A stretch of DNA of 64,000 bases from Hyphomicrobium facile (GTDB lineage: Bacteria; Pseudomonadota; Alphaproteobacteria; Rhizobiales; Hyphomicrobiaceae): NCBI RefSeq assembly GCF_900116175.1, contig NZ_FPCH01000002.1, forward strand, positions 248,001-312,000, written 5' to 3'. The notes below the pieces were generated by a model that worked only from the letters and a program-made list of their open reading frames with translations, searched no databases and was not told the DNA's origin. A program made the translations under genes and the position numbers. Position 1 is the stretch's first letter. Every line of letters starts with the position of its first letter. Below are positions 1-64,000 of this stretch, piece by piece.

Positions 1-361
1 TCCACCAGAACCCGTAGCCGAAGCCTATCGACCAGATGGCGAGGAATACGTAGAGCACCCCTGTGATCAGCCGCTGGCCGAATGGCCGCTTGGCGCCGAA
101 CGTCTCGCGAAGCGTGAGCCATAGCAGAAACGTCAGCGCTACGACGACCGCCGCGACGAGAACGTCATTCGAGATCGAAATGCCGCCGGCAGGTGCGGCA
201 GGGGTCGACGAGACACCGACGATGAAGTCGCGCATGCCGTGCCAGGTCGCGTATCCCGAGATGATCAGGAGCATGAACGAGGCGATGCCGATCAGCGTGT
301 TTCGGCCGAGGATGTAGTCGATCGTTCTGCTGATCAGGTTTGGCTGCGCTTGATCCGGCAT
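1..361 (-). CDS. Membrane protein, C-terminus beyond window
   Basis: Open frame reading leftward off the window edge; 120 codons are visible with no stop. It starts at ATG 361, preceded by GGGG about 7 nt upstream. The visible part has three strongly hydrophobic stretches (about residues 21-40, 68-85 and 102-118) separated by a short loop rich in Pro, Ala and Gly. It lies downstream of, and in the same direction as, the ABC exporter at 497-2269, with a 135-bp gap. I do not recognise the family, so no function is given. An integral inner-membrane location is inferred from hydrophobicity only. Confidence 0.6.
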   Translation of the reverse strand, partial: MPDQAQPNLISRTIDYILGRNTLIGIASFMLLIISGYATWHGMRDFIVGVSSTPAAPAGGISISNDVLVAAVVVALTFLLWLTLRETFGAKRPFGQRLITGVLYVFLAIWSIGFGYGFWW

Positions 362-496
362 ACTCAATCCCCACGCTGACGCTCGGGTATTGAGATAGCG
401 GAATTGCGGGGGATCTGCCGTTGCTCATGAGCAACAGTCGGCGCAATCGCGTGCGCCGGGGCGGCGGCCGGCCGTCAGGACATGCGCGAGACGAGA

Positions 497-2269
497 TCAG
501 ACCGCTTCCGCCAGCGGCTGTTTGTTTTCGAGATACTTCGCGAATTGAAGCTTGAAGAGGCGATTGTAGGCCCCGCCGTTCGCGATCAACTCATCGTGCG
601 ATCCGCTCTCGATGACGCGCCCGGCCTCGATCACATGGATGAGATCGGCGTGCAGGATGGTCGACAGACGGTGAGCGATGACGAGCGTGGTTTTTCCCTT
701 CGTCAGGTTGCGCAGCTCGCGCTGAATGGCGTCCTCGGTTTCGCTATCGAGCGCGGACGTCGGCTCGTCGAGGAGAATGATCGGCGCACTCTTCAGGTAG
801 GCTCGCGCGAGCGCGATGCGCTGGCGCTGGCCGCCCGAGACCTGGGCTCCGAGTTCGCCGACCGGATTTTCGTATCCGCGCGGCAACGACATGATGAATT
901 CATGAGCGCTGGCCGCTTTGGCCGCCTCGATGCATTGTTCGTCGGTAGCGTTGTCGAGGCCGGCTCTGATGTTATCGATGATCGAGCCTTCAAACAGAAA
1001 TGCATCCTGGCCGACAACGGAAATGTTGTGGCGCAGCGATTTGAGAGAGACATCCGCTATCGCCTGGCCGTCAATCTCGATAACGCCGGAATCGGGCTCC
1101 CGAAGCCTTTGCAGCAATGCGAATACAGTTGATTTTCCGCCACCGGAATGGCCGACGAGTGCCGTCACCTTGCCGGCCGGAACCGAGAACGACATTCCAT
1201 TGATGACGGGTTTGTTCGGGACGTATCTGAACGAGACATCGCGCAGCACGATCTCGCCGTTCCGGATCACAAGCTCGGGGCGCCCGGGAGGTTCATCCTC
1301 GCGTGCGGGGCTGTCCATCAATTCATACATCATGCGAACGCCGACGGCGGCTGTTGCGAGCGACAATTGAACGCGCGAGAGCCTGCGGGCGGGATCTGCG
1401 CACATCAGAAGAGCCGTGATGAAGGCGAAGAACTGCCCGGGGCTGTCACCGTGATAGAGATTTCGCCAGCCGGCATAGAAAACAACAGCGGCAACCGCAC
1501 AGCCACCGATCGTCTCCATGAGCGGGTTCACGCCGGCGCCGATGCGGAGCATTTTGTTGGACAGGCGCTGGACAGCTTCGATCGCATCGAACATTCGAAC
1601 TCGCATCTTGTTTTCGAGCTGGAATGATTTTACGACCTGCGCCCCTTGGCTGACTTCTCGCGTAATCTGAACGATGCCACTCAGCGAGTGAACCTCACTT
1701 CGCGTCGCCTTCTTGATGCGTTCGACCATCTTGCGAGACGATAGGGCAGCCACCGGGCCGCCGATCAGCGCAATGGCCGACAGGATCGGATCCAGTGCAA
1801 TCATCGTGATGACGAGACCGATGATCGTGAAGAGATCGCGCCCGAGGTTCAGAGACACCATGTTCAGCATGTCTCTAACGGCGTTCGCGTTATGCGACAT
1901 CCTGGTGACGAGTTCGCTCGAGCTGTGTCGCTGAAAGAAAGCGACGTCGACTTTCATCATATGCTCGAACATGCGCTTTTGCGTCTGCGCAACAAGACGA
2001 TTGCCGATCGTACCGAGAACGACTTCGGAGAAATAAGCGGCAAACCCCTTCGCCACGAATATCCCGACAATGCCAAATGTGATGCCGACGAGCGCGGTAC
2101 GATTCTGATGCACGAAAATCGTGTCGATCACGTACTTCAGCACGTACGCGCTCAGCGATGTCATGGCCGCGACCAGCAACATACAGACGACAACGAGCGC
2201 ATACTGCGGCGCATACTCCCGGCCGTTTTCCTTCATGAGCCGTTTCAGGAGATCAAATGTCGTCGGCAT
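497..2269 (-). CDS. MsbA/PglK-like ABC exporter (fused permease-ATPase)
   Basis: A 590-residue half-transporter with an N-terminal six-helix exporter domain (about 1-320) and a C-terminal nucleotide-binding domain. Visible motifs: Walker A GHSGGGKST near residue 371, signature SGGQRQRIALARA near 475, Walker B IILLDEPTS near 495, and an H-loop IAHRLST. Length and architecture match MsbA (lipid A-core flipping) and PglK (lipid-linked oligosaccharide flipping). It works as a homodimer in the inner membrane. Its position at the edge of a polysaccharide locus that shows no Wzx flippase makes a lipid-linked glycan substrate attractive, but that is inference; generic MsbA is equally possible. ATG start at 2269. 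It lies 166 bp downstream of a glycosyltransferase on the same strand. Confidence 0.85.
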   Translation of the reverse strand: MPTTFDLLKRLMKENGREYAPQYALVVVCMLLVAAMTSLSAYVLKYVIDTIFVHQNRTALVGITFGIVGIFVAKGFAAYFSEVVLGTIGNRLVAQTQKRMFEHMMKVDVAFFQRHSSSELVTRMSHNANAVRDMLNMVSLNLGRDLFTIIGLVITMIALDPILSAIALIGGPVAALSSRKMVERIKKATRSEVHSLSGIVQITREVSQGAQVVKSFQLENKMRVRMFDAIEAVQRLSNKMLRIGAGVNPLMETIGGCAVAAVVFYAGWRNLYHGDSPGQFFAFITALLMCADPARRLSRVQLSLATAAVGVRMMYELMDSPAREDEPPGRPELVIRNGEIVLRDVSFRYVPNKPVINGMSFSVPAGKVTALVGHSGGGKSTVFALLQRLREPDSGVIEIDGQAIADVSLKSLRHNISVVGQDAFLFEGSIIDNIRAGLDNATDEQCIEAAKAASAHEFIMSLPRGYENPVGELGAQVSGGQRQRIALARAYLKSAPIILLDEPTSALDSETEDAIQRELRNLTKGKTTLVIAHRLSTILHADLIHVIEAGRVIESGSHDELIANGGAYNRLFKLQFAKYLENKQPLAEAV

Positions 2270-2435
2270 AGGTTTCTCTAGGTCGCCCGTCGAAGAATTT
2301 GTGTTGGTTTCCGCCCGCTACACGTACGTTGATTTGCGCCCCGGCTAATGTCAACGGTTGCGGCCGCCCGCATCATACACGGATGCCGCCTCTCGCGCGC
2401 GCCCCGTGCGCCGCTCGTTAGTACGGCGACGGCTG

Positions 2436-3305
2436 CTACCCGTACAGTGGCATTTCTGCCGCCGGAGAGACCGCAGCGGCATTGGGGTCGGCTTGACCTT
2501 CGACACTTTCTTGGCCATCGGCAATACTATTGGGCTCGGCCCGAGACTTAGAGCTTCTGTCCCGCCACATATGGAAAATCTTCAACAGCCGATAGTCCGC
2601 CTGAACCCATGAATACCGGAGGCCGTTCCTGCCTCCCATGAAATGCCGTCTGCCAATGTAGTACTTGAAGAAATTGACGGGAAACTCGATGGCCATTCGC
2701 GCCAGGATCTTTGCGGGGGTCGAGTTGGCGTGCTTCGCTGAGAGCTGCATCCTTTCGGCGAGCTTTCGCTTCAGGTCCTCGTAGCTCCGGAATGAATAGT
2801 GGTAGGCGGGTGCGCGAAGTATGCCCACGGGGTGGCCGTCGGTTACGACGAGATCGTGCACGATGGAATCGCGGAACCTTACTATCCGGCGATCATACAA
2901 TCGCACGTACCAGTGATCGCGCGCCCATCGCCTCGGCCGGGAGGTGTTCGGATAGACGAGTTCGATTGGCATGCCATAGGCGACGAAACGCGGGGCGACG
3001 TGCGCAAAGAGCGAGATAATTTCTCTCCTCAATGCCGAGGTGACGACCTCGTCCGCATCAAGGTTCAGCACCCAGTCATTACGGCACTGATCTTCCGCAA
3101 ATCGCTTTTGTCCGCCGAAGCCCAGCCATCGCTGGGTGATCACACGGCAGCCCTCGGATGCCGCTACGCGGACCGTGTCGTCAGTGCTTTCGCTGTCGAC
3201 GACGACGATCTCATCGACCCACGGGCGAACGGATCGGATGGTACGAGCAATCCGATCGGCTTCATTTTTCGCGATGATGAAACAGGAGATCGGCAATTTA
3301 TCCAT
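2436..3305 (-). CDS. Family 2 glycosyltransferase (WaaE/KdtX-like)
   Basis: A 289-residue GT-A fold enzyme. The N-terminus has the GT2 pattern CFIIAKNEADRIARTIRS, followed by a VVVDSESTDDT nucleotide-binding stretch and the metal-binding DxD in LNLDADE near residue 86. The overall form resembles WaaE/KdtX-type glucosyltransferases of lipopolysaccharide core and EPS assembly. The last 45 residues are Ala/Pro/Glu-rich and probably disordered. It would act at the cytoplasmic face of the inner membrane on a lipid-linked acceptor. ATG at 3305 has AAGGG about 9 nt upstream. It is the leftmost glycosyltransferase of the locus. Donor and acceptor sugars cannot be read from the sequence. Confidence 0.85.
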   Translation of the reverse strand: MDKLPISCFIIAKNEADRIARTIRSVRPWVDEIVVVDSESTDDTVRVAASEGCRVITQRWLGFGGQKRFAEDQCRNDWVLNLDADEVVTSALRREIISLFAHVAPRFVAYGMPIELVYPNTSRPRRWARDHWYVRLYDRRIVRFRDSIVHDLVVTDGHPVGILRAPAYHYSFRSYEDLKRKLAERMQLSAKHANSTPAKILARMAIEFPVNFFKYYIGRRHFMGGRNGLRYSWVQADYRLLKIFHMWRDRSSKSRAEPNSIADGQESVEGQADPNAAAVSPAAEMPLYG

Positions 3306-3825
3306 AAAAAATGCCCTTCAGAGGCTTCCTTAAACTCACCTCGCGGATAACTTATGTCCGCCCATCATCTCTTAAAATCGGGTGCCCGCACTTTGCACAC
3401 TTTTCATTGTCCGGTGCGGCCGGGGGTCTCACGCCACTTTACTGAAATGCATTTGATTCATCCTCGACCTAACGGCCGATGTCGTTCGAACTAACTCAAT
3501 TTTTTTCGGGCCGCGACCCGTCTGATTTTTCAAATAAACTTGGATATGAGCCGATTAGTCCGCATACACCTCAGGCATCGCGATTGACAGCTCCGGCACG
3601 AGTATTTGCACGATTATTATTTCGGAAGTTGCAGCTCTGTCCCGCACCTGCGGCTCCGCGAATACAGAAATTCCGGCTAGCTCCGAAACTCCCCTGTCCT
3701 CAACGCGTTTAGAACAAACACTGTTCGGTTTCATTTTCACGGGCTCTGAATGCGCGGTCTCCACTTTCAAGTTGCAGCAACCCAGCGTCCCGCATCGCAT
3801 CAGATCCGAATGAAGGAATGTCGCC
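3306..3825. other. 520-bp divergent intergenic region
   Basis: Lies between the leftward GT2 gene and the rightward ferritin-like gene, so it should hold two divergent promoters. It is richer in A and T than its surroundings. Short frames here lack good start signals and recognisable motifs. I see no RNA gene, repeat or operator that I can defend. Confidence 0.5.
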
Positions 3826-4329
3826 ATGGCTACGAGCGGAGATTCTGAGAAACCTGTCACGAGAAGCGAACTGGCCGACCTGCTGAACGAGGATCTCGCT
3901 CGGGAGTATCAGGCGATCATCTCCTACACGATCTATTCTCAGGTTCTCAAAGGCGCGCAGTACATGAACATTGCGGATCAATTGGAATCGCATGCGCACG
4001 AAGAACTCAAACACGCTCTGATTATCTCGCGGCAGGTGGACTATCTCGGAAAAATGCCGGTCGCGATGCCGAAGCCGGTACGGATCTCGGATGATCCCAA
4101 AACCATGTTGAGATACGATCTCGACAATGAAAACCAGACCATCATGAATTATCGTCAGCGTGTTCGGCAGTGCGAGGCCTTAGGCGAATACGCCATGGCG
4201 GAACAAATCCGTGAAATCCTCATCGACGAGCAAGATCATCAAATCGATCTCGCGACAGCGCTTGGAGAAGATCCCCCCGATCTGACGAAGCGCACCCCCG
4301 AAGAGGCTCGCCCAAGCGCCCACCATTAA
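3826..4329 (+). CDS. Ferritin-like diiron protein (bacterioferritin-like)
   Basis: A 167-residue four-helix protein. It carries a full diiron ligand set: Glu in LAREYQAI (helix A), an ExxH in HAHEELKH (helix B), Glu in GEYAMAEQ (helix C) and a second ExxH in DEQDHQ (helix D). This matches the bacterioferritin/ferritin-like superfamily used for iron storage or oxidative-stress protection. The haem-ligand Met of classical bacterioferritin is not obvious. The last 18 residues are a polar tail ending in His-His. ATG at 3826 follows GAAGGA at 8-13 nt. It is surrounded by polysaccharide genes but shows no link to them, and looks like a single-gene unit. Cytoplasmic. Confidence 0.85.
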   Translation: MATSGDSEKPVTRSELADLLNEDLAREYQAIISYTIYSQVLKGAQYMNIADQLESHAHEELKHALIISRQVDYLGKMPVAMPKPVRISDDPKTMLRYDLDNENQTIMNYRQRVRQCEALGEYAMAEQIREILIDEQDHQIDLATALGEDPPDLTKRTPEEARPSAHH

Positions 4330-4348
4330 AATTGGCCGCCTAAGCGGC
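4328..4348 (-). terminator. Weak hairpin terminator after ydcF-like gene
   Basis: GCCGC-CTAA-GCGGC (4335-4348) forms a 5-bp GC stem with a 4-nt loop. On the minus strand it is followed by CAATTTTAA, a short U-rich stretch. It lies between the convergent ferritin-like and YdcF-like stop codons, so it may serve the leftward transcript. The stem is short, hence modest confidence. Confidence 0.35.
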
Positions 4349-4370
4349 GTATCGATAGCGCATCATTCAA

Positions 4371-4988
4371 TCAAGAGCCGCCTACGACGCTCGGTGCCGG
4401 AAATGATGCGTCGATCCTTCCCAGTAGCCGATAGAAGAGCAGCCCTGCCCATTCGTGAAGGGCTATGCGATCGGTCCGTCTGTCTGCCGCGGCCGGCCGA
4501 CTGACCGGCCAAGCCAAAACGGTAAATCCAGCCTTCCGGAAGCACCCTACGGCACGCGGCATGTGGGACCGCGAGGTGACGAGGACCCACTGCTGCGATG
4601 GCCTTGGTCTCAAAAGCGCAGCTGTGAAGGTCGCATTCTCGAACGTGTTCGTGGCGTTGGGTTCTATCGTAAGCCTTGCGGCAGAGACCCCATGGTGCGC
4701 CACGATGCTGCGAGATTTCACGGGGTCCTCCCCGGTAACCACGACCCTTGCATCAGGATAAACCCGCGCAAGCTCCGCGGCGGCGCTAATTCTTGCGTCG
4801 TCGCCGCCGAGTGCAATAATTCCATCGATCGATTGGCCCGGCGACAACCTCTCTGCAGGGAAGCGCGCTTCGAGGGGATGAATTAGAATTTCGCCGATCG
4901 GCAACAGCGAGAGTGCTCCGACGGCAGCTATCGTGGCCGCCAGCAAGATCATTAGGCGTTGAGGCCCAAGCATTCGTGACTGCATCAT
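4371..4988 (-). CDS. YdcF/SanA/ElyC-family protein (DUF218)
   Basis: A 205-residue protein with one N-terminal membrane segment (about residues 10-30) and a DUF218 domain. Motifs seen are IIALGGDDAR, RVVVTGEDPV, EPNATNTFENA and WVLVTSRSHMPRA, matching the YdcF/SanA/ElyC pattern. Members are inner-membrane-anchored proteins linked to envelope integrity and undecaprenyl-carrier metabolism; the reaction is not settled. ATG at 4988 (another at 4985). It starts 16 bp after the stop of the GT4 gene upstream and is probably co-transcribed with it. A role in handling lipid-linked sugars is an inference from context. Confidence 0.8.
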   Translation of the reverse strand: MMQSRMLGPQRLMILLAATIAAVGALSLLPIGEILIHPLEARFPAERLSPGQSIDGIIALGGDDARISAAAELARVYPDARVVVTGEDPVKSRSIVAHHGVSAARLTIEPNATNTFENATFTAALLRPRPSQQWVLVTSRSHMPRAVGCFRKAGFTVLAWPVSRPAAADRRTDRIALHEWAGLLFYRLLGRIDASFPAPSVVGGS

Positions 4989-5004
4989 AGCTTAGGGGCG
5001 TCGA

Positions 5005-6291
5005 TCAAGAAGCTGACGAATCTAGCATAGTCCGCGATTCTCGATAATTCTTCTTTACTTTCAATTCCGTTAGCACGGCGTCCCACGCCAAAGCCGCTTG
5101 CTTCCTGTCGAAGTGCTGTTCGCAATATTCTCTGGCTCGCCGGCCCATGTCCTTAGCCGCTTCGCCGTTCTCAGCCAGTTCCAGGATCCTTTTCGCCAAC
5201 CCCTCTCCGTCTCCGATGTCGACGACGAAGCCGCAGCCAATTCGTGTGAGATAACGGGCAATTTCTCCGTCCCTATCGCCGATGAATATCGTCGGACGTC
5301 CGGCTGCCGCGACACCGTAGAATTTACTCGGCACGATAAGGCCCTCGAGCTCCGCTTTGAGGGAGACCAAGTGGACGTTGGCAACCGACAGCGCTTCGGC
5401 AAGTATTTCGCGCGGCTGGTAGTTCTGGAATTGCAAAGACGTGAGCTTGCGGACCTGCGCTTCCCGTTTCAGGGGTTCAAACAACGCCCCTCCCCCAACG
5501 AACAGCCAGACGATGTGGGAAGCTTCTTCGGATCGACCGCGCTTTTGCTCGATCGATGCTGCAGCGGCAAGAATGGTATCGATTTCATGGGCCCGCCCCA
5601 AATTGCCCGAATAACCCACCACGAATGCCGAGCCCAATTCCCATTTGGATCGCAGCTTATTTGAACCCTGATCAATTGGCCGTATATCACCGCAATTCGT
5701 CCAATTCGGAATAATGCGCAGGCGCGAATTATCGACGCCCAACGACATCACCAGCTCAGCCATGCGATCGCCGATGACGATATTCATATCGGCTGCCCGC
5801 AGCGATGCGTTCCGCAGAGACTGCAGAGGACGGTACGTCCATCCCGTCACGGCGCCGCCGACTTCCACGGCCTTGGCAACCTCCGGAAAAATATCCTGGA
5901 GCCAGTTTACGAAGAGCGCGCCGCGAAGTTTGGCTATCGGCGCCGCCAAGACAGATATCATTGGGGGATCCGTCTTTGCGACGACAACGTCGCCTCTGCG
6001 CACTCGAGAGAGCAATGCCCAACTTGCCGACAAATAGAAGGTTAGATAATCGATCGCGCGAAGTGCGAGGTTGGAACGGCCAAATCTCGACGTCCAAACA
6101 CGGAAAACGTCAACACCTTCAATCCGCTCGCGTGCGGCAAGCTGATCGCGGGGCGCGTCGTAAAGCTGGCGGCTGGTGATGACGGTTACCGGATATCCGG
6201 CTCGCGCAAGCCCGAAGGCCAAGTCGGAAAGCATCTGGCTGGTCGCTGAATGGTCCGGATAAAAAAATCGATTTAGGAAGAGTACTCGCAT
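5005..6291 (-). CDS. Family 4 glycosyltransferase (WcaI-like)
   Basis: A 428-residue GT-B enzyme. The N-terminal acceptor domain opens with MRVLFLNRFFYPDHSATSQM, typical of WcaI-like EPS glycosyltransferases. The donor domain has VGYSGNLGRAHEIDT near residue 230 and the SKFYGVAAAGRP region near 318. The classic E-x7-E motif is replaced by a Lys/Phe-containing version, as in other WcaI-like proteins. Cytosolic or peripheral at the inner membrane. ATG at 6291. It is divergent from the NusG-like gene and probably heads a two-gene unit with the YdcF-like gene. Sugar specificity is unknown. Confidence 0.85.
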   Translation of the reverse strand: MRVLFLNRFFYPDHSATSQMLSDLAFGLARAGYPVTVITSRQLYDAPRDQLAARERIEGVDVFRVWTSRFGRSNLALRAIDYLTFYLSASWALLSRVRRGDVVVAKTDPPMISVLAAPIAKLRGALFVNWLQDIFPEVAKAVEVGGAVTGWTYRPLQSLRNASLRAADMNIVIGDRMAELVMSLGVDNSRLRIIPNWTNCGDIRPIDQGSNKLRSKWELGSAFVVGYSGNLGRAHEIDTILAAAASIEQKRGRSEEASHIVWLFVGGGALFEPLKREAQVRKLTSLQFQNYQPREILAEALSVANVHLVSLKAELEGLIVPSKFYGVAAAGRPTIFIGDRDGEIARYLTRIGCGFVVDIGDGEGLAKRILELAENGEAAKDMGRRAREYCEQHFDRKQAALAWDAVLTELKVKKNYRESRTMLDSSAS

Positions 6292-6477
6292 ACCTACTCG
6301 CCTAAAAATCCGGCCCCTACAAAACTTCTAACACCGCGGCACGCCCGAACTTATGCTCGAAAGATGCGAACCCGGTGCTCGCCCGCCTTTTTCCTTCGTC
6401 AGTAGTCAACGTAATTTAAACGTGCACAATTGTCTCGATGTGCACTAGCATCGCGCGATGCGTGGGAAAAAAGTTCG

Positions 6478-6993
6478 ATGAGTGAGGTTCGTTTGACCGA
6501 TACGGCGAATAAGGCTTGGCTAGCCGTCAATACGCAGCCACATCGAGAAGCTCTCGCGATGGAGAACCTCAAGCGGCAAGAATATATCAGCTACTGCCCC
6601 ATGGTGCGTAAGCGGATGGTTCGACGCGAAGTACTCCGCCCGATGTTTTCGGGATATATATTTGTGGGGCTCGACCCATCGCAACGCTGGCACCCTGTTC
6701 ATTCGACATTGGGTGTGAGACGTATTTTGAGTTTTGGCGGTGCACCTAGTCTCGTCGCCGATGGGTTCATCCAAGCTCTCAAAGCACGTGAAATCGATGG
6801 CGCTGTGATCCGTCCAGCCCATCCCTATGAAATCGGACAAAAGGTTCGCGTTACGGCTGGTCCTTTCGATGGAATCATCGCAAGCATCGTTGATATGAAT
6901 GAAGCAGATCGGATTGTCGTATTGTTCGAATTGCTCGGTACAAATGCCAAAGCCAATATTGATATTCGTTCATTGGCGTCGCTAGATATGTGA
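6478..6993 (+). CDS. NusG paralogue (RfaH/UpxY-like antiterminator)
   Basis: A 171-residue specialised NusG paralogue. The NGN domain opens with AWLAVNTQPHREALAMENL, continues with YCPMVRKRMV and the MFSGYIFVGLD strand. A KOW domain follows (KVRVTAGPFDGIIASIVD, about residues 120-137). Core NusG sits with secE/rplK, which is not the case here. Paralogues placed at the edge of polysaccharide loci (RfaH, UpxY, LoaP) travel with RNA polymerase and let it read through very long operons. That fits the 26-kb leftward block. ATG 6478 is preferred over an in-frame TTG at 6430 because the NGN domain then starts at the usual distance. Target recognition sequence unknown. Confidence 0.8.
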   Translation: MSEVRLTDTANKAWLAVNTQPHREALAMENLKRQEYISYCPMVRKRMVRREVLRPMFSGYIFVGLDPSQRWHPVHSTLGVRRILSFGGAPSLVADGFIQALKAREIDGAVIRPAHPYEIGQKVRVTAGPFDGIIASIVDMNEADRIVVLFELLGTNAKANIDIRSLASLDM

Positions 6994-7176
6994 ACAATGT
7001 TTTTCGGACGTTTCGTAGTATCTTTTTCGAATAATCCAAAATTGGCTATTTCGTGGCAATGCCGCAACATTTGATTCGTCATATTGCATAGGCACCGCGA
7101 GTTCGCTTGACTGGAACGCGGTTAATCGAGCCTCTAACAGAGACTATTTCAAACAAATTTATAGCGGGGTGTTGAT

Positions 7177-8133
7177 ATGCGTTCTCATTCTTCTGATGAT
7201 GTTTCTGCGCAAATGAGAAGCAACAAATTGAGGTCACGCCGTAGTGTCATTCGCAATTTAGTGGGTGGCGCGGCCGTTCTCAGTTTGGCAGTTGGCTCGC
7301 GAGCGAGCCCCGCGAAGGCCGGGTCTGGCGGTGGCGGCGGCGGCCCTGGTGGCGGCTGGGGTGGCCCAGGCGGAGGCGGCGGCCCCGGTGGCGGCTGGGG
7401 CGGCCCAGGCGGTGGCGGCGGCCCCGGTGGCGGCTGGGGTGGCCCAGGCGGTGACCACGACCCCCGCGATCCCGGTGATCGTTGGGGCCATTGTTTCCTG
7501 CGCGGGACGCGCATAAGCACGCCGACAGGCGATATTCCAATTGAATCACTGAAAATAGGCGACCCCATCCTGACAATTTCCGGCGACGTGCAACCGATCC
7601 GCTGGATCGGACGCATGAGCTTTAGCCGCCAACAGGGCAAGTCCTGGGGCAAAGGCGTCGCGCCGATCAGGATCTGCCGTTCGGCGATTGCCGATGGCGT
7701 CCCGCATACCGACGTTTTGCTGTCGCCAGCGCATATGCTCTTACTGGAGGGTTTTCTGGTTCCGTGCGGGCAGCTTGTGAACGGCATCACAATCAGACAA
7801 GAGCGGATGAGTTCTGAAACGCAGCTCGATTACTTCCATATCGAACTCGCCACCCACGACGCCCTATTTGCCGAAGGGCTACCTGCAGAGACACTGCTGG
7901 GTGACGCGCGTCGAACTGAATTCGACAACTATCATGAGTACGAACTTCTCTATCCGACCGAAACGCACGTACCGTTCGCGCCGTTCGCACCGATCATTAG
8001 CCTCAACGGCGGCCGCGAAGAATTGCGCTCAAGGATGCGGAGCGCGTTCGCGCCGTTCGTTGATCGCCGCGAGCCTTTCGACATCGCTCGAGATCGGTTG
8101 GAAGAACGCGCTGAAGAGATGCGGTTAGGCTAA
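7177..8133 (+). CDS. Tat-exported Gly-rich protein with Hint domain
   Basis: A 318-residue protein. It has a twin-arginine signal (SRRSVIRNLVGGAAVLSLAV, about residues 25-44) with a likely AxA cleavage site (SPAKA). Three 13-residue Gly/Pro/Trp repeats follow (about 54-92), then a Hint domain (about 108-260). The Hint domain starts with Cys in HCFLRGTRI and has PIRWIGRMSF and the SPAHMLLLEG block, as in the alphaproteobacterial Hint_2 family. Hint domains perform N-S acyl shift chemistry for autoprocessing. What is released or attached here is unknown. It lies 183 bp after the NusG-like gene on the same strand and ends in a polar Arg/Glu-rich tail. Extracytoplasmic location is inferred from the signal. 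Confidence 0.75.
   Translation: MRSHSSDDVSAQMRSNKLRSRRSVIRNLVGGAAVLSLAVGSRASPAKAGSGGGGGGPGGGWGGPGGGGGPGGGWGGPGGGGGPGGGWGGPGGDHDPRDPGDRWGHCFLRGTRISTPTGDIPIESLKIGDPILTISGDVQPIRWIGRMSFSRQQGKSWGKGVAPIRICRSAIADGVPHTDVLLSPAHMLLLEGFLVPCGQLVNGITIRQERMSSETQLDYFHIELATHDALFAEGLPAETLLGDARRTEFDNYHEYELLYPTETHVPFAPFAPIISLNGGREELRSRMRSAFAPFVDRREPFDIARDRLEERAEEMRLG
7336..7452 (+). repeat. Three 39-bp in-frame tandem repeats
   Basis: Units 7336-7374, 7375-7413 and 7414-7452 each encode GGGPGGGWGGPGG with only a few silent differences. They form the linker between the Tat signal and the Hint domain. Near-identity at the DNA level suggests recent expansion and possible length variation between strains. Confidence 0.9.
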
Positions 8134-8171
8134 GAACGTAAAGGCTCTGAAAGCCGGCAGTCTAAATCAGC

Positions 8172-8441
8172 TTACGAATGCGGGGGGCGGGACCGGATAA
8201 TTGTCGGCCATCGCCGCGAAAGGCTTGCCCCTGGCTTACAATTCGCTTCGCAAGTGCGCCGGAACATCCCAAGGGTCCACAGGGGATTGCATTGCGGCGG
8301 TAGGCGAGTCTCTGACATTTTACTGGCGACAGCGAAGATGAGGACTAGACCCAGAGCCAGCTTAGTCGGCAACCAGGCCGTAACGTTCGAAAGAAATTGA
8401 AGCAGGCCGCTGTCACTGCGGTGCCTTGTTACCAGAAGCAC
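8172..8441 (-). CDS. Possible small membrane protein, doubtful
   Basis: An 89-codon frame opening with GTG directly after the carbamoyltransferase stop (TGAGTG). It contains one hydrophobic segment (KLALGLVLIFAVA, about residues 27-39) and then a basic, low-complexity tail that does not look protein-like. Polysaccharide carbamoyltransferase genes are often followed by a short membrane protein (SxtJ or DUF5989 type). This could be a degraded or unrelated version, but I cannot show homology. If it is not real, 8134-8441 is a convergent intergenic region between the Hint gene and the carbamoyltransferase with nothing else visible. Confidence 0.2.
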   Translation of the reverse strand: MLLVTRHRSDSGLLQFLSNVTAWLPTKLALGLVLIFAVASKMSETRLPPQCNPLWTLGMFRRTCEANCKPGASLSRRWPTIIRSRPPHS

Positions 8442-10244
8442 TCAATTCGTCTGCCGCCTGACCACCCAATCGCCTAGCACCAACACATCCATCTCCGTTC
8501 TCAAAAAACAGTCTAGCGCCTCCTCGGGCCGGCAAACGACGGGCTCATTCTCATTGAAGGATGTGTTGAGTACCATTGGCACTCCGGTCAATGCACAAAA
8601 CGCGTCGATTAGATTCCAATAACGCGGGTTCGTTTGCTTGTAGACTGTCTGAAGCCGACCCGAGCCATCAACGTGCGTTACGGCAGGAATCAAGCAGCGT
8701 TTCGATTCCCGAATTTGGAATACCTGCATCATAAAAGGGACGTCATCGTCCTCCTCAAACCATTCGGCGACATGCTCTCGCTGGATGGATGGCGCAAAGG
8801 GGCGGAAACTCTCGCGCCGTTTGATCTTTAGGTTCAAGATTTCCTTCATATCCGCTCTGCGAGGATCGCAGATTATTGAGCGATTGCCGAGGGCACGTGG
8901 CCCCCACTCCATACGGCCTTGAAACCAGCCCACCACCTTGCCTTGAGCAACGACCTCCGCAGCCCGGTGGCACAGATCCAACTCGTCAGTCACGTTCTCG
9001 CTGCTACAGCATTTCGCTGCGAGTTCGTCCGCTCTGCGTTCCAATAGTAGCGCAACATCTTGGCTATCAAGCCCCAATCCAAGATAAGCGTGGTCCATCA
9101 CAGGGCGGCCTACATCAATGTCTCCCGACAGTGCGGAAGGTGTCGACGCGGAGGAATTACAATCCGGACCGGCAAGTTCGAACCAGACATGCATCGCGGC
9201 ACCGATGGCGCCTCCCGCATCTCCGGCCGCTGACTGTATGTATGTGCGCTTGAATGGCGATAGCCGCCTGATTTTGCCATTCGCCACCGAGTTCATCGCG
9301 CAGCCCCCGGCCAGCGCAAGATCTGTAAGCCGGTAGCGATCATATAGTCGCCCAAGGAGGTGAAAGAACGCTTCTTCGTACATCGCTTGCACCGACCGCG
9401 CGATATCACGATGGCGATCGGTCAGTGGTTCGTCGCTTTTCCTAGGTGGACCAAGAAGGGTCTCCATCTCCGGAGAAAACAGAGTTCCGACGTGCGGACT
9501 TCCACCCGACCACTCGTAGGGGATCTTCTCTCGGTGGTGGCGGAAATACTTAAGGTCAAGAGCGAATGTCCCGTCGCTTTGCAGCAGAACGATGTGGCGC
9601 ATCTCGGATAGGAAGCGCGGCTCGCCGTAAGGTGCAAGCCCCATTACCTTGTATTCGTCGCCATAGTGCGGGAAGCCGAGGTACTGTGTCAGTGCCTGAT
9701 AAAATGCCCCCAGAGAATGCGGGAACCACACCCGCCCGTCGAGCGACAGCGTGGAGTTTCTACCAATCCCCCATGCCGCGCTGGCGAAGTCTCCGAATCC
9801 ATCAATCGAGACGGCGACGACTTCCCGGAATGGCGATACGAGATAGGACGATGCAAGATGCGCAAGGTGATGCTCGACGCGGCGAACCTTCCCGCGGATT
9901 ACGTCACCAGGGAACGCCCGCGCGAATTCGCTCTCGATCGACGCTCGCTTTCCCTGATTCCGAACACGATCAATTATCAGCCCTAGGTCGGGTCGACGCG
10001 TAGCCGCATAACCAAGGCGACGAAGCATGTTTGCTTTGGGATTGCTGTTGATTGCGATGTAGTCAACATCCGAAAGCCTTGCGCCGGCCTCCTTGAGGCA
10101 ATAGCGAATGGCTTCCGAGGGGAATCCCGCCCAGTGCTTTATTCGCCGGAAGCGCTCTTCTTCGGCTGCCGCCACGATCCGTCCATCACGCACGCAGCAA
10201 GCCGACGCGTCGCCGTGGTAAGCGTTGAGACCAAGAATAATCAA
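8442..10244 (-). CDS. Carbamoyltransferase (NodU/CmcH/TobZ family)
   Basis: A 600-residue two-domain enzyme that transfers a carbamoyl group from carbamoyl phosphate, via an adenylate, to a hydroxyl of a sugar or other acceptor. The N-terminus IILGLNAYHGDASA is typical of the family's ASKHA domain. HHLAHLASSYLVSPF and VSIDGFGDFASAAWG follow. The C-terminal YrdC-like-associated region has GWFQGRMEWGPRALGNRSI and NTSFNENEPVV. TTG start at 10244 with AGGAAA upstream gives the canonical N-terminus. In this setting it probably decorates the exopolysaccharide with O-carbamoyl groups. It belongs to the leftward block, 208 bp after an acyltransferase gene. Confidence 0.88.
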   Translation of the reverse strand: MIILGLNAYHGDASACCVRDGRIVAAAEEERFRRIKHWAGFPSEAIRYCLKEAGARLSDVDYIAINSNPKANMLRRLGYAATRRPDLGLIIDRVRNQGKRASIESEFARAFPGDVIRGKVRRVEHHLAHLASSYLVSPFREVVAVSIDGFGDFASAAWGIGRNSTLSLDGRVWFPHSLGAFYQALTQYLGFPHYGDEYKVMGLAPYGEPRFLSEMRHIVLLQSDGTFALDLKYFRHHREKIPYEWSGGSPHVGTLFSPEMETLLGPPRKSDEPLTDRHRDIARSVQAMYEEAFFHLLGRLYDRYRLTDLALAGGCAMNSVANGKIRRLSPFKRTYIQSAAGDAGGAIGAAMHVWFELAGPDCNSSASTPSALSGDIDVGRPVMDHAYLGLGLDSQDVALLLERRADELAAKCCSSENVTDELDLCHRAAEVVAQGKVVGWFQGRMEWGPRALGNRSIICDPRRADMKEILNLKIKRRESFRPFAPSIQREHVAEWFEEDDDVPFMMQVFQIRESKRCLIPAVTHVDGSGRLQTVYKQTNPRYWNLIDAFCALTGVPMVLNTSFNENEPVVCRPEEALDCFLRTEMDVLVLGDWVVRRQTN

Positions 10245-10452
10245 TTCAAATTTCCTAACAGAATGGCGAGTGTCTCTTACGCGCGGCCGTCACTGAAAAT
10301 CGGCGAGCCGCCAATACGATTGGCAATGCCATTTCCTCTGGCCGCCATCTGCAAGCAGCCTGCTGAGCTAACTCTGGGAATTTTTTCGTCATCGCTGCGA
10401 GCGTTAGAAAGCCGAAGCGGCGCCTGCTGCGGCTTCAATTGGGATCGCGATC

Positions 10453-11655
10453 TCAGTTCAGGTCGCTAGGGTTTACGATGTGCGCGTGACTGGGGAGCTG
10501 GCCTTCAACACCGCGAAATTGGCCCGGTGGCGGCTTATCCATTGTTGAGCTTTTCATCAAGTGCAAGGTGGCCGCTCTAACAGCCGCTGAATCAGCTTGA
10601 GCGGCGGAAAAGTACTTGCTCGCGATGATGCTCGGCTTTTCGATAAGCGCATAAACAACCGCCGAAACAGCAATAGTTGCAAAGATTCCTACAATCACGA
10701 ATCCGACTTGATGGAGACCGCTTTCCCCGCTCACCAACTTTTGCAGAAGCGCGATTGTGATACCGCCGATCAGCATATGAAAGAGATAGATGCAGTAGCT
10801 GAGCGCGCCGAGCTCAGATAGCAGGCGGTTGCTGAGCATCTGAGACAGTGGACGCCACCACACGGCTGCCATTAGCAGAAGCGATGACGCCAAGCTGGCG
10901 AGCACGTAGGAATCTCTGGAGAAGCCGAATGCCGCCAGCATTACGCCGGCGTTGAGCCAATAGAGCGCCAGCGCGCCGCGCACTCTGCACAATGTCAGCG
11001 CAGCAAGGATGCCGCCGAGGAAGGTGTGAAGATGGTGGTACAGCCATTGTTCGTCGAGTGACACCAGGTTGGCAAGGCGTAAGGCAGACGCTGCGATAAG
11101 CAGGAGGGCAACGGCACAAAAGGCGATATCGCGAGGCAGCCCCTGCTCTTCGAATCGATTGAGCAAAAGAACGATTAGCGCAAAGAATACGTAGAACTGT
11201 ACCTCAACGCCAAGCGTCCAAGCCACGGGAAGGTAGAGTCTTGCGTTGAGAGGCAGGAAGTAAAATATATTCTTGCTCATCTCTACGGCGCTGCCCTCAC
11301 GCACTGGGAAGATGTCCAAACTTGAGATACTGAGCAGAAGAGGTACACCCAAAAAGTAGGCCGCAAGGGCCGTCCAGTAGGTGGGATCTAAGCGGACGCT
11401 GCGCCTAATAAAATACGTGCACACTGCTTTTGATGAGTTGATGGTGCGGTCGTTGTAAAGCGTGTACGCAATGACGAATCCTGAGATGACGAAGAACAAT
11501 TGGACACCGAATCTCCCCCAGACCGAAGCCGTATTGAAAGCCGACGGCATCGAGTTGCTGACCAGAACGCCGCCATTTTGTGTGTAAGTGTGGAACCAAG
11601 CGACACTTAAAGCGGCCATGCCTCGCAAGCCGTCAACGCTGCGAACCTTTTGCAT
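10453..11655 (-). CDS. Acyltransferase 3 family membrane O-acyltransferase
   Basis: About 400 residues with the acyltransferase-3 pattern: N-terminal RSVDGLRGMAALSVAWFH with catalytic His, then about ten hydrophobic helices, including FFVISGFVIAYTLY and VEVQFYVFFALIVLL. Family members (OafA, NodX, ExoZ) move acetyl or other acyl groups onto sugars at the inner membrane. It probably acetylates the polysaccharide or its lipid-linked unit. ATG 11655 is taken as start. An in-frame TTG at 11673 has a better-placed AAGGG and cannot be excluded. The 256-bp stretch between this gene and the next upstream gene shows nothing recognisable. It is one of two such enzymes in the locus, suggesting two modification sites. 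Confidence 0.85.
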   Translation of the reverse strand: MQKVRSVDGLRGMAALSVAWFHTYTQNGGVLVSNSMPSAFNTASVWGRFGVQLFFVISGFVIAYTLYNDRTINSSKAVCTYFIRRSVRLDPTYWTALAAYFLGVPLLLSISSLDIFPVREGSAVEMSKNIFYFLPLNARLYLPVAWTLGVEVQFYVFFALIVLLLNRFEEQGLPRDIAFCAVALLLIAASALRLANLVSLDEQWLYHHLHTFLGGILAALTLCRVRGALALYWLNAGVMLAAFGFSRDSYVLASLASSLLLMAAVWWRPLSQMLSNRLLSELGALSYCIYLFHMLIGGITIALLQKLVSGESGLHQVGFVIVGIFATIAVSAVVYALIEKPSIIASKYFSAAQADSAAVRAATLHLMKSSTMDKPPPGQFRGVEGQLPSHAHIVNPSDLN

Positions 11656-11911
11656 TGTAATGCTTATCGCCAATAGCCCTTTTTCATCGCCTTACGAATG
11701 TGAGGCAAAGGGAGCACGCGGGTCCAAAACCATCTGACTGCAGTGAGGAAGCAGCTGAACACTCGCTACGAGACCAAGACCTTGAAACACGCACAGGCCG
11801 TACTGCTGTCATCTAATTGTCGAGCGACTTTTCTAACTTGCCTCTACGTATAGGGATTCAATTTTGCGGCTTGGAGAGTCGCGAAGCAATTTCGGATCTC
11901 CACCTTCGCCT

Positions 11912-12697
11912 TCATGTAGATTTGCGCGGGCAACGCAGCCGCCGGTCTACCATCTCGAGAGCTATCATTGTTTCGGCCAGTGTGCGTTGAAGTACGTAAA
12001 GCCAGCCTGCCCAGCCATCGAAAATGCACAGTTTGAAGATGAGTGTATATGTGAAAACTAGAACCGGTGCGGGCCAAGCCATCAATCTGATTTGATCGAT
12101 GCGAGTGAGCGCGCTGCGTGGCACGGACAATAGATAATGGGCCTCCAGCTCGGCGTACCGTTTCTGGGATGCGAACCAGCGCGCCAACGGCTTGCGGTCG
12201 TCATGATAAACCGGCGCATTTAGACGACCGATCAATCCGTCCAACACGACTCGGTGCCCGTGTCCTTCATTCCGGTAAATCGCGCGGTCGCGGCGATAAA
12301 GAATGGTTCTTGGCGGATATAAAGCAGAACGCAAAGTCCTCCCGTAGATGCGATAGACAAAGGACGCGCTGAATCCCGAGATATCCTCGGAGGGGGTGAG
12401 ACCGATCATCTCATCAACAAGGGCTGCGTCCAGCTCGTAGTCGGCATCAAGCGACAGCACCCATACCGTCTCCACTTTGGAGAGCCCGAAATTGCACTGC
12501 TGTGCAAAGCCGTCGAATGTCCGGGTAATGATTTCCGCTTGCGGATAGTTCCTAATAATATCTATCGTTTTATCCGTGCTGCCGCTGTCGATAATGACGA
12601 TCCGCTTGGCCCACTTCACCGCCTCCAGCGTCCGCCCGATGTTGGCCTCCTCGTTGAAGGTCAGAATCAAGACGGTGATATGATTCAGAATGCTCAA
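11912..12697 (-). CDS. Family 2 glycosyltransferase
   Basis: A 261-residue GT-A enzyme: TVLILTFNEEANIGRTL at the N-terminus, VIIDSGSTDKT near residue 33 and the metal-binding LSLDADYE near 80. The C-terminal third contains amphipathic or membrane-associated segments (PAPVLVFTYTLIFKL), as in WaaE/KdtX-like enzymes. Its ATG overlaps the stop of the upstream GT4 gene by 4 bp (ATGA, 12694-12697), indicating translational coupling. It acts at the cytoplasmic face of the inner membrane in repeat-unit assembly. Donor and acceptor are unknown. Confidence 0.85.
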   Translation of the reverse strand: MSILNHITVLILTFNEEANIGRTLEAVKWAKRIVIIDSGSTDKTIDIIRNYPQAEIITRTFDGFAQQCNFGLSKVETVWVLSLDADYELDAALVDEMIGLTPSEDISGFSASFVYRIYGRTLRSALYPPRTILYRRDRAIYRNEGHGHRVVLDGLIGRLNAPVYHDDRKPLARWFASQKRYAELEAHYLLSVPRSALTRIDQIRLMAWPAPVLVFTYTLIFKLCIFDGWAGWLYVLQRTLAETMIALEMVDRRLRCPRKST

Positions 12698-13875
12698 TCC
12701 GCGGTGGTCCTGCGGGGCGTCCGGACATTCTGGTATATCTCGATCAATCGTTGTCCCATGACGCGGCTGGAGTATGTGTCCTCGGCGAAAATCCGAGCTC
12801 GGTTTGCCATGGAGCGACGCTTCGCTTCGTCGTCGAGCAGACTCTCAAGCGCCTGCGCGACTTCAGCCGCCTTCGGCAGCACGACGATCCCGGCACCGGC
12901 ACGAGCCACATCTTCGGCGATTGCGACGCCTTCCGCCAATACGCAAGGTAAACCTGCGAAAAGCGCTTCTGCCGCGGCAATTCCAAAATTCTCAGAGAAC
13001 GAGGGGAGCACGAACACGTCGGCAGCATGTAGTGCGGCAGCCTTTGCATCGCCCTCCACATGGCCTAGCCAAACCACCAAATCTGCGATGCCTCGATCCT
13101 TGGATCTCGCCTTGAGTTCGTCGACGTAGGACGATGAGCCTGATCCCGCAATTAAGAGCGCACTTCCTGCTCTCAGCATCGGCGAAAAAGCAAACGCGTC
13201 TATCAGTGCCTCGATGTTCTTCTTCGGATCGAGACGCGACAGAAACAAAACGAGGCGGCGATTGCAATGTTGCAGATGAACAAGGGCCGGATGTTGCAAC
13301 ACAATTGCTGGAGCCTCAACTCCCAAGGGAACGACAACGCCGCGAAACGTGAGGCCCAACTCTTCCGCCTCGCGCCGCTCTACATCGCTCGTAAAGTGGA
13401 CAACTGCAGCGTTGCGCAAGATGGCCTTTTCGATCAGAGCCACCGAGAGCCGCTTGAGCAGTCGCCGGCGCGCATGCATCCCATAGTCGCTCAAGGTTCC
13501 AAGCGGCCGCACGACGTAAGGCACACCACGCACACGCGCGGCCCACGCAGCAATCGTCGAAGCGAAGGTGAACAGCGCGTGGATATGGACAACGTGATAG
13601 TCGCTCACACTTCGGAAAATGATTGGGACTAGACCGGGCGCGAACTTGTAGGCATTCGTCCATTTGCGAGCGTAGATGCGCCTCGCATTTCGGAAAGGTG
13701 CGGAGTTGTCCGTGAGTGGCGGACCCGGTCGAGTAAGTCCATGGTCTGTACTGAGCGTCGTCACCGCAACGCCTAACGCGCTCAATGCTCGCTCCATCAT
13801 TACGATCGCATACGATGGCCCCCCATCTCGTGGAGATACCGACGGTATAACGTGAAGGACCCGCAATTGCGTCAT
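12694..13875 (-). CDS. Family 4 glycosyltransferase
   Basis: A 393-residue GT-B enzyme. N-terminal domain: LRVLHVIPSVSPRDGGPSYA. Donor domain: VLFLSRLDPKKNIEALIDAF near residue 200 and the E-x7-E region PSFSENFGIAAAEALFAGLP near 300. I chose ATG 13875, which overlaps the upstream stop as ATGA, over the longer ATG at 13899. This keeps the coupling pattern seen across the block and gives the usual N-terminus. Both ends of the gene overlap neighbours by 4 bp, so it is firmly within an operon. Retaining GT4 specificity is not predictable here. Confidence 0.87.
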   Translation of the reverse strand: MTQLRVLHVIPSVSPRDGGPSYAIVMMERALSALGVAVTTLSTDHGLTRPGPPLTDNSAPFRNARRIYARKWTNAYKFAPGLVPIIFRSVSDYHVVHIHALFTFASTIAAWAARVRGVPYVVRPLGTLSDYGMHARRRLLKRLSVALIEKAILRNAAVVHFTSDVERREAEELGLTFRGVVVPLGVEAPAIVLQHPALVHLQHCNRRLVLFLSRLDPKKNIEALIDAFAFSPMLRAGSALLIAGSGSSSYVDELKARSKDRGIADLVVWLGHVEGDAKAAALHAADVFVLPSFSENFGIAAAEALFAGLPCVLAEGVAIAEDVARAGAGIVVLPKAAEVAQALESLLDDEAKRRSMANRARIFAEDTYSSRVMGQRLIEIYQNVRTPRRTTAD

Positions 13876-15332
13876 CGACGCTGGGCGACCAAGAGCCATG
13901 GCGCCCAGCGCGGGATTATGAGTGTCACCAATGCCGCGGCTACGAGGAGCGCAATAACCAAGGTGCCAAAAACCTTGGTGAAGCTGTTTTCAAGAGGGCC
14001 TACAGGCAAAATCACCGCAGTTGCGACTGCCATGCCGAGTAGAGAAGGTGAAGCCTTCCATCGCAGGAACCACCGAAAGAGCGCTCCATAAAAGAGTCCG
14101 ATGATGAGTAACGCAATCATCATACCGAACTTCCCGAAATCGATATAGCACTCTGCGACATAGCCCAAGCTGATCGACGTACCTTCGCTGTTTCCAGCAA
14201 GGCCACCCGTATACAAATTCGTTCTCGCCGTATCGTCTATCGCTGCCTTATCGGGGAAGAACATTCGCGGCATGAATGGCCGCGACACGGCATCCCAAAG
14301 GATAGCGCCATTCTCATGCGGAACCCGCGAGGGAACGTAGTTTAGAACAGATGCGAAGTACTCAACGTAGGTCACGCGGCGAAAAAGCTTCTCGGTACTT
14401 TCGTCCAACGTCTGCGCGTCCAGTCCCAAAACCAGTTCGGAAAGCTTCTCCATTCTCGTTAGGTAGTCGACCGTGACGATCTGCGTTGCCTCGCCTCCTG
14501 ATATGTAGCTTCGGTATTGACCTTTCACTGCCGTCCAGACGATTCCGAAGCCAAGCAATAGTGCGCCCAACACGCTCATCATGATTAGCGAGCGCATCGT
14601 GAATCGGACGCCCGATGCGAAGCCCGCAAATATCGTAATAAAGAACACCGACTTGAAATCTGAAAAATAGCCGCCAACTCCAAGCGCGAGTTCACCCAGG
14701 AAGGCGATTGCAAACAAAAGCCTGGCACGAGCCCCGCGAACAAATGAGGCATAGGCGAACATAAAAAAGAACGCCCATTTCAAACCAGCAAGTGCCAGCA
14801 TCGGTTGCGATAGCGCCGGGACAGTCCACGCGAAAGCTAGAGCAGCAAAGCTCACCGCCGCCGACACGGCATATAGCCAAAACCATTTTTCGATAGCCTG
14901 AGACAGAGCGAGCGCTCGTGCATTGCGCGCATCTTGGCTATACCACGCCCCCGCTCCGAGCCGCATGCCGATAGCAAGGATCAGAATTCCAAACAGAGAC
15001 AGCAGAATTGCCGTCTGCATATCACCGCTCAACGGCGCATAATCGGTAACTCTGATGCCGAGCCAATTTGAATGAAAGATCGAGATTGATGCCTGAATCC
15101 AAGGGTAAGCAAAAGTGAACAAGAGGATCGGCGGTTCGCCTGGCCTCCAGAGCAAGGCGCTTGCTACGAGAAGTACGAGCACGGCAATAAACGCCAGCTC
15201 TATATTTGGACCGAGCCCCCCAATAAGAAAGACGCCGATCGCTGTGGGCAAGGCTGCATGCGGAATTCGGAATGAGATAGGCGCATCCTGCCGCGTCAAT
15301 CGTTCCCCCGAAGTCCACCTTCCGCCAGTCAT
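13872..15332 (-). CDS. Polytopic Wzy-like polysaccharide polymerase
   Basis: A 486-residue integral membrane protein with about 10-12 hydrophobic helices and a large extracytoplasmic loop between about residues 265 and 390, including SEGTSISLGYVAECYIDFG. This is the usual layout of Wzy/O-antigen polymerases, which join lipid-linked repeat units in the periplasm. Sequence identity in this family is low, so the call rests on topology and location between glycosyltransferase genes. It overlaps both neighbours by 4 bp. A second polymerase/ligase candidate lies at 33085-34743. Alternative roles are EpsG-like protein or ligase. Confidence 0.65.
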   Translation of the reverse strand: MTGGRWTSGERLTRQDAPISFRIPHAALPTAIGVFLIGGLGPNIELAFIAVLVLLVASALLWRPGEPPILLFTFAYPWIQASISIFHSNWLGIRVTDYAPLSGDMQTAILLSLFGILILAIGMRLGAGAWYSQDARNARALALSQAIEKWFWLYAVSAAVSFAALAFAWTVPALSQPMLALAGLKWAFFFMFAYASFVRGARARLLFAIAFLGELALGVGGYFSDFKSVFFITIFAGFASGVRFTMRSLIMMSVLGALLLGFGIVWTAVKGQYRSYISGGEATQIVTVDYLTRMEKLSELVLGLDAQTLDESTEKLFRRVTYVEYFASVLNYVPSRVPHENGAILWDAVSRPFMPRMFFPDKAAIDDTARTNLYTGGLAGNSEGTSISLGYVAECYIDFGKFGMMIALLIIGLFYGALFRWFLRWKASPSLLGMAVATAVILPVGPLENSFTKVFGTLVIALLVAAALVTLIIPRWAPWLLVAQRR

Positions 15333-16522
15333 CTATAGTAACTTCGCGCTCTTTGACCGCGGTTACGCTCTGAAAGCACCCAATCGAACGCGTCGCGTAT
15401 CCCGCTTGCTGCCGCTTCGAGGCTATAGGCTCGCGAGATTGACACTAATTGATGAGGTTTCGGCCGGTTGGCGACACGTTCCGCTAGCGCATCGGCAAAG
15501 CTGCGTGTGTTGCCCATGGGAAATGTGCGGCCGACAATTCCGTCACGAGCCAAGTCGGGTGCGCAGCCACATTCTTCAGAAACAATGATTGGCCGACCGC
15601 AGGCCAGAGCTTCATTGGCCACGAGACCCCATGTCTCACACCCATTGGACGGTAGCGCGAGAAAATCGGCAGCCGAGTATACCGCCGGCATTTCGGATTG
15701 ATTGCAGAATCCCAGCATGTGGAGCCGGATACCTGCAGTTGCGGCCGCCTCGACCAGTTCCCTCCTTAACGGCCCGTCTCCGGCCACAACGATCTCAAGC
15801 GAAAGGCCCTGCCGCCGACAAATCTTGACCGACTCGACAAGGTCGAGCGGTCGCTTAAACGGCACGAGTTTGCCGGCAAAAAGCACTATTGGCGTATCTG
15901 AGCGAATGCCAAGTCGCTCCCGCAGGCGTGCCCCAGCTTCGGCCGTCGCCCGCGACGCGAACCAGTTTGTATCGACCGCGTGCGGGGAGAAGAATAGCCG
16001 CCTTTCTGGATAGAGATAATGCTCATAATACGCGCGGGAACGCAGGCCCACGTAGAGCGCCGCATCAAACCTACGAAGCAAGCCCGGATAAACAATCGCC
16101 TTCATCACAGTCTTTAAATTTGATCGCGGCGTGTTGAGGTGGCTGTCACCACGAACCAAAACCGGCATACCTAAACGCTTAGCAGCGAGTAGCCCTTGCA
16201 GATACGCTTTGAGATGCCAACCCATCACAAGGAGAGCATCGAAGCCGCCATTTCGAAGACGGTGTTGGATCTCAGGCGTATCACACCCAGAGAAGTGGTC
16301 CGTACCAGGCCGACGCGAAACATTCCTGAGAAAGCTATGTTCATAGCCTCCAGTAATATCAATGTCCCATTCAAATGCCTTCTCGAAGCCTGCGCGTGCT
16401 TGTTCTTGAGGCGTCGCCCGATGCGCGAAGAAAATATGCAGATCAAGCTGCTTCGCAAGCTCTCGGAACAATGGCCCATAGTACTGTATGGGGTGCGAAG
16501 AAAGGATGGCGAGGCGTGGCAC
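15329..16522 (-). CDS. Family 4 glycosyltransferase
   Basis: A 397-residue GT-B enzyme. The N-terminus RLAILSSHPIQYYGPLFREL is typical of a GT4 subgroup in EPS loci. The donor domain has IVLFAGKLVPFKRPLDLVES near residue 213 and the E-x7-E block PSNGCETWGLVANEALACGR near 290. Start is GTG 16522; no ATG gives the conserved N-terminus. Its 3' end overlaps the polymerase gene by 4 bp (ATGA), and it lies 34 bp from the acyltransferase gene upstream. Cytoplasmic; donor sugar unknown. Confidence 0.87.
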   Translation of the reverse strand: MPRLAILSSHPIQYYGPLFRELAKQLDLHIFFAHRATPQEQARAGFEKAFEWDIDITGGYEHSFLRNVSRRPGTDHFSGCDTPEIQHRLRNGGFDALLVMGWHLKAYLQGLLAAKRLGMPVLVRGDSHLNTPRSNLKTVMKAIVYPGLLRRFDAALYVGLRSRAYYEHYLYPERRLFFSPHAVDTNWFASRATAEAGARLRERLGIRSDTPIVLFAGKLVPFKRPLDLVESVKICRRQGLSLEIVVAGDGPLRRELVEAAATAGIRLHMLGFCNQSEMPAVYSAADFLALPSNGCETWGLVANEALACGRPIIVSEECGCAPDLARDGIVGRTFPMGNTRSFADALAERVANRPKPHQLVSISRAYSLEAAASGIRDAFDWVLSERNRGQRARSYYR

Positions 16523-16556
16523 GCCCGTTATCTAAATCAACAACAACGATGAGTTC

Positions 16557-17666
16557 TTATGCATCGGCACGAGGTCTATCCAAGGCGAACCACTGATTTA
16601 CATGGGCATAAATCCGAGTCTCGAGGTGGGGTGCGATCGCAATCAGCATTCCCATCCCGAGCAATGAAGTAGCTAATCCGCCGAGTTCGGTTCGGCTGCT
16701 CGCTAGGAATAAAAGCAAAGGATAGTGCAAAACGTAAATGGTATAGCTGCCCCGCCCCACCGAACCGAATAGCCGAACAATGCCATCAATGTAATGAAGG
16801 CGTGTTAGCTGCGTCTGCCATCGAACTATTTTGACAAGCAACACGACGCAAAGAGCCAATATGCATCCGTCGCTTAAAATTCTCAGGGTGTCCGAACGAA
16901 TTTCTAAAGCCATTGACCAGGTCACGAGCGCCATAAGGCCGAGCCAGAAGATGACACGCCTCTCGATCGGTGTCTGACCAAAGCTCGTTCCATAGACATA
17001 CCCCGCTATCCATAGAGGCCAAAGGGTCGCGAATAAGAAGAAGGGATTGGGAAGTATGGCGTTTACTCCTATCGCCGCGATGCCGACGACAAAACTTCCT
17101 AACAATGCAGCATCAATTCGAACTAGTGGATTCGCAATTTTGGAATAGACCGCCCAATAGAAGACCGGCAGAGAAATATAATACCAAGCCTCGTTTGAGA
17201 GGGTCCACAAGGGCCCATTTCCGGCGAACGGAGGAAACCAAAGCCCTCGTAGCGAGGCCGGCGTATCCAGAAACAGAAGGTTGCCCACGAGTACATCGAA
17301 CGACGTATCATTGAAATTGCGCTCGCCAGCCCATGATAACCCTCCCGCCCACAAAAGTGACAACAAAAACATAGGAAGAATTCGACGGGCTCTTTGCAAA
17401 AGATAAAGTCGCCAAGGGCCAATCCCATTCAGGGTTCCGAGCCGCTCGACAGCAAGAAAAATGCTCCACCCCGAGATGAAGAAGAAAAACAGAATGGCTG
17501 TAACGTTCCATTCTGATATGCCCCTGAAGGCGCGCAGCAGGAGACTTTCATCGCCGATCAACGCGGCCATCTCGTGATCAAAGAACACCATCAAATGATG
17601 ATGAACGACCACCAGGGCCGCTAAGCCTCTACCTGCATCGAGATATATCCAACGCGCGCTGCTCAT
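16557..17666 (-). CDS. Acyltransferase 3 family membrane O-acyltransferase
   Basis: A 369-residue multi-pass protein of the acyltransferase-3 family. The N-terminus has YLDAGRGLAALVVVHHHLMV with the conserved RG and His, then FFFISGWSIFLAVERL and about ten helices. It is expected to O-acylate sugars at the inner membrane. Start ATG 17666 is preferred because GGAG lies 6 nt upstream. The longer ATG at 17741 has no ribosome-binding site, and its extra 25 residues do not fit the family. It differs clearly from the other acyltransferase at 10453-11655, so it is not a recent duplicate. It is followed after 34 bp by a GT4 gene. Confidence 0.85.
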   Translation of the reverse strand: MSSARWIYLDAGRGLAALVVVHHHLMVFFDHEMAALIGDESLLLRAFRGISEWNVTAILFFFFISGWSIFLAVERLGTLNGIGPWRLYLLQRARRILPMFLLSLLWAGGLSWAGERNFNDTSFDVLVGNLLFLDTPASLRGLWFPPFAGNGPLWTLSNEAWYYISLPVFYWAVYSKIANPLVRIDAALLGSFVVGIAAIGVNAILPNPFFLFATLWPLWIAGYVYGTSFGQTPIERRVIFWLGLMALVTWSMALEIRSDTLRILSDGCILALCVVLLVKIVRWQTQLTRLHYIDGIVRLFGSVGRGSYTIYVLHYPLLLFLASSRTELGGLATSLLGMGMLIAIAPHLETRIYAHVNQWFALDRPRADA

Positions 17667-17867
17667 TTTGCGCTCCAATCCGCGGGCCGGCAGACCCGAA
17701 GAATGAGACACAGAGGACGGAGCGTTCGTGGGAGACAACATTCAACGTTTGTGATGATGCATCAGCGCCGAGGAATTTTGAAACGCTGACATGTCATCGA
17801 TCTTCGCGGTGCCAGAAGATAAAAGTGCGAAACTCGGATGCGTTCTCATTCATGTTGGCGCAAGGTC

Positions 17868-19199
17868 TCACCTGACAAAACTTGGACTCCATTTTTGTGC
17901 AGCTTCTCGAGCATAACGATCGAGCGCCTCGTCCATGGCTGCCGCAACTTGGCGCGCGCTCTCGCGTGCGGAATAGGCTTCAAATTGGTCCCATTTCACG
18001 GAATCGGCGCAATAATGGGTGCTTGCGAATCTTTCGAGCGCGTCAGCAACCTGCGAAGGCTCGGGCAATCTCCGCTCGGAAAGCGTGATCGCCATGCCGG
18101 CGCGACTGCGCTCCAGCACCTGCACAGCCGTGCTAGCCTCGTGAAGGAGAGCTAGGACGGGCCGTCGCGATTGAACTGCCTGAAACACCTTTGACGGCGT
18201 GTAGTGCCTCTCTGTCGATCCGACTATCAGAACGCCGGATGCACCGGTCAGATGCACCAGAACATCGAGGTACGCCATCCTGTGAGGATGCTCCGTCACG
18301 ACGTCCCCGAGCCCGAGGCGCGAAGCAACGGGCAGCACCGCGTGACCATTCGGGTCGTTTGGTGACTTGCCTGTGCCGATGAAGTGAACCCGCAGCCTGT
18401 TCGAAAGCAGGCTGCCGCGCTCGCGAAGAAGGGCAACACCCTCGAGGAAACGCTCGAGCACGCCCACTGCTTTCGGCAGCAATGCGCCAGCATACAGCAG
18501 GTGCATATTGCCATCGTTCGGATCGAACAAAGAGGGTGCTCGAGACATAATGCTTGGTGCGGAAAAATCTCGTGTCGAAAACCCGTACGGCATCGCAGCG
18601 GTAACGCAGGTTTCACGAAGATTGGGGTTTCGTTCCAGTACGCCCTCATAATAGGCGGTGGCAACGCCGGTTATCAGTGCAGCATTTCGGACCGCCCAAG
18701 GCTCGAGCCTCTCTGAGAGCTTCATCGACACCCATGCCTTGGAATATTTGACCTCGGCATCCGGCCAGACATGCACCCAGGGGTCTATGTAATCAATCCC
18801 AAATGGTATTGGCGCTTCCCGGTAGAGCAACTGACCCAGGGTAGCCGAGTAGAAAGATGGAACAGTGATATACAGAAAATCGAAGCGCTTCTCTCGCTTC
18901 AGTTTTCGCAGTGCTGAAAGGTGCCAGGGGAGCGCGCGGACTCCGACGTCGCCAATCACCCTGATCGGCTTTGTCGGAAGCGCAGGCGTACGGATGACTT
19001 CGAGCTCAGGGTCGACAAGCGACGCCAGCCCCCAATCCAGAGCCTCCTCGTAGTGCCGCCAATGCGTTGTGACGATCACGGGGCGCCAGCCAAACTCATG
19101 GAGATGCTGGCTCAACAGACGCGCGCGGTGCACTCCGGCTAAATTGCTTGGCGGAAAATGCGGAGCGACGAGAGCGACCGTACGTTCGGCTTGCTTCAT
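17868..19199 (-). CDS. GT-B glycosyltransferase (GT4-like, atypical)
   Basis: A 443-residue protein with the N-terminal pattern VALVAPHFPPSNLAGVHRAR, as in atypical GT4-like enzymes of EPS clusters. A donor-domain strand MHLLYAGALLPKAVGVLERF follows. In place of the E-x7-E motif it has TPSKVFQAVQSRRPVLALLH, a form shared by WcaI-like proteins where Lys takes the place of the first Glu. ATG 19199 is chosen; an in-frame TTG at 19238 would add 13 residues. There are 126-200 bp gaps on either side, so coupling is looser here than elsewhere in the block. Cytoplasmic or peripheral membrane; sugar unknown. Confidence 0.78.
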   Translation of the reverse strand: MKQAERTVALVAPHFPPSNLAGVHRARLLSQHLHEFGWRPVIVTTHWRHYEEALDWGLASLVDPELEVIRTPALPTKPIRVIGDVGVRALPWHLSALRKLKREKRFDFLYITVPSFYSATLGQLLYREAPIPFGIDYIDPWVHVWPDAEVKYSKAWVSMKLSERLEPWAVRNAALITGVATAYYEGVLERNPNLRETCVTAAMPYGFSTRDFSAPSIMSRAPSLFDPNDGNMHLLYAGALLPKAVGVLERFLEGVALLRERGSLLSNRLRVHFIGTGKSPNDPNGHAVLPVASRLGLGDVVTEHPHRMAYLDVLVHLTGASGVLIVGSTERHYTPSKVFQAVQSRRPVLALLHEASTAVQVLERSRAGMAITLSERRLPEPSQVADALERFASTHYCADSVKWDQFEAYSARESARQVAAAMDEALDRYAREAAQKWSPSFVR

Positions 19200-19365
19200 G
19201 GCAGGAGATCGCACGATATTTTCGCGACCGACTCGCAATCGGATCTCGCGCGTATTCCCTCAGCGAAAGCCCACACCCATCCAGCAGCCTTGCATAAGCT
19301 CGTAGATGAGAAGCCGGACTTCATGCAGCCGTCACGGCTCGATACTCCGCCGGACCTGCACCACG

Positions 19366-20646
19366 CTACAGGATCCGTCCTGGCGCGGAGATGGCCCGAT
19401 TTACCGCTTCGACCAGACCTCCGCTCTCTCTCTCCCAGTTGTATCGGTTCTGCCCGAGCCGCCATGCGTCTGCGCGAGCTGTAGCGAGACGATTTGGGTC
19501 GCCGAGCACCTGGTCGAGGAGACCCGCGAGTGCGTCCACGTCGTCAATCGGATAAATGAAGTCGGTCATAAAAGTTTCCTCCGCGAATTTCCGATGCGCG
19601 GCCGTGTCAGACATCAGAGGAGGCACTCCCGCAAGCAGATACGAAAAGAGTTTGTTTGTCAGGCAGAGTTGACGGCTTTTGCTGTGGCCGGTTTCAGCAA
19701 CGAGGCCTATGTCGTAGGCAGCGGCCAGACACTCCATTTTTTCGGGATCGTCTGGGGGCAGGATATGAATCAGGCTCGCGGCTCCGGCATCAACAGCAAT
19801 TTTCTTCAAGTATTCCCCATAGTCTGCAGCGGGCGTACCACGGAGATGGAGATGCGGACGCGTCCGCGCCAATCCAACTGCGCGGACTGCGCACTCCAGT
19901 CCGCGCCCCGGTCCGATCGTCTGAGAAAACCAATAGACTGACGGGCCTTGCTCTGCTGTTCCCCTCGGCGTCGGCGCCGGCGGGGACTGGCTCAATGGGA
20001 ACACATTAAGGATTACTCTGGGCCGATCGATATCAAAGGCTTCGCAATAGGCATCGGCGATTCCCGGCGCAGCGGCCGTGACATACGCACACCCCGGCAG
20101 GTACCGGGCCTCAATGCCGCGAACCAACCGCCTCTCCATGGCATATGCCGGATCATCCGGCCAATCGCCGAGGTGAAAGTCCTCTGCATCATAGGCATAG
20201 AGCGCACCGTAACGGCGAGCTGCAGCGGCGGCGGCGGGGAGCGCTGCGGGATAGTGCGCGATATAGAGTTCTGCCCGCGTGCGCATCGCTGCGATGAGCA
20301 ACGGCATGGTAAAGGCGCTGTAGCCCAGATCCCCAAACCGCTCAACTCCGATGCATGCATGAGCGTGCCGGAGCGAGACCTGGATGCCCCGTCGCAACCG
20401 CCAACGCCACCTCGACCGCAAATCGATCCTATCGAGATGCCAGGGTATCCGGTGCATCAGGGCTCGGTCCCGCGGTTCAACTTGATCGAGTGTCTGGGTC
20501 GCGACAACCGAAATTCGAAAGCCCGCCCGATAGAGTGCATCCGCTTCCTTCACGACGCGTGGATTGGAGCCGATCTGCCCTGGCGTGACGATGCATACGT
20601 GCGCAGATGCCGATCGACTCGAAGGCAGCGGTCCTATTGAAGTCAC
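19366..20646 (-). CDS. GT-B glycosyltransferase (GT4-like, atypical)
   Basis: About 426 residues. The N-terminal Rossmann half opens with HVCIVTPGQIGSNPRVVKEA, a pattern of GT4-like EPS enzymes, and has LYAYDAEDFHLGDW near residue 160. The C-terminal half carries LTNKLFSYLLAGVPPLMSD, an atypical donor-site loop lacking the usual E-x7-E. Start is GTG 20646, overlapping the upstream stop (GTGA, 20643-20646). The ATG at 20733 would overlap the neighbour by 91 bp. The region around residues 100-140 is unusually rich in Ala and Arg. Role in repeat-unit assembly inferred from context. Confidence 0.75.
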   Translation of the reverse strand: MTSIGPLPSSRSASAHVCIVTPGQIGSNPRVVKEADALYRAGFRISVVATQTLDQVEPRDRALMHRIPWHLDRIDLRSRWRWRLRRGIQVSLRHAHACIGVERFGDLGYSAFTMPLLIAAMRTRAELYIAHYPAALPAAAAAARRYGALYAYDAEDFHLGDWPDDPAYAMERRLVRGIEARYLPGCAYVTAAAPGIADAYCEAFDIDRPRVILNVFPLSQSPPAPTPRGTAEQGPSVYWFSQTIGPGRGLECAVRAVGLARTRPHLHLRGTPAADYGEYLKKIAVDAGAASLIHILPPDDPEKMECLAAAYDIGLVAETGHSKSRQLCLTNKLFSYLLAGVPPLMSDTAAHRKFAEETFMTDFIYPIDDVDALAGLLDQVLGDPNRLATARADAWRLGQNRYNWERESGGLVEAVNRAISAPGRIL

Positions 20647-21926
20647 GCCGGGCTCACCGGCGCTGGATGGTATCCGGCACGATATAGCCCTTTCTCTAGG
20701 ATAGTGATCAGTTCGCGTCGGAAATCCGACCATTGCTTGCGGCGGGCGGTTTCCAGCGCGTGAAAGCGCATCTGGAAGAGCCGGTCTCGATTATCGAGAC
20801 ACCAGCGGAGAGAGTCCGCCAGCGCTTGCGGATCAGCAGCGGGGATGATGAGACCGTTGTCCGCCGTCACCAGGTCAGCAGCACCCGCTTGATCGCTGAT
20901 GATGACCGGCAGTCCGCGGGCCATTGCCTCGGCAACGACCATCCCGAAGCCGTCAGAGAGGGTAGGAAACACCAAAACGTCGCCGGCCTCGTAAGCCTTG
21001 AAAAGCTCGGGCTGGGTCACAGAGCCGTGGAAGAAAATGTCTTCCCGTTCCATGGCGCGAAGACGGGCCGGAAGACCGAAGCGGCCGTAGACGTTGAGGC
21101 GCGCCGCGGGTCCGGCATTCAACAGTTGCCACGCTCTCAGAAGGTAGTGCGCCCCTTTCCCCAAACTGAATTGACCCGCCCAGATTACTTCAAGAGGCCG
21201 CGCCCGATATTTCGGATCTGCTCGGACCTCCGCAATCGGCGCGGGGGCAGCGAGCGGCACGACGAACATCCTCGACGCATCAGCGCCAGCCCTAATATGG
21301 GATCGAGCGGTGAGCGACGAATTGGCGATCATGACTTCCGCGAGCGCGATCTCTTGACGGCGCCTTTCGTAGCGACGCTCGAATTTTCCGTTGAAATAGG
21401 AATCGTGCTTGCCGACGAGTTCTGGCCACTCGCTCTTCTCTCGCTGCTGGACCTCGTCGAACTGTTTGCTATCGAGCGAGGGAAGATGGAGCACTCTGGA
21501 AACCCCTTCCTTCTTCGCGCGCTGAAAACTAGCCAGCGCCGTGTATTCGAATGCGTGAATTGACTTCGTCTGCGGGACGTATCGATGTGCGACCAGTGCA
21601 TCGAAGCTATGGCTCATGCGATCCCAGACCATGTCTTCGAGGACCGGACCCGCTCCCGACATCATGACCGCGCTGCGGAGGATCTCCCACATTGGATAGC
21701 AACGTAACAAGTGAGCGGGTACTTGATCGATCGCTCGGCGGCCCAACTGTTGCGCGATACGGGTCGCTCTCTCCGTTGGCATCCGCGACAGGAGTGAACT
21801 CAATGCGCCGTCTAGCTGAAAGGACAGCGTTGTAACAAAGGCTTCGAGCAACCCATGTTCAGCCAGCGCGCGCGCAGCGTGCTGCGCATGGGCCATATTT
21901 CCAGGGTAAGAAAAAACTGCTCGCAC
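20643..21926 (-). CDS. Family 4 glycosyltransferase
   Basis: A 427-residue GT-B enzyme with an unusually long, helical N-terminal domain that includes a charged segment around residues 160-200 (VQQREKSEWPELVGKHDSYF). The donor domain has VIWAGQFSLGKGAHYLLRAW near residue 255 and the E-x7-E block TLSDGFGMVVAEAMARGLPV near 330. Start GTG 21926 has no strong ribosome-binding site. The 3' end overlaps the next gene by 4 bp. Similar enzymes occur in alphaproteobacterial EPS loci; specificity unknown. Confidence 0.85.
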   Translation of the reverse strand: MRAVFSYPGNMAHAQHAARALAEHGLLEAFVTTLSFQLDGALSSLLSRMPTERATRIAQQLGRRAIDQVPAHLLRCYPMWEILRSAVMMSGAGPVLEDMVWDRMSHSFDALVAHRYVPQTKSIHAFEYTALASFQRAKKEGVSRVLHLPSLDSKQFDEVQQREKSEWPELVGKHDSYFNGKFERRYERRRQEIALAEVMIANSSLTARSHIRAGADASRMFVVPLAAPAPIAEVRADPKYRARPLEVIWAGQFSLGKGAHYLLRAWQLLNAGPAARLNVYGRFGLPARLRAMEREDIFFHGSVTQPELFKAYEAGDVLVFPTLSDGFGMVVAEAMARGLPVIISDQAGAADLVTADNGLIIPAADPQALADSLRWCLDNRDRLFQMRFHALETARRKQWSDFRRELITILEKGLYRAGYHPAPVSPA

Positions 21927-21951
21927 GAAGAACTGTTTCGGTGTGCGGTGG

Positions 21952-22992
21952 TTAGGTCGTCATCCGACCATCACGGCGCGCTATCATCTCCGCGTAGATC
22001 TCGAGGTAGCCATCCAGCACCGCCGGTTCGCTGTAGAATGTCTTGACCCGATCGCGGCACGCGGATCGCGCAATCTGCCCGATGCGGCCCGCTGCAATTA
22101 CCAATTCGTCAAGCGTGTCGACGACAAAGCCCGTCACGCCGTCCTCGACGACCTCCGGCACGGCTCCGCGGCGAAGGCCGAGTACCGGCGTGCCGCAGGC
22201 CATGGCCTCGGCCATTACTATCCCAAATGGCTCGTCCCACAAAATGGGCATCAGCAGAGCGGCGGCCTTCCCCAACAGCTCGCTCTTTTGCCGGTCGTTT
22301 ACGGGACCTACGTAAATGACCTGATCGCCATCGATATGCCCGGCAATGTGCGTCGCGAACCACGCACGATGCTCGTCCGGAATATTCCCGGCCAAGATCA
22401 GCCTTCGACCAGCTCGGCGCGCAAGTTCGATGGCGAGATGCGGGCCCTTGATCGCTTCGATCCGACCAAGGAAGACAAATGGCGCATCGGGGGCGACCGC
22501 TGAGGCAAAATCGTAGACATCAACTGGAACTCCGTTCGGTACGAGATGCCAGCGGGCGAGATGCTCTACGTCCCTCGCCATCCAACGGCTAATGCCTGAG
22601 AACTCCAGCGAACCCCGAGAAAGGCCGTGTCCGAGCCGGACGCTCCTCGCGGAAATTTCGCGCTGGTAAGTCATCAGCTTTGGAATGGTCAGAGGAAGAA
22701 TAAGCGCCATATAGGCAACACGGGAGAAACTGTGAACAATCTCACACTTGCGCGCGGCGATGCCCCTCGCAAGAACCGCAGCATTCAACAGCGTGTCCAA
22801 ATTGCTTCGGCTGGACTGTCCGGGCCAAGCGATCAGACTTCCGCCTGTTTTCGATTCAGGGTGCGCAAACACGGTGACCTCATGGCCACGTTTGACGAGA
22901 CCAAGGGCAAGCATGTCTACGATGCGTTCGATGCCCCCGTAGAGCATGGGGGGGACCGGCAGTTCTGGATCAACCGTGAGTGCGATCCGCAT
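21952..22992 (-). CDS. Family 4 glycosyltransferase
   Basis: A 346-residue GT-B enzyme, short for the family. The N-terminus RIALTVDPELPVPPMLYGGI has the GG acceptor-site loop. PFVFLGRIEAIKGPHLAIEL lies near residue 165 and the E-x7-E block WDEPFGIVMAEAMACGTPVL near 255. The overall pattern is that of GT4 enzymes acting on nucleotide sugars at the membrane. ATG 22992. It lies 11 bp after the stop of the GT2 gene upstream and 25 bp before the next gene, so it is in the same transcript. Confidence 0.87.
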   Translation of the reverse strand: MRIALTVDPELPVPPMLYGGIERIVDMLALGLVKRGHEVTVFAHPESKTGGSLIAWPGQSSRSNLDTLLNAAVLARGIAARKCEIVHSFSRVAYMALILPLTIPKLMTYQREISARSVRLGHGLSRGSLEFSGISRWMARDVEHLARWHLVPNGVPVDVYDFASAVAPDAPFVFLGRIEAIKGPHLAIELARRAGRRLILAGNIPDEHRAWFATHIAGHIDGDQVIYVGPVNDRQKSELLGKAAALLMPILWDEPFGIVMAEAMACGTPVLGLRRGAVPEVVEDGVTGFVVDTLDELVIAAGRIGQIARSACRDRVKTFYSEPAVLDGYLEIYAEMIARRDGRMTT

Positions 22993-23003
22993 CGAATAGC
23001 CTT

Positions 23004-23921
23004 CTACGGGTGCCTATAAAGAAAATGAGCGTCGAGACCCAGGGGAACCGACAGCATTGCAAATCGGTGCCGCTTCTTATGCGCATTTAGAATCGGCTCC
23101 GCTTGCTCTCGGGATATTGCAATTTCGCAGTTCTTCGTTTGCACGATGGCGTTTTCCGCAATTTTCACGTGATCAAGCCGCTGCGATTTCGAATCCGCGT
23201 GCCGTCTGAAATGTCCAAGCTTACGGGACGTTTGCAGAATTTTTGAGCCAGGCGCCAACCGCTGGAACCAGTCATAATCCATGCAGAACATTAGCGATTC
23301 GTCGAACCGACAGTCCCTAAATCGTCCCAAATTCCAGTACGAGGATTCTTGGCAAACCTGATAGGAGTGCTCGCCGCATAGGAGCGGATCATTCAAGGCA
23401 ACAAGTCGGGCCTGCCAATAACTCCGCTTAAACAGCCAGGATTCAAACGTCACGTTGCTGGTGTTGCGTCCAAGAAGAATATCCCATTCATAACGCCTAA
23501 AGGTATTTCCGACATATCCCAATGAACGACGCAGCAAAAGATCGTCGCTATTCAGGTAAGTGCCTACTTCCCCCGATAACAACGCCAAGCCCTTATTGAT
23601 CGCGTGCGCCTGTCCCTGATCCTTCTTGCTTTCCCAGTGATTGAGCCAGTGGGAATATTTCCTGATGATTTCGACGCTGTTATCGGTCGAGCCTCCGTCC
23701 ATGATTACGTATTGAAGATCGGGGTAACCTTGCAACAAGACGGACCGAATGGTCTCCTCCAGGTATTGCCCTTGATTGAAGCTTGGAGTGACTATCGAGA
23801 TCTGTGGCCATGGTCTACCGTCAGGCATGGCATCGCTCAGCCTTGGCGATTCGACCGTCCACGGCCAGCCGGTTTTGCCGGATGGAGGATCTGGGAGATC
23901 CACTAGACTAGGGCAGCGCAT
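23004..23921 (-). CDS. Family 2 glycosyltransferase
   Basis: A 305-residue GT-A enzyme. ISIVTPSFNQGQYLEETIRS lies near residue 41, VIMDGGSTDNSVEII near 72, and TYLNSDDLL supplies the metal-binding Asp pair near 116. CMDYDWFQRL near 205 is the catalytic-base region. ATG 23921 overlaps the frameshifted methyltransferase-like gene upstream by 14 bp. An internal ATG at 23828 would shorten the N-terminus by 31 residues and still keep the whole domain. Donor and acceptor unknown. Confidence 0.85.
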   Translation of the reverse strand: MRCPSLVDLPDPPSGKTGWPWTVESPRLSDAMPDGRPWPQISIVTPSFNQGQYLEETIRSVLLQGYPDLQYVIMDGGSTDNSVEIIRKYSHWLNHWESKKDQGQAHAINKGLALLSGEVGTYLNSDDLLLRRSLGYVGNTFRRYEWDILLGRNTSNVTFESWLFKRSYWQARLVALNDPLLCGEHSYQVCQESSYWNLGRFRDCRFDESLMFCMDYDWFQRLAPGSKILQTSRKLGHFRRHADSKSQRLDHVKIAENAIVQTKNCEIAISREQAEPILNAHKKRHRFAMLSVPLGLDAHFLYRHP

Positions 23922-24664
23922 GATTACGTGGCTCGATACCCCCGATGTTTTTAAACTCTCGGAGCAAGCCAGTCGCTAATAGCATTTGGGATACGTCGCC
24001 TCGGTGCGCTAGTACGGTGCAGCCTCGCCTGCTGCCCGTTTCGTCATCGGATCGCAGACTTGGCATTAAGGTCGCGAGGTCGAACTTCCGGCAGACACTC
24101 TCGATGTAAAGTGGAGTGAGCGCCCTTCCCGCTCCGTAGTCGTCGAACTCGTAGCCTGGATCATCGGGTACTTGGAAGTCGTCAATCATGGCGATTGCGC
24201 TTTGATCCCAACCAAAGACTAACTCCAATTCTTCCGCAAGTGGAAGATCTTCCTGCCAATGGGCATCCAAATATACAAAAATGTCACCAGATTCGGGGCG
24301 AGATCCCATGCGATTAAAAAGCTGCATCAAGACCTTCCGACTATCCCCCATGTACAATTCAACATTCGAAAAGTTGCGTAAGCGAGCTTTGGAAAATCCG
24401 TAGTTTCGTGCGCCAGACTCGATTGTCACCACACGAATGCCGGTATGGGCAAATAATTCAGTTGTGGCTCCGAGATACGTTCCGGTTTCGATAACGAGTG
24501 CTGGCGATCGGAGACGGATGATCTCATCAAAAATCTCTCGCCTTCCTACTTGCCCCGTTGAACGGCCCGTCCCATGACAATCCTCGCTCAGGGAAGCGGT
24601 AAAAATCGAGCCGGCCTTTGACAGTCTCGGGTAATACAGCAGACAAGATTGTTCGAATGCCCAT
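23908..24664 (-). pseudogene. Frameshifted SAM-methyltransferase-like gene
   Basis: Two frames join into one protein. ATG 24664, with GAAGGGAAG just upstream, opens MGIRTILSAVLPETVKGRLD and continues to about SWDGPFNG. At the run CCCC (24553-24556, GGGG on the coding strand) the frame breaks. Removing one G continues as QVGRREIFDEII, then IETGTYLGATTELFA, a motif-I-like SAM site, then DIFVYLDAHWQEDLPLAEEL and IAMIDDFQVPDD to the stop at 23908. The downstream frame alone has no usable start before GTG 24432, which would cut off the SAM-binding motif. So the gene needs the shift. Intact length would be about 251 residues. It is either a true lesion, a slippery phase-variable tract, or a sequencing error in a homopolymer. 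Its role (glycan O-methylation, or an aminosugar-type class I methyltransferase) is uncertain. Confidence 0.7.
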
Positions 24665-24734
24665 GAACTTCCCTTCTTTCTGACAAAAATCGGGTTATGC
24701 AGGAGTCCTCAGAAGAGCGTTCCGGACAGCGACA

Positions 24735-26054
24735 TCAGCTCTGCCCCACCGGCGATCGAGTCCATGACCAGTTCGGGGCAAGTATTCCGGGCCGAGCGTT
24801 CATCCAATAGGGTGAGTCACTCAAGCCTCCGCGTATTTCAAAGAAAATGATCGGGCTATTGTGACCAGGGCGCGCGATCCATTCCCGGCAATGCAGGCTG
24901 GCCATGAGCTCTATCCTGTAAGTACCCTCGTTCAAAAATCGTTTAGGTAACGCGCAATAAAGCTCCTGCTTTCCCTTTTGAAGTTGGACCCGAGAAGTTT
25001 CATCCGCGTCCGAACTTAGCGACCACAGCAATTCTTCAGAGCGACCGCTAAAAATGGCTATTCCGATATTCAGTGCAGGATCATTTTGGCGAACATCAAA
25101 GCGGACGACAATGTGGAGCTGTTCGTCATTTCGAGCAGGCGCCGTTACGGCTTTTCCATCCAAATCGACGACCGCGAAATACAACGGCTGCAGGACCGGG
25201 TGATCTATTTCGCGGCCCGGGTTAGACCACTCGCTTGCTGATCCTTCGCTGCTTCTTTGCGACGAAAGATAATGGCTTATCGTTGCACGTACGGAGTCAC
25301 TCAATTCTTTTGGTTGAGCGCCCTTTTCCAGCAACATCGCACTTGAGCAGAGGGCATCCACGGCCCCCATGTTGTGACTCACGAAGAGAACAGTTCTTCC
25401 GTGACCTGCCACATCCTGCATTTTGCCGAGACACTTCTTCTGAAACTCTGCGTCGCCGACGGCCAGTACTTCGTCGATGATCAGGATTTCCGGCTCGAGA
25501 TGGGCGGCGACTGCGAATGCGAGCCGGACGTACATTCCGGACGAATAGCGCTTCACCGGCGTGTCCAAGAACTTTTCGATTTCCGCGAAGGCGACGATCT
25601 CGTCGAACTTGCGGCGGATCTCAGCGCGAGTCATTCCGAGTATGGCGCCGTTCAAGTAGATGTTTTCGCGGCCCGTTAGCTCTGGATGGAAGCCCGTGCC
25701 GACTTCGAGCAGGCTTGCCACCCGGCCCTTGATCTCGACGCGGCCTGCACTCGGCTCGGTAATGCGCGACAAAATTTTGAGAAGCGTGGATTTACCCGCC
25801 CCGTTTCGACCGATGATGCCGACGACCTCTCCGCGTTTAATTTCAAAATTGACGTCTTTGAGCGCCCAGAACTCTTCGATCTCATCACCAACGACGAGCT
25901 GACGCCCCGCGATGACGTCGCGCGCCGAACGGGTGAATGCCGTCACGTTACGTCCGATGACATCGCGAAGAGAGCGATAGCGCTCGCGCTCGACTTGATG
26001 GCCGATCAGGTATTTCTTGCCGAGTCCCTCAGCGCGGATCACAGCGTCCGTCAT
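24735..26054 (-). CDS. wzt: Polysaccharide ABC exporter ATPase with C-terminal Wzt domain
   Basis: A 439-residue ATPase of the O-antigen/teichoic-acid exporter family. Walker A GRNGAGKST lies at residues 82-90, the signature RYSSGMYVRLAF near 165 and Walker B ILIIDEVLAVGD near 190. About 180 residues follow the ATPase and match the Wzt C-terminal beta-sandwich, which reads the non-reducing-end cap of the glycan. Paired with the permease at 26059-26967 (4-bp gap). Long Wzt C-domains usually mean export of a finished polymer through a Wzm channel. Peripheral inner membrane. Confidence 0.9.
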   Translation of the reverse strand: MTDAVIRAEGLGKKYLIGHQVERERYRSLRDVIGRNVTAFTRSARDVIAGRQLVVGDEIEEFWALKDVNFEIKRGEVVGIIGRNGAGKSTLLKILSRITEPSAGRVEIKGRVASLLEVGTGFHPELTGRENIYLNGAILGMTRAEIRRKFDEIVAFAEIEKFLDTPVKRYSSGMYVRLAFAVAAHLEPEILIIDEVLAVGDAEFQKKCLGKMQDVAGHGRTVLFVSHNMGAVDALCSSAMLLEKGAQPKELSDSVRATISHYLSSQRSSEGSASEWSNPGREIDHPVLQPLYFAVVDLDGKAVTAPARNDEQLHIVVRFDVRQNDPALNIGIAIFSGRSEELLWSLSSDADETSRVQLQKGKQELYCALPKRFLNEGTYRIELMASLHCREWIARPGHNSPIIFFEIRGGLSDSPYWMNARPGILAPNWSWTRSPVGQS

Positions 26055-26058
26055 GGAC

Positions 26059-26967
26059 TTACATCATGTCCGCGAAGGTGCGCTCGGTGCGGCGAAAGTA
26101 GCGAATACCGAACCAGAGGAAGAAGGCCACGACGCCGAGGCTGGCCAGAAAGCCAGGCATGTAGAGCGGGCTCTGTCCGCCGAGGAGACACCAGCGGAAT
26201 CCGTCAATGACGCCGACAAGCGGATTCAGGTTGTAGAGCAGGCGCCACTGCTCCGGCACCACCGAGCTCGAGAAACCGACTGGAGAAATGTAAAGCCCGA
26301 ATTGGACGATGAACGGAATGACGTAACGGAAATCTCGATACTTGACGTTGAGCGCAGTAATCCACAGCGCAGGGCCAAGGCTGCCAACCATCGCTAGCAG
26401 AACAAAACCTGGCAGGAATACGATCTGCCAGCCGGGCACGAACCTGTAATACGCCATAATCAGTGCGAGCATCGCCAGATTGATCATGAAGTCGACAAGC
26501 GCGACAATGACCGACGCAGCAGGAACGACAAGGCGTGGAAAATAGACCTTCGATATGAGGTTCGCGTTGCCGATCAGACTGCCGGAAGCGTCGGCGAGTG
26601 CGCTGGAAAACAAAAACCAAGGCAATAGTCCGGCGAAGACCATTACCGGATACGGAGCCTGCCCATCGCTCGGCAGCCCTGCGAGCTTACCGAAAACGAC
26701 CGTAAAAACGACCATAGTAAGGAAAGGGCGGATTAGAGCCCACGCAACCCCGATGACCGTCTGCTTATAGCGCACAGCGACGTCGCGCCAGGCGAGGATC
26801 GCGAAGAGTTCGCGATAGTGCCAGAGGTCCGACCAGTAGTTGCGCTCCGCGCGGCCCGCTTCGAGCACGATCGTGCGATCGTGCGCTTGCGGAGCATCGG
26901 CAGTACCCGCGCCCTCTCCGGTCAAGGGCCGGCTCGCGATCGCTGCGTGAGCCAGAACGTGTTTCAT
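26059..26967 (-). CDS. wzm: Polysaccharide ABC exporter permease
   Basis: A 302-residue ABC-2 permease with six hydrophobic segments. The amphipathic entry ELFAILAWRDVAVRYKQTVI near residue 55 and GVAWALIRPFLTMVVFTVVF are hallmarks of Wzm/KpsM/RfbD permeases. ATG 26967 is chosen because the longer reading (to 27138) overlaps the upstream glycosyltransferase by 170 bp and adds non-family sequence. One base separates it from that gene's stop. Forms the membrane channel with the Wzt-like ATPase for glycan export to the periplasm. Confidence 0.9.
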   Translation of the reverse strand: MKHVLAHAAIASRPLTGEGAGTADAPQAHDRTIVLEAGRAERNYWSDLWHYRELFAILAWRDVAVRYKQTVIGVAWALIRPFLTMVVFTVVFGKLAGLPSDGQAPYPVMVFAGLLPWFLFSSALADASGSLIGNANLISKVYFPRLVVPAASVIVALVDFMINLAMLALIMAYYRFVPGWQIVFLPGFVLLAMVGSLGPALWITALNVKYRDFRYVIPFIVQFGLYISPVGFSSSVVPEQWRLLYNLNPLVGVIDGFRWCLLGGQSPLYMPGFLASLGVVAFFLWFGIRYFRRTERTFADMM

Positions 26968-26968
26968 C

Positions 26969-28060
26969 CTAGAGGAAGTTTTCGAGAAGATTGTCGACAT
27001 GAGTGTTGAAATTTCCGGCACGGAAGCGGTCATGAGAAGTTGGTTGCGCCTGTCGACCGCGACCAGCGAGCATGTTGCAGACGGCATCAACGAGTTGCGG
27101 CGCGTCCTCAGGATCGATGAGTGTCCCGATCGCGCCATCCGCCAGCGCGTCGACGCTGCCGTCGCGATCGCCCGCGATTACGGGTAGGCCACAGGCCGCG
27201 GCCTCGAGATAGACAATGCCAAATCCTTCGCCGGTGCTCGGCATGGCAAATACGTCTGCGAGACGGAGGTAACCAGGAAGCTCACGCTCGGGCACGTGTC
27301 CGGCGAACAGAGTGATGTCTTCGACTCCTGCGGCTTTCGCCATTTTCTTCAGGCGTTCCCGATCGTCGCCATCGCCGGCGATGACATAGACGACGTCCGC
27401 AATACGCTCTTTGATCGCGGGCAAAGCGGCGATAATTCGATCGTGGCCCTTGTACTGTTCGGATGCGGTCAGGCGCGAAACGGTAAGGATGACCCGGCGT
27501 CCGTGTATGTTCAGGCGGTCCAACAAATATTCAGGCTTTGGCCCGGCGGTGAAGGACGGTTCGAAAGTGTTTGGCAAAACGCGGACACGCTCCGGCGCTA
27601 TGTCGGCCCATCGTAGAAAGCGGCTGCGTGTAAACCGGCTGACGGCCGTTACCAAAGCTGCGCTTTCCGTCGCCGTTCGCGCCAGTCTGCCGCCGCGAGG
27701 TTGCCAGGCATCGATACCATGAAGCTGCAGCCACATCGGCTTCTTGAGAAATTTGGAAATCGCGGCCGCAATAGGCGACATATAGATATGACCGCAGAAT
27801 ACGATGTCGAACGGACCGTCTAACGCGGCACGCGCAATCGCTTGCGTGGAAAAGGCCAGTCGCGCGGCGCTTGCCCGCGCCTGCAGAACTTTTTGAGGCA
27901 GAGCCTGATGGCCGAGGCTTCCCTGCCGAGGAAGAACGCAAATCTCTCGTACGCGTGCGGAAGTGGCAAAGGCCGACATCAAATCCTGATTGTAGCGGGC
28001 AATCCCGCCGTTACCGCCGAATGCATCGGTCACAAGCGCCAAGATCCGTAAACCGCTCAC
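26969..28060 (-). CDS. Family 4 glycosyltransferase
   Basis: A 363-residue GT-B enzyme. LRILALVTDAFGGNGGIARY at the N-terminus carries the acceptor-site GGNGG loop. VILTVSRLTASEQYKGHDRI lies near residue 190 and the E-x7-E block STGEGFGIVYLEAAACGLPV near 275. Start is GTG 28060, overlapping the amidotransferase stop as GTGA. Reading from 28117 would add 19 residues inside that gene. It sits directly upstream of wzm-wzt, so it may add a late or capping sugar, but this is inference. Confidence 0.87.
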   Translation of the reverse strand: MSGLRILALVTDAFGGNGGIARYNQDLMSAFATSARVREICVLPRQGSLGHQALPQKVLQARASAARLAFSTQAIARAALDGPFDIVFCGHIYMSPIAAAISKFLKKPMWLQLHGIDAWQPRGGRLARTATESAALVTAVSRFTRSRFLRWADIAPERVRVLPNTFEPSFTAGPKPEYLLDRLNIHGRRVILTVSRLTASEQYKGHDRIIAALPAIKERIADVVYVIAGDGDDRERLKKMAKAAGVEDITLFAGHVPERELPGYLRLADVFAMPSTGEGFGIVYLEAAACGLPVIAGDRDGSVDALADGAIGTLIDPEDAPQLVDAVCNMLAGRGRQAQPTSHDRFRAGNFNTHVDNLLENFL

Positions 28061-29907
28061 GCGTGCGCCACCGGCGCCGAAGCTACGCCATAAGCCCAGC
28101 GGCGCGACCAGTGACATCCGGTATCGCTGAGAGAGGACACACTCCGATACTTAATTTCGCCGCCGCCGCGTTTCAGCCAATCGCCGATCGGTGTCGTGAA
28201 CCCTGTCTTCGAGCGCTTCGTTATGGTCTCCGGCAGCGGCGTACGCGGAGCCAGCGCGAGGCTCATTTTCGAACCACGCTCAGGATCGCTCATGCGCTGC
28301 GAAGCGGTAGATCTGAGAAGCACTGCGTCGACGAGAGGAACGCGCACCTCAAGTCCGTGCGCCATGCTCGCCCAATCGGTATCGCGCAAAAGCTGATTGC
28401 GCATGTAAAGCGAGGCTTCGAGAGCGGCGACTTTTGCGAAAGACGATTTCGGCCGCGGGGTCAGTTCAGTCTCGACCATCATCAATGGTTTCAGCCGTCT
28501 TAGCCCGCTGTGTACCGTCTCCGGATCGAGTACCTCTTCGAGTTCCCAAGGCATGAAGAGCCCCCGGCGCAGAAGATAGGCTCCCGAATATGTTCCGGCA
28601 TACTCCACGAAGCCCGCCGCCTTCGGGCTGTTGAAACGCCTGTCGAGGCCACTGGCGAAGAGCGCCTTGCGGATCGCACGTCCGAGAAACGGAATTCGCG
28701 ACGGCATTGCCATCCGGGCGGCCCACACCGGGATTTCGCGAAAAGACGGGTAGCCGCCGAATAGTTCATCGCCTCCGAGGCCGGACACCGCTACTTTCAG
28801 TCCCAGCTCCTTAGCGGCCTTCGAGACGAACCAAGTATTTATGCCATCGATGGACGGCTGATCCATCGCCTCGAGGATGTCTGGCAGGTCGGCTTGGAAC
28901 TCTCTTTCGGTGACGACACGCGTCGTATGCCGGGTGCCGTAGGTCCGCGCAACTACTGCTGCGAGCAGCGCTTCATCTTCCGCACGACCTTTAAATTCTT
29001 CGAAGCTGAGCGTCACTGTCTGAATATCGGATTGGCCGGCATCACGCATCAAGCCGACGAGCGCTCCGGAGTCTATGCCGGCGGAAAGAAAAGCGCCGAC
29101 TGGCACGTCGGCGACGAGGTGATGCTTGACGCTATCGAGCAGAGCTTCGCGAATTTGTGCTTGGCCATCTATCGATCGCGGCGCCCGGCTGTTTTGATCT
29201 TCGGCTTCACGGTAAGCGGCAGCAATCGAATGGTAGCGCTTAGGTTCGTGTGCGCCGATGCGGTCGACAACAACAGTGCTTCCAGCGGGCACTGCTCGAA
29301 TAGCCCGATAGCTCGTGAAGGGCTCCGGGACGCTGCCCCAGAGATAGAACCCGACCTGTCCCGCCGGTTCCGGATCACGCGAGACTTTGCCACCCGCCAG
29401 CAGGGACTTCACCTGCGACGCGAAGCGGAAGGTCCAGCCATCGTCGGCGTAGTAGAGCGGCTTAATCCCGTAGGGATCTCGGGCGAGAAATACCTTCCTC
29501 TTCTCCGCATCCCAAATCGCGAAGGCGAACATTCCCCGAAGGTCGTGCACCATCGCATCGCCCTTCTCGGCGTAAAGATACAGGAGAATTTCCGTATCCG
29601 AATTGCTTTGGAATGTTCGGCCTTTGGCCTCCAGCTCTTTGCGCAATTCACGGTAATTGTAGATTTCGCCATTGAACGTCACGACCAGCTTCCCGTCGGA
29701 GCTGATCATTGGTTGCGACGCCGCTTCACTCAGATCGATGATCGACAAGCGACGATGCCCGAACCCCACGCGTTCATCATCAGACGTCCATTGGCCTTTC
29801 CCGTCGGGACCGCGTGATGCCATGTCATCGCGCGATCGCGCAAGCTCCTCGCGATCAATCGGATTAGCCGCGTAATGGTAGGCAAAGATGCCGTTAATCC
29901 CGCACAT
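28057..29907 (-). CDS. Asparagine synthase-like amidotransferase
   Basis: A 616-residue AsnB-type enzyme. The start is fixed by MCGINGIFAY, where Cys2 is the N-terminal nucleophile of class II glutamine amidotransferases. The glutaminase domain has RGPDGKGQW and FNGEIYNYREL. The synthetase domain has the pyrophosphatase loop FLSAGIDSGALVGLM near residue 270 (Ala in place of the usual second Gly) and SGLGGDELFGGYPSF near 365. EPS clusters often carry such proteins. They may amidate uronic acids or amino-acid substituents rather than make free asparagine. It ends with GTGA overlap to a GT4 gene and starts 1 bp after galE. Confidence 0.87.
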   Translation of the reverse strand: MCGINGIFAYHYAANPIDREELARSRDDMASRGPDGKGQWTSDDERVGFGHRRLSIIDLSEAASQPMISSDGKLVVTFNGEIYNYRELRKELEAKGRTFQSNSDTEILLYLYAEKGDAMVHDLRGMFAFAIWDAEKRKVFLARDPYGIKPLYYADDGWTFRFASQVKSLLAGGKVSRDPEPAGQVGFYLWGSVPEPFTSYRAIRAVPAGSTVVVDRIGAHEPKRYHSIAAAYREAEDQNSRAPRSIDGQAQIREALLDSVKHHLVADVPVGAFLSAGIDSGALVGLMRDAGQSDIQTVTLSFEEFKGRAEDEALLAAVVARTYGTRHTTRVVTEREFQADLPDILEAMDQPSIDGINTWFVSKAAKELGLKVAVSGLGGDELFGGYPSFREIPVWAARMAMPSRIPFLGRAIRKALFASGLDRRFNSPKAAGFVEYAGTYSGAYLLRRGLFMPWELEEVLDPETVHSGLRRLKPLMMVETELTPRPKSSFAKVAALEASLYMRNQLLRDTDWASMAHGLEVRVPLVDAVLLRSTASQRMSDPERGSKMSLALAPRTPLPETITKRSKTGFTTPIGDWLKRGGGEIKYRSVSSLSDTGCHWSRRWAYGVASAPVAHA

Positions 29908-29908
29908 A

Positions 29909-30946
29909 CTAACGCCAGGAACCAGCCACCGGCCGTGCGAAGTGGCCACGCATCGGGTCCAGCTGCTGGCGTTCGTGCCACGCCCACGCGGTCTGAACAA
30001 TATCGCTGAGGCTTGAGATTCTTGGCTTCCAAAGCAATTCTTCTCTCGCCCTCGTCGCATCGCTGATCAGCGCCGGCGGATCTCCTGCGCGACGCGCACC
30101 AATAGCGACAGGCACACGGCGACGGGTGACACTTTCCACCGTATCGATCACCTGACGGACCGAAAATCCCCATCCGTTTCCGAGGTTGTACGCTGACGAC
30201 CCTGTGCTCCGCTCCAACGCTTGGAGCGCCTTTACGTGCGCGTCGGCCAAATCCGAGACATGGATATAGTCGCGGACGCACGTTCCATCGTCCGTGTCGT
30301 AATTGGAACCGAACAACGTCACGCTGCTTCGCTTGCCTGAACACGCGTCCAATGCAAGAGGGATGAGATGCGTTTCCGGATCATGGTCTTCGCCGATTTC
30401 GTTTTCGGGATCAGCTCCCGCGGCATTGAAATAGCGCAGCGCTATTGAATTAATCCGGTGCGCCGTTCCAAAATCCTGGAGTATGCGCTCGACCATCAAC
30501 TTCGACGCCCCGTACGGATTGATGGGCCGCTGGGGTGTCTCCTCCGTGATCGGTAAGCTCTCTGGGATGCCATAGGTTGCGCAGGTACTCGAGAACACTA
30601 TGGAACGAATGCCGTGATCGCGCATTGCCTCGATGATATTCAGACTGCCGCAAACGTTGTTGCGGAAATATTTTCCAGGATCGGCAACAGACTCACCGAC
30701 ATAGGCGCATGCCGCGAAATGCATGACCGCTGAAGGCCGGTATCGGTCGATGGCAGCATCGAGCGACGCACGGTCGAGAATATCGCCGATGACCAGCGGC
30801 CCCCATTTTACGGCCCATTGATGTCCGTAACTGAGATTGTCGAAAGTGACCGGCGCATATCCCGCTTGCGCCAAGGCCTTGCATGCATGCGAACCGATGT
30901 ATCCGGCACCTCCCGTTACGAGAACCGTGCGATCAGCGGAACGCAT
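29909..30946 (-). CDS. galE: UDP-glucose 4-epimerase
   Basis: A 345-residue SDR enzyme interconverting UDP-glucose and UDP-galactose. Evidence: NAD-binding VLVTGGAGYIGSHACKAL at the N-terminus, SSTCATYGIPE with the catalytic Ser/Thr near residue 120, and the YxxxK pair in NPYGASKLMVERIL near 145. RYFNAAGADP and YNLGNGWGFSV are typical GalE signatures. ATG 30946 removes a non-homologous leader seen from 31057. It is in the cytoplasm and supplies galactose (or, in some members, GalNAc or pentose) donors for the polysaccharide. One base separates it from the amidotransferase gene. Confidence 0.92.
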   Translation of the reverse strand: MRSADRTVLVTGGAGYIGSHACKALAQAGYAPVTFDNLSYGHQWAVKWGPLVIGDILDRASLDAAIDRYRPSAVMHFAACAYVGESVADPGKYFRNNVCGSLNIIEAMRDHGIRSIVFSSTCATYGIPESLPITEETPQRPINPYGASKLMVERILQDFGTAHRINSIALRYFNAAGADPENEIGEDHDPETHLIPLALDACSGKRSSVTLFGSNYDTDDGTCVRDYIHVSDLADAHVKALQALERSTGSSAYNLGNGWGFSVRQVIDTVESVTRRRVPVAIGARRAGDPPALISDATRAREELLWKPRISSLSDIVQTAWAWHERQQLDPMRGHFARPVAGSWR

Positions 30947-30948
30947 GA

Positions 30949-31170
30949 TCAAATTCTGATGGGCGCAAGCATAGCCTTCGATTGAAGCGACTGGGGTTTC
31001 TCGAAATAGCCGATCGTCAGACGAAGGCCCTCGCGCAGCGGCACGGTCGGCTTCCATCCAAGTTCGTCATTGGGCAAACGGATGTCCGGTTGCCCCTGCC
31101 TCGGATCATCCTGAAGAAGAGGCTGATAGAGCAGCTTCGATTTCGAACCCGTCATGGACAAAAACGCCAA
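30949..31170 (-). pseudogene. C-terminal remnant of UDP-sugar decarboxylase/SDR
   Basis: The frame encodes TGSKSKLLYQPLLQDDPRQG followed by PDIRLPNDELGWKPTVPLRE and a GLRLTIGYFE helix. This is the unmistakable C-terminal end of extended SDRs such as UDP-glucuronate decarboxylase or dTDP-glucose dehydratase. The NAD-binding and catalytic parts (about 260 residues) are missing: the frame is closed by TAG just upstream, and 31171-31309 holds no more of the gene. It lies immediately upstream of galE, so a former UDP-xylose/arabinose-type gene was probably lost by deletion. Confidence 0.75.
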
Positions 31171-31309
31171 AAGCTACCGCACTCCGGGTGAAATGAACTC
31201 ACCGGGCCACTCACAATACCAGTATTCACGCCAAGTGGCGGCAATAGATCGAACTGCTAATTTTACAATCGTCGTCGGTTTACTTCGTCATTGCGTCACT
31301 TTTTTTGTA

Positions 31310-32848
31310 CTATGCGACGCGTGCCGTCGGCGCATTCGCTGAGGAAACCTCGTTGTAAAACTGTCTGTCGGTTTCCGCCGGGTTCGGGCAAAAGCCGCTC
31401 CGCCGCAGGTCGCGCCATGCTCGAGCGATTGCGAGCGTATTCACACGCTCGCCGAACACGATCATTCCGAACGTCTGCCACAATATTTTAATGTCGAGCT
31501 TGAGTGACGCGTTCTTGAGATACCACACATCGAGGGCCGCCTTGTCGGCCGCGGAAATGTCCCGGCCTCCTTCGACCTGCGCACATCCGGTCAAACCAGG
31601 CCGGATCATCAGCCGGGCAACGTATTCCGCCGGCTGATCTGCCGGTAAGAGCGGCCGCGGACCGACGAACGACATTTCGCCAGCGAGAATATTGTACAGT
31701 TGCGGCAGTTCATCCAAGCGAGTTCGCCGGAATATTCGGCCCCAAAACGTTATGCGCTCGGCTTCCGATAATTTCTGGCCATCGACAGAATGCTCGGCTC
31801 GCATGCTGCGGAATTTGTACATGCAGAATGGTATTCCGCCGACGCCTGGGCGCTGCTGCCAAAATACGACGGGAAAGCCCACTTCAACGGCGACGATCGC
31901 AGCGACCACCACCATGATCGGCGCGAGCAATACGAGCGAGGCCGCAGCGACCGAAATATCGATAAGCCTTTTGAATCGCCAATAGGGCCGTTTCATCAGG
32001 GCGGAAAGACGTTCATCGTCGATTGCAAACGCCGCTCGCCCATCGGGGATTACCCTGAGGCCTCGCGTATTGCCGGTCGCAACTCGCTCAAATCCCAATC
32101 GCTCTCCTATGAAGTCGACGATGATGATCGTCGTCTTTTCCAGGTGCAGCAAGGCGTCCCTCACTTCTTGGGCGAGTGAATCAAAAGCCTGGGTGACAGC
32201 AATCCGGTTGATGGCTACGCCATGGACCGAAAGCCGCTGAATGACCTCCAGAATATCCTCGGGGTTGCCCAAAATTTGATGACGAAGGACCAGCCTGCCG
32301 AGGTGACGGTCATGTGTCCCGAGAATTCCGGCCACTCGCACGCGGTCGTTTCCGAACTCGGCGACAGACCTCAGATAAAGCTCGGTCAGTCTGGACATGC
32401 CGATGACCAATACTGTCTCCGCGGCACCCGGGACGATTGGCTTTTGAAACTGCGCGGGGCGGCCCCGGGCGACGTATCGCATGCGCATGAGCACCCGGAT
32501 TCCGACCAGGCCGCAAATCATCAGCATGCACTGCAATATCGGAAGCGCGCGCGCGATCCCATCCAACCGATTGATCGCAAAATCCACGGCCACCGCCCCG
32601 ACCACGATCACGACCGAGGCGCTAACGACCCTCAAGTAGTCCGGGAGAGCGGAGAAACGCCAAATCGTCCGATCTAATCCGAACAACGGAATAACGATGA
32701 TAGAGACGCCGAGAGAGCAGAGAATGTAAGCGAGCTCGGCCGCCTGCCGCTCTCTTGAAATGTCAAAATTATCTCGCAAGATCAGAGCGAAAATCGTCGC
32801 CAAGACTATAAGAAAAAGGTCGCAAAATAGCTGAATGAACCGACGCAT
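31310..32848 (-). CDS. Polyprenyl-phosphate sugar phosphotransferase (WbaP type)
   Basis: A 512-residue priming enzyme that moves a sugar-1-phosphate onto undecaprenyl phosphate to begin each repeat unit. Four hydrophobic helices (about 1-110) precede a Rossmann-like central domain (VLVIGMSRLTELYLRS). The catalytic domain begins KRLIDISVAAASLVLLAPIM, then CMYKFRSM, RRTRLDELPQLYNILAGEMS with the Asp-Glu pair, and FVGPRPLLP. ATG 32848 has GGGG 9 nt upstream and is preferred over ATG 32935, which lacks a ribosome-binding site. It lies in the inner membrane. The transferred sugar (Glc or Gal) cannot be told apart by eye. It marks this as a Wzx/Wzy-like pathway. Confidence 0.9.
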   Translation of the reverse strand: MRRFIQLFCDLFLIVLATIFALILRDNFDISRERQAAELAYILCSLGVSIIVIPLFGLDRTIWRFSALPDYLRVVSASVVIVVGAVAVDFAINRLDGIARALPILQCMLMICGLVGIRVLMRMRYVARGRPAQFQKPIVPGAAETVLVIGMSRLTELYLRSVAEFGNDRVRVAGILGTHDRHLGRLVLRHQILGNPEDILEVIQRLSVHGVAINRIAVTQAFDSLAQEVRDALLHLEKTTIIIVDFIGERLGFERVATGNTRGLRVIPDGRAAFAIDDERLSALMKRPYWRFKRLIDISVAAASLVLLAPIMVVVAAIVAVEVGFPVVFWQQRPGVGGIPFCMYKFRSMRAEHSVDGQKLSEAERITFWGRIFRRTRLDELPQLYNILAGEMSFVGPRPLLPADQPAEYVARLMIRPGLTGCAQVEGGRDISAADKAALDVWYLKNASLKLDIKILWQTFGMIVFGERVNTLAIARAWRDLRRSGFCPNPAETDRQFYNEVSSANAPTARVA

Positions 32849-33084
32849 TATCAAGTGCCCCCCGCAACGCAAAATGAAATTTCCGATTCCCCTTCGCAAG
32901 CATTTCCTCTGCAGGCTGTATATCAGCACGCGCATCAGTTAATGGCAATGAGTTGCTTATAGATCCGCGCGGATTCGAAGGATGAAGGCGAGATGTTGCG
33001 CTGCGGCTACAACGGCGGCGAGGTTCGCCAATGAACTGAACGTTCGTCGCTCATGTTCAGCGCTCTTTTGCTCCTGCAATCAGC

Positions 33085-34743
33085 CTATTTTTTTCCGGGC
33101 TTGTGTTGGAACGGATCGCTCCGCCACTCGTCAGGCCAATTGATATCGGCGCCCCAGGGCTCACCCGCAGAAGAAGGCCCTTTTTCCGGATAACGCCGTT
33201 CAAAGCGAGCCCGGTCTATCGGGTCACCGTGAACGTCAGGAGCTTGTTCGCTCGCGTTCACGCCGGCGAACGGCCTAACCAACAAGCCGCATGAAAATGC
33301 GAACACCACTGCTATCGCGGTCGTTCGCAGGGCGTAATCGACTAGAGCATGCGCGCTCAAAAGCACAACAACGAAAAGTGCCGCCCTTTCCCAAAGAACA
33401 TCAGTGGCGAAAGCCTTCGCAGTTGGACGCCGCCAAAGCTCGAAGCATCGCCATACGATCCATGCGCCGAAGAGCAACATCATGAGCAAGCCCGGCAATC
33501 CTGCTTCAAGCGCCGCCTCGAGGATATCGTTGTGCGCATGGTTCGCGTACGCCGCGAAGACATCTGCAGGCCGCTCGAACATGCCGTAAACATCGACGAA
33601 TGTTCCCATGCCAGACCCAAACGGCATAAAGGCTCGCGCAGCCTCAAAAGTGTTTCGGGCAAACGGCAATCGCGCGTCGTCGAGGGTATCACTTCCGAAA
33701 CGCTCTAGAATGCGCAGAAGGGCAAACTGCAGCGCAAAAATCATCGATACTACAACGGCCGCAGCAAACACTTTGCCTGACCGCAGCCCGGTGCCACGAT
33801 GGGGATCAAAACTGGCCAACGGCCAAGCGAGCAGCAGAGCCGCCATTGTGAGACCGAGGCCAGCGCGCGATCGCGCCACGAGCTGGGCCGCGATCAAAAT
33901 CACAAGCACGACAAATCCAGCGATCAGGGGCAGTAGCGCGGCGGGCTCGAACAAGCGCTTCCGGCTGTTGAACCCTGCATCGATAATCAAGGCGCTTGCG
34001 AGAACGGTAAGGCAATAAAGAAGGGCGGCAAAATGATTGCGGTTTGCGAAGAAGCCGACGGCCTCGCTGGGGTTCGTATATTCGAAGAAGCGCAACGGAC
34101 TGTTGGGCCCCTGAGCGACCTGGATCAGCCCAAGGCATGCGCTCAGGAGGCCGATACTCAATACGAGATAACTTAGTTGCCGGCGATCGATATTGCTCAA
34201 CGACACTGTACCAAGGAACACTGCGAGCGGCGGCATTAATGCGGCAAGGCTGAGCCACGTGCCCGTTGGATAAGCCGTAATTGGCGCCCATTGTCCTTTA
34301 TTCCCGGCGACCTCGAAGGCGGCCGCCACATTGGCCCTCTCAGGAAGATGGGACCAAATTGCAGGAGGAAGCGGCACCAGTTGCAGCAACGGCACGAGGA
34401 CAATCGCGACACAGAACGCAAGTATTGCGTTCGTCTCTTTCGTCCTTTCAAGACCAAGGATCCGTGTCGATGCGAGGAGCAGCAAAGGTATCGAAGCAAG
34501 CTGCAAAATGCTGTCGGACAGGAAGCCCGCGCGCGTGCCGCCACCCAGCAAGAGGCTGGCCGCAATCACGAACCCGCAAAGTACTCCGACGACGCCCTGT
34601 CTCTTCAGAAGATCGAGAAATGCCCGGCGCAGCGTCAGGGACTGGCGGGTTGATTCACGTGCACTATTACCCCTATTCCGCCACCCACGACGAGACTGCC
34701 AACGATCAAAGCGTGATCCGGATCTCGCGCCACTGTTTCGCAT
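33085..34743 (-). CDS. O-antigen ligase/polymerase family membrane protein
   Basis: Up to 552 residues with about 11 hydrophobic helices. The Wzy_C/O-antigen ligase hallmark lies near residue 375: RAFMPFGSGMGTFVDVY, then NHAHNDILEAALEAGLPGLL. The C-terminal 60 residues are hydrophilic. It probably polymerises the repeat unit, or ligates chains, at the periplasmic face. The start is uncertain: ATG 34743 overlaps the upstream secreted-protein gene by 109 bp, and its first 38 residues are Arg/Ser-rich. No other ATG, GTG or TTG lies before the first helix; a CTG near 34637, at the upstream stop, is possible. Confidence 0.82.
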   Translation of the reverse strand: MRNSGARSGSRFDRWQSRRGWRNRGNSARESTRQSLTLRRAFLDLLKRQGVVGVLCGFVIAASLLLGGGTRAGFLSDSILQLASIPLLLLASTRILGLERTKETNAILAFCVAIVLVPLLQLVPLPPAIWSHLPERANVAAAFEVAGNKGQWAPITAYPTGTWLSLAALMPPLAVFLGTVSLSNIDRRQLSYLVLSIGLLSACLGLIQVAQGPNSPLRFFEYTNPSEAVGFFANRNHFAALLYCLTVLASALIIDAGFNSRKRLFEPAALLPLIAGFVVLVILIAAQLVARSRAGLGLTMAALLLAWPLASFDPHRGTGLRSGKVFAAAVVVSMIFALQFALLRILERFGSDTLDDARLPFARNTFEAARAFMPFGSGMGTFVDVYGMFERPADVFAAYANHAHNDILEAALEAGLPGLLMMLLFGAWIVWRCFELWRRPTAKAFATDVLWERAALFVVVLLSAHALVDYALRTTAIAVVFAFSCGLLVRPFAGVNASEQAPDVHGDPIDRARFERRYPEKGPSSAGEPWGADINWPDEWRSDPFQHKPGKK

Positions 34744-35057
34744 TTCACTTCAGGCGTGTCCTTCAGGCTGCCGACAGCGCAGCCCCGGCTACAAGGATTG
34801 TCGGCGCCGATGATGAAAACGGAATGTGGCCCAACCTTTACCAGACATTGGCCGGCATATGTGATCTCTGCGCTGCTGGCCGGCCCAACCATGACGGTAT
34901 CTCCGGGATTTCCCTCGGTGCCCGCAACGGTTTTATGAAAGCCTTCGCCGCGATTGATCGAAACCGCGCCAGAAACGAAGGTTATTGTCGCGGTCGACGC
35001 CGCAGCATAGGAACTCAGCTGCCAGAAGGCAGCAATCAACGCAAACAACATACGCAT
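34635..35057 (-). CDS. Secreted FecR-like small protein, paralogue A
   Basis: A 140-residue protein with a cleavable signal peptide (MLFALIAAFWQLSSYAAAS) and one beta-rich domain: TITFVSGAVSINRGEGF, a GDTVMVG turn, then CLVKVGPHSVFIIGADNPC. The domain resembles the FecR/SH3-like fold. A second hydrophobic stretch lies near the C-terminus (IVGSLVVGGGIGVIV). It matches the protein at 41200-41574 in the order and spacing of its motifs. ATG 35057 is used; a longer frame from 35099 precedes the signal. Function unknown; a periplasmic role in the polysaccharide system is suggested by its position at the divergent promoter. Confidence 0.7.
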   Translation of the reverse strand: MRMLFALIAAFWQLSSYAAASTATITFVSGAVSINRGEGFHKTVAGTEGNPGDTVMVGPASSAEITYAGQCLVKVGPHSVFIIGADNPCSRGCAVGSLKDTPEVKCETVARDPDHALIVGSLVVGGGIGVIVHVNQPASP

Positions 35058-35217
35058 TACGCGAACCTCGTACGCAACACAGCCGAGATAACGTCTCATT
35101 ACGCTAACACAAAGATCGTGGTTTATAAGGCCCGATCACTTGGCGGCGGATCAAAAAATTCCGTCACCGAGATAATATTGCCACGTTAGTTCTTCCACCT
35201 CATTGTACGGATCATCC
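35058..35217. promoter_or_regulatory. Divergent promoter region of the two EPS blocks
   Basis: A 160-bp, relatively AT-rich region from which the leftward assembly block and the rightward export block both start. The word CCGAGATAA occurs twice (about 35083 and 35167). I see no convincing sigma-factor boxes. The regulatory role is inferred from gene orientation. Confidence 0.45.
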
Positions 35218-35931
35218 GTGATCGACCTTCATTGCCATCTGCTTCCCAGCATAGACGACGGACCTAACGACCTTGCCATATCGCTCGAGATGGCAAGAAC
35301 CTTCGTGGCCGACGGCGTCTCGATTGTGGCGTGTACGCCGCATATTTTTCCCGGCATTTATCCGAATACCGGTCACGAGATACGCTACCGCGTCGAACTC
35401 TTGCAAAACGCGCTAGATGCTCATGAAATTCCGCTCCGCCTAGTTTCCGGGGCGGACATTCACATGATGCCGAATTTCGTTTCTGGCTTGCGTACGGGCG
35501 AGCTGATTTCCCTCAACGACACGCGTTATGTGCTTGTCGAACCTCCGCATCACGTCGCACCGCCACGACTTGAGCATTTCTTCCGCGAACTAATCGACGC
35601 GAACTATGTTCCTGTTCTCACTCACCCTGAACGCCTTTCGTGGATCAAGACAGGCTATCCCGTAATAGCCAAGCTCGCCGATGCGGGGGTCTGGCTGCAA
35701 ATTACGGCCGGGTCTCTCACCGGAGATTTCGGCAGCCGCGCCAAGTACTGGGCAGAACGATTTCTCGATGAACGGCTGGTAAAAATACTCGCGACCGACG
35801 CCCATGATATGCTCCGACGACCTCCTATTTTGAGCAAAGGATACGAAGCCGCCGCACGCAAGATCGGCGCCGCCGAAGCGAAACGCTTGGTACTGACGAA
35901 TCCAACTGCTATACTTTTCGAAGGGAAATGA
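35218..35931 (+). CDS. CpsB/YwqE-type PHP tyrosine phosphatase
   Basis: A 237-residue metal-dependent phosphatase of the PHP fold that removes phosphate from Wzc-type kinases. It has IDLHCHLLPSIDDGP (HxH metal ligands) at the very N-terminus, VACTPHIFPG, then SGADIHM, LTHPERLSW near residue 141 and ATDAHDMLRRPP near 193. GTG 35218 gives the canonical N-terminus; a TTG at 35203 would add five residues. It is the first gene of the rightward export block and lies two genes before its presumed substrate, the tyrosine kinase at 36856-39189. Cytoplasmic. Confidence 0.88.
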   Translation: MIDLHCHLLPSIDDGPNDLAISLEMARTFVADGVSIVACTPHIFPGIYPNTGHEIRYRVELLQNALDAHEIPLRLVSGADIHMMPNFVSGLRTGELISLNDTRYVLVEPPHHVAPPRLEHFFRELIDANYVPVLTHPERLSWIKTGYPVIAKLADAGVWLQITAGSLTGDFGSRAKYWAERFLDERLVKILATDAHDMLRRPPILSKGYEAAARKIGAAEAKRLVLTNPTAILFEGK

Positions 35932-35984
35932 AGTCACATCGCGGCATCATTTGAGGCATCACGTCCGGCGGGGGGCGGAAATTC

Positions 35985-36812
35985 ATGTTCGTAGCGTCGT
36001 GTAGATTTTCTAGTCCACTGAAGCCCGAAACCGCCAGGCGCATCGGGCCTGTGCTTATCGCTTCTGTTTTTACTGCATTATTGTCGGGCTGTGGCGCGAC
36101 GTTGCCGGAGGGGCAGCTCACCCCTATTGAGACGAGTTCCTCTTCTAACGCTCAGAAAGTCGGCCGCGTCGAAACCGCGTCGTTGCGCACGTCTCCTGAT
36201 GAAAAATTTGCCGTCACAAAAGCGGCGGACGTCATGACGTCTGCGTCGGTTGCGGGCGCGAGCGGGTACAAAATTGGTCCGCAAGACGTTTTGGATATTT
36301 CAGTCTTCAAGGTCCCGGAACTTTCCAAGAGCCTGCAGGTCGCGGATTCCGGCAACATCAATTTGCCCTTGGTCGGGGAGATGCCTGCTGCTGGTCGAAC
36401 GCCTGAGGAACTCGAGGCGGATCTTACAAGGCAATTGGGCCGCAAATACCTGCAGTCTCCGCAGGTGACCGTTTACGTCAAAGAATACAATAGCCAGCGG
36501 ATTACTGTTGAAGGCGCGGTCAAAAAGCCGGGCGTATATCCATTTCGCGGCAAAGGGTCCTTGCTGCAATACCTCGCAATGGCGGAGGGCCTCGACTCGC
36601 TCAGCTCCGATTCAACCGTTCTCGTGTTTCGGCAGATTTCGGGAAAACGCGCCGCCGCGAAATTTGATATCAGCCAAATTCGAGCGGGCAAAGAGGACGA
36701 TCCGGCCGTTCAATCAGGCGACGTTATCGTCGCTGGAACGTCCGCTACCAAAGAGACCTTCAATACAATCATGAAAGTATTGCCTCTTGCCGCTGTCTTC
36801 ACTTTCCTTTGA
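35985..36812 (+). CDS. Outer-membrane polysaccharide export lipoprotein (Wza-like)
   Basis: A 275-residue secretin-like export protein. A lipoprotein signal ends with ALLSGC (lipid-bearing Cys36). The Poly_export domain starts at YKIGPQDVLDISVFKVPELS near residue 95. An SLBB domain follows (ITVEGAVKKPGVYPFRGKGS near 170). The protein is shorter than E. coli Wza (379 residues) and has one clear SLBB domain. It would form the outer-membrane outlet and partner the Wzc-like protein encoded 43 bp downstream. The very C-terminus (MKVLPLAAVFTFL) is hydrophobic. Confidence 0.9.
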   Translation: MFVASCRFSSPLKPETARRIGPVLIASVFTALLSGCGATLPEGQLTPIETSSSSNAQKVGRVETASLRTSPDEKFAVTKAADVMTSASVAGASGYKIGPQDVLDISVFKVPELSKSLQVADSGNINLPLVGEMPAAGRTPEELEADLTRQLGRKYLQSPQVTVYVKEYNSQRITVEGAVKKPGVYPFRGKGSLLQYLAMAEGLDSLSSDSTVLVFRQISGKRAAAKFDISQIRAGKEDDPAVQSGDVIVAGTSATKETFNTIMKVLPLAAVFTFL

Positions 36813-36855
36813 CTCGGGTGCGACGCCTAATTCGGCGGCCAACAGGCTGTAGTTT

Positions 36856-39189
36856 GTGAAAATGAGAGAGATTGGCGCGGATTCGGAGAACCCAAAATCG
36901 GTGCGCCTCGTACCGACGGCAGATGCCGCGCTCATTCCTCGCGATCCTTATGGCTCGATCGGCGACTATCCAGGCTACGGAAGCCAGGATGCGGGCTTCG
37001 GCTCTTACGAGCTCGCGGAGCTCTGGCGCATCGTCAATAAGCGAAAGTGGATCATCCTTGGGATCGTGATCGCTTCGGTTTCTATCGGGGCGGTGCGTAC
37101 CCTGATGGAGACCCCGCTCTATAATTCGACTGTGCGCATTCAGATTGATAGAACCGTATCGAAAGTTGTCCAAAGCGGCGATGTGTCCGCCGACAACTTC
37201 GACTATGATTTCTTGCGGACGGAATATGAGCGCTTGAGCGGGCGGATGATGGCTGAGCGCGTCGCATCGGCCTTGAAGCTCGGCGATGACAGTGACTTTC
37301 TTCGGCCTCGCGCAGTCACATTGCGCGCGCTTGTAACGCATTTCCTGTCCCGTCCGGCAGCTTCGCCGCAGATTTCCAATAGGGGAGATAACGAACGCGC
37401 CGCTGCCGGCGTCGTTCAGGACAATCTCGCCGTGAGGCCGGTGAACGGATCACGGATGGTCGATCTCACCTACACCGATCCCAATCCGGTGCGGGCTCAA
37501 AAAATAGCGACCGCTTATGCAGACGCGTACATTGCGTCAAATCTCGACAAGCGTTTTGAGGCCAATGCCTACGCCAAGACGTTCCTCGAGGATCAGCTCA
37601 AGCAATTGAAGTTGCGCCTCGAAAACTCCGAGAGGGACCTTCTCGACTTCGCGCAAAAAGAACAGATCGTGGCTGTGAACGAGAAGTCGTCGACGGGAGA
37701 AGCCAATCTCTCGGCTGCAAACGCCGCTCTCGGCAGTCTCATTTCGGAGCGCATCAAGAACGAACAGCTTTGGAGACAGATCGAAGCGATACCCACCGAT
37801 GCGGCCAAGCTGCCTCAGGTACCGCAGTTGCTGTCCAACGGCGTTATCGATGGACTTCGTGCGCAGCGTAACGCACTCGTGACCGAATATCAGGAAAAGC
37901 TGGAGACGTTTAAGCCCAGCTATCCGGCGATGATACAGATCAACAACAAGATAAAGGAAGTCGATCGGCAGCTTGCGGGCGAAGTCGGAACGATCAAGAA
38001 CACCCTGAAAGCCGCATACCAATCTTCGCTCAGCCAAGAGAACGAAATGAAGTCTCGTATCGAGACGCTCAAGGTCGAGCTCTTGGATCTCCAAAAGCGC
38101 AGCATTCAATATAATATTTTGAAACGCGAGGTCGACACCAATCGAGGCCTCTACGACGGTCTGCTGCAGCGCTACAAGGAGGTCGACGTCGCGGGCGGCG
38201 TCGGCGCCAACAACGTATTCATTGTCGACAAGGCCGAAGTGCCAGGCGCGCCATTTTCGCCCAACCTGTCCCGCGCCCTGCTCATGGCGTTCGCGCTCGG
38301 CCTCGGCGTTGCGGCCTCGGCCGCATTCGTGCTCGAGAAGCTCGACGACACGATCAGCACGCCGGAACAAATCGAAGGCATTTCCGGCATCGCGACAATT
38401 GGGATCATTCCGAAGCTCGGAAAGAAGGCGACGATCGAATCCGAACTCGCGGACCCTCGCTCGGCTCTGTCGGAAGCCTATCGATCGCTTTGCACGGCTG
38501 TTCAATTTTCTACCGAGAGCGGATTGCCGAAGACGCTGCTCGTTACAAGTTCGATGCCGGGCGAAGGGAAATCGACAACGTCGCTTGCGATGGCCAAGCA
38601 TTTCACCGCCCTCGGCCTCAAGGTGTTGCTTGTCGATGCTGATTTGCGGAATGCCTCGCTGCACATCAAGCTCGGGATACAGGAAGGCATAGGACTTAGC
38701 GATTATCTGGCTGGACACTGTTCGCCGCCTGAAGCCTTCCGGAAGACCGATTTCTCGAACCTCGCGTTCATGGCGTCCGGCAGCGTCTTCCCGCATGCCG
38801 GCGACTTGCTCGCCAGCCCTCGCCTCATGTCGCTTCTCTCCATTGGACTTGAGGTATTCGATCTGATCGTCATCGACGGCCCCCCCGTCATGGGACTCGC
38901 CGACGCGCCAATTCTCGCGAATGCCACTGCCGGAACGATATTTGTCGTCGGGGCCGGTCAAGGCCGTAAGGCTGTCGTCCGCGGAGCAATTCGACGGCTG
39001 CGGATGTCTCGCGCAACCGTTATCGGCTCAGTCCTGACCAAATTTGACGCGCGGGCGTCCGGATACGGACGGGAATACGGGTCGAGCTATGGTGACGGCT
39101 ACGATGCGAGCCCGCGGCGCAACGCACCTTCCTTCAACGCTCCTGACAAACATCATCCCCAAATCGCAGCTCGGCAAGAGAACATGTAA
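36856..39189 (+). CDS. Wzc/ExoP-type polysaccharide co-polymerase tyrosine kinase
   Basis: A 777-residue BY-kinase. It has a Wzz/chain-length domain flanked by membrane helices (about 61-80 and 475-495) with a long coiled coil between (about 245-440). The cytoplasmic kinase follows: Walker A SSMPGEGKSTTSLAMA near residue 568, Walker A' LLVDADLRN near 595, Walker B LIVIDGPPVMG near 672. The tail carries a Tyr cluster (YGREYGSSYGDGYD, near 735) that would be autophosphorylated. It controls chain length and export with Wza, and is reversed by the CpsB-type phosphatase upstream. GTG 36856 or ATG 36862 may serve as start. Confidence 0.92.
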   Translation: MKMREIGADSENPKSVRLVPTADAALIPRDPYGSIGDYPGYGSQDAGFGSYELAELWRIVNKRKWIILGIVIASVSIGAVRTLMETPLYNSTVRIQIDRTVSKVVQSGDVSADNFDYDFLRTEYERLSGRMMAERVASALKLGDDSDFLRPRAVTLRALVTHFLSRPAASPQISNRGDNERAAAGVVQDNLAVRPVNGSRMVDLTYTDPNPVRAQKIATAYADAYIASNLDKRFEANAYAKTFLEDQLKQLKLRLENSERDLLDFAQKEQIVAVNEKSSTGEANLSAANAALGSLISERIKNEQLWRQIEAIPTDAAKLPQVPQLLSNGVIDGLRAQRNALVTEYQEKLETFKPSYPAMIQINNKIKEVDRQLAGEVGTIKNTLKAAYQSSLSQENEMKSRIETLKVELLDLQKRSIQYNILKREVDTNRGLYDGLLQRYKEVDVAGGVGANNVFIVDKAEVPGAPFSPNLSRALLMAFALGLGVAASAAFVLEKLDDTISTPEQIEGISGIATIGIIPKLGKKATIESELADPRSALSEAYRSLCTAVQFSTESGLPKTLLVTSSMPGEGKSTTSLAMAKHFTALGLKVLLVDADLRNASLHIKLGIQEGIGLSDYLAGHCSPPEAFRKTDFSNLAFMASGSVFPHAGDLLASPRLMSLLSIGLEVFDLIVIDGPPVMGLADAPILANATAGTIFVVGAGQGRKAVVRGAIRRLRMSRATVIGSVLTKFDARASGYGREYGSSYGDGYDASPRRNAPSFNAPDKHHPQIAARQENM

Positions 39190-39776
39190 TGCAGGACCTG
39201 ACTGCATTGAGAGTTGCCATAGACATTCTGCAAGTGCCGTCTCGCATGCACGCGACGAGGTCAAAGCCTTTGCCTGACGGTGTTGGGCTTCTCCTCTCTG
39301 TTGCGGCCGGCGATGAACAGGTGACGGCGAATGCATCTCGAACGACGGCGAGATCTCCAGAATTCCTGCTCGAAGCGGCGCAATTTTTTGTCGAGCAAAT
39401 TCTGCTGTCACCGACTTCCGACAGCTATCGCATTCTGGGGGCTGACCGTACCGCTACCGCCATTGAGCTGAGGCGAAACATGGCTCTGCTGCTCAAAATT
39501 CTGCATCCCGATCATTATCAAAACGTTCAGCGCTCGATTTTTGCAGGGCGCGTTACCGAGGCCTGGAACAATCTGAAGACCCTCGAGCGCCGCAATACCT
39601 ACGACGCGGGTCGCGACACGCACGCCGAAGAAGAACACTCCCGAGTACCGGCGAACCGAGCGGCACAATGGCCTCCGGCGATCGCTCGCCATTCGCAATC
39701 GAGCTCTCGCCCCATCAGGAGGCGGAGACCGCTGCGGCGCGCATTGTTAGATTTTCTGGCTCACTTCAGGGCCTGA
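39189..39776 (+). CDS. J-domain protein in EPS operon
   Basis: A 195-residue protein whose ATG overlaps the kinase stop (TAATG). Residues about 76-140 form a J-domain-like helical bundle: DSYRILGADRTATAIELRRN, then LKILHPDHYQN with the HPD motif essential for Hsp70 stimulation, then FAGRVTEAWNNLKTLERRNT. The N-terminal 70 residues are unlike known families. The C-terminus is basic (RPIRRRRPLRRALLDFL), possibly membrane- or DNA-contacting. There is no Gly/Phe or zinc-finger region, so it is a class III J-protein. Tight coupling suggests it helps the kinase or export machinery; partner DnaK is assumed to be encoded elsewhere. Confidence 0.75.
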   Translation: MQDLTALRVAIDILQVPSRMHATRSKPLPDGVGLLLSVAAGDEQVTANASRTTARSPEFLLEAAQFFVEQILLSPTSDSYRILGADRTATAIELRRNMALLLKILHPDHYQNVQRSIFAGRVTEAWNNLKTLERRNTYDAGRDTHAEEEHSRVPANRAAQWPPAIARHSQSSSRPIRRRRPLRRALLDFLAHFRA

Positions 39777-39862
39777 ACGCCATTCAACCTCCAGCCAGGT
39801 GGATGTCTGGTTCATCGAGAAGAGTTCCGGATGTTTGAATACGGAGCGGTTTGAAACATCAA

Positions 39863-41197
39863 ATGACCAGGCGCTTCCTTGTATTTTCGATAGGGGTGGC
39901 ACTCGTTTGGCTGGTCGCCTCCAAAAGCTTTGTCGCTTATTTGGCTATCACCGCGCCGGACAAGGCGCTGCGGGTAAGCTCCAGCAATTCGACTGCGCTT
40001 CTGAATTTAGCCGACCAAGCTCTCGCTCCGAACGACGCTGCCGCTGATATAACGAACGTCGAGAAAGAGGGTGTCCTCGGCGGGTTATCAAAAGCTGCCT
40101 CTGGTTCTTCGCGAGCTTCGGATCAACAGGTGGCCGCGTGGGCGAAGACGGCGCTCGCGAACGAGCCCTTCAACGCTCGGGCCTATCGAATTCTGGGCGA
40201 AATTGCAGAGCGTTCCGGCGATCTTCGTTCGGCAACCAAGCTGATGAGCGCCGCGGCCCGTCATTCTCTCCATGAAAGCAAGGCTGTTTACTGGCTGATG
40301 CGCAAAGCCTTCGAACAGAGGGATTTCCGGACGGCCACTTACTACGCAGATGTCCTCCTCAGGACGCAGGAGCAAGCCAACGAACATATCGTACCGCTTC
40401 TCGCAAAGATTGCCGAAGACAAAGACGGCACGAGCGAAGTCAAAGCGTTGCTGAGGACGAACCCGCCATGGCGCAGGCAATTCTTCGCGACACTTCTCAA
40501 TAGCGTCACGCACGCGCGGACGCCGCTCGATCTTCTGCTTAGCCTACAGGACAGCCCCAATCCGCCGACCACGGTGGAGTTGCGAACATATCTCGATTTT
40601 CTCATCGACCATCAATTCTACGACCTCGCCTATAGTGCGTGGTTGCAGTTTCTCTCGGCAGGTGACCTGCAACGGGTCGGCTTTCTGTTTAACGGGAGCT
40701 TTGAGAGCATGCCTTCAGGCTTGCCTTTCGATTGGGTTATCACGCCGGGATATGGCGTGACGATCGACATTGCCGAGAGGCCTCCGCTGACCGCATTCGA
40801 TACCGTGGCCGACCGGTCATCCGAACAAAGTAACGAGCGCGCTCTGTTCATTGAGTTCGGCTATGGACGCGCCGAATTTCAGCCCGTGTGGCAACTCCTG
40901 ATGCTCGCTCCCGGTGACTATAAGCTGAGCGGCCAGTACCAAGGACAACTACAGGGCCGCCGCGGATTAATCTGGCGCACCGATTGCGCGGATAACAGCG
41001 CACAACTCGGCCAGAGCGATATGTTGCTGGGCGTCGCTCCGGCATGGAAGAGCTTTGAATTCGACTTCAAAGTCCCGAACACCGGATGTCGCGCGCAAAA
41101 ACTTCAGCTCGTCCTGGACGCGCGCTCGGCGTCAGAGCAGATGATCTCAGGCTCAATCTGGATCGATGACATTAAAATCGTGAGAAGGAAGCCGTGA
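39863..41197 (+). CDS. Exported TPR-like protein with C-terminal beta domain
   Basis: A 444-residue protein with an N-terminal membrane anchor or signal (FLVFSIGVALVWLVASKSFV). A helical repeat region of TPR type follows (about 95-250, e.g. AYRILGEIAERSGDLRSATK). The C-terminal part (about 270-440) is beta-rich: FLFNGSFESMPSGLPFDWVI, then ISGSIWIDDIKIVRR, resembling carbohydrate-binding jelly-roll modules. Such proteins sit beside wza/wzc in alphaproteobacterial EPS clusters and may act as periplasmic scaffolds for polymer assembly. ATG 39863 is preferred over TTG 39851. No enzymatic motif seen. Confidence 0.7.
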   Translation: MTRRFLVFSIGVALVWLVASKSFVAYLAITAPDKALRVSSSNSTALLNLADQALAPNDAAADITNVEKEGVLGGLSKAASGSSRASDQQVAAWAKTALANEPFNARAYRILGEIAERSGDLRSATKLMSAAARHSLHESKAVYWLMRKAFEQRDFRTATYYADVLLRTQEQANEHIVPLLAKIAEDKDGTSEVKALLRTNPPWRRQFFATLLNSVTHARTPLDLLLSLQDSPNPPTTVELRTYLDFLIDHQFYDLAYSAWLQFLSAGDLQRVGFLFNGSFESMPSGLPFDWVITPGYGVTIDIAERPPLTAFDTVADRSSEQSNERALFIEFGYGRAEFQPVWQLLMLAPGDYKLSGQYQGQLQGRRGLIWRTDCADNSAQLGQSDMLLGVAPAWKSFEFDFKVPNTGCRAQKLQLVLDARSASEQMISGSIWIDDIKIVRRKP

Positions 41198-41199
41198 CC

Positions 41200-41574
41200 T
41201 CACGGGCCGATCGCACGTGCATCTTGGAAATCGACTCGACCTGACGCACTGCGGGCATTCGGAATGCTGTCGTTATTACCGTTTGATCCGGCGGCGCAGG
41301 GCGATGGTCCGCCGTGGATCAAGAGCGCTGAGCCGGACTCAACAGTGAAATGGCAGCCGTCGCCAAATAAGACCTGGGCTTGACCGTTTGGCTTGGCGAA
41401 TATCGTATCGCCGATCTTAAGTTCGTCGTGTCCGGTAACCGGCGTGAAGCCGGAGCCGTGATTGACGAAGACTTCTCCCCGCGCGAACGTGATGTTTTCC
41501 GCCCTCAGGGATGGTGCAACAAAAAGCGTGGCGATGGATGCGCCGATAAACAACGCCAAGGAATTTCGTACCAT
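41200..41574 (-). CDS. Secreted FecR-like small protein, paralogue B
   Basis: A 124-residue protein with a signal peptide (SLALFIGASIATLFVAPSLR, cleaved near AEN) and one FecR/SH3-like beta domain: ITFARGEVFVNHGSGFTPV, KIGDTIFAKPNGQAQVLFG, CHFTVESGSALLIHGGPSPC. Motif order and the two Cys match paralogue A at 34635-35057. ATG 41574 has GGGG 5 nt upstream; ATG 41589 is an alternative. It converges with the TPR-like gene, whose stop is 2 bp away. Function unknown; periplasmic. Confidence 0.7.
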   Translation of the reverse strand: MVRNSLALFIGASIATLFVAPSLRAENITFARGEVFVNHGSGFTPVTGHDELKIGDTIFAKPNGQAQVLFGDGCHFTVESGSALLIHGGPSPCAAGSNGNNDSIPNARSASGRVDFQDARAIGP

Positions 41575-41784
41575 TGCAACCCCGCGCATCGACCGAAGCG
41601 AATCAATTGATCAGAAGATAACATTCGCTAGTTGAGCGCAGTTGTCTGCACAATGACGATTGGCGCGTTGCCCACAGCGCCCGGCTATTACTCCGTGTTG
41701 CCCACAGCCACTGCCGATTTGTCCACAGGCGCGCACAGTCATTGCACGGAAGACGCTAGGCGTCGCCGGCCGAAAGATTTTGAT

Positions 41785-42768
41785 TCAGGCCGCCTCACCG
41801 GACGCAAGATAATTCCGGTACGTGCTTTCCAGACCCTGTTCAAAACTGATCTGCGGCCGCCAGCCGAGGGCCTTGAGCTTCGACCCGTCCATCAGCTTTT
41901 GCGGCGTCCCATCTGGTTTGGACAAGTCATGCGCAATCTCGCCGTCGAAACCAACGACCTTGCATATGACTCTCGCAAGGTCAGCGATTGAAATGTCTTC
42001 GCCCGATCCAACGTTGATGTGTTCGTCTTCGGAATAGAATTTCAAAATGTGCACCAGCGCGCCGGCGCAATCCTCCGCGTGTAGAAACTCGCGGCGCGGC
42101 TTACCCGAACCCCAGATGACGAGAGACTTCGCGCCGGACATCTTGGCCTCGTGCGTCTTGCGTATGAGGGCCGGAATAACGTGGCTTGTATTGAGATCGT
42201 AATTGTCGCCCGGCCCATACAGGTTGGTCGGCATTGCGGAAACAAAATCGCAACCGAATTGACGACGATAGGCTTGACCGAGCTTGATGCCCGCGATCTT
42301 TGCGATCGCATACCACTCGTTCGTCGGCTCGAGCGAGCCGGTGAGAAGCGCCGCTTCGACGATCGGCTGATCGGCGAACTTCGGATAGATGCAAGACGAT
42401 CCGAGAAAAAGCGCCCGTTCGACACCGTGGTCTGCGGAGCTCTTCGTCACGTTCGCCGCGATCATCAGGTTGTCATATAGAAAATCCGCAGGATAGGAGG
42501 CGTTCGCCAGAATGCCCCCGACCTTGGCGGCGGCCAGCACGACGACCTCCGGGCGTTCGCGTTTGAAGAACGCAGCCACTCCAGATGAATCCCGGAGATC
42601 CAATTCGCTTCGCGGAGACGTTAGGATCTCGCAGTGCTCGTCCTGCAATCGCCGCGCGATTGCCGAGCCAACCATGCCACGATGTCCGGCAAGGAAAACT
42701 CTTTTGCCCCGGAGATCGTAGCGGTATGCGGATCCGATCGCAGGCAAGCTCTCGTCTATGACTGCCAT
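41785..42768 (-). CDS. fcl: GDP-L-fucose synthase
   Basis: A 327-residue SDR epimerase/reductase converting GDP-4-keto-6-deoxymannose to GDP-L-fucose with NADPH. The N-terminus has RVFLAGHRGMVGSAIARRL (NADP site), LGSSCIYPK near residue 108 with the catalytic Ser/Cys, and YAIAKIAGIKL (YxxxK) near 137. NLYGPGDNYDLNTSHVIPAL is a family hallmark. ATG 42768. It lies 15 bp downstream of the GDP-mannose dehydratase gene, which provides its substrate. Cytoplasmic. Confidence 0.93.
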   Translation of the reverse strand: MAVIDESLPAIGSAYRYDLRGKRVFLAGHRGMVGSAIARRLQDEHCEILTSPRSELDLRDSSGVAAFFKRERPEVVVLAAAKVGGILANASYPADFLYDNLMIAANVTKSSADHGVERALFLGSSCIYPKFADQPIVEAALLTGSLEPTNEWYAIAKIAGIKLGQAYRRQFGCDFVSAMPTNLYGPGDNYDLNTSHVIPALIRKTHEAKMSGAKSLVIWGSGKPRREFLHAEDCAGALVHILKFYSEDEHINVGSGEDISIADLARVICKVVGFDGEIAHDLSKPDGTPQKLMDGSKLKALGWRPQISFEQGLESTYRNYLASGEAA

Positions 42769-42783
42769 GATTTTCGGCCTGCT

Positions 42784-43857
42784 TCAGCTTGCGGTACGGT
42801 CTTTGCGCCAAGATTCTCTGGCGACCGCTTTCATATCGCTCTCCACCATTTCGGAGACAAGCTGCTTGAAATCCGTCTTATGAGTCCATCCCAGCTTTTG
42901 GCGCGCCCTTGACGGATCGCCCCACAGCTCCTCCACTTCGGTCGGGCGGTAGTATCGCTGATCAATGCGCACAAGGTCTTTTCCGGACTTCTCATCCACG
43001 CCGATTTCGTCTTTGCCGGAACCTTGCCACTTGATCCGGCGGCCGACTTTTTCAAACGCCAGCTCGACGAACTCGCGAACGGAATGCATCTCGCCCGTTG
43101 CGATGACATAGTCGTCCGGCTCCGGTTGCTGCAAAATGAGCCACATCGCCTCAACGAAATCCCGCGCGTGCCCCCAATCTCGCTTGGCGTTCAAATTGCC
43201 AAGATACAAACGTTCTTGAAGCCCGAGCTCAATCCCAGCAATTGCCCGGGTGATTTTGCGCGTCACGAACGTTTCGCCGCGCGTCGGGCCTTCGTGATTG
43301 AACAATATGCCGTTGGACGCGTGGAAGCCATAGGCCTCGCGGTAGTTGACCGTGATCCAGTAGCCGTAGAGCTTGGCCGCCGCGTAAGGAGAACGCGGAT
43401 AAAACGGCGTTGTTTCACGCTGAGGTTTCTCTTGGACCTTACCGTAAAGTTCCGATGTCGACGCTTGGTAGAAGCGAACTTTGTCGCCCATGCCCAAGAT
43501 CCGGATAGCTTCGAGAATACGCAGAGGGCCGAGCCCGTCGGAATTTGCGGTATATTCCGGTGTCTCGAAGCTCACTGCCACGTGGCTTTGCGCAGCGAGA
43601 TTATAAATCTCCGTCGGAGCAATCTCCTGTATTAGACGGATAAGATTGGTCGCGTCGGTCAGATCGCCATAATGAAGAAAAAACCGTGTCTGTTCCTCGT
43701 GCGGGTCCAAATAGAGGTCGTCAATTCGCTCAGTGTTGAACGATGACGAGCGTCTCTTTACGCCGTGGACCGTGTAGCCCTTATCGAGAAGAAGCCGAGC
43801 GAGATAGGCGCCGTCTTGACCGGTAACCCCGGTAATCAGTGCACATCGTTTCGTCAC
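42784..43857 (-). CDS. gmd: GDP-mannose 4,6-dehydratase
   Basis: A 357-residue SDR enzyme making GDP-4-keto-6-deoxymannose from GDP-mannose. Evidence: [20 protein letters not shown] at the N-terminus, [38 protein letters not shown] near residue 85, and [15 protein letters not shown] (YxxxK) near 157. GTG 43857 is chosen because GGGGGAAA lies about 8 nt upstream; ATG 43920 would add a 21-residue basic leader foreign to the family. First gene of a two-gene leftward operon with fcl. Implies the polysaccharide contains fucose or another 6-deoxyhexose. Confidence 0.93.
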
Positions 43858-44149
43858 TTTTGGATTTCCCCCGCGGTCACTCAGATGACGCGGCGGCTTG
43901 CGCCGCAGCCCCCTCAGCATTCTTCCGATTTGACGTTTTCCCAGTCAATGGCGATGCGCTGCAACCACACCGCTGAAGGCATTAAGTCCCACACTTCCGG
44001 GGGAAGCGAAATCAGAAACCGAGTCGGCCACTCGGAACCCGCGATGTCACTGAATCTTATTCACATCCAACCGCCCTGAGGCGTTGGGATGTTGTCAAGG
44101 CAACAATCAGTTCACTCAGAGTGAGACCATGAGTTGCCTCTACTCGACC
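43858..44149. other. Gene-free stretch between gmd and the APC terminator
   Basis: About 290 bp. It should carry the promoter of the leftward gmd-fcl operon. A small palindromic element CACTCAGAGTGAG lies near 44113. I see no RNA gene or convincing protein-coding frame. Confidence 0.45.
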
Positions 44150-44184
44150 CAAAAAACAAAGCTGCGGGAGCAAGCCCCCGCAGC
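44150..44184 (-). terminator. Rho-independent terminator of the APC permease gene
   Basis: GCTGCGGG (44161-44168) pairs perfectly with CCCGCAGC (44177-44184) around an 8-nt loop. On the minus strand the hairpin is followed by TTTGTTTTTT (44151-44160). It lies 53 bp past the stop of the leftward APC permease gene. Confidence 0.8.
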
Positions 44185-44236
44185 AACTTTTCGTCTGAGG
44201 AACACTTTCGAGCCCGGGGTCGTCCGCCCCCGAAAG

Positions 44237-45994
44237 CTATGGCGTAGGAGGAAGCTGGAAGTAATAGTGCGATGAGAGAACGACACCGGCTGCCAGGAGG
44301 AGCGTAAGGTAGGGAAGGAACCCAGCGCGGCGTTCACCCAAATCCTGGCTCTTGAGATCCAGGTCTTCGAGCATGTGGTTCGGGAATTTGCCGCCATCCT
44401 GAATGTAGTGCCGATAGAGGAACACCGGGATGATCAACGCGGCGAATATCAACCCGTACCAAAGTGCATTCGGATTGCCCCATACTTTGGCGCCCGCTCC
44501 CATGAGTGCAAGGTTTACGAAGCCAAGGAACGCACCAAGCGCGACGAGCCAGTTCGGCGCGCGGTAGGGACGCGGGATATGCGGGCTATCGATGCGGTGA
44601 ATCCAGGTCGACTGCAGGTTCAGGAAGATGAAAAGCATGTAGCCGACATTCGAGATCGACAGGATCAAATAGTAGGCGGTGGCGTCCGAGGCAGCGAACG
44701 TCAGCAGACCGAGATTGAAGACCAAGTCCGTCCACATGGCCCGGGTCGGCGCGCCATGCTCGTTGACGTGTCCGAGGTATTTCGGGAGCCAGCCATCGAC
44801 GCCACCCTGGTAGAGGGTACGCGAAGAACCAGCCATCGCCATCATGATCGCGAGGATCAAGGCGAGGATCATCATCATCTCGAGGAGATGGACGACGATC
44901 GCGTTGTTCCCGCCTACCATGTCGCCCATGGCTGCTGCAACGCCCGTTCCGTCGACGATGCCAGGCTGCGTCATGCCTTCAAGGCCGAGATGCCCTTGGA
45001 ATGAGGCCGCGACGAGCGAGTAGACCACGACGCAAAGGATGCCCGCGGCGATGATCGCTTTCTTCGTGTCAGCAGCGGGATTTTTGAATTCACGCGTATA
45101 GCAAACGGCCGTCTCGAACGCGTAGCTCGACCAGCCTGCAATGAACAGCGCGCCGAGGAACATGGTCCAGCCGGCATTGTCCCAGGCCCCGTTTGGGGGG
45201 ACCAAAGGCGTGAAGTTCGAATATTCGACGTTGCCGGTAAGAAACGGCACGATGCCGACGATCAGCATCGGCACGATCACGAGCAGTCCGATCCACATCT
45301 GGATGCGGGCCGTTCCGAGAATGCCGCGATGCTGTACAGCGAAAGTGGCGAGCATCAAGGCCGCGCCAATGAAGAACGTTGCCCCGACCTCGATCTTCGC
45401 CAAGCCGAAGAACGAGAAATCCAAAAGCTTAAATGAGCGGATGAATGGCGTTGCATCTGCGGTCAGCGCGGTGATTGCAATGTTGGCCGCCTCTGCGCCC
45501 GACTTGCCGGCAATCGCTGCTGCATTCGACGCATCTTGCAGCCACGCAAGCACTTGCGGAGACTCCGCCGTAAATGAGGGGAGTGGCGCGATCGCATTGA
45601 GAATGTATCCGGCGGCGACGGCGCAACCGAGCGACAACACCGGCGTCCAGGCAAACCAATTGCACCAGACGGAAAGCGGCGCGATGAGCTTGCTGTAGCG
45701 CAGCCACGCGGCAGCGCCGTAAACAGCCGCTCCGCCCGACTTGTTTGCAAACAGCCCGGCGATTTCGGCGTAGCTGTAGGACTGGATCAGGCCCATCAGG
45801 ACCGAGATCATCCACACGAGGAAGGCAAGCTTGCCTGCCGTCGCCCCCATCCCGCCGATCGAGATCAAAACCAGCGCTGGAACGCCACTGGCGATCCAAA
45901 AAGCACCTTTCCAGTCTAGCGTTCGATGCAGGCCATGGGTGTCGGCGCTCGCGGCGCCCACACCCATGTCCCGCGTTTGTGTCGCGATGGTCAT
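44237..45994 (-). CDS. APC-superfamily amino acid/amine permease
   Basis: A 585-residue permease with 12 or more hydrophobic helices. The N-terminal helix 1 region has FWIASGVPALVLISIGGMGA with the Gly-rich break used for substrate binding; SYAEIAGLFANKSGGAAVYG is typical of APC transporters. Large polar insert near residues 145-185. Members import amino acids, putrescine or related amines with protons. Substrate is unknown, but it is divergent from an XRE-cupin (PuuR-like) regulator and near amine-ligase and oxidase genes, so an amine or N-methylated amino acid is likely. ATG 45994; two operator-like palindromes lie 68-102 bp upstream. Confidence 0.88.
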   Translation of the reverse strand: MTIATQTRDMGVGAASADTHGLHRTLDWKGAFWIASGVPALVLISIGGMGATAGKLAFLVWMISVLMGLIQSYSYAEIAGLFANKSGGAAVYGAAAWLRYSKLIAPLSVWCNWFAWTPVLSLGCAVAAGYILNAIAPLPSFTAESPQVLAWLQDASNAAAIAGKSGAEAANIAITALTADATPFIRSFKLLDFSFFGLAKIEVGATFFIGAALMLATFAVQHRGILGTARIQMWIGLLVIVPMLIVGIVPFLTGNVEYSNFTPLVPPNGAWDNAGWTMFLGALFIAGWSSYAFETAVCYTREFKNPAADTKKAIIAAGILCVVVYSLVAASFQGHLGLEGMTQPGIVDGTGVAAAMGDMVGGNNAIVVHLLEMMMILALILAIMMAMAGSSRTLYQGGVDGWLPKYLGHVNEHGAPTRAMWTDLVFNLGLLTFAASDATAYYLILSISNVGYMLFIFLNLQSTWIHRIDSPHIPRPYRAPNWLVALGAFLGFVNLALMGAGAKVWGNPNALWYGLIFAALIIPVFLYRHYIQDGGKFPNHMLEDLDLKSQDLGERRAGFLPYLTLLLAAGVVLSSHYYFQLPPTP

Positions 45995-46061
45995 GCGAAG
46001 ATCTCCCCTTCAGATTCTTGACGCGTGCTCTGTCAAAACATCGCGCGACATATTCACAAAG

Positions 46062-46096
46062 ATGCATTATATGCAAGTATTTTGCATAGACTGCAT
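46062..46096. promoter_or_regulatory. Two operator-like palindromes, TTGCA-N5-TGCAA type
   Basis: ATGCATTATATGCAA (46062-46076) and TTGCATAGACTGCAT (46082-46096) each match TTGCA-N5-TGCAA with one mismatch. Their centres are 20 bp apart, close to two helix turns. They sit midway between the divergent APC permease and XRE-cupin genes. Exact copies of the palindrome occur at 51407 and 54499. Operator function is inferred. Confidence 0.65.
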
Positions 46097-46244
46097 CTTG
46101 AAATTTTCGATATTCTGTTTGTTTTGCAGTCGCGAAGAGCAATAAATGGGCGCTTATTGCACGTGCGTTGGCCACCACGACGGTGTTTGCTTTCGAGCCG
46201 GCCCGCTTTAATGGATAATTCGAGAACTCAGAAAAGGGCGACGA

Positions 46245-46916
46245 ATGACAAAAGAAAAGGCCGGCCTCAAAGCGCGGCCCACAACGCGAAAGTCGTCTGC
46301 CGAGAAGGCCGCCGTCAACGAGCTCAACAATCGCCACGACTTGGCGCATGTTCCGCTGGAGCAACGAATAGGCGCTGTCATCAAGCGCCGAAGGTTGGAG
46401 TCAAATCTCACGCTCTCCGATCTCAGCACCGGCGCGGGGCTCTCGAGCGCGATGCTCAGTCGAATTGAAAACGGCATGGCGACCGCAAGTCTCGACGCTC
46501 TCGAGCGCTTGTGCGCCGCCGTCGGCATTGGGCTGTCGGATCTTTTCAAGGAAACAGAGACCAAGCAGGGCAGTGCGCAACTCGTGAAGCGCACCGAACA
46601 GATGGAAGTCGTTCGCGTCGGCACCAAGTTTGGCCACACATATCGCCTTCTCTCCTATGACCGGGGACCGCGAAAGCTGTTCGAGCCGTTCTTCATCGAG
46701 ATGGACAAGAAGAGCGAGACGTATCCCCGCTTCGCCCACCCTGGCACCGAGTTCATCTACATGCTTCAGGGGAGAATGGAGTACCGCTTCGGCGAACATA
46801 CGTATCTGATCGAGCCCGGCGATGCGTTCACATTCTCCGGTGAGGTCGTGCACGGACCGGAGAAGCTTCTCGACGATCGGATCAAGTTTCTCGCGATCAT
46901 CTTTTACGGCGAATAA
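46245..46916 (+). CDS. XRE-cupin transcriptional regulator (PuuR-like)
   Basis: A 223-residue regulator. The N-terminal 40 residues are basic and disordered. The XRE helix-turn-helix spans about 45-105 (RIGAVIKRRRLESNLTLSDL, recognition helix in SSAMLSRIENG). A C-terminal cupin domain follows (about 135-220: AHPGTEFIYMLQGRMEYRFG, LIEPGDAFTFSGEVVHGPE). This domain pair is that of PuuR and related repressors that sense polyamines or small organic acids. Divergent from the APC permease gene with two palindromes between them. Likely controls this cluster, including the ligase, Mgs-like genes and oxidoreductase, which carry the same palindrome. Confidence 0.87.
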   Translation: MTKEKAGLKARPTTRKSSAEKAAVNELNNRHDLAHVPLEQRIGAVIKRRRLESNLTLSDLSTGAGLSSAMLSRIENGMATASLDALERLCAAVGIGLSDLFKETETKQGSAQLVKRTEQMEVVRVGTKFGHTYRLLSYDRGPRKLFEPFFIEMDKKSETYPRFAHPGTEFIYMLQGRMEYRFGEHTYLIEPGDAFTFSGEVVHGPEKLLDDRIKFLAIIFYGE

Positions 46917-46931
46917 GCCGTTTTCGCCGGC

Positions 46932-46963
46932 GACGCCGCCCCGTCGTGGACCAGGGCGGCGTC
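46932..46963. terminator. Strong hairpin between convergent genes
   Basis: GACGCCGCCC (46932-46941) and GGGCGGCGTC (46954-46963) form a perfect 10-bp GC-rich stem with a 12-nt loop. It separates the convergent regulator and mgsC-like genes. Neither side has a clear U-tract, so it may act as a bidirectional barrier or with Rho. Confidence 0.5.
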
Positions 46964-46984
46964 ACACACCCGCTGACGAACGCT

Positions 46985-48322
46985 TCAGAATCCCGGCGAT
47001 CCGGGGATCCAGTTCGTGCCGGCCAGCGGCACTCTCGCCATAGCGGCAGCTTCCATGGTGAGAGCGACCAGGTCTTCCGGCTCGAGGTTGTGGAGGTGGT
47101 TCTTGCCGCAAGCGCGAGCCAGCGTTTGCGCCTCCAGCGTCAGAACCTTCAGGTAGTTCGCCAGCCTGCGGCCAGCGGCGACAGGATCGAGCCTCTCCAT
47201 CAGTTCCGGCGTCTGCGTGGTGATGCCGGCCGGATCCTTGCCTTCGTGCCAATCATCGTAGCAGCCGGCCGTGGTGCCGAGCTTGTTGTACTCGGCTTCC
47301 CAGCGCGGATCGTTGTCGCCAAGGGCGACGAGCGCGGCGGTTCCGATCCCGACAGCATCGGCTCCGAGTGCCAAGGCTTTCGCCACGTCGCCGCCGTTGC
47401 GGATACCGCCGGAGACGATGAGCTGCACCTTGCGATGCATGCCGAGGTCCTGAAGCGCTTGCACGGCAGGGCGAATGGCCGAGAGCAGCGGTATGCCCAC
47501 ATGCTCGATGAAGACCTCCTGCGTCGCCGCCGTTCCGCCCTGCATGCCATCAAGGACGATCGCGTCGGCGCCCGACTTCACCGCCAGCTGAACATCGAAG
47601 TAAGGCCGGCTGGCGCCGATCTTCAGATAGATCGGCTTTTCCCAGTCCGTGATTTCGCGCAGTTCGTTGATCTTGACTTCCAGATCATCGGCGCCCGTCC
47701 AATCCGGATGCCGGCACGCAGAGCGCTGATCGATGCCCTTCGGCAGCTGACGCATCTGCGCGACCCGATCAGAGATCTTCTGGCCGAGCAGCATGCCGCC
47801 GCCGCCGGGCTTCGCTCCCTGACCGATGACGATTTCGATCGCATCGGCGCGGCGCAGATCGTCGGGGTTCATACCGTAACGCGACGGCAGATATTGGTAG
47901 ACGAGATATTTCGATTGGCCGCGCTCTTCCGGTGTCATGCCGCCATCGCCCGTCGTGGTCGACGTGCCCGCGAGACTCGCACCACGGCCCAAAGCCTCCT
48001 TGGCGTTGGCCGAGAGCGAACCGAAGCTCATACCCGAGATCGTAATCGGAATGGAAAGCTTGATGGGCTTCTTTGCAAATCTAGAACCGATGACGACTTC
48101 GGTGCCGCATTTTTCGCGATACCCTTCGAGGGGGTAGCGAGACATGGATGCGCCGAGCAACAGAAGATCGTCGAAATTCGGCATCCGGCGTTTCGAGCCG
48201 CCGCCGCGAATATCGTAGATGCCGGTTGCCGCGGCACGCCGGATTTCGGCGAGCGTCGCGTCGTCGAATGTCGCCGACTTACGAGGCGGCGTTCCGAGCC
48301 AGTTTCTCTGGTGCTCTGTCAT
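46985..48322 (-). CDS. FMN glutamate-synthase-like subunit (MgsC/GlxD)
   Basis: A 445-residue protein matching the FMN/synthase domain of glutamate synthase. Visible: SIPITISGMSFGSLSANAKE near residue 90, the glycine-rich AIEIVIGQGAKPGGGGMLLG near 165, KPIYLKIGASRPYFDVQLAV, then GADAIVLDGMQGGTAATQEV near 263 and LIVSGGIRNGGDVAKALALG. Homologues are MgsC (N-methylglutamate synthase) and GlxD. It would form the third part of a split glutamate-synthase-like enzyme with the two genes upstream. Start ATG overlaps the previous stop (TAATG). Substrate cannot be settled from sequence. Confidence 0.85.
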   Translation of the reverse strand: MTEHQRNWLGTPPRKSATFDDATLAEIRRAAATGIYDIRGGGSKRRMPNFDDLLLLGASMSRYPLEGYREKCGTEVVIGSRFAKKPIKLSIPITISGMSFGSLSANAKEALGRGASLAGTSTTTGDGGMTPEERGQSKYLVYQYLPSRYGMNPDDLRRADAIEIVIGQGAKPGGGGMLLGQKISDRVAQMRQLPKGIDQRSACRHPDWTGADDLEVKINELREITDWEKPIYLKIGASRPYFDVQLAVKSGADAIVLDGMQGGTAATQEVFIEHVGIPLLSAIRPAVQALQDLGMHRKVQLIVSGGIRNGGDVAKALALGADAVGIGTAALVALGDNDPRWEAEYNKLGTTAGCYDDWHEGKDPAGITTQTPELMERLDPVAAGRRLANYLKVLTLEAQTLARACGKNHLHNLEPEDLVALTMEAAAMARVPLAGTNWIPGSPGF

Positions 48323-49011
48323 TAGTACGCTCCGGCATTATCGATATTGAAGTTGTAGAGCTTCCGCGCCGAGCCATAGCGGCGGAATTCGGAGACATCG
48401 ACCTTGTGGATTTCTCCTGCTGCTTTCAGAAGCTCGCCAAGCTCCGCCTTGTGTTCGTCGCGCATCTCTTTCTCGATGCAATCGGCGCCCAAACTGGCGA
48501 CTGGTCCGCGAACATAGATGTGCGCTTCGTAAATCGAATCGCCGAGCGCTTCGCCCGCTTCTCCGAATACGACCAAGCGGCCGTTCTGACCCATGAACGC
48601 GGAGAGATGGCCGATGTCGCCTTTGACGACGATATCGATGCCCTTCATCGAAATCCCGCATCGCGCCGATGCGTTTCCTTCGACGAGAAGGAGCCCGCCT
48701 CTCCCGGTCGCGCCGGCGCTTTGGCTGGCGTCCCCTTTGACGTGGATACGTCCGGACATCATGTTTTCACCGACGCCCTGCCCCGCACTGCCGTCGATCA
48801 CGATGTTGGCGTACTTGTTCATGCCGCCGCAGAAGTAGCCGACATTGCCGCCAATGTTCACCGTGATGGGCGCATCGACGCCGACCGCGATCGAATGCTC
48901 GCCGGCGGGATTGGCGATGGACCAAAGGGTTTCGTTGGTGTCCTTACCGAGCTTGTGCAGAGCTGCGTTCAACTCGCGCACTGACGTTTCTGCTAGATCA
49001 ACGTTCGGCAT
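48322..49011 (-). CDS. GXGXG-domain glutamate-synthase-like subunit (MgsB/GlxC)
   Basis: A 229-residue protein corresponding to the C-terminal beta-helix (GXGXG) domain of glutamate synthase. It shows the repeating Gly pattern: ITVNIGGNVGYFCGGMNKYA, VIDGSAGQGVGENMMSGRIH, KGDASQSAGATGRGGLLLVE. ATG 49011 shares one base with the upstream stop (TGATG); reading from 49086 would run back into that gene. In MgsABC and GlxBCD this subunit bridges the amidotransferase and FMN parts. Both ends are overlapped, so the three genes are one translational unit. Confidence 0.85.
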   Translation of the reverse strand: MPNVDLAETSVRELNAALHKLGKDTNETLWSIANPAGEHSIAVGVDAPITVNIGGNVGYFCGGMNKYANIVIDGSAGQGVGENMMSGRIHVKGDASQSAGATGRGGLLLVEGNASARCGISMKGIDIVVKGDIGHLSAFMGQNGRLVVFGEAGEALGDSIYEAHIYVRGPVASLGADCIEKEMRDEHKAELGELLKAAGEIHKVDVSEFRRYGSARKLYNFNIDNAGAY

Positions 49012-49907
49012 CAGGCGTGCTCCCAGAAGTAGACGGTTGCGGGCTTTGGCTCCCACACGCGCGCGGTCTTGATGCCGGGCAGGCACGTGAGAGTTTTGTA
49101 TTCGGAACCGAACGCGACGTACTCGTCCGTTTCGGCCATGACAGCCGGCTTGCAGGCGATCGGATCTCTGAGGACACCGAAGCCCGTCTCCGTGCCGACA
49201 ACGAAGGTGAAGAAGCCGTCGAGGTCATCGAGGCTGGATTTCAAGGCTTCGCTGAGCGTCTGTCCGTTCTTCATCTGTCGCGTCAGATAGCCGGCTGCGA
49301 CCTCGGTATCGTTCTCGGTGCGAATTTTGATACCTTCCCGCCGCAACTCGCGGCGGAGCGAAGCATGATTGGACAGCGATCCGTTATGAACCAGGCACTG
49401 ATCGGTGGCTGTCGAGAACGGATGCGCGCCGTTGGTCGTCACGGCAGACTCCGTCGCCATGCGCGTATGCGAGATGCCGTGCGTACCGCTCATCTTTGCG
49501 ATGTCGAATTCGCGGGCGACGTCGTCGGGGAAGCCGACTTCCTTATAAATCTCGAGCCGCTGACCTTCGCTCATGATCGTGACATCCGGCAGATTCTTTG
49601 CCAGCCACGCCTCGGCGCGAGGAACGTCTTCCGTTTTTACCGTGACGACCGCGTGTGAGTGGCGCACGCTGACCTGGCCGCCGCCGATCGCCTCCACCAG
49701 CAGCTTGGCGGCGCGCGCGATGTCGACTTCCGCAGTGCTGCCTGAGATCGTCAATTTGGTTTGACCGGCCGCGCCGTTTCCGTAGATGGCAAACCCCGCC
49801 GAGTCCGGACCCCGGCTGCAAAGCGTCGAAGTCATCTTCGCGAGAAGCTCGCCGAGCCTCGGCTCTAGTTTCGGATCCTTGATGAAAAGGCCCGCAATTC
49901 CACACAT
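49011..49907 (-). CDS. Class II glutamine amidotransferase-like subunit (MgsA/GlxB)
   Basis: A 298-residue N-terminal-nucleophile amidotransferase domain. MCGIAGLFI places Cys2 as the nucleophile; SRGPDSAGFAIYG, GISHTRMATESAVTTNGAHP and HNGSLSNHASLRREL follow, as in GltB/PurF glutaminases. It provides the amide-hydrolysing part of the split glutamate-synthase-like enzyme. In the N-methylglutamate pathway the substrate is gamma-glutamylmethylamide rather than glutamine. It lies 28 bp after the glutamine-synthetase-like gene. Whether it acts on glutamine or a gamma-glutamylamide here is unknown. Confidence 0.87.
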   Translation of the reverse strand: MCGIAGLFIKDPKLEPRLGELLAKMTSTLCSRGPDSAGFAIYGNGAAGQTKLTISGSTAEVDIARAAKLLVEAIGGGQVSVRHSHAVVTVKTEDVPRAEAWLAKNLPDVTIMSEGQRLEIYKEVGFPDDVAREFDIAKMSGTHGISHTRMATESAVTTNGAHPFSTATDQCLVHNGSLSNHASLRRELRREGIKIRTENDTEVAAGYLTRQMKNGQTLSEALKSSLDDLDGFFTFVVGTETGFGVLRDPIACKPAVMAETDEYVAFGSEYKTLTCLPGIKTARVWEPKPATVYFWEHA

Positions 49908-49935
49908 ATCTTTGTCTCCAACTCAGCGTGGTTGT

Positions 49936-51333
49936 TCAGAAGAAGCTCAAGTAGCGTTTCGTCTCCCAGTCGGAGACGTGGCGGTGGTAGTCGATCCATT
50001 CGTCACGCTTGTGGGAGACGAACTCGTCGATGAAATCGGCGCCAAGCGCAGACCTGAAGAAGTCGCTTTGCTCGAGAGCTGTGATTGCTTCGCCAAGCGA
50101 CTGCGGCAGCACGTCGATCTTGCGATCCGCAATCTCGCGCGGCGTCAGAGCATAGAAGTTGATGTTCTGTGGCGGTCCCGGATCGAGGTTGCGATCGATC
50201 CCGTCGAGGCCGGCTGCAATCAACGCCGCCTGCGCAAGATACGGGTTCATGCCGGAGTCGCCGACGCGCAGCTCGATGCGTCCGTAAGGAATGCGCACCA
50301 TTGCGGTCCGATTGTTGTCGCCGTACGCGACGAAGACCGGCGCCCAGGTCGTACCCGACGCCGTTCGGCCAACGACGAGGCGCTTGTAGGAATTGACGGA
50401 CGGCGCAAGCAAGGCCGTGAGAGCCTTCGCGTGCGCCAGAATTCCCGCCGTGAATGAATAGGCTAGCTTCGAAAGCCCCATGCCACTCGTGTCGGACTTG
50501 TCGTGGAATATATTCCTTCCCTCAGCGTCGGCGAGCGAGCAATGAATGTGCATGCCGTTGCCGGTCATCGAGCTCTTGGGCTTCGGCATGAAGGAGCAGA
50601 TGGCGCCGAGCTCATGCGCGATCTCTGCGGCCGCCATCTTGAACAAGATGATATTGTCGGCGGAGGTCACGGCGTCGGCGTATTTGAAGTTGATTTCGTA
50701 CTGGCCGTTCGCGTCCTCGTGATCGATTTGATAAACATCGATCCCTAGCGCCTGCAGGCTTTCCGTCACGCGTTCGAGGAAAACGCGGACTCGGGAGAGC
50801 CCCCGATAATCGTACGCGGGCTTCTGCAGACAGTCGGTATCGTCGAGCGGACAGACCGATCCATCGGCGGTACGTTGAAAAAGGCTGAACTCGGGTTCTA
50901 TGCCGGTGTTGAGCACCCAGCCGCGTTCGCTCAATCGTGCCGTCTGAGCCTTCAGAATGTTGCGCGTATCGATCGGATGCGGCTTGCCATCGACCGTCCC
51001 TGTGCCCATCACGCGCGCGTAGCCCGGCGCCCACGGCAAGAGCTTGAGCGTCGACAGATCTCCGACGAGCATGTATTCGGATTCATGCGGCTCTAGGCGA
51101 AGTCCGTGAACACCTCCTCCCGCAAATCCCACTCCGTCCGTCAATATATCTTCCAGATGATCGACCGGCACGGATTTGCTCTTGGCGACGCCGTGAATGT
51201 CGACAAACTGTGCAAGGACGTAGCGGATATGATTTTGCGTGAGGAATTGCTTCGCTTTTTGAAGGTCGAGTTGTTCTGGCGAGGCCTGTTGGCCTGGCGT
51301 CAGCCGCCAATTCCAGTGGTCGAGTGAGTTCAT
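49936..51333 (-). CDS. Glutamine-synthetase-like ligase (GlnT/GmaS/PuuA type)
   Basis: A 465-residue GS-superfamily enzyme. It has the N-terminal beta-grasp QNHIRYVLAQFVDIHGVAKS, EPEFSLFQ with metal-binding Glu near residue 145, IDHEDANGQYEINFKYADAV near 205 and MTGNGMHIHCSLADAEGRN near 255. Members join glutamate to ammonia (GlnT), methylamine (GmaS) or putrescine (PuuA) with ATP. Neighbouring MgsABC-like genes favour gamma-glutamylmethylamide synthetase; the PuuB-like oxidase and PuuR-like regulator point to another amine. ATG 51333 opens MNSLDHWNW; a longer frame to 51507 runs through the promoter. First gene of a four-gene leftward operon, with an exact palindrome 74 bp upstream. Confidence 0.85.
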   Translation of the reverse strand: MNSLDHWNWRLTPGQQASPEQLDLQKAKQFLTQNHIRYVLAQFVDIHGVAKSKSVPVDHLEDILTDGVGFAGGGVHGLRLEPHESEYMLVGDLSTLKLLPWAPGYARVMGTGTVDGKPHPIDTRNILKAQTARLSERGWVLNTGIEPEFSLFQRTADGSVCPLDDTDCLQKPAYDYRGLSRVRVFLERVTESLQALGIDVYQIDHEDANGQYEINFKYADAVTSADNIILFKMAAAEIAHELGAICSFMPKPKSSMTGNGMHIHCSLADAEGRNIFHDKSDTSGMGLSKLAYSFTAGILAHAKALTALLAPSVNSYKRLVVGRTASGTTWAPVFVAYGDNNRTAMVRIPYGRIELRVGDSGMNPYLAQAALIAAGLDGIDRNLDPGPPQNINFYALTPREIADRKIDVLPQSLGEAITALEQSDFFRSALGADFIDEFVSHKRDEWIDYHRHVSDWETKRYLSFF

Positions 51334-51406
51334 GCGAAACCTCGGACGTTTGGAGCCGCGCTTATGCGCTGTGCGTTTCTTCCCAGTCTCAGCGCATACA
51401 ATCAAC

Positions 51407-51421
51407 TTGCACGTAGTGCAA
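51407..51421. promoter_or_regulatory. Operator-like palindrome TTGCACGTAGTGCAA
   Basis: A perfect TTGCA-N5-TGCAA palindrome between the divergent ligase (51333) and FAD oxidoreductase (51489) genes. Twenty bases further on, TTGTACAA (51427-51434) is a weaker palindrome at the same spacing seen at 46062/46082. It would let one regulator control both directions. Binding is inferred from recurrence of the motif. Confidence 0.65.
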
Positions 51422-51488
51422 CTTATTTGTACAAGAATAAACGTCAGATGCGTGGAACTTCGCGCAAAGATCAGGGCCGCCACACACC

Positions 51489-52847
51489 ATGAATGACGAA
51501 ATCTCAAGCTCCAGCGGCATACGTGCGTTGGATCTCGCGCGCAGAAACGCCACGACAGGCGACCTCAAATTCAAGCCCTATTGGTGGGAAGCGGCCCCGC
51601 GTGCGCCGGAGGTGCGAAATCAATTCTTGCCGGCACGCGCCGATGTCGTGATTGTCGGCTCAGGCTTTACGGGCCTCTCCGCAGCCCTGACGCTTCTCAA
51701 GAGAGGCCGCTCCGTCATCGTCTTGGATGCCGGCGTGCCTGGAGTGGGCGCGAGCACCCGCAATGGCGGCCAGGTCGGAAGCGGCAACCAAAAATTTCGC
51801 GTCGCAAAACTCATCGCGTTGCGCGGCCGGCGGAAGGCGGAGGAGCTTCTGCGCGATGGCACACGCATGCTCGACTATATCGAGCATCTGATCACGACCG
51901 AGAACATCGATTGCGCCTTCTCCCGGTGCGGCCGCTTTCGCGGCGCGATGCAGCCCGAGCATTATGAAGCCATGGCGCGCGACATGGAGGATCTCCGCAA
52001 TATAGCAGGCGTCGAGAGCTTCATGGTGCCGAAGTCCGAGCAGCACAGCGAGATCGGGTCCGATGTTTTCTTCGGCGGTTCCGTTCTTCCGAATGATGCC
52101 TCGTTGCACCCCGCCCGCTACCACGCGGGATTGATGGAAAGGATCACCGCACTCGGCGGCGAAATCATCGGCAATGCGACGGTCAATGGCATCAAGCACG
52201 ATTACGACGGCTTCAAAATCCGCACCGCTATCGATGATATGACGTGCCGCGAAGTCATCGTCGCGACCAACGGATATACCGGCAACATCGTTCCCGAGCT
52301 CGGCCGGCGCATCGTTCCGATCGGCTCCGCGCTCATCGCCACGGACGAAATTCCGGAAGCGCTCTTTTCGACCTTGATGCCGAAGCTTCGCGTCTACGGG
52401 AATACCAATCGCGTATTCTACTATTATCGCGCGGCGCCCGGAGAACGGCGAGTCGTTTGGGGCGGCCGGGTCGGCAGGCTCGCGCCCGAAACATCCGCGG
52501 CCGCATATCGCCATTTGGCGAGAGACATGCTGCATGTGTTTCCCGCGCTTCGCGACACGGCCGTGACGCACGCGTGGACCGGCCAGATCGGATACACCTA
52601 CGATGAAGTTCCGCACATCGGCCGCACGGCCGGCGGGATTCACTTCGCGCTTGGATATTGCGGCACGGGCGTGTCGCGCGCCACGTACTTCGGTCACAAG
52701 ATCGCGCTCAAGCTTCTCCAAGATCCGGAAGGCAAGACCGCCTTCGACGATCTCGATTTCCCAAGCTTCCCCTTCCATCCGATTGCCAAGCGAGCCGTGC
52801 CGGTCGTCGAGACCTGGTATCGAATTCGCGACGCAGTGAACAAATAA
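51489..52847 (+). CDS. DAO-family FAD-dependent oxidoreductase (PuuB/OrdL-like)
   Basis: A 452-residue flavoprotein. An N-terminal YWWEAAPR segment, common in gamma-glutamylputrescine oxidase-like proteins, precedes the dinucleotide fold VVIVGSGFTGLSAALTLLKR near residue 53 and GASTRNGGQVGSGNQKF. The C-terminal part has RRVVWGGRVG and HIGRTAGGIHFALGYCGTGV, typical of the family. It oxidises a C-N bond of an amine or N-substituted amino acid, giving an imine or aldehyde. Co-oriented with RidA 17 bp downstream, which fits an imine-releasing reaction. It could stand in for the missing N-methylglutamate dehydrogenase (MgdABCD). Confidence 0.85.
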   Translation: MNDEISSSSGIRALDLARRNATTGDLKFKPYWWEAAPRAPEVRNQFLPARADVVIVGSGFTGLSAALTLLKRGRSVIVLDAGVPGVGASTRNGGQVGSGNQKFRVAKLIALRGRRKAEELLRDGTRMLDYIEHLITTENIDCAFSRCGRFRGAMQPEHYEAMARDMEDLRNIAGVESFMVPKSEQHSEIGSDVFFGGSVLPNDASLHPARYHAGLMERITALGGEIIGNATVNGIKHDYDGFKIRTAIDDMTCREVIVATNGYTGNIVPELGRRIVPIGSALIATDEIPEALFSTLMPKLRVYGNTNRVFYYYRAAPGERRVVWGGRVGRLAPETSAAAYRHLARDMLHVFPALRDTAVTHAWTGQIGYTYDEVPHIGRTAGGIHFALGYCGTGVSRATYFGHKIALKLLQDPEGKTAFDDLDFPSFPFHPIAKRAVPVVETWYRIRDAVNK

Positions 52848-52864
52848 ACCTCGAAAGGAGCGAC

Positions 52865-53260
52865 ATGACAAAAACCGCCAACAAAAATCAGCGGCTCAAC
52901 GTTTCATCCGGTGGCGCATACGAATCCGTCTTCGGATATTCGCGCGCCGTGCGCGTGGGGGACGACGTGCACGTTTCTGGAACCTGTGCACCCGCCGGGA
53001 ATGAGAAAAGCGACGTGTACACGCAAACGCGCGCTGCGCTCGCGATCATCGAGAAAGCTCTCGCCGATGCCGGAGCAACGACGAGCCAGGTCGTTCGAAC
53101 GGTCGTCTACCTTCGCGATATCAACGACGCCGAAGACGTTGCCAGAGCCCACCTCGAAACGTTCGATGCGATCCGGCCGGCCAGCACGCTCGTGCAAGTT
53201 ACGTCCATGATGCGGCCCTGGCAAAAGGTTGAGATCGAGGCCTACGCAAAGGTCGTCTGA
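52865..53260 (+). CDS. RidA-family enamine/imine deaminase
   Basis: A 131-residue YjgF/YER057c/UK114 protein. It has YSRAVRVGDDVHVSGTCAPA, YTQTRAALAIIEKALADAGA, VVRTVVYLRDIND and RPASTLVQVTSMMRPWQKVE, the last near the Arg and Glu that bind the substrate carboxylate. RidA proteins hydrolyse reactive imines and enamines released by flavin or PLP enzymes. AAAGGAG lies 5 nt before ATG 52865. It follows the FAD oxidoreductase by 17 bp, so the two are almost certainly co-transcribed. Confidence 0.92.
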   Translation: MTKTANKNQRLNVSSGGAYESVFGYSRAVRVGDDVHVSGTCAPAGNEKSDVYTQTRAALAIIEKALADAGATTSQVVRTVVYLRDINDAEDVARAHLETFDAIRPASTLVQVTSMMRPWQKVEIEAYAKVV

Positions 53261-53331
53261 GCAGGGTGCAAAAAGGCGCCTTGCCCAGACGCTATGACAA
53301 TTGGGCCTCTACCGGCAGACCGCGCTATTTC

Positions 53332-54141
53332 TTAGCGGCCCCAGATGTCGCCCGAGCCCCTCTCGTCCCATGCGTCGTCGGGCTTCGGAGCGGCAGCGGG
53401 CTGGCCACGATTTATGGCCTTCTTCAGATGGTCAAGGGCGTCAACATCGACGATGCCCTTGCCGCCTGACGCGTCGCCCATCCGCTTGCGCATCTGCGAG
53501 GTGAACTTATCAGAGCGGGCATAGGCCTTGGCATCTTGGAAGTCAGAACAAGCATAGCGGATGTTCGACGCCGACATAGCCGTCATGGTTTCTGACAGCG
53601 CCACTTCATCAAGTCCGATGTTCACGACGTTGGCAGGACGGATGCCCATACGAGTGCCCTGCTGCGCCGAGGCGAGACCGGCCCCCAAGAACAGGATCAG
53701 CCAACCCTTTTCCTGGCGATCGGCGATCAAAGCCTCGACGCTTTCATAGGTGTGCTTCCGGCTCTGGTTTTCTTCGCCGTCGGTGACCACAACCAGGATC
53801 GCCTTCTCGCCATTGCTGGCCGCGAGCTTGGCGTCGATCTTGCCGATGCCGCGCCCGACCGCGTCGAGCAACGGGGTGCCTGAACGGGGCACGAAGTCGG
53901 CGGCAGTGAGTTCCGGCGCGTCGACGATCTTGCCGTCGCGGATCGTGTCGATGGACTCGGTGTCGAAAATCACAAGCTCGAAATCGGCGTCCTTCAGCGT
54001 CGCGTCGGCTTTCGAGTCCTTCAGGTATTTGTTGACGGCGGTGATCGTCGCTTCGCGGCAGCTCGACATCGAACCGGAGCGATCGAGAACCATGATGATG
54101 GTGGTGTTGCCGGTCGCGTCTGTCGTGCTCGTTTCGGTCAT
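53332..54141 (-). CDS. von Willebrand factor A domain protein
   Basis: A 269-residue cytoplasmic protein (no signal peptide) built mainly of one VWA domain. The MIDAS metal site is complete: DRSGSMSS near residue 20, the Thr in PRSGTPLLDAVG near 86, and the Asp in VVTDGEENQ near 120. The C-terminal 60 residues are charged and Gly/Pro-rich. Such stand-alone VWA proteins mediate metal-dependent protein contacts; the partner is unknown. It lies 12 bp downstream of an XRE-type regulator gene, forming a two-gene operon convergent with ridA. Confidence 0.85.
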   Translation of the reverse strand: MTETSTTDATGNTTIIMVLDRSGSMSSCREATITAVNKYLKDSKADATLKDADFELVIFDTESIDTIRDGKIVDAPELTAADFVPRSGTPLLDAVGRGIGKIDAKLAASNGEKAILVVVTDGEENQSRKHTYESVEALIADRQEKGWLILFLGAGLASAQQGTRMGIRPANVVNIGLDEVALSETMTAMSASNIRYACSDFQDAKAYARSDKFTSQMRKRMGDASGGKGIVDVDALDHLKKAINRGQPAAAPKPDDAWDERGSGDIWGR

Positions 54142-54153
54142 GCGGGTATCCTT

Positions 54154-54495
54154 TCAGGTTTCCCAGGCGTCCTTCTTCCCAAGCACCCGATGGATGGCCG
54201 CGAGCTTCGTCTCCGTTTCGACAAGACGCCTGCGGAGGCTCTGAACTGCGGCCTCCTCATGTGCGCCAAGCACGGCGGCCGGGTCGAGGTGCACTTCCTC
54301 GCAGGCGATCAGGAATTGGCGCAGCGTCATTTCGGTGCTGCCGCTTTCCAGCCGCGAGTATTGGCTGTTGGACAATTCCATCGCCTCGGCGATGGCCGTT
54401 TGTGTCAGCCCCGATAACCGTCTGGCATCACTCAAGCGCTCGCGTATCTCGGCGAGGCGTTCATCGACGGTTTTTGACTTCGAGTGCTTCGACAT
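54154..54495 (-). CDS. XRE-family DNA-binding protein
   Basis: A 113-residue regulator: HTH about residues 12-65 (LSGLTQTAIAEAMELSNSQY, recognition helix SNSQYSRLESGS), followed by a helical tail (VQSLRRRLVETETKLAAIHR) that may dimerise as a coiled coil. ATG 54495 is chosen; ATG 54504 and TTG 54513 are also in frame. An exact TTGCA-N5-TGCAA palindrome starts 4 bp upstream of ATG 54495, and a near-match lies beyond it, so the gene is probably autoregulated or controlled by the XRE-cupin protein at 46245. Confidence 0.82.
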   Translation of the reverse strand: MSKHSKSKTVDERLAEIRERLSDARRLSGLTQTAIAEAMELSNSQYSRLESGSTEMTLRQFLIACEEVHLDPAAVLGAHEEAAVQSLRRRLVETETKLAAIHRVLGKKDAWET

Positions 54496-54498
54496 GGA

Positions 54499-54536
54499 TT
54501 GCATGTAGTGCAATAGGCAACTTGCTTCAAGTGCAA
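54499..54536. promoter_or_regulatory. Tandem operator-like palindromes at XRE-VWA operon
   Basis: TTGCATGTAGTGCAA (54499-54513) is a perfect TTGCA-N5-TGCAA palindrome. TTGCTTCAAGTGCAA (54522-54536) matches with one mismatch. The first covers the presumed ribosome-binding site of ATG 54495, so binding would block expression. The central TGTAG is close to CGTAG in the 51407 copy. Confidence 0.65.
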
Positions 54537-54764
54537 CATGTCGATTTTATCGTTTTGGCCCGCCATCGGCCTCAAGCGCGTGCAGTGCGATCGTCCCCCG
54601 GATTTTGCCGGGTAATGGGGAGACCGCTCGGCTGCCGCCGTAAATCGGCACGCCGAAAAGCAATATGCTGATGAATTTCCGATGAGACTTGGTTTGCATC
54701 GCCTGCACGGCGATACGCTCGGAGCAGCATGCAGATGCGCTTTGGCGCTACACTATGAAAAGAT

Positions 54765-54814
54765 TGGTCGGAGCGAGAGGATTTGAACCTCCGACCCCCA
54801 GTCCCCCAGACTGC
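54765..54814 (-). tRNA. 3' fragment of tRNA-Pro (GGG), probable att remnant
   Basis: On the minus strand this reads as the anticodon loop CTGGGGG (anticodon GGG), 3' anticodon strand, variable loop, a T-arm (GGAGG TTCAAAT CCTCT), CGCTCCG acceptor strand, A73 and encoded CCA (54765-54767). The 5' half (acceptor strand CGGAGCG, D-arm) is absent upstream. So it is not a functional tRNA. Such 3' tRNA pieces are typically left by integrases that recombine at tRNA 3' ends. No integrase gene is in the window. Confidence 0.7.
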
Positions 54815-55120
54815 TCGGGTCGCCTTAAGTTATTCTTATAATTTGGAGTCTGCTTACACGAGCGTTGCACTAGGGCTCGGTTTCGCTCAACAAATAGCGT
54901 CATTTGTACAACGTCCGGTTCGCACTGTTGTGCGTCATTGGCCCCCCCTTGGTTCTCGTCGATCGGCCTCAGTGGCACAACTGTGAGATCCTGGTCGCTC
55001 GTTACGTCTGCTTCCTGTCGCTTCCGATGGGAAGCTGCGGGGCGCGGGTATTGGAGTCAGGTGAAGTGGTAGTGACTTGCCCGCGCCCCTCGCGGTATCA
55101 ATCGTCGCCACCGGCCGAGA
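54815..55120. other. Gene-free stretch beside the tRNA fragment
   Basis: About 300 bp between the tRNA remnant and the stop of the membrane-protein gene. I see no plausible coding frame, hairpin terminator or repeat. Likely eroded island-boundary DNA. Confidence 0.45.
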
Positions 55121-55999
55121 TCAGCCGGCGGCCAAGACAGGCGTCTGAGACCTATCCATTCCCTCCCATGTTGGCTGAACCCTTTGGGGGAACCACACGA
55201 CCGGTGACTGTTGAGCCCTCGTGTCCTCAGCCACGGCCAATGGTTTGCGCGAGGTGATCTCGCGAAACGTCGAATAAAACACGCAAGCTCCGTCGGCGAT
55301 CGGCGAAGACCGGCCGTCACATTCGAGGGTGAAAGCCGTATAGCTGTGATTGGCGCAATCCGACTTTTGCGCTCGGCAACCTGTCGGCAGAGCACCTTCC
55401 GAAGTACGAGTGGGAGGCTGAAAGGAGGCTGCAAGCGCCGTCCGGCCGACAGGCTCGATGTCGAACGACGTTTCGCGGCAATCGGCGCAATCCGCATGTC
55501 GCGTTCGGCAACCGCTCGGGTGGACACCTTCCGGAGCACGAGCGCGAGGTTGAAAGAACCAAATACGGTGGAGAGTGAGGCCGCAAAACTGTGCGAACAA
55601 CACCGAAAGGCCCAAAGACCGGATGGCATTGGGCGACGCGTTTTCGATACCCCCCTTGATATGGGCGGTAAAATACGAAAATTCGCTTGCCGCCGACACC
55701 ACGACGACCAGTAAAGTGAGCAGAAGGAGGCTCAGCGCAATCTGCCAATCGCGTCTTCGGACCGCTGCCCGGACGTGTCCAGGGCCCAACAAACGCAGGT
55801 ACGCGCAAACAAGGGCCAGCGCCAGCGGAAGCCACGAGTCGCCGAGCAGCAACGAAAAGCCCTTGTAATCGGCAGCGAAGCAACTGCAGAAAATGGCAGA
55901 TACGAGCGTGACGCCACTAGCGGCGTAAAAGAGCGCACCTATTCTGTCTTTGATTATGGCCGTCAGGTCTCCCGCTCGAAGCGCGAAAGGGCGCGCCAT
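55121..55999 (-). CDS. Hypothetical membrane protein with repeat-derived tail
   Basis: A 292-residue frame from ATG 55999. The first 150 residues hold four clear hydrophobic helices (e.g. GALFYAASGVTLVSAIFC, WLPLALALVCAYLRLL, IALSLLLLTLLVVVVSA, SLGLSVLFAQFCGLTL). The last 140 residues are polar and encoded by two 132-bp repeats, giving GCRTRHADCADC and GCRAQKSDCAN Cys-rich motifs. The repeat looks like non-coding DNA read by chance, since other frames across it are equally similar between copies. The membrane part is plausibly real; the tail may be an acquired extension after loss of the original stop. No family recognised. Confidence 0.45.
   Translation of the reverse strand: MARPFALRAGDLTAIIKDRIGALFYAASGVTLVSAIFCSCFAADYKGFSLLLGDSWLPLALALVCAYLRLLGPGHVRAAVRRRDWQIALSLLLLTLLVVVVSAASEFSYFTAHIKGGIENASPNAIRSLGLSVLFAQFCGLTLHRIWFFQPRARAPEGVHPSGCRTRHADCADCRETSFDIEPVGRTALAASFQPPTRTSEGALPTGCRAQKSDCANHSYTAFTLECDGRSSPIADGACVFYSTFREITSRKPLAVAEDTRAQQSPVVWFPQRVQPTWEGMDRSQTPVLAAG
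55297..55560. repeat. Two diverged 132-bp tandem repeats
   Basis: Copies at about 55297-55428 and 55429-55560. The best-kept parts are GGCGCAATCCG (55353 and 55485), TCGGCAACC, and CACCTTCCG-AG-ACGAG followed by GAGG-TGAAAG. By eye roughly two thirds of positions agree. The period (132) is a multiple of three, so all six frames are preserved across copies. Confidence 0.7.
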
Positions 56000-56509
56000 T
56001 CGAAAGCATTTTCGTCGACTAATACGAGACGGAGAACCAATTACCGGCAGTGTCTACTTCTGTTCGCAGTGGTCTACACCCAGTGCGCATTGTCAACGAT
56101 GGTCGAGAGAACTCACCGGTTTGTCCCCAACTCGTCGATCACCAAATTTCGATAGGTAGAACGGCAGCTTTCCAACCTTCATGCGTTCGACCGATTTCGA
56201 TAGCTTCCAAATGATTAGTCAGGTTCGCCGCTTCTGAATTTGGCTGCAGAGGGTCGGCATCAGTGCAGGGCGTCGGACGGGAAAACTTTCTAAGATATCA
56301 GACCACCAGAGGTCTTACGGCGAACCTCCAGGCCTTGAACGACTGGATGTTCTGAAATGCCCCATTGCCCCGCCACGTCGATAATTTGGGGACTTCTGCT
56401 GGCGAAGATTAACTGGCGAACCGAAATATCGGCCTGCGGCACGTTCACCGGCACCGTAGTTCAGGTCCTTCAAATACTGCCCACTATGGCCCTGGCTCGC
56501 TTGGCTGCT
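56000..56509. other. 510-bp region with no clear gene
   Basis: Lies downstream of the leftward ABC importer operon. A 54-codon frame on the minus strand (56290-56454, GTG start with AGGA upstream, containing IIDVAGQWGISEHPVVQGLE) looks mildly protein-like but has no known match that I recognise. Short plus-strand frames are unconvincing. No binding-protein gene, which the importer would need, is visible here. Confidence 0.4.
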
Positions 56510-57367
56510 CTACGCCTGTGCCTTCCGCAACTGACGTGAATGCCAAACCATGATTATTGCGAGGCTTATGATCACCGTACAGGCAAGAACAACCGATGCG
56601 ACCGCGAGACGAGGTGTTCCTGCCGATCGCAAACTCAACCACATGAGCACCGGCAGTGTTTGAGTATCACGCGTGGTGAGGAAGAGCGCCATCACAAATT
56701 CATTAAGAGAGATGACGAATGCGAATAATGCCGAAGACACGATCCCCGTGGAAACCGACGGAAGAACAATTTCGAAGAAGGTTTGGAAAGGCCTGCCACC
56801 AAGATCGTAGGAAGCTTCGACTATCCGATGATCTACCGTCCGGAACGTTGTTTCCATCAGCATAAAAACGAGTGGAATTGCCCACAGCGAGTGGGCGAGC
56901 ATGACGATGAGTCGGGAACCGTAAAGCTGATATCCCAAAATGTCGGCCGATCCCATCGCCATCGCGACGCCAAGACCAAGAACGACTCCTGGCATAAATA
57001 ACGGCAGCATGACCAGGAGATAGAGGAGAGGTTTGAAGCGAAATTCATACTTCTCAAAGGCCCAGGCCGCGACCACCCCACATGTTGTCGAGATAACGGT
57101 CGTACCCACCGCAATCATGAGACTATTGAGCAAGGCATCGGTCCACTGCGGACTGGCAAAGAAATCCCCATACCACTTCGTAGACCATTCACGAATGGGA
57201 AAACGCAATGCGCTTGCATCACTAAAAGACATCAATAGCGTCACGATGATCGGCGTGAGTAGGTAGATCACAATGAACGCCACGAAGCCCCATGACGAGA
57301 ACTTAAGGATACCAGCCTGCGCATTGGACTTCACTTGCATGGGTGATGGGACGGTAGCGTTAACCAT
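56510..57367 (-). CDS. ABC importer permease (PotC-like)
   Basis: A 285-residue inner-membrane permease with six helices. The cytoplasmic ATPase-contact loop (EAA motif) reads VEASYDLGGRPFQTFFEIVL near residue 185. PLFMPGVVLGLGVAMA is characteristic of the PotC side of spermidine/putrescine-type and related importers. ATG 57367 overlaps the upstream permease by 8 bp. It is the last gene of the leftward operon with ATPase, aldehyde dehydrogenase and oxidoreductase. Substrate is probably a polyamine or other small organic cation, by family and context. Confidence 0.88.
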   Translation of the reverse strand: MVNATVPSPMQVKSNAQAGILKFSSWGFVAFIVIYLLTPIIVTLLMSFSDASALRFPIREWSTKWYGDFFASPQWTDALLNSLMIAVGTTVISTTCGVVAAWAFEKYEFRFKPLLYLLVMLPLFMPGVVLGLGVAMAMGSADILGYQLYGSRLIVMLAHSLWAIPLVFMLMETTFRTVDHRIVEASYDLGGRPFQTFFEIVLPSVSTGIVSSALFAFVISLNEFVMALFLTTRDTQTLPVLMWLSLRSAGTPRLAVASVVLACTVIISLAIIMVWHSRQLRKAQA

Positions 57368-58271
57368 TGATGGGTGTCCGCTTTGCAGAGACTGATCGGA
57401 TCATCATCATCACGACACCTACTCCGGCCGCAAGAACCATCGAAAACGCCGCTGCTTTTGGCCAGTTATGCCTGGACAGCATCTGTTCCTGAATGAGGTA
57501 TCCAATCGTCCAGAGAGTATCTGGGCCAAGCGCCGATGGCGTTGCATAGGTGCCGATAGCCCAGATAAAAGACTGCGCGAACGACGCGGCGATCCCGCCT
57601 TTCGTAAGTGGAAGCAGGACTTCGTAGAAGGTAACGATCGGCGAGGCCCCAAGGTCGCTGCTCGCTTCGAGCAGCTTTTTATCGATCCCGTCGAACAGTG
57701 AGAGAAGAATGAAAAAACTAAAGGGAAGGATCAAATATACAAGGCCTACGAAGGCGGCATACTCGGTGTATAGCAATCCGACCTTGTCAGACAGTAGTCC
57801 CATCGTAGTGAGGACATAGCTCAACAGCCCGTTCCGTGGAAAGAACACCCACCACCCGAAGATGATGGAAATTTCGGAGATCAGCATCGGGCACAACGCG
57901 AGCGCGATGAACATAAAGCGCCAACGTCTAGGCTTCATCCACACAAGAAGAGCGAACGCATAGCCTATAAGCGTTGTCGCAATGGAAACTCCGAATGAGA
58001 GCTTAGCCGTTGTCCAGATTGCGTTGCTGAATGCGGAATCAGTCAACAGGCTCGAATAATGGTCGAAAGTAAATCCCGGTACATAGAAGCGTTGGTCGAT
58101 CTTTTCGTTAAAACTCATTCGCGCCATATACACAATCGGCACGGCGAAGAAGAAGAGAGTAATGGCGAGCGCGGGCGACACCAGCAACCACGGCGCAAGT
58201 TTTTCCCGCAGCCTGGCTCGCCTTCGCGCCGCTTCATAAGTAGCTGCAGCATCCGGCCCGGCGATATTCAT
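57360..58271 (-). CDS. ABC importer permease (PotB-like)
   Basis: A 303-residue permease. The N-terminal cytoplasmic stretch is Arg-rich (ARRRARLREKLAPWLL), followed by six helices, with the EAA loop LEASSDLGASPIVTFYEVLL near residue 205. Typical PotB-type partner of the PotC-like protein. ATG 58271 overlaps the upstream ATPase stop as ATGA; the frame from 58301 is less likely. The two permeases form the heterodimeric channel in the inner membrane. Confidence 0.88.
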   Translation of the reverse strand: MNIAGPDAAATYEAARRRARLREKLAPWLLVSPALAITLFFFAVPIVYMARMSFNEKIDQRFYVPGFTFDHYSSLLTDSAFSNAIWTTAKLSFGVSIATTLIGYAFALLVWMKPRRWRFMFIALALCPMLISEISIIFGWWVFFPRNGLLSYVLTTMGLLSDKVGLLYTEYAAFVGLVYLILPFSFFILLSLFDGIDKKLLEASSDLGASPIVTFYEVLLPLTKGGIAASFAQSFIWAIGTYATPSALGPDTLWTIGYLIQEQMLSRHNWPKAAAFSMVLAAGVGVVMMMIRSVSAKRTPING

Positions 58272-59485
58272 CGGTACGCCCTCATGTCTGCGTTGCTCCA
58301 CCCAACCTCGATAGTATCGCCCGGGTTTGCACGTACTTCCCCCGGCTGATCAACGAAGAGTTCAACCGCCCCCGACTTGAGGTGATATCGGTGCACATCG
58401 CCCAGAAATTCGACAAATTGCAGCTTCGCAACTAGACGGTTCTCAGCTCCATCCCGGCATGTCAGTCTGAGGCGAGATGGGCGAACGCAAATTCTCCATT
58501 CTCCATCTGGCAAGGAGGACGACAGAGAAAGATTAAGCGTCGTCCCGCTAAGATCGAATGCCTGACCGCCTGAAACGCGGAGGGGAATTGAGCAGTTCTC
58601 GCCGATGAACGTGTACACAAACTCGTTTGCAGGAAGATTATAGATATTCGACGGCGTGTCGATTTGCTCGATCTTCCCCTGCTTCATAACTGCTACCCGG
58701 CTTGACATAGCCATCGCTTCGCTCTGGTCGTGCGTGACGTAAATCGCGCTGAATCCAAGTTCCTGGTGTAGGCGCTTGATCTCCGCCCTCAATTGGAGTC
58801 GCAGTGAGAGATCCAGTGCCGACAATGGCTCGTCGAATAAGAGTATCGCTGGCCGCACAGCCATAGACCTTGCGAGCGCCACACGCTGTTTTTGTCCACC
58901 GGAAAGCTGGTTAGGATAGCGGTCCTCGTATCCAGCGAGGCGTACGATTTGAAGCGCTTCCTTGATCCTCTTTTCGGTCTCCGATTTGCTTGCTCCTCTC
59001 ATCCGGAGGCCATACGCGACGTTTTCGGCGACCGTCTTATGCGGAAACAGTGCTCCTGACTGAAAGATCGTCGTGGTATCTCGGCTATAGGCTGGAAGAT
59101 GATCGACACGCTTTCCGTTGATATTGATGGACCCAGAATCGAGGTTCTCGAATCCGCCAATCAAACGAAGTGTGGAAGTCTTGCCTGATCCCGACGGACC
59201 GAGCAGGGTTACGAATTCCCCCCGCTCGATCGCAAGCGACACGTCGTCAACGGCCACAACACTACCGTAACAACGCCTGATGCCAACTAGCTCCAGCGCG
59301 TATTTATCCGACAATGTCCGCTCTCCTATGGCCGGGGCTCCAAATCCCGCATCTTGAAATATTGACGACAACCCTAGCGGCCGATCGTGCTCCGCGCGAC
59401 CGCCTGGCGCAGAGTTATGCTCCGTGATCCGATGCGTGCTCAATGCAGATTGGATGTGATGGGCCTTTGCGCCGGATGCTGTCAC
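58268..59485 (-). CDS. ABC importer ATPase (PotA-like)
   Basis: Up to 405 residues. Walker A LLGPSGSGKTSTLRL lies near residue 93, the signature LSGGQKQRVALARSM near 192, Walker B AILLFDEPLSALD near 213 and the H-loop YVTHDQSEAMA near 245. A C-terminal TOBE regulatory domain follows (about 335-400). This is the pattern of PotA/FbpC-type ATPases. Start uncertain: GTG 59485 (GGGAG 9 nt upstream, 4 bp after the dehydrogenase stop) gives a 57-residue leader; TTG 59314 (GGAGAG upstream) gives the usual 348 residues. No periplasmic binding protein accompanies it in the window. Confidence 0.88.
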   Translation of the reverse strand: MTASGAKAHHIQSALSTHRITEHNSAPGGRAEHDRPLGLSSIFQDAGFGAPAIGERTLSDKYALELVGIRRCYGSVVAVDDVSLAIERGEFVTLLGPSGSGKTSTLRLIGGFENLDSGSININGKRVDHLPAYSRDTTTIFQSGALFPHKTVAENVAYGLRMRGASKSETEKRIKEALQIVRLAGYEDRYPNQLSGGQKQRVALARSMAVRPAILLFDEPLSALDLSLRLQLRAEIKRLHQELGFSAIYVTHDQSEAMAMSSRVAVMKQGKIEQIDTPSNIYNLPANEFVYTFIGENCSIPLRVSGGQAFDLSGTTLNLSLSSSLPDGEWRICVRPSRLRLTCRDGAENRLVAKLQFVEFLGDVHRYHLKSGAVELFVDQPGEVRANPGDTIEVGWSNADMRAYR

Positions 59486-59489
59486 GACG

Positions 59490-61037
59490 TTAAACTCCCG
59501 TTGAAGCGAACGCTTCAGCTTTTGAGTACGGGAACCACCAGAAATCGTGGGCGGGCGCCGCAGGATCGATCATCACGAATTTTGACTCTCTGAACGTTTC
59601 CAGCCCCTCCAGGCCGAGCTGCCGCCCGATGCCTGACATTTTGCGGCCGCCAAACGGGCCAGCGGGGTTGTCTAAGAGCGGAGCGTTTACCCACACCATA
59701 CCGCTCTCCAATTCAGCCACAGCGCGGTGTGCCTCGTTTAGGTCGGAGGTGTAGATTGTCGCCCCAAGTCCGAAATCCGAAGCGTTGGCGACTCGAATCG
59801 CATCCTCAAAGCTGTCCACCCGGCAAATGGCAGCCACCGGTCCGAACGGCTCATGCTTCATGATATCCATGTCGGGTCGCACATCGACAAGGATGGTGGG
59901 CTCATGGAAGAAGCCCGCATTTAGGTGATTGGGGCGTTTGCCGCCGCAAACAATGCGCGCACCTTGCTCCACGGCTCGCGCAATCACACCTTCGAAACGA
60001 GCACGCTCTCGCTCGCTTGCCATTGGCCCGAGATCAACCTGGTCCAAACCATTTCCGATTCGAAGCTTTGAAGTTTCTTCGATCATCCGTCCAACGAAAG
60101 CATCGTGGACGTCACGATGAATCAAAAGTCGTTCTGCTGATGTGCATACCTGTCCGTTATTGACGAAGGCAGCGAAACTGGCCGCACGTGCAGCGACATC
60201 AAGTTTGGCGGAGGGCATCACGATGAAGGGATCGTTGCCCGAAGCCTCGATAAGACAACGTTTGAACTGACGCGCGCAAGCCTCTGCGACCAGCTGGCCG
60301 GTAGCCACACTTCCGGTAAACCCGATCATTGATGTGTGGGGGCTCGAAACCAGTTGCGCGCCAACATTCCCACGCCCGGTTACGCATGACAAGAGTCCGG
60401 GTGGCAGCGAGGAAGCGAAACACTCCACGAAAAGCAGCGTCGAGAGGCTTGTGAGTTCAGAAGGCTTTACAATGACGGCATTGCCAGCTGCCAATGCCGC
60501 TGCGGCTTCCCACGCTAACAGCACCAACGGAAAGTTGAAGGGCATAATCAGACCAACAACGCCAAGCGGCTCCTTGACGACATACTGGAACTGCCCGGGC
60601 ACTGTATTGCCAACAACCCTTCCTGCATCATGGCGAGCGAGCTCGGCGTAATAGGAGATAGCGGCAGTACACCACTCAACCTCGTCGATCGCTTCCTTGT
60701 AAGGCTTGCCCATTTCGCGGGTCATCAATTCCGCGATGACGGGCTTGCGGTCTCGAATGGCCGAAGTAACTTGGTGGAGCGCGCTCGCTCGTTCCTGCGC
60801 ACTGAGAGCGTGCCAGTCCTTCCACGCCGTTTTCGCGTCGAGCAGACATTTCGAGATTTCTGCTGGCGTTGCCTCTGCGACCTTCCCAATCGGCAGTCCG
60901 GTCGCTGGGTCGATAACGGGTATCAGTTCCGTCGAGGCGCTTTTCAGGACTTTTCCTTCGATAAACAATGATGCGGAAAGTCGATTTAGCTCTTGCTTGA
61001 CCAAATCGCTACCCTGCACCGAAAGCGAAGCCTCCAC
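59490..61037 (-). CDS. NAD(P)-dependent aldehyde dehydrogenase
   Basis: A 515-residue aldehyde dehydrogenase superfamily enzyme. GLIMPFNFPLVLLAWEAAAA marks the cofactor site near residue 165, GFTGSVATGQLVAEA lies near 245 and IEASGNDPFIV carries the general-base Glu near 267. The nucleophilic Cys is in NNGQVCTSAERLL near 300, and HEPFGPVAAI near 395. It oxidises an aldehyde to an acid. Next to a polyamine-type importer and an amine-oxidase-like flavoprotein, it may process aminoaldehydes. GTG 61037 with GGAG 7 nt upstream. The exact substrate is not predictable. Confidence 0.9.
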   Translation of the reverse strand: MEASLSVQGSDLVKQELNRLSASLFIEGKVLKSASTELIPVIDPATGLPIGKVAEATPAEISKCLLDAKTAWKDWHALSAQERASALHQVTSAIRDRKPVIAELMTREMGKPYKEAIDEVEWCTAAISYYAELARHDAGRVVGNTVPGQFQYVVKEPLGVVGLIMPFNFPLVLLAWEAAAALAAGNAVIVKPSELTSLSTLLFVECFASSLPPGLLSCVTGRGNVGAQLVSSPHTSMIGFTGSVATGQLVAEACARQFKRCLIEASGNDPFIVMPSAKLDVAARAASFAAFVNNGQVCTSAERLLIHRDVHDAFVGRMIEETSKLRIGNGLDQVDLGPMASERERARFEGVIARAVEQGARIVCGGKRPNHLNAGFFHEPTILVDVRPDMDIMKHEPFGPVAAICRVDSFEDAIRVANASDFGLGATIYTSDLNEAHRAVAELESGMVWVNAPLLDNPAGPFGGRKMSGIGRQLGLEGLETFRESKFVMIDPAAPAHDFWWFPYSKAEAFASTGV

Positions 61038-61104
61038 GTCGTTCTCCTCAGAATTTTTTTGGATTATCGGATACTGTTTCTTGCTCAGTCAGAACGTAAG
61101 CGCG

Positions 61105-62730
61105 CTATTTGCTCCCATACCCCATCGACGATCGACGCCCGGAATACTTCAGGATCTCGCGGGCGGCGTTGTAACCGGGAATGCCCGAAACGCCTCCACC
61201 TGGATGGGCGGACGAGCCACAGATAAACAGCCCATCGATAGGCGTTCGATAATCGGCATAGTGCGGTATCGGACGCTGGAAAAACAATTGATCGGAAGCG
61301 AGCTCGCCCTGGAAGATGTGACCGTTCGGGAGATTCACGATCGCTTCGATATCTTCAGGAATGAGAAACTGCGAAGCGATGATGTCGTTACTGAACCCCG
61401 GCGCAAATCGGTCCATTACCTTTAGGACGTTCCGTTCGAAATTCTGCTTTTCGGCCTTCCAGTCGCCGTTTCGGAGTTTATACGGCGCGTGACCGCCGAA
61501 GAGATTGACGACATGCTTCCCGGCGGGCGAAAGCGACTTATCGACGATCGTTGGAACGACCGGTGTGATAAAGGGCTCGGTCGAATACCACCCATATTTG
61601 GCATCATCGTACGCGCGCTCAAGATAATTGATGTCCGGAGCGATGTGCACATATGTCGGATAGCTCCAGTCGCCTAGAGCGCCGTCCTTGAGCGCGCGTT
61701 CTAGGCACGCATACTGAGGAGGCCGCTCGGCCGCAATATTCATCTTGAACGCGGTAGAGAACGTCCTGTAGCCCTGCACGTCCTTGACCACGTCGGCCGG
61801 CAAGTGCGCCTCGCCGACGAGATCAAGATAAAGAAATTTCGCGTTAACGTTCGCGGCAATGAGCGGCGCACTATAGGAATCACCCGCTTCTGTGATCACC
61901 TCGCGAACGCGCCCGCCCACGACGCGAACCTGCGCCACAGGGCTGTTCGTTTTGATCGTTGCACCCGCCTCAACGGCAGCCGCCGCGAGAGCCTGCGTGA
62001 TCGACCCCATTCCGCCCTTTATAAAGCCCCATCCGCCCGCGCCGGCATTTTCGCCCATGACGTGGTGCATGATGACGTAAGCAGAGCCCGGCGTCTTCGG
62101 ACCGGCGAATGTTCCAATTGACGCGTAATATGCCAGCACGGCCTTGATGCGTTCGTCTTCAAACCATTCCGAAAGAAAATCATAGGCGCTCATCATGAGC
62201 ATGTCGGCAATTTCAAAAAACTTTTTGCCGTAGCGGCGATTTCGAAGCGCAAAACCACCCATCTGACTTAGCGTGCGAAAATCTCTCTTTGTCGGATCGA
62301 AAGGCGTCTCCCACAATAGCTTCCGAAATACGTTAGCCGTGTCGATGAGAAACCGGTCGAACTCCGGGTAGATCTCTGCATCCTTCTTGTTGAAACGCGC
62401 AAAGCTCTCCTGAGTTCTCTTCACGTTATCCGAGAAGATTATGTAATTCCCATCATCGAGCGGAGAGAGCATGTCACTGCAAGGCATGACTTCTAGCCCA
62501 TGCCGCTTAAGCTCCAACTCAGCTTGGATGCGCGGGTGAAGCATGCTCATAAGATAAGAGAAAATCGAAGCGCGGAATCCCGGCGCGATTTCCTCCGTGA
62601 CCGCTGCGCCTCCAACGACAGGGCGGCGCTCAAGCACAAGAGGCTTGATACCCGCTTTAGCGAGGTAGGCTGCGCAAACCAGCCCGTTGTGCCCGCCGCC
62701 AATAACGATGGCACCGTATTTTTCGGCCAT
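61105..62730 (-). CDS. Phytoene-dehydrogenase-like FAD oxidoreductase
   Basis: A 541-residue flavoprotein of the phytoene desaturase/PYROXD2-like group. The N-terminal dinucleotide fold is YGAIVIGGGHNGLVCAAYLA, with LERRPVVGGAAVTEEIAPGF. The C-terminal FAD-binding part reads GLFICGSSAHPGGGVSGIPG. No carotenoid genes are nearby, and this group is broader than carotenoid desaturases, so an amine or other small substrate is more likely. ATG 62730 has GGGG 6 nt upstream. First gene of the leftward five-gene operon; its promoter region carries a 9-bp-arm inverted repeat (62845-62866). Confidence 0.87.
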   Translation of the reverse strand: MAEKYGAIVIGGGHNGLVCAAYLAKAGIKPLVLERRPVVGGAAVTEEIAPGFRASIFSYLMSMLHPRIQAELELKRHGLEVMPCSDMLSPLDDGNYIIFSDNVKRTQESFARFNKKDAEIYPEFDRFLIDTANVFRKLLWETPFDPTKRDFRTLSQMGGFALRNRRYGKKFFEIADMLMMSAYDFLSEWFEDERIKAVLAYYASIGTFAGPKTPGSAYVIMHHVMGENAGAGGWGFIKGGMGSITQALAAAAVEAGATIKTNSPVAQVRVVGGRVREVITEAGDSYSAPLIAANVNAKFLYLDLVGEAHLPADVVKDVQGYRTFSTAFKMNIAAERPPQYACLERALKDGALGDWSYPTYVHIAPDINYLERAYDDAKYGWYSTEPFITPVVPTIVDKSLSPAGKHVVNLFGGHAPYKLRNGDWKAEKQNFERNVLKVMDRFAPGFSNDIIASQFLIPEDIEAIVNLPNGHIFQGELASDQLFFQRPIPHYADYRTPIDGLFICGSSAHPGGGVSGIPGYNAAREILKYSGRRSSMGYGSK

Positions 62731-62844
62731 AAATTGCCCCACAAACAGAAATGGCTTCGTCTGTTCCGGCGACCGAGAGGCAATTCGGTTTCACACGGCC
62801 ATTTTCAATATGGCCGCGCATTCCTGCACGGGCTGGTTACATTA

Positions 62845-62866
62845 AAAGCTATAAAATTATAGCTTT
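62845..62866. promoter_or_regulatory. Inverted repeat, likely operator
   Basis: AAAGCTATA-AAAT-TATAGCTTT: perfect 9-bp arms with a 4-bp spacer. It lies 115 bp upstream of the oxidoreductase start, within the 400-bp divergent region shared with the MerR-XRE-cupin regulator. The region is AT-rich and also holds AATATAGATATT near 62899. Spacing suits a dimeric helix-turn-helix regulator. Function inferred. Confidence 0.6.
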
Positions 62867-63129
62867 CATCGCGTGTCAAGCCGAATTGCAAAAGAGTCAA
62901 ATATAGATATTGCGGCGTGACACCAATTTATCGAATGCTGCAAAGCGTCAATAATTGAGGCCATTTTATCCGTTTGCCGATTCATATCGCGCCTGCGCAC
63001 GCCTCAGTGAATCACATCCATGGGATGTAAAAATATTCTATATTAGTGTAGTTTTTCCGCCTTGCCGGCCGCCACGCCCTGTTGCTAAAGACTAATCCCC
63101 GTTTCTTCTCGAGGAGCGCTGGCCCAGCC

Positions 63130-63954
63130 ATGTCGCGCGGCTCTTATTCCCCAAGACTGAAGATCTCCGACGTTGCCCGTCTCGCCGACGTGTCGGTTTC
63201 CACTATTCGCGTGTGGGAGGCAAAGGGACTCCTTAAACCCAGCTATAGCGACGGCGGCCGCCGCCTCTACACGACAGCCGACGTCGAGAAAGCGCTTCAG
63301 ATCAAACGCATGCGAAGCGGCCGAGGAATGCCGCTTACAGATATCGCTTCTACTTTTAAAAATGACTCAAACGGCAAGTCATCCGTCGACAAAAACGCCA
63401 CCGCCAGCGTTTCGGACGTTGGGCCTATCTTGCGCAAGTTGCGCACGGAAAAGCGTTTGACATTGAAAGAGGTCGCGGATGCCGTCGAGCTGACGCCGGC
63501 AGAGCTTGCGTCGACCGAACGAACTTCGATGGGCCTTGATGTTCCCGCCTTGAAGCGGCTCGCGACATTTTTTGGCACAACACTGAATGGCATCATGGGC
63601 GCCGCTGTCCCGACAGATGGCAAGGAAATCGTTACCCGTGATCGTGGCGTAATCTTGCCCCGTCTCGGTGTGGGCTTGATGGTCGAGCGGTTCGGATCCG
63701 GCGCCGACATGATGGACTGCCAGCGCTGGACCATCGAGCCAGGGGTTAGCAGCAACGGATCTTATCGGCACGAGGGCGAGGAATTCATTGCCGTCTTGTC
63801 CGGTACATTTGAGATCACTCTCGCGGATGAGCGCGTTTACGTCCTGACCCAGGGCGACACGATTTATTTCAAGAGTGGGATTCCGCATTCTTGGCGAAAC
63901 CCAGGCCCGATTAAAACCGAAATGATTTGGATCTGCGCGGGCCACTCCTTCTAA
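63130..63954 (+). CDS. MerR-XRE-cupin triple-domain regulator
   Basis: A 274-residue regulator with three domains. The first is a MerR-type winged HTH (about 9-80: LKISDVARLADVSVSTIRVW, GGRRLYTTADVEKALQIKRM). The second is an XRE-like HTH (about 98-155: LRKLRTEKRLTLKEVADAVE). The third is a cupin sensor (about 195-274: YRHEGEEFIAVLSGTFEITL, QGDTIYFKSGIPHSWRNPG). XRE-cupin proteins are common; an added MerR domain is unusual. It is divergent from the oxidoreductase-dehydrogenase-importer operon and likely regulates it. ATG 63130 is preferred; TTG 63082 is an in-frame alternative. The last 46 bases of the window hold nothing recognisable. Confidence 0.85.
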   Translation: MSRGSYSPRLKISDVARLADVSVSTIRVWEAKGLLKPSYSDGGRRLYTTADVEKALQIKRMRSGRGMPLTDIASTFKNDSNGKSSVDKNATASVSDVGPILRKLRTEKRLTLKEVADAVELTPAELASTERTSMGLDVPALKRLATFFGTTLNGIMGAAVPTDGKEIVTRDRGVILPRLGVGLMVERFGSGADMMDCQRWTIEPGVSSNGSYRHEGEEFIAVLSGTFEITLADERVYVLTQGDTIYFKSGIPHSWRNPGPIKTEMIWICAGHSF

Positions 63955-64000
63955 CTTTATTTGACGACCACTCCTAGATTGGGAGCTTGTAGCGACTGAG

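Follow-up and report, generated by a model that had tools for sequence, protein, structure and literature searches.

The question raised by this locus is whether a short palindrome common to several neighbouring promoters reflects the reach of one regulator or of more than one. In the window (the whole stretch of 64,000 nucleotides of Hyphomicrobium facile DNA that was analysed, to which all coordinates refer), an earlier note had described five occurrences of the inverted repeat TTGCA-N5-TGCAA and proposed that they define a single regulon, probably governed by an XRE-cupin protein. All five sites are indeed present, at 46062-46076, 46082-46096, 51407-51421, 54499-54513 and 54522-54536, and they lie in the promoter regions between the permease and XRE-cupin genes, between the ligase and FAD oxidoreductase genes, and ahead of the XRE-VWA operon (Table 1). 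The copies at 51407-51421 and 54499-54513 are exact, the other three carry one mismatch, and the spacing of 20-23 bp within pairs is borne out at 20 bp for 46062/46082 and 23 bp for 54499/54522.

The frequency of the repeat was gauged against 100 dinucleotide shuffles of the window, which contained the exact motif 0.10 times on average (the chance expectation of 0.06 per 64 kb given earlier was thus about right) and reached the observed two copies in 1 of 100 cases. When one mismatch is allowed, seven matches are found against 2.17 expected, a count reached in none of the 100 shuffles; the earlier description lacked those at 10552-10566 and 54694-54708. In the complete 4.43-Mb genome, six places carry the exact motif and seven a reversed control pattern, and therefore the ten bases alone mark no genome-wide regulon, a candidate that we rejected on this comparison. 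Random genomic density had itself been proposed as a check on the regulon, and its outcome counts against it. Two exact copies in 64 kb are locally unusual, without genome-wide enrichment of the exact motif. The four exact copies outside the window comprise one (locus L003) within a 567-aa open reading frame that by eye resembles a secretion ATPase, one (L004) where no gene is clearly recognisable, and two on contig 5. The features that are conserved in this locus are larger than the 15-bp motif, and span the two arrays listed in Table 1.

Table 1. Genes and predicted operators of the locus, with window coordinates and the evidence for each assignment.
Feature	Position	Strand	Evidence
APC-type permease gene	44237..45994	-	NF053774 812.5 bits (cut-off 690); PF13520
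Predicted operator array 1, permease/XRE-cupin gap	46062..46096	.	ATGCA-N5-TGCAA-N5-TTGCA-N5-TGCAT
XRE-cupin regulator gene	46245..46916	+	HTH_3 and Cupin_2 above Pfam cut-offs
mgsC-like gene, glutamate-synthase FMN domain	46985..48322	-	PF01645 297.8 bits
mgsB-like gene, GXGXG domain, start codon uncertain	48322..49008	-	PF01493 43.1 bits
mgsA-like gene, class II glutamine amidotransferase domain	49011..49907	-	PF13522 70.9 bits
Type III glutamine-synthetase-like ligase gene	49936..51333	-	TIGR03105 632.3 bits (cut-off 469.6)
Predicted operator array 2, ligase/FAD gap	51397..51431	.	TACAA-N5-TTGCA-N5-TGCAA-N5-TTGTA
FAD-dependent oxidoreductase gene, DAO family	51489..52847	+	PF01266 191.6 bits
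Rid-family gene	52862..53260	+	PF01042 83 bits
VWA-like gene	53332..54141	-	DxSGS motif by eye; weak TIGR02442 match at 12-131
Small XRE regulator gene	54154..54495	-	HTH_31 and HTH_3 above Pfam cut-offs
Predicted double operator, XRE-VWA operon	54499..54536	.	two palindromes 23 bp apart

The genes from the permease to the Rid-family protein form an amine cluster. The permease scores above the curated cut-off of an equivalog for trimethylamine N-oxide permeases (NF053774), and its substrate is accordingly a prediction; the three genes downstream of the ligase are those which we take to be mgsA-, mgsB- and mgsC-like. The XRE-cupin protein joins an N-terminal HTH domain (HTH_3, residues 46-100) to a C-terminal cupin domain (Cupin_2, residues 151-218). 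Its matches among PDB sequences are weak HTH or cupin matches (best E 1.6e-5), and a search at E 1e-50 returned its own genome alone among 385 genomes of the class, an evenly drawn sample in which cut-offs as strict as those used may miss relatives. The same genome carries a second, paralogous mgsABC cluster with an XRE-cupin regulator 37% identical to this one, and the palindrome, even with one mismatch allowed, is absent from the 13 kb examined there.

The two gaps of the amine cluster hold more than isolated palindromes. Array 1 is composed of two of the one-mismatch palindromes of the earlier note, set 20 bp apart, and array 2 extends the exact palindrome at 51407-51421 on either side so that a half-site recurs every 10 bp. 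The conservation of this arrangement was followed through 103 genomes of the family, of which 17, the H. facile genome included, encode an XRE-cupin protein at least 70% identical to that of the window; in the other 86 the best match has an E value of 2e-43 or weaker and at most about 41% identity. The permease, FAD oxidase and Rid genes stand beside the XRE-cupin gene in all 17, with the ligase and mgsABC genes in between in 15, while in the remaining two (G037 and G039) the FAD oxidase gene directly adjoins the XRE-cupin gene. The exact palindrome is present in the ligase/FAD or XRE-cupin/FAD gap of every one of these genomes (17/17, shuffled mean 0.01). The permease/XRE-cupin gap holds an exact palindrome in 4/17 (shuffled mean 0.06), a copy at up to one mismatch in 17/17 (shuffled mean 0.81), and an array of three half-sites in 14/17 (shuffled mean 0.01). 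The three permease/XRE-cupin gaps without an exact array belong to G050, G051 and G069; those of G069 and G050 retain TGCAA-N5-TTGCA, and that of G051 a one-base variant thereof.

Eighteen gaps of the ligase/FAD type (those of the 17 genomes and of G014) were aligned on the exact palindrome, the columns of which are consequently fixed by choice. Outside this anchor, TTGTA at +20 is found in 18/18 gaps, and most columns farther out are variable. The outer TACAA, which completes the form with four half-sites, is exact in 11/17 gaps, and at the position of a fifth half-site the window reads ATAAA, G034 TGCAA and G039 CGCAA. A pattern of 10-bp period (WTGCA-N5-HGCAA-N5-TTGYA) was then run over the 103 genomes and matched in 20, namely in 17/17 of those with a close XRE-cupin orthologue and in 3/86 of the others. 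In the 17 genomes no match falls outside the two cluster gaps, and in G050, G051 and G069 the ligase/FAD gap is the only one matched. Among the three others, G014 also has its match between the ligase and FAD genes, the contig breaking off within the ligase gene; the best XRE-cupin match of this genome, of 41% identity, is on another contig, and no close orthologue was found. The matches in G086 and G097 have no cluster genes within the 3-kb loci inspected. The reversed control of the pattern gave four single matches in four genomes of the 103. At one mismatch no further recurrent target emerged in the 10 of 18 genomes with a cluster-gap array that were scanned in this manner, the matches away from the cluster being one each in G000, G042, G045 and G047, against eight for the control. 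The palindromic sites are thus conserved beside the regulator gene, with few targets elsewhere, and the gap sites are operator-like. The XRE-cupin protein is their likely binder on these grounds, and to this extent the earlier assignment stands for the amine-cluster gaps (17/17 against 3/86), but not for the promoter of the XRE-VWA operon.

The latter carries a site of a different build. Two TTGC-N7-GCAA palindromes, 22-23 bp apart, precede the small XRE gene in all six copies of the XRE-VWA operon that were recognised, in five genomes (G000, G045 twice, G047, G048 and G060). In 6/6 the pair falls in the 42 bases that precede the ATG of the small XRE gene, with the nearer palindrome 3-4 bases from that codon (three in the window), so that palindromic sites over the regulator's own promoter are conserved with its gene. 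A scan for the pair over the 103 genomes recovered the six known places together with single places in G070 and G097, and its control two places in one genome (G007). Matches to the small XRE protein of at least 59% identity are confined to the five XRE-VWA genomes among the 103 scanned, with weak matches of at most 36% identity in nine others; its profile at E 1e-10 found its own genome alone in the class sample, within the limits of that sample noted above, and no match among PDB sequences. In G000 and G060 the operon adjoins the amine cluster, in G045 about 7 kb separate one copy from it, and the copies in G047 and G048, as well as the second in G045, occupy loci away from the cluster. An open reading frame that by eye resembles diaminopimelate decarboxylase lies beside the G047 and G048 copies.

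Sites conserved ahead of orthologous operons, which the earlier note had set as a check on the palindrome, are found for each of two systems separately; this check speaks in favour of the palindrome, but the sites split into two sets. The simplest reading, since each set of operators follows its own regulator gene, is that of two local feedback circuits. We put a probability of roughly 0.82 on two independent, adjacent circuits whose half-sites are alike by coincidence; most likely, control by the XRE-cupin protein is restricted to the amine cluster, and the small XRE protein acts on its own operon. The co-occurrence counts behind this reading are not independent observations, as the genomes are related and the scan patterns were written from sequences that were later counted.

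The foremost alternative is that a single regulator, be it the XRE-cupin or the small XRE protein, binds all five sites and thereby unites the VWA operon and the amine cluster in one regulon. The same palindrome does occur in three neighbouring promoter regions, the sites at 51407 and 54499 differ by a single spacer base, and the two sets of genes adjoin one another, or nearly so, in the three genomes named above. However, G047, G048 and the second copy of G045 all keep the double site away from, or without, an amine cluster; G048 possesses the pair, the small XRE gene and the VWA gene, with no array and a best XRE-cupin match of only 35% identity. Conversely, a VWA match at E 1e-3 is missing from 13/17 of the genomes with the amine cluster, the XRE-VWA operon being present in four of the 17 and in one genome without the cluster. 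Spacing and flanking half-sites also differ between the systems. The array pattern matches no XRE-VWA promoter in any of the 103 genomes, and misses that of the window even at two mismatches. Neither operator architecture nor operon presence is shared, and the two proteins are unlike in their HTH segments. Co-occurrence across genomes, together with the anatomy of the sites, leads us to reject one regulon for all sites, and a common binder is, in our estimate, improbable. The tie between the VWA operon and the amine cluster is accordingly not borne out, the operon having its own, separately conserved double site (6/6), and the apparent link is probably a coincidence of similar signals. Given that 51407 and 54499 differ by only one spacer base, some cross-binding in the window organism is physically plausible, and we regard it as possible at rather long odds. 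A related and similarly doubtful conjecture holds that the XRE-VWA operon is a small relocating module, its repressor being controlled by the VWA protein or by some partner able to recognise the same C-terminal tag (described below), and that it is one which the XRE-cupin protein would cross-regulate where the module has come to lie beside an amine cluster. If true, it is the module's near-identical site beside the cluster that would permit such cross-regulation.

It may also be asked whether the repeats are plain promoter elements, with divergent promoters taking TTGCAN as their first hexamer and the repeat conserved for that role rather than as an operator. By eye, TTGCAN and TAnnnn do stand about 17 bp apart on both strands of 51397-51431, and ahead of the small XRE gene TTGAAG (in the far palindrome) and TACATG (in the near one) are likewise 17 bp apart. 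Nevertheless, no sigma-70-type promoter reached the scan threshold in the three regions, general elements would not be restricted to these gaps in 103 genomes, and an overlap of operator and promoter also fits repression; the explanation appears very unlikely. The terminator-like matches returned by the same promoter scan are the palindrome itself. Least probable of all is a LysR-type regulator encoded elsewhere and acting in the manner of IlvY, for which three 15-bp TTGCA-n5-TGCAA repeats are predicted in the ilvY-ilvC gap (PMC5002191), as both site types track a neighbouring XRE gene across the 103 genomes and no LysR domain was found (Pfam, E 1e-3) in the proteins of the ten genes from the permease to the small XRE, so that no LysR-type gene stands beside the sites.

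Under the reading of two separate circuits, it is reasonable to postulate the following. The XRE-cupin protein would bind the 10-bp-period array of TTGCA/TTGTA half-sites in the two divergent intergenic regions, its dimers probably sitting next to each other along one side of the helix, as centres 20 bp apart would place two of them on about the same face. In so doing it may repress the permease gene, its own gene, the ligase-mgsABC operon and the FAD oxidoreductase-Rid operon, with repression lifted once the cupin domain senses a small molecule, probably an amine or a glutamyl derivative. The small XRE protein, for its part, would repress the XRE-VWA operon by binding the palindrome pair, spaced 22-23 bp, that spans the promoter region of its gene. 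We infer the identity of each binder, repression, the inducer and the arrangement of dimers from the layout of genes and sites. More generally, a short palindrome common to neighbouring promoters can stem from two separate circuits, and it is spacing, flanking half-sites and co-occurrence across genomes which distinguish them. What results is a well-defined candidate operator for an XRE-cupin protein that is uncharacterised and is predicted to regulate a second amine cluster of the mgsABC type.

PuuR of Escherichia coli is an XRE-cupin protein of putrescine utilisation found beside glutamylation-type amine genes, and the window regulator resembles it in both family and setting. Unlike PuuR, it has different predicted targets, and it scores 29.8 bits on the PuuR equivalog (NF007408), far below the cut-off of 211. 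PMC7901475, which also names PuuR, describes a DAP-seq and RNA-seq study of the Pseudomonas aeruginosa XRE-cupin repressors, in which each, PauR apart, has one or two neighbouring targets, sites are palindromic where motifs could be obtained, and no targets are held in common. Our regulator is like PauR, PsdR, ErfA and others of that study in its HTH and cupin domains, palindromic sites, neighbouring predicted targets and association with metabolic clusters (PMC7901475), and unlike them in the predicted 10-bp-period TTGCA/TTGTA array over an mgsABC-type amine cluster. The gmaS-mgsABC genes of methylated-amine catabolism in Ruegeria pomeroyi are controlled by TmaR (PMC13390433); the window regulator would likewise act on mgsABC-type genes, but TmaR is an AraC-type activator and the present one an XRE-cupin protein. 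An XRE gene is also marked in a figure legend of PMC7574528, in the context of N-methylglutamate and methylamine. IlvY of E. coli, which has the same 15-bp inverted repeat in three predicted copies within a divergent gap (PMC5002191), differs from the window regulators in its family (LysR) and target (ilvC), and the comparison suggests that a TTGCA-n5-TGCAA repeat arises in unrelated regulator families. Within a limited literature search, no report joining a TTGCA operator with an XRE family cupin regulator was found, nor, for the motif in three spellings, anything beyond PMC5002191; for a VWA-XRE operon with a palindrome, the search yielded nothing beyond work on Deinococcus.

The VWA-like protein belongs to no Pfam family at E 1e-3 and matches phrog_7371, a family of unknown function, at E 1.5e-34. 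Its profile at E 1e-30 added one genome (G285) in the class sample, and a search of genome contigs gave five relatives of 34-39% identity, all titled actinobacterial MAGs. Reading frames upstream of VWA genes were XRE-like in 6/6 of the known copies, which served as the positive control, and in 0/15 others, one of which (L040) has just 49 bases of upstream sequence. No D-x-W occurs within 39 residues of the end in 14/14 distant VWA relatives, one of them (L046) read only to an in-frame stop. The VWA subfamily of the window protein has two D-x-W motifs within 17 residues of the end in 7/7 members (the six paired copies and L040). K-D-x-W is invariant near the C-terminal end of 6/6 small XRE proteins. 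These shared D-x-W ends suggest that the small XRE and VWA proteins may act together, in an operon that is apparently self-regulated and whose two products bear a common C-terminal motif.

The small XRE gene of the XRE-VWA operon may be leaderless, as read by eye from the DNA of the window 54495-54536 region, and the two hexamers that lie ahead of its ATG (listed in the table below) both fall, again by eye, within the two palindromes (TTGC-N7-GCAA) of this promoter. A promoter scan of the upstream region returned no match at the scan's threshold. The list in the earlier note omits two other sites in the window, 10552-10566 and 54694-54708, each of which departs from the palindrome TTGCA-N5-TGCAA at one base.

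Features of the window and of its own genome (G000)
Feature	Position	Description
TTGAAG	-35 to -30 from small XRE ATG
TACATG	-12 to -7 from small XRE ATG
290-aa ORF	window 63082-63954	by eye, MerR-type HTH, XRE-type HTH and cupin domain in a single protein
Second mgsABC-type cluster	L121 (G000:C3:446000-459000)	with genes that by eye are sarcosine-oxidase-like

The palindrome, allowing one mismatch, was not found in the 13 kb taken at the second mgsABC-type cluster, which has an XRE-cupin gene of its own (37% identical to that of the window) and a second ligase (38% identical to the window ligase). The 290-aa ORF adjoins genes for a polyamine-type ABC transporter, an aldehyde dehydrogenase and an oxidoreductase.

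In G045, a family relative with the amine cluster, Rid and XRE-VWA are separated by ~7 kb (L052:3609-10071), an interval which by eye contains a 1614-aa repetitive, autotransporter-like ORF and a Crp-like gene, and the tight adjacency observed in the window is thus lost there.

The VWA-like protein (window 53332-54141) matches the phage protein family phrog_7371 (E 1.5e-34). As a separate observation, this protein and the small XRE (54154-54495) have C-terminal D-x-W motifs in common; the motif was present in none of 14 more distant VWA relatives within their last 39 residues, and in the sequences compared it lies in the C-terminal part of 7/7 VWA and 6/6 small XRE proteins.
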